A DNA stretch of 6,096 bases from JBBIVP01 sp037439705 [NCBI: bacterium]. GTDB taxonomy: Bacteria > JBBIVP01. The DNA lies in assembly GCA_037439705.1 (NCBI GenBank), contig JBBIVP010000128.1, positions 1 through 6,096 of the forward strand. Reading direction: 5' to 3'. Position 1 is the first letter of the stretch. Every line of letters begins with the position of its first letter. A program made the translations under genes and the position numbers. Below are positions 1 to 6,096 of this stretch, one piece after another. The notes beneath the pieces were generated by a model, which worked only from the letters and a program-made list of their open reading frames with translations, ran no database searches and was not told the DNA's origin.

Positions 1-368
1 AGAAGTACAGGATATGCATCCTCATCAAGAAGAGGAAAACCATCGGAAGAAGAAAGGACAGGGTCAAGAACAACCTTTCCTTTAAAATTTTTAAGGAAAT
101 CCGCAATTTTTTTAACTATGGCTGAATTTCCGAGCATCCCTATTTTTATTCCTGCAATTTTCCCAAACCTTGAGACCTCCTTCAATTGTTTATCAATTAC
201 CTCAGGAGAAAGGTCAAGTTTTCCGCTCACCCTTTTTCCATCCTGAAATGTTAAAGAGGTTATAACGCTCTTTACCTTCCAGCCCATTTTTGAAAATGTC
301 AGGATGTCCCTCAGAATTCCAGCACCACCGCTCGGGTCAAATCCTGCTATGGTTAGAAGAAATTCCAT
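1..368 (-). CDS. thiD: Hydroxymethylpyrimidine/phosphomethylpyrimidine kinase ThiD, 3' part outside window
   Basis: ThiD phosphorylates 4-amino-5-hydroxymethyl-2-methylpyrimidine (HMP) and then HMP phosphate, giving HMP pyrophosphate for thiamine synthesis in the cytoplasm. The 122 visible residues start at ATG 368 and carry the ribokinase-like signatures of the family: IAGFDPSGGAGI at residues 7-18, KIGMLG at 75-80 and VLDPVLSS at 100-107 followed by a Gly and a Leu-Leu pair. The usual VAQNT-like stretch after the first motif reads TFQDGKRV here, a mild divergence. The gene continues past the left edge, so the C-terminal ATP-binding half and catalytic Cys/Gly region are not seen. It overlaps the end of thiE by 16 nt in another frame and has no clear Shine-Dalgarno site, which suggests translational coupling to thiE. 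The pairing with thiE supports the call strongly. Confidence 0.93.
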   Translation of the reverse strand, partial: MEFLLTIAGFDPSGGAGILRDILTFSKMGWKVKSVITSLTFQDGKRVSGKLDLSPEVIDKQLKEVSRFGKIAGIKIGMLGNSAIVKKIADFLKNFKGKVVLDPVLSSSDGFPLLDEDAYPVL

Positions 369-991
369 TTTTTCAGCGCATTAAAAATTTTATCAAGATT
401 TTCTTTTATATTCCCCTTAAATATCCCTGATATCATTGATATTCCTGAAATAGGTAAGTGAAGTAGTTCGTTTATGTTTTCTGAATTTATTCCCCCTATC
501 GCAACAACCGGAATTTTTGAAAACCTGATTACCTCTTCAAGTTTTTCTTTTCCCTGCACTGGCACAGGAATCCCTTTTGTTTCAGTTGGGAAAATTGAGC
601 CAAAGGAGATGTAGTCAGGCCTCAATCCCTTCACTTTTTTAACCTCTTCTAAGGAGTGAACAGAAAGCCCTATGATAAATTTTTTAGGAAGTATTTTTCT
701 TGCAAAATTAACAGGAATGTCATCCTCTCCAAGGTGAACTCCATCCGCGAATGAACACAACGCTACATCAATTCTATCGTTTATTATAAGGATTTTTTTC
801 CATTTTTTTCTTATTCTCAAAGCAATTTCAAAAAATTCCCTATCTGATGAAGGCTTCTTCCAGCGAAGTTGAAGAAAATTTATAGGGAATTTTTTCAAAA
901 TTTTAATGGACGAATCAATATCAGCATTCATTTTCTCTATGTACTCAACATCAATTATTGGGTAGATACCTATTTTCCCAAACTCTATCAC
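353..991 (-). CDS. thiE: Thiamine-phosphate synthase ThiE
   Basis: ThiE joins HMP pyrophosphate to hydroxyethylthiazole phosphate to make thiamine phosphate. From GTG 991 the protein is 212 residues, normal for this TIM-barrel family. Visible signatures are GIYPIID near the N-terminus (E. coli has LGLYPVVD), QLRWK at 41-45, INDRID at 70-75, DGVHLGEDD at 83-91 (Mg/pyrophosphate-binding region), GLSVHS at 108-113, FGSIFPTETK at 130-139 (the conserved T-x-T-K phosphate-binding motif) and VVAIGGI at 162-168. The longest open frame would begin at TTG 1006, but that codon lies inside a near-consensus promoter and has a purine run directly abutting it. GTG 991 sits six bases after TATAAT, which fits a leaderless start, so I prefer it. 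The function is secure; the start is likely but not proven. Confidence 0.93.
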   Translation of the reverse strand: MIEFGKIGIYPIIDVEYIEKMNADIDSSIKILKKFPINFLQLRWKKPSSDREFFEIALRIRKKWKKILIINDRIDVALCSFADGVHLGEDDIPVNFARKILPKKFIIGLSVHSLEEVKKVKGLRPDYISFGSIFPTETKGIPVPVQGKEKLEEVIRFSKIPVVAIGGINSENINELLHLPISGISMISGIFKGNIKENLDKIFNALKKWNFF

Positions 992-997
992 AATATG

Positions 998-1026
998 ATT
1001 ATACAATCTTCCAGATTAGTTATCAA
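998..1026 (-). promoter_or_regulatory. Sigma70-like promoter for leaderless thiE
   Basis: On the minus strand TTGATA (1026-1021) is followed by a 17-bp spacer and TATAAT (1003-998), so 11 of 12 bases match the sigma70 consensus at ideal spacing. Transcription should start about seven bases beyond the -10, which is at or next to the GTG codon at 991. This leaves no 5' leader and hence no room for a TPP riboswitch. No start site has been measured; this is a sequence prediction. Confidence 0.72.
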
Positions 1027-1029
1027 AAT

Positions 1030-1064
1030 TTGTCCAAGTTAAGGACATTTGCAACATTGGACAA
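1030..1064 (-). repeat. 8-bp perfect inverted repeat upstream of the thiE promoter
   Basis: TTGTCCAA at 1030-1037 and TTGGACAA at 1057-1064 are perfect reverse complements separated by 19 nt. On the minus strand the structure lies between the regulator stop codon and the thiE -35 box, four bases from the latter. It could be a weak intrinsic terminator for the upstream gene (only four T residues follow) or a protein-binding site in front of the thiE promoter. A second copy of the GGACA core at 1043-1047 could pair with the 1030-1037 arm as an alternative 5-bp hairpin. Which role applies cannot be told from sequence. Confidence 0.45.
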
Positions 1065-1079
1065 TTCTTTTCTCCACTT

Positions 1080-1121
1080 TTATGGGTCTGTAAAAAATGT
1101 AGCAAATTTTATCTCATCCAT
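1080..1121 (-). other. Doubtful 13-codon ORF downstream of the regulator gene
   Basis: An ATG at 1121 lies 12 nt after the regulator's stop codon, with a GGGG run five bases before it. It opens a 13-codon frame (MDEIKFATFFTDP) ending in TAA at 1082-1080. The same frame continues beyond that single TAA for 18 more sense codons to a TGA at 1025-1023, inside the thiE -35 box. No family is recognisable. In DNA this AT-rich a frame of this size can arise by chance. It may be a non-coding spacer, a tiny peptide or the remnant of a small gene. Confidence 0.15.
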
Positions 1122-1133
1122 TTCTACCCCATT

Positions 1134-1835
1134 TTATTTTTTAACCCCAATTTTGTATTCTTTTATCTTTTTGGTAAGGGTATTTCTGTTAATCCCAAGA
1201 ATTTTTGATGCCTTTACCTTGTTTCCGTTTGCCTTCTCAAGCGCTATTTTAAGAATTATTTTTTCTACTTCACTCACTACGAGATTTATTATCCCTTCTT
1301 CTACTTTTTCAAACCTTTCTATTATTCCATCAAGTTTTGCTCTCAGCACATCTTCCAGTGACACATTTTTAAGTATGTTTGGAAGCTGGTCAACTACTAT
1401 AGCCTTCTTTGATATTCTATCAGAAGCCCCTATATGAAATGCATGTGTAGGTTCATGCCCGAATTCCTTAGCAAGAAGTGCTTTTGAGAAGATGAGGTCA
1501 AGTTTTTCTTCTTCTATTGGTGTTATTAAAAAATCGTTCAGCCCGAACTGTGCAACATCCCTTACGAGTTTCGTGTTTTTCTTTTCAAGGATAAGAACTG
1601 TAAATTTTTCTACATCCTTTAATTCAGAAATTTTTTTAAAAATTTCAACACACCTTTCTCCATCCTTTCCTTCAACAAATATAATGTTAAAACTCCCCTT
1701 AAGGTCTTTTTTGTTAATTTCATCTATTTCTTTTACTGCTTCAAAGGGATATCCTGTCTTTTTTATCAAAGTTTTCATGGTTGAAATAAGCTTTCCTGAA
1801 TCAGAAATGAGATATACCTTCTCACCCGTTTCCAT
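1134..1835 (-). CDS. Transcription regulator: degenerate receiver domain plus Fis-type helix-turn-helix, no AAA+ domain
   Basis: The protein has 233 residues from ATG 1835, which has an AGGAG ribosome site five bases upstream; the longer open frame upstream of this ATG actually covers the zinc-ribbon gene. Residues 5-120 resemble a CheY-like receiver (alternating hydrophobic strands, and a DFLITP segment near 101-106 at the place of the usual D-Y-L-x-K-P). The phosphorylation residues are altered: Glu55 stands where the acceptor Asp is expected, Thr105 replaces the conserved Lys, and the first-strand acidic pair is reduced to SDS. Residues 180-230 form a Fis/NtrC-type C-terminal HTH (KANGNKVKASKILGINRNTL at 201-220). 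The central sigma54-interacting AAA+ domain is absent. It is probably a DNA-binding regulator that does not respond to phosphorylation, perhaps held in an active-like state by Glu. It forms a unit with the preceding zinc-ribbon gene. Target genes are unknown; the divergent Fe-S operon is the nearest candidate. Confidence 0.8.
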   Translation of the reverse strand: METGEKVYLISDSGKLISTMKTLIKKTGYPFEAVKEIDEINKKDLKGSFNIIFVEGKDGERCVEIFKKISELKDVEKFTVLILEKKNTKLVRDVAQFGLNDFLITPIEEEKLDLIFSKALLAKEFGHEPTHAFHIGASDRISKKAIVVDQLPNILKNVSLEDVLRAKLDGIIERFEKVEEGIINLVVSEVEKIILKIALEKANGNKVKASKILGINRNTLTKKIKEYKIGVKK

Positions 1836-1840
1836 ATTGT

Positions 1841-1845
1841 CTCCT
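1841..1845 (-). promoter_or_regulatory. Shine-Dalgarno site deciding the regulator start
   Basis: AGGAG lies five bases before ATG 1835 on the minus strand and overlaps the TAG stop (1846-1844) of the zinc-ribbon gene. It fixes the regulator start at 1835 and links its translation to termination of the upstream gene. Confidence 0.8.
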
Positions 1846-2002
1846 AATAATCCTCGTCCTCTTCTCCTTCTAATTCCTCTTTTCCTTTTTTCACAAGTTT
1901 TATCGGTGTTCCGCAATAGGGGCAAAAAATTGTATCTCCTTCCCTGTCCTGTTCATCAAGAGAGATTTCTGCATCACAGGTTGGGCACTCAATTATTCGC
2001 AT
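1844..2002 (-). CDS. Small LysW-like zinc-ribbon protein, 52 residues
   Basis: This short gene encodes 52 residues from ATG 2002 to TAG. Two CxxC knuckles, Cys6/Cys9 (CPTC) and Cys27/Cys30 (CPYCG), 17 residues apart, form a rubredoxin-type zinc ribbon. The spacing, the D-A-E-I-S-L stretch after the first knuckle, and the strongly acidic tail (EGEEDEDY) resemble LysW/ArgW, the amino-group carrier proteins of lysine and arginine synthesis. Those end in E-D-W-G-E and use the C-terminal Glu as attachment point. This one ends in Tyr and has no lys/arg genes nearby, so a carrier role is unlikely. It may be a zinc- or redox-responsive partner of the regulator that starts 8 nt downstream. There is no Shine-Dalgarno site; a promoter -10 box ends six bases before the ATG, suggesting leaderless translation. 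That the gene is real is well supported by Cys spacing, promoter and spacing to the next gene; its function is unknown. Confidence 0.8.
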   Translation of the reverse strand: MRIIECPTCDAEISLDEQDREGDTIFCPYCGTPIKLVKKGKEELEGEEDEDY

Positions 2003-2008
2003 AGTTCA

Positions 2009-2037
2009 ATTTTATGAACGGAGCAAACATCTTTCAA
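2009..2037 (-). promoter_or_regulatory. Sigma70-like promoter for the zinc-ribbon/regulator unit, leaderless
   Basis: On the minus strand TTGAAA (2037-2032), a 17-bp spacer and TAAAAT (2014-2009) match ten of twelve consensus bases. Six bases separate the -10 from ATG 2002, the same geometry as at thiE, so the transcript should begin at or beside the start codon. The absence of any Shine-Dalgarno site agrees with this. Confidence 0.68.
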
Positions 2038-2051
2038 GCATTTTTTAAAGA

Positions 2052-2065
2052 GGGTTAAATCACCC
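2052..2065. promoter_or_regulatory. Possible operator: short imperfect palindrome in the divergent intergenic region
   Basis: GGGT at 2052-2055 and ACCC at 2062-2065 are inverted about a six-base AT-rich centre, in the middle of the 138-bp region between the divergent zinc-ribbon and nuoE genes. It stands out as the only G/C clusters in an otherwise nearly pure A/T stretch, and lies outside both predicted promoters (15 bases from the minus -35). It could bind the neighbouring regulator, but the arms are only four bases, so chance is a real possibility. Confidence 0.25.
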
Positions 2066-2103
2066 ATTTTAAAAAAATTTAAAGCAAAAATTTATATGAA
2101 TTC

Positions 2104-2131
2104 TTGATAAAATTTTATTTTGAGTTAAAAA
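2104..2131 (+). promoter_or_regulatory. Candidate promoter of the nuoEFG-like operon
   Basis: TTGATA at 2104-2109 (the same -35 hexamer as at thiE) is followed after 16 bp by TAAAAA at 2126-2131, placing the transcript start near 2138, just before the first ATG at 2141. An alternative reading is an extended -10, TG-A-TAAAAT at 2105-2113, with no good -35, giving a leader of about 20-33 bases. The region is so AT-rich that both are tentative. Confidence 0.4.
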
Positions 2132-2140
2132 ATTCTAAAA

Positions 2141-2572
2141 ATGAAGGGAAAAATGAGAAAGTCTATCATTCCTCTTCTTCAGGAAATTCAGAGAAGGGAT
2201 GGGTATATATCAAAAGAAGGAATAAGGGAAATCGCTGAAAAAACAGGTGCAAGTGTTAATGAAATATACGGGATTGCAAGTTTTTATACTCAGTTCAGAT
2301 TTACTCCGCCTGCGAAACACTGCATAAATGTTTGCCTCGGAACAGCCTGTCATGTGAAAGGAGGTTTAAATGTGCTTGAGGCATTTGAAAGGGAATTGAA
2401 AATAAAGGTGGGAGAAATTACTCCGAATGGAGAATTTGAACTGCAAAGGGTGGCATGTGTTGGATGCTGTGCTCTTGCTCCAGTGGTGGTAGTTGATGAG
2501 GAGGTATATCCGAAGAATTCTCCGAGCAGTGTAAAGGAAATCCTTGAGAAATATAAGGGAAAAAATGTCTGA
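2141..2572 (+). CDS. nuoE: NADH dehydrogenase/hydrogenase [2Fe-2S] subunit, NuoE/HymA/HydC type
   Basis: This is the small thioredoxin-like subunit that carries one [2Fe-2S] cluster beside the FMN subunit in complex I NADH modules, NAD-linked formate dehydrogenases and multimeric [FeFe]-hydrogenases. In the 143-residue frame an N-terminal helical region (residues 8-55, with EIYGIASFYTQF) precedes the cluster site: Cys65-x4-Cys70 (CLGTACH) and Cys106-x3-Cys110 (CVGCC followed by ALAP). Cys61 and Cys109 are extra. The length is slightly below the usual 150-165. Two starts compete: ATG 2141 has no ribosome site, while ATG 2153 (M5) has AAGGG four bases upstream, at 2144-2148, almost identical to the site in front of the next gene. 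The shorter 139-residue form is therefore plausible; ATG 2141 would fit a leaderless transcript. The stop overlaps the next start by 8 nt, so the two are co-translated. Confidence 0.92.
   Translation: MKGKMRKSIIPLLQEIQRRDGYISKEGIREIAEKTGASVNEIYGIASFYTQFRFTPPAKHCINVCLGTACHVKGGLNVLEAFERELKIKVGEITPNGEFELQRVACVGCCALAPVVVVDEEVYPKNSPSSVKEILEKYKGKNV
2555..2560 (+). promoter_or_regulatory. Shine-Dalgarno site of the NuoF-like gene
   Basis: AAGGGA lies four bases before ATG 2565, inside the end of nuoE. The same G-run and A-run precede ATG 2153 in nuoE, which supports that codon as the nuoE start. It also argues against TTG 2544 as the start of the NuoF-like gene. Confidence 0.65.
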
Positions 2573-4391
2573 AGAAAAAATTATATTTGTCTGTCAGGGA
2601 ACAGGGTGTGTTTCAAACAAAAGTACTCCCCTTTACAATGCTCTGAAGGAGGAAATTGAGAAGAGGGGAATAAAAAATGTAAAGGTTGATTTTACTGGAT
2701 GTCATGGGTTCTGCGAAAAGGGTCCGCTTGTAATTATAGAGCCGGACGGTATTCTTTATACGCTTGTTAAACCGCATCAGGCAGGAGAAATAATTGAAAA
2801 ACACATCCTCAACGCTCAACTGGTTAAAAATTTTATTTACAGGGACCCGGTTAAGAACGAAGAAATTCCATTATACAAAGATATAGGGTTTTATAAGGGA
2901 CAGACGAGACTCATTCTGAAAAACTGTGGGAATATAAATCCAGAAAGAATTGATGATGCTTTAAAAGTGGGTGCTTATACCGCTTTGAGAAAGGCACTAT
3001 TTGAAATGAAACCAGAGGAGGTGATTGAGGAGATCAAAAAATCAGGCCTCAGGGGAAGAGGAGGGGCAGGTTTCCCGACAGGAATGAAATGGGAAGCCAC
3101 GAGAAGGGCAAAGGGGAAGGAGAAGTACATTATATGTAATGGCGACGAGGGAGACCCAGGAGCATTTATGGACAGGTCTCTCCTTGAAGCGAACCCTCAT
3201 TCTGTAATTGAAGGAATGATAATAGCGGCTTACGCAATAGGTGCAAAGCATGGCTTTATTTATGTTAGGGCAGAATATCCATTGGCAGTTAAGAGGTTGA
3301 GAAAGGCAATAAATGATGCAAGGGAGAGGGGATTCCTTGGAAAATCAATTCTTGGGAAGAAGGGGTTTGATTTTGATATTGAAATAATGGAGGGAGCAGG
3401 CGCATTTGTTTGTGGTGAGGAGACAGCCCTCATCGCATCCCTTGAAGGGAAGAGGGGGATGCCGAGGAAAAGACCACCTTATCCTGCTGAAATGGGATAT
3501 AACGGAAAACCGACAAATATAAACAATGTGAAAACATACGCCTCTGTTCCAGTGATAATAAATAAAGGGGCTGATTATTATGCGAGCATAGGAACTAAAA
3601 CGAGTAAGGGAACAATGGTTTTCGCATTAACTGGAAAAATTAATAATTCTGGGCTCATAGAGGTTCCAATGGGAATAACCCTGAGAAAGATAATATATGA
3701 AATTGGAGGCGGAATCCCTAAAGGTAAAAAATTCAAGGCTGCTCAGACGGGAGGTCCATCAGGTGGGTGCCTTCCAGAGGCATTTCTTGATGTGCCTATA
3801 GATTATGAATCCCTCACATCCGCTGGTTCAATGATGGGTTCAGGAGGAATAATTATTGCAGATGAAGATACATGCATGGTTGATTTTGCAAAATACTTCC
3901 TTGATTTTACACAGAAGGAATCCTGCGGAAAATGCGTGCCCTGCAGGGTCGGAACGAGGCACATGTTTGAGATTTTAACGAGAATAACTCAGGGAAAAGG
4001 GAATGATGGAGACCTTGAACTTCTTGAAAATTTTGCAAAGATAGTCAAGGAAACATCCCTCTGTGGTTTGGGGCAGACTGCTCCAAATCCAGTTCTCACA
4101 ACAATAAGGTATTTCAGAGACGAATACATTGCTCACATAAAAAGAAGGGAATGCCCTGCAAGGGTTTGTAAAGATTTGATTTCATTTTACATTCTTCCTG
4201 AAAAATGTGTCGGCTGTCTTCTCTGCCTCAAAAACTGCCCCACTGGTGCAATAAGTGGGGGATTGAAGAAGGTTCACATTATAAATCAGGAAAAGTGTGT
4301 GAAATGTGGGGTATGCTATGATGTATGTCCACCAAAGGTGAGTGCTGTTGTGAGACTTACAGGAGAAGAAAGGAGGAAGGTCGGTGCCTGA
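2565..4391 (+). CDS. nuoF: NADH-binding FMN/Fe-S subunit, NuoF/HydB/HymB type with N- and C-terminal Fe-S domains
   Basis: The 608-residue protein should oxidise or reduce NAD(P)(H) at FMN and pass electrons to Fe-S clusters. Domains in order: a thioredoxin-like [2Fe-2S] domain (Cys10, Cys15, Cys46, Cys50); the NuoF core with GLRGRGGAGFPTG at 161-173 and NGDEGDPGAFMDR at 192-204 for FMN/NADH; an SLBB region (about 350-435); the N3-type [4Fe-4S] site Cys454-x2-Cys457-x2-Cys460 plus Cys500; and a C-terminal 2[4Fe-4S] ferredoxin (Cys548, 551, 554, 558 and Cys578, 581, 584, 588). Canonical complex I NuoF is about 430-450 residues and lacks both added domains. This layout matches HydB of electron-bifurcating [FeFe]-hydrogenases, HymB and related NAD-reducing subunits. 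An upstream TTG in frame at 2544 is rejected: ATG 2565 has AAGGGA four bases before it and overlaps nuoE by only 8 nt. No FMN or cluster residue appears missing. Confidence 0.95.
   Translation: MSEEKIIFVCQGTGCVSNKSTPLYNALKEEIEKRGIKNVKVDFTGCHGFCEKGPLVIIEPDGILYTLVKPHQAGEIIEKHILNAQLVKNFIYRDPVKNEEIPLYKDIGFYKGQTRLILKNCGNINPERIDDALKVGAYTALRKALFEMKPEEVIEEIKKSGLRGRGGAGFPTGMKWEATRRAKGKEKYIICNGDEGDPGAFMDRSLLEANPHSVIEGMIIAAYAIGAKHGFIYVRAEYPLAVKRLRKAINDARERGFLGKSILGKKGFDFDIEIMEGAGAFVCGEETALIASLEGKRGMPRKRPPYPAEMGYNGKPTNINNVKTYASVPVIINKGADYYASIGTKTSKGTMVFALTGKINNSGLIEVPMGITLRKIIYEIGGGIPKGKKFKAAQTGGPSGGCLPEAFLDVPIDYESLTSAGSMMGSGGIIIADEDTCMVDFAKYFLDFTQKESCGKCVPCRVGTRHMFEILTRITQGKGNDGDLELLENFAKIVKETSLCGLGQTAPNPVLTTIRYFRDEYIAHIKRRECPARVCKDLISFYILPEKCVGCLLCLKNCPTGAISGGLKKVHIINQEKCVKCGVCYDVCPPKVSAVVRLTGEERRKVGA
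4371..4376 (+). promoter_or_regulatory. Shine-Dalgarno site fixing a GTG start
   Basis: A perfect AGGAGG lies seven bases before GTG 4384, within the last codons of the NuoF-like gene. It identifies GTG as the start of the third subunit gene and indicates efficient translation despite the non-ATG codon. Confidence 0.85.
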
Positions 4392-6096
4392 AGTAATAAG
4401 GGCAATAATAAACGGAAAAGAGGTAAAGGCAAAGAAAGGACAGACCATTCTTGAGGTTGCAAGGGAGGAAGGGATATACATTCCAACGCTTTGCACTCAC
4501 AAACTCTTAAGTCCTTATGGTGCATGCAGGGTATGCGTTGTTGAGATTGAGGGTTCTGGGAGGCTTTTTACCTCCTGCAATACAGAACTTGTTGACGGTA
4601 TAGTTGTAAAAACCGATACGGAAAGGGTAAAAAATGCGAGAAGGGCAATTATAGAATTCATGCTTTCAGAACATCCATCTGCCTGCCTTCTTTGTCCATA
4701 TCAAGAGGAGTGTTATGAGATTCAACAGTGCAATGTAAAACTGGGAACGGTTGTGGGATGCAGGTTCTGTGCAAGAGATGGAATATGTGAGCTACAGAAG
4801 GTTGTGAGGGAACTTGGGATAAAGGAGATTTCCTTACCCTCCATATACAGGGGGATTCCGGTTGAAAATGATGACCCATTTTTTGAAAGGGATTATAATC
4901 TCTGCATTCTTTGTGGAAGGTGTGTTAGAATATGTCAGGAAGTAAGAATGACCGGAACCCTTTCATTTTTGAGAAGGGGACCCAGCACAAAGGTTGGGAC
5001 ACTGTTTGACCTCCCCCATTTAGAGGCAGGATGTGAATTCTGCGGTTCCTGTGTTGATGTGTGTCCAACTGGTGCTCTTGTGGAGAGGACGAGAAAGTGG
5101 AAAGGGGTTCCTGAAGAAAGGATTGAAAATATCTGTCCCTTCTGTTCCTTCAATTGTGACATCATTATGGATGTAAAGAAAAAGGAGGTTTTCGCAGTTT
5201 CTTCAACTGAGAATGGGCTTCTATGTTCAAGCGGTAAGTTCGGAACAGCAGGAATGCTTCTTTCTGGAGAAAGGGCAAAATCTCCTTTCATAAAAGATAA
5301 AGGAGAGGTTTCCTGGGATGAGGCTTTATCCTATGCAACTGAAATTTTAAACTCTCATAAAGAGGATGAAATAGGAATTGTTCTATCACCATATTTAACA
5401 AATGAAACAATTCTATCAGCCCTTTCCTTTGCGGAATCCTTAAAAATATCAAAAATCACATCTCCTTCTTTGAAATGGGAAAGTTCAATTTATTCTGAGC
5501 TCTTGCCAAAGAAAAGACCAAGAATCTCCTCTTACAATCTTTTATTGGTTACTACCGAACTTCCAGCACCTATTGAAATAGAGGTAAAGCATGTTTCAGC
5601 CAATGGTGGAGATGTATATGAATTCAATCCATCGGATACATTTCTTACAAGACATGTGAACTCTTTCAGATGTATTCCAGAACCTTCTCTCGTTCTATTG
5701 ACACTTTTTAAAGTTGAAAAGAATAGAAGTGGAAGAAAAGTTAACGAGGAAGTAGAGAAAATTCTTGAAAAGTTTGATATTAAAACCCTGTTGAATCTAT
5801 GCGGAATTTCTGAAAAAGAGGTGGAAGAGTTGAGTGATAGAATAGAAGGGGCTAAAAATAAAGCCTTCATTTATGAATTTCGTTCAATCCATCCGGTTCT
5901 GGTGAAAGAATTTTCATCTGTTTTTTCCATTGTTCCTATTCCCATTATGAAAGACGGAAATGAAAGGGGTATACTTGATATGGCAGAAGAGATGATATCT
6001 TACGATGCTTTCCTTTCTGATGAAAAAATAAAGGTGGTTTATTCCATCGGGGTTCCATTTGCAGGAAATGGAAAAATTACAATCCTTCAGGACCCG
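4384..6096 (+). CDS. nuoG: Composite NuoG/formate-dehydrogenase-alpha-like Fe-S subunit, 5' 571 codons
   Basis: The frame stays open from GTG 4384 to the right edge, giving 571 residues. Domains in order: a plant-type [2Fe-2S] ferredoxin (Cys37, Cys48, Cys51, Cys65); a His-Cys [4Fe-4S] site His97-x3-Cys101-x2-Cys104-x5-Cys110; a second Cys motif Cys126-x2-Cys129-x5-Cys135 followed by ELQ, with Cys116 between; a 2[4Fe-4S] ferredoxin (Cys174, 177, 180, 184 and Cys217, 220, 223, 227); and a molybdopterin-oxidoreductase [4Fe-4S] domain (Cys251-x2-Cys254-x3-Cys258-x22-Cys281) leading into a molybdopterin-binding-like fold. After Cys281 the formate-dehydrogenase Lys is Ser283, and no active-site Cys/Sec context is visible in the next 290 residues, so this part may be non-catalytic as in NuoG. 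It probably collects electrons from the NuoF-like subunit. It could alternatively belong to an NAD-linked formate dehydrogenase or hydrogenase; downstream genes would decide. It overlaps the NuoF-like gene by 8 nt. Confidence 0.9.
   Translation, partial: MPEVIRAIINGKEVKAKKGQTILEVAREEGIYIPTLCTHKLLSPYGACRVCVVEIEGSGRLFTSCNTELVDGIVVKTDTERVKNARRAIIEFMLSEHPSACLLCPYQEECYEIQQCNVKLGTVVGCRFCARDGICELQKVVRELGIKEISLPSIYRGIPVENDDPFFERDYNLCILCGRCVRICQEVRMTGTLSFLRRGPSTKVGTLFDLPHLEAGCEFCGSCVDVCPTGALVERTRKWKGVPEERIENICPFCSFNCDIIMDVKKKEVFAVSSTENGLLCSSGKFGTAGMLLSGERAKSPFIKDKGEVSWDEALSYATEILNSHKEDEIGIVLSPYLTNETILSALSFAESLKISKITSPSLKWESSIYSELLPKKRPRISSYNLLLVTTELPAPIEIEVKHVSANGGDVYEFNPSDTFLTRHVNSFRCIPEPSLVLLTLFKVEKNRSGRKVNEEVEKILEKFDIKTLLNLCGISEKEVEELSDRIEGAKNKAFIYEFRSIHPVLVKEFSSVFSIVPIPIMKDGNERGILDMAEEMISYDAFLSDEKIKVVYSIGVPFAGNGKITILQDP

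Follow-up and report, generated by a model that had tools for sequence, protein, structure and literature searches.

A BfuABC gene run cut by the window edge: a probable BfuABC-NfnSL transhydrogenase, variant of the known Bfu family

Three genes at the right end of a stretch of bacterial DNA raise the question of where the third-substrate site of the enzyme that they would encode lies, and on which substrate it would act. The window, by which we mean the whole stretch of 6,096 nucleotides that was analysed, carries on its + strand (positions 2141-6096) three overlapping open reading frames (ORFs) whose products are NuoE-, HydB-, and NuoG-like and correspond to BfuC, BfuB, and BfuA. A sequence-only reading of this DNA had given the gene order as NuoE, an extended NuoF, and a NuoG-like subunit, and the three ORFs with their profile matches bear this out; the observation of the three genes is confirmed and is far beyond chance. 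The complex had also been called one of unassigned type; as context for this label, the Bfu family was already described in 2022, and 17 of its BfuB clades have no assigned function (PMC9304861). Our best explanation, which we consider rather probable, is that the window contains the front of a BfuABC-NfnSL transhydrogenase (NADH and ferredoxin to NADP), a variant of this known family.

The first gene of the run, bfuC (2141..2572, + strand), encodes a nuoE-like, thioredoxin-like [2Fe-2S] protein of 143 amino acid residues (PF01257 (NuoE/HydC/BfuC), E 1.1e-46), and its best solved relatives are HydC of a bifurcating hydrogenase (8a6t_C) and NfnC (9n5u_C). The left neighbour is on the - strand, with a divergent intergenic region between the two genes (2003..2140). 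A scan of 1800-2300 found 4 promoter-like sequences (1.6 expected), and an inverted repeat lies upstream of bfuC at 2041-2076; neither observation is decisive. The second gene, bfuB (2565..4391, + strand), encodes a HydB-like NAD(H)-FMN subunit of about 608 residues, as judged from profile and structure matches. Its ATG at 2565, read from the DNA, overlaps the bfuC stop (the mechanical ORF start is a TTG at 2544), and BfuB residue numbers count from codon 2568. The protein consists of Complex1_51K, SLBB, and NADH_4Fe-4S domains and a C-terminal 2[4Fe-4S] domain, with PF01512, PF10531, PF10589, and PF00037/PF12838 above cut-off, and its N-terminal thioredoxin-like [2Fe-2S] domain scores 25.8 bits (cut-off 24.8). 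The best solved-structure match is HydB of the bifurcating NiFe hydrogenase of Acetomicrobium mobile (7t2r_B, 843 bits).

The cluster ligands of BfuB were studied in an alignment of the window with 16 relatives (17 rows). The B2 signature C436, T474, H523, C529, and C534 (3873..4169, + strand) has a spacing of 38/87/6/5, exactly that of C438/C476/H525/C531/C536 in A. mobile (PMC9304861), and its residues are those of the Bfu B2 ligand set (Cys, Cys/Thr, His, Cys, Cys). C436, H523, C529, and C534 are invariant in all 17 rows; position 474 is Thr in the window alone and R, K, I, S, or V in the 16 relatives. The B1 ligands (C453, C456, C459, and C499) lie between the B2 positions, within 3873..4169 on the same strand. 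All eight Cys of the B3/B4 2[4Fe-4S] ferredoxin domain (C547-C587; 4206..4328, + strand; PF00037, two stretches) are invariant as well (17/17). Among the presumed B5 [2Fe-2S] ligands (C9, C14, C45, and C49; 2592..2714, + strand), C45 and C49 occur in every row, C14 in 16 (gap in L061), and C9 in 15 (Ala in L067, gap in L061). By these residues, BfuB carries the predicted ligand set of the Bfu bifurcating core, the diagnostic B2 included, and the suggestion of a HydB-type bifurcating NAD(H) module is upheld by the B2 set at A. mobile spacing and by the 7t2r_B match.

The third gene, bfuA (4384..6096, + strand; profile matches), is open at the window end and provides the first 571 residues of a NuoG-like adapter subunit; the uncut, unfused BfuA relatives that are linked to Nfn genes have 522-779 residues. 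Its N-terminus is of the NuoG/HydA type, with 2Fe-2S, 4Fe-4S, and Nqo3-ferredoxin domains, followed by a molybdopterin Fe4S4 domain that scores weakly, at 22.1 bits against a cut-off of 22.7. In an alignment of 20 rows (the window and 19 of the 35 window-like BfuA sequences described below), the ligands of A1 [2Fe-2S] (C37, C48, C51, and C65; 4492..4578), the eight Cys of A3/A4 2[4Fe-4S] (C174-C227; 4903..5064; PF22117/PF12838), and the ligands of A5 [4Fe-4S] in the molybdopterin-type Fe4S4 domain (C251, C254, C258, and C281; 5134..5226), all on the + strand, are invariant in 20 of 20 rows. The A2 region (4672..4788, + strand) contains two PF10588 stretches, H97-x3-C101-x2-C104-x5-C110 and C126-x2-C129-x5-C135, in which H97 and all six Cys are again invariant (20/20); C116 is found in the window only. 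We read the two stretches as the usual motif and an extra Cys3 motif, and the region would leave room for a sixth cluster. The thioredoxin-like [2Fe-2S] domain of BfuC together with A1 and A2 of BfuA places the proteins in the Bfu family, and A3 and A5, both present in the window, are features of Type 3 Bfu, a type that has its third-substrate site in additional subunits.

After these clusters a molybdopterin-fold domain starts (5284..6096, + strand; the region where relatives score PF00384). It has no catalytic Cys/Sec motif, which agrees with the earlier impression that this domain is inactive, and a phmmer search of residues 301-571 against solved structures gave no match below E 0.01. Three patterns that we take to represent the H-cluster are absent from residues 1-571, as had been noticed before; one of them matches the control rows L047_2 and L014_2. 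The motif NNVDHCARLCH, which presumably describes the formate dehydrogenase active site with its Cys/Sec, is absent from the window and matches the controls L049_2 and L053_2. Profiles found no GltD-domain stretch in residues 1-571, and at the place of the GltD domain in Stn the window BfuA runs through with a short insert only. For the visible part we thus rejected an [FeFe] hydrogenase HydABC, a catalytic formate dehydrogenase (Type 1 Fdh-Bfu), and a Stn / Nfn-Bfu Type 1 enzyme, which has a GltD-like domain inside the NuoG-like subunit. Nor does the visible part of the cluster, which stops at 6096 within bfuA, contain any nuo membrane gene, so that both signs named beforehand as pointing to an ordinary complex I or formate dehydrogenase are missing there. 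An AlphaFold2 model of BfuA (5 sequences) had a mean pLDDT of 36.9, and no result was drawn from it. No catalytic site can be recognised in BfuA itself, and the site for the third substrate is therefore expected downstream or in a partner protein.

Because bfuA is cut at the window edge, we sought the partner in relatives. Window-like BfuA (E<=1e-50) was sampled in two phyla that hold the family, Asgard archaea (32 of 227 genomes) and Cloacimonadota (2 of 124 genomes), at 35 places; three of the 35 contigs stop at or inside BfuA, and the downstream region is readable at 32. NfnS and NfnL come next on the same strand in 28 of these 32, as separate genes in 23 and with a BfuA-NfnS fusion in 5, where NfnL of L070, split into two ORFs, and the split BfuB of L105 were counted as present. 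This conserved partner was beyond what the sequence-only reading could see, and its proposal of an acceptor or donor site downstream or in a partner is supported: the gene after BfuA is NfnS, a piece of NfnS, or a fusion in 29 of the 32 places. At L071 the NfnS is a piece of 168 residues, BfuB and BfuC are not adjacent, and a search of the source genome (G175) returned no NfnS at E<=1e-15. The C-terminus of each of the five fused ORFs exceeds the NF004862 cut-off, and proteins encoded downstream at L079, L066, L073, and L078 exceed the cut-off of NF004862, of TIGR01316, or of both. The L079 proteins can be aligned almost end to end with solved NfnSL structures and keep the [2Fe-2S] and [4Fe-4S] ligands of NfnAB / NfnSL (5jca, 4ylf), a system with no HydBC homologue. 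The BfuABC-NfnSL cassette is thus well supported in the relatives, and gene order, overlap, and fusion suggest that its genes are co-transcribed and that its proteins form a complex.

Outside this group, 30 loci with other BfuA types, many of which hold little or no downstream DNA, had no separate NfnS or NfnL among the downstream ORFs listed. The pattern method found no close relative of the window in viral contigs, and a scan of genome contigs gave distant loci only. A match was present in 337 plasmid records, in none of them at 60% identity or more; those listed (20) had 30-32% identity, were NuoG where annotated, and were set aside. In the phylum of an Aenigmatarchaeota seed, none of 145 genomes matched at E<=1e-30, an answer of little weight because the seed itself matches only at 5e-25.

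The NfnS proteins linked to BfuA differ from others. We compared them with 12 unlinked NfnS, taken from the neighbourhoods of the sampled loci and from a further search that covered 20 of the 34 genomes; the counts do not include the incomplete NfnS of L071 or weaker NfnS-like matches (identity about 30% and below). C107, E132, C189, and W250 are present in 28/28 linked and 0/12 unlinked sequences, labelled by adjacency alone, and the two sets split in a tree with a support of 100/99. Three of the four residues fall in presumed NAD-binding motifs, and C107, E132, and C189 stand against G, G, and P in 5jca_S and 4ylf_A. The [2Fe-2S] ligands are kept in all 40 NfnS sequences, linked and unlinked. 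The NfnB-type Glu and Arg are present in all 37 NfnL rows compared (27 linked; the split L070 was omitted), and by sequence NfnL looks bifurcation-competent. The NfnS signature may serve as a cheap sequence marker for the complex.

Among known systems, NiFe-HydABCSL of A. mobile (Type 3 Bfu; PDB 7t2r; PMC8880783) shares with the window BfuC and BfuB with B1-B5 ligands and a BfuA that likewise has A1-A5 and no catalytic site of its own, its third-substrate site being in extra subunits. A Type 3 enzyme of a kind already known, in which the downstream genes encode either a NiFe hydrogenase (HydSL) or a catalytic FdhA as a separate protein, would agree with the presence of all of A1-A5 and with the solved matches of BfuB and BfuA to HydB and HydA of this complex. 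We consider it unlikely, however, since HydA aligns (7t2r_A) with a single A2 motif and without the window's extra Cys3 motif, and since most window relatives carry NfnSL where that enzyme has a NiFe hydrogenase: NfnS, a piece, or a fused domain in 29 of 32, and an opposite-strand ORF in the other three. Stn / Nfn-Bfu (StnABC, 8oh5; similar chains 9bov and 9n5u; PMC10482914, PMC7483475) shares the HydBC-type core, the NuoG-like subunit, and an NADP(H)-binding NfnB/GltD-type flavin domain, and would share the reaction. In Stn, however, the GltD domain lies inside the NuoG-like subunit, the FAD has lost bifurcation (Lys170 of StnC replaces the NfnB Glu), and there is 'no NfnA homologue', whereas the window relatives have NfnL as a separate subunit that keeps the Glu, and NfnS (NfnA) is present or fused to BfuA. 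Bam-Bfu (BamB-I) and the Hydrogenedentota sub-type I BfuABC likewise have a Bfu core with a second possible bifurcating flavin centre, which is HdrA or a possible FAD site in [FeFe]-hydrogenase and not NfnSL; as published, Type 2 (Bam-type) is defined by a BfuA without A3 and A5, whereas the window has both.

In a quick BfuB tree (39 of 44 candidates and the window; ORFs under 360 residues, including the cut BfuB of L078, were dropped), the window pairs with L079, an Nfn-linked locus of Cloacimonadota (SH-aLRT 94). In the BfuA tree (63 of 65 and the window; L003 and one ORF under 290 residues were omitted, as were the insert columns 105-133 and everything beyond residue 360), it stands alone at the base, on the side of 24 non-insert rows (95/85), as a lone, long branch (0.69). 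No sampled relative is more than 47% identical to the window BfuA, and because of this and its lone position the window is perhaps outside the Nfn-linked group. It may then encode a Bfu type that is yet to be assigned, working with a partner that none of the sampled relatives has, as the 17 clades without assigned function would allow; we hold this to be quite improbable, as the insert and all invariant ligands are common to the window and the Nfn-linked group, and the next branch on the window's side, L078/L079, is Nfn-linked. Membership of the window in the BfuABC-NfnSL cassette is likely, and no firmer than that because its BfuA branches at the base.

At the three remaining readable places (L076, L102, and L108), the next ORF is on the opposite strand and there is no NfnS; their BfuA proteins have 971-994 residues with a C-terminal 2[4Fe-4S] ferredoxin domain, which could pass electrons to an HdrABC-type partner (HdrA/HdrBC). 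L076, L077, and L108 have HdrA-like genes as opposite-strand neighbours (that of L076 scores NF040770 at 469 bits, under the cut-off because only part of the model is covered), and L077 has, upstream of bfuC, a gene for a CCG-domain (HdrB/D-like) protein. For the window such a partner is nevertheless a slight prospect: the arrangement occurs in 3 of 32 readable places only, the HdrA-like genes lie outside the BfuA run with none shown at L102, and the three loci are among the least window-similar (235-246 bits vs up to 345, with Nfn-linked L109 also at 238), and both trees nest them with the fused BfuA-NfnS rows. Because the Hdr-side rows share the extra Cys motif, this motif marks a wider group than the Nfn cassette. 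Finally, the NADH module of complex I (NuoEFG or Nuo-Bfu) is very improbable: NuoE, NuoF, and NuoG models match, though most below curated cut-offs, but BfuB has the B2-B5 ligands reported lacking in non-bifurcating homologues such as T. thermophilus Nqo (PMC9304861), and bfuC is first in its run with no nuoA-D in the 2.1 kb to its left, whereas Nuo-Bfu genes sit in the middle of a nuo cluster.

As a BfuABC-NfnSL transhydrogenase, the locus would work as follows. The three genes would open the gene set of a soluble, electron-bifurcating Bfu (HydABC-like) complex, in which BfuB and BfuC, whose ligands are observed, would form the FMN/iron-sulfur bifurcating core and exchange electrons with NAD(H) and ferredoxin. 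As its own molybdopterin-type domain lacks the catalytic motif, BfuA would be an adapter passing electrons through clusters A1-A3, and perhaps an extra A2-side cluster, to a partner, most likely the NfnS-NfnL pair encoded just beyond the window. NADP(H) and FAD would be bound by NfnL; NfnS, which would carry FAD and [2Fe-2S] and whose NAD pocket would be remodelled, would link NfnL to BfuA, the NAD site being supplied by BfuB. The net reaction would be a reversible reduction of NADP+ dependent on NADH and ferredoxin, for which more than one stoichiometry is conceivable because NfnL looks bifurcation-competent.

Since the genes of most nearest relatives run into an NADP(H) bifurcating module, the enzyme may be a two-engine machine that balances electron carriers. 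We offer tentatively, as a possibility that we would not yet bet on, one complex of five subunits in which two different bifurcation engines work in series, the FMN/iron-sulfur core of Bfu and the FAD of the Nfn pair, and in which the NuoG-like subunit, non-catalytic and with one more iron-sulfur cluster, is the adapter between them. In NfnS the NAD site would have been lost through exchanges in presumed NAD-binding motifs (Gly to Cys, Gly/Ser to Glu, and Pro to Cys), and the subunit would have become an electron bridge, or its former NAD site may hold a new metal or a disulfide. If this is true, there could be two sites of ferredoxin action, and the drive towards NADP+ reduction could be stronger than in Nfn or Stn alone.

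The cassette appears to span Asgard archaea and bacteria, with a nested branch that swaps the Nfn module for a ferredoxin domain, perhaps towards an Hdr module. HydBC-, NuoG-, NfnA-, and NfnB-like proteins together would make it possible to test how a flavin fold gains or loses bifurcation beside another engine. The finding also suggests how NADH, NADPH, and ferredoxin may be kept in balance by some uncultured members of the Asgard archaea, a group linked with the origin of eukaryotes.

The region 2141-6096 (plus strand) holds three long, overlapping ORFs in the ORF listing, and domain and family profiles match their products to NuoE-, NuoF- and NuoG-type proteins, the subunit order named in the sequence-only reading. 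The second product, BfuB, carries a thioredoxin-like [2Fe-2S] domain at its N-terminus and a 2[4Fe-4S] domain at its C-terminus, the marks of bifurcating HydB/BfuB, and among solved structures HydB from the NiFe-HydABCSL complex of A. mobile matches it best (843 bits). The Bfu family was defined in PMC9304861, which lists the ligands of the bifurcation-diagnostic set B2 as C438, C476 (a position with Thr in about two-thirds), H525, C531, and C536. Counting from codon 2568, the corresponding residues of the window BfuB are C436, T474, H523, C529, and C534, at identical spacing. All but T474 are invariant in 17/17 rows; at position 474, Thr occurs in the window alone, and R, K, I, S, or V stands in the 16 relatives. 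Judged from this alignment, the core ligands of BfuB are conserved except at position 474. The extra domains, the HydB match, and the B2 spacing agree with the earlier proposal of a HydB-like NAD(H) module in a candidate bifurcating complex, and by its core sequence features the window enzyme is a member of the Bfu family.

The genes upstream lie on the minus strand. Overlapping thiE and the start of thiD (3-1006) are thiamine genes with no relation to the Bfu finding. A regulator gene (1134-1925), which probably starts at an internal ATG near 1835 rather than at TTG 1925, encodes a Fis-type HTH at the C-terminus (PF02954) and an N-terminal half that is receiver-like by eye. Between this gene and bfuC, a 52-aa ORF (1844-2002) encodes a zinc-ribbon protein, LysW-like by eye, that has two CxxC pairs (MRIIECPTCDAE...).

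The third product, BfuA, carries the cluster ligand sets A1-A5; H97 and 22 Cys of these sets and of an extra motif are invariant in 20/20 rows (the window and 19 relatives), whereas C116 is present only in the window. The A2 region is unusual in that the usual H-x3-CxxC-x5-C is followed by a second CxxC-x5-C, and PF10588 (Pfam) matches two stretches. The second motif leaves room for a putative sixth cluster beside A2. HydA of A. mobile aligns with a single A2 copy, and the alignment with Stn breaks at the place of the extra motif, the site of the GltD domain of Stn. A further NuoG-like type in Asgard (L020 7582-10113, and L038-L040), which also matches NfnL/GltD, has a different Cys-rich A2 insert; the neighbours of the L020 gene resemble, by eye, genes for 2-hydroxyacyl-CoA dehydratase and its activator.

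In the visible part of the window BfuA, we found neither the H-cluster patterns, one of which does match in control rows, nor the catalytic motif of formate dehydrogenase, which is present in the controls L049_2 and L053_2. Both absences agree with the earlier reading, and since the catalytic motifs are missing, the molybdopterin-type domain is predicted to be non-catalytic as far as it is visible. In the Cloacimonadota locus L079, a 423-aa Fe-hydrogenase-like protein with Fe_hyd_lg_C and FeS domains (5534-6805) ends one base before the bfuC start; BfuA of this operon shows no H-cluster pattern despite that neighbour.

Window-like BfuA (E<=1e-50) was found in 32/227 Asgard and 2/124 Cloacimonadota genomes, at 35 places. 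Both phylum labels were taken from the record titles of the seed loci, one naming Lokiarchaeia, which belong to Asgard, and one Cloacimonadota. Gene neighbourhoods were read for all 35 places, and in three of them (L074, L075, and L077) the contig ends at or inside BfuA. NfnS and NfnL follow BfuA in 28 of the 32 readable places, five of which (L072, L073, L101, L103, and L109) have BfuA-NfnS as a single ORF of 888-1121 aa with NF004862 above the cut-off at the C-terminal end (5/5). NfnL of L079, L066, L073, and L078 scores above the cut-off of TIGR01316; over nearly full length, L079 NfnL matches 4ylf_B and 5jca_L, and L079 NfnS matches 5jca_S. The remaining linked proteins were assigned by BLAST against those of L079. 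Some Asgard genomes have a second composite near the cassette (L063 2329-4173, L064 16127-17974, L065 16371-18218, and L068 1397-3244), an ORF of about 615 aa that by eye starts like an FAD-type reductase and that ends in an NfnS; another NfnL comes next.

At L071, a 168-aa NfnS piece follows BfuA, BfuB/BfuC are not adjacent, and a search at E<=1e-15 found no NfnS in the genome. At L076, L102, and L108, BfuA (971-994 aa) lacks a following NfnS and instead carries a 2[4Fe-4S] domain at its own C-terminus. At L076 and L108, HdrA-like genes adjoin on the other strand; together with the changed C-terminus, this suggests that partner modules are exchanged on one adapter. Of 30 loci carrying other BfuA types, none showed NfnS or NfnL as a separate gene among the downstream ORFs listed (0/30), a weak control because many of these loci hold little or no downstream DNA.

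In a quick BfuB tree, the window and L079 form a pair (SH-aLRT 94). With the insert columns left out, the BfuA tree splits 24 of the 28 other-type rows from all else at 100/98 and places the other four (L020 type) on the insert-bearing side. The window joins the 24 rows at 95/85, and Nfn-linked L078/L079 form the next branch; the three rows with the ferredoxin domain nest among the fused BfuA-NfnS rows. The window BfuA has the insert and, as this tree places it, branches close to the base of the rows that carry it. Taken together, these placements make NfnS-NfnL a moderately probable partner of the window's Bfu enzyme, and no more than that.

Linked and unlinked NfnS, labelled by adjacency alone and taken from the same genome set, differ at C107, E132, C189, and W250 (L079 numbering), which occur in 28/28 linked but 0/12 unlinked proteins. 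The [2Fe-2S] ligands D217, C222, C225, and C237 are retained in 40/40. In the solved NfnS structures 5jca_S and 4ylf_A, positions 107, 132, and 189 are G, G, and P, against C, E, and C in linked NfnS. These changes fall in the GGGxG loop and GP turn, which we take to line the pyridine-nucleotide pocket in the ferredoxin-reductase fold; therefore, we infer that the NAD site of linked NfnS is remodelled, perhaps lost. Glu at position 132, taken alone, would not argue against NAD. An unrooted tree splits the two forms at 100/99, as expected if the linked form were a single lineage spanning two domains of life. In NfnL, a Glu (LERF/LEKF/LERY) aligned to Lys170 of StnC and the Arg of IPEFR are both kept in 37/37 rows. 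StnC keeps this Arg too, so that only the former residue discriminates; judged by the Glu, NfnL looks like bifurcating NfnB and not Stn.

In a limited literature survey, chiefly of open-access journal papers, no BfuABC or NuoEFG set came up in which NfnS and NfnL are separate proteins. The nearest precedents are Stn (PMC10482914, PMC7483475), NiFe-HydABCSL (PMC8880783), the Hydrogenedentota sub-type I, which may have a second FAD centre (PMC11406978), and the ANME-1 HdrA with an NfnB-like insertion (PMC9012536).

The window genes most likely encode the first part of a BfuABC-NfnSL transhydrogenase. NADH and reduced ferredoxin would meet at BfuBC to give mid-potential electrons, which would pass through BfuA and NfnS to NfnL and there reduce NADP+; the reverse direction is also possible. 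If the FAD of NfnL also bifurcates, the enzyme would have a second entry or exit site for ferredoxin.
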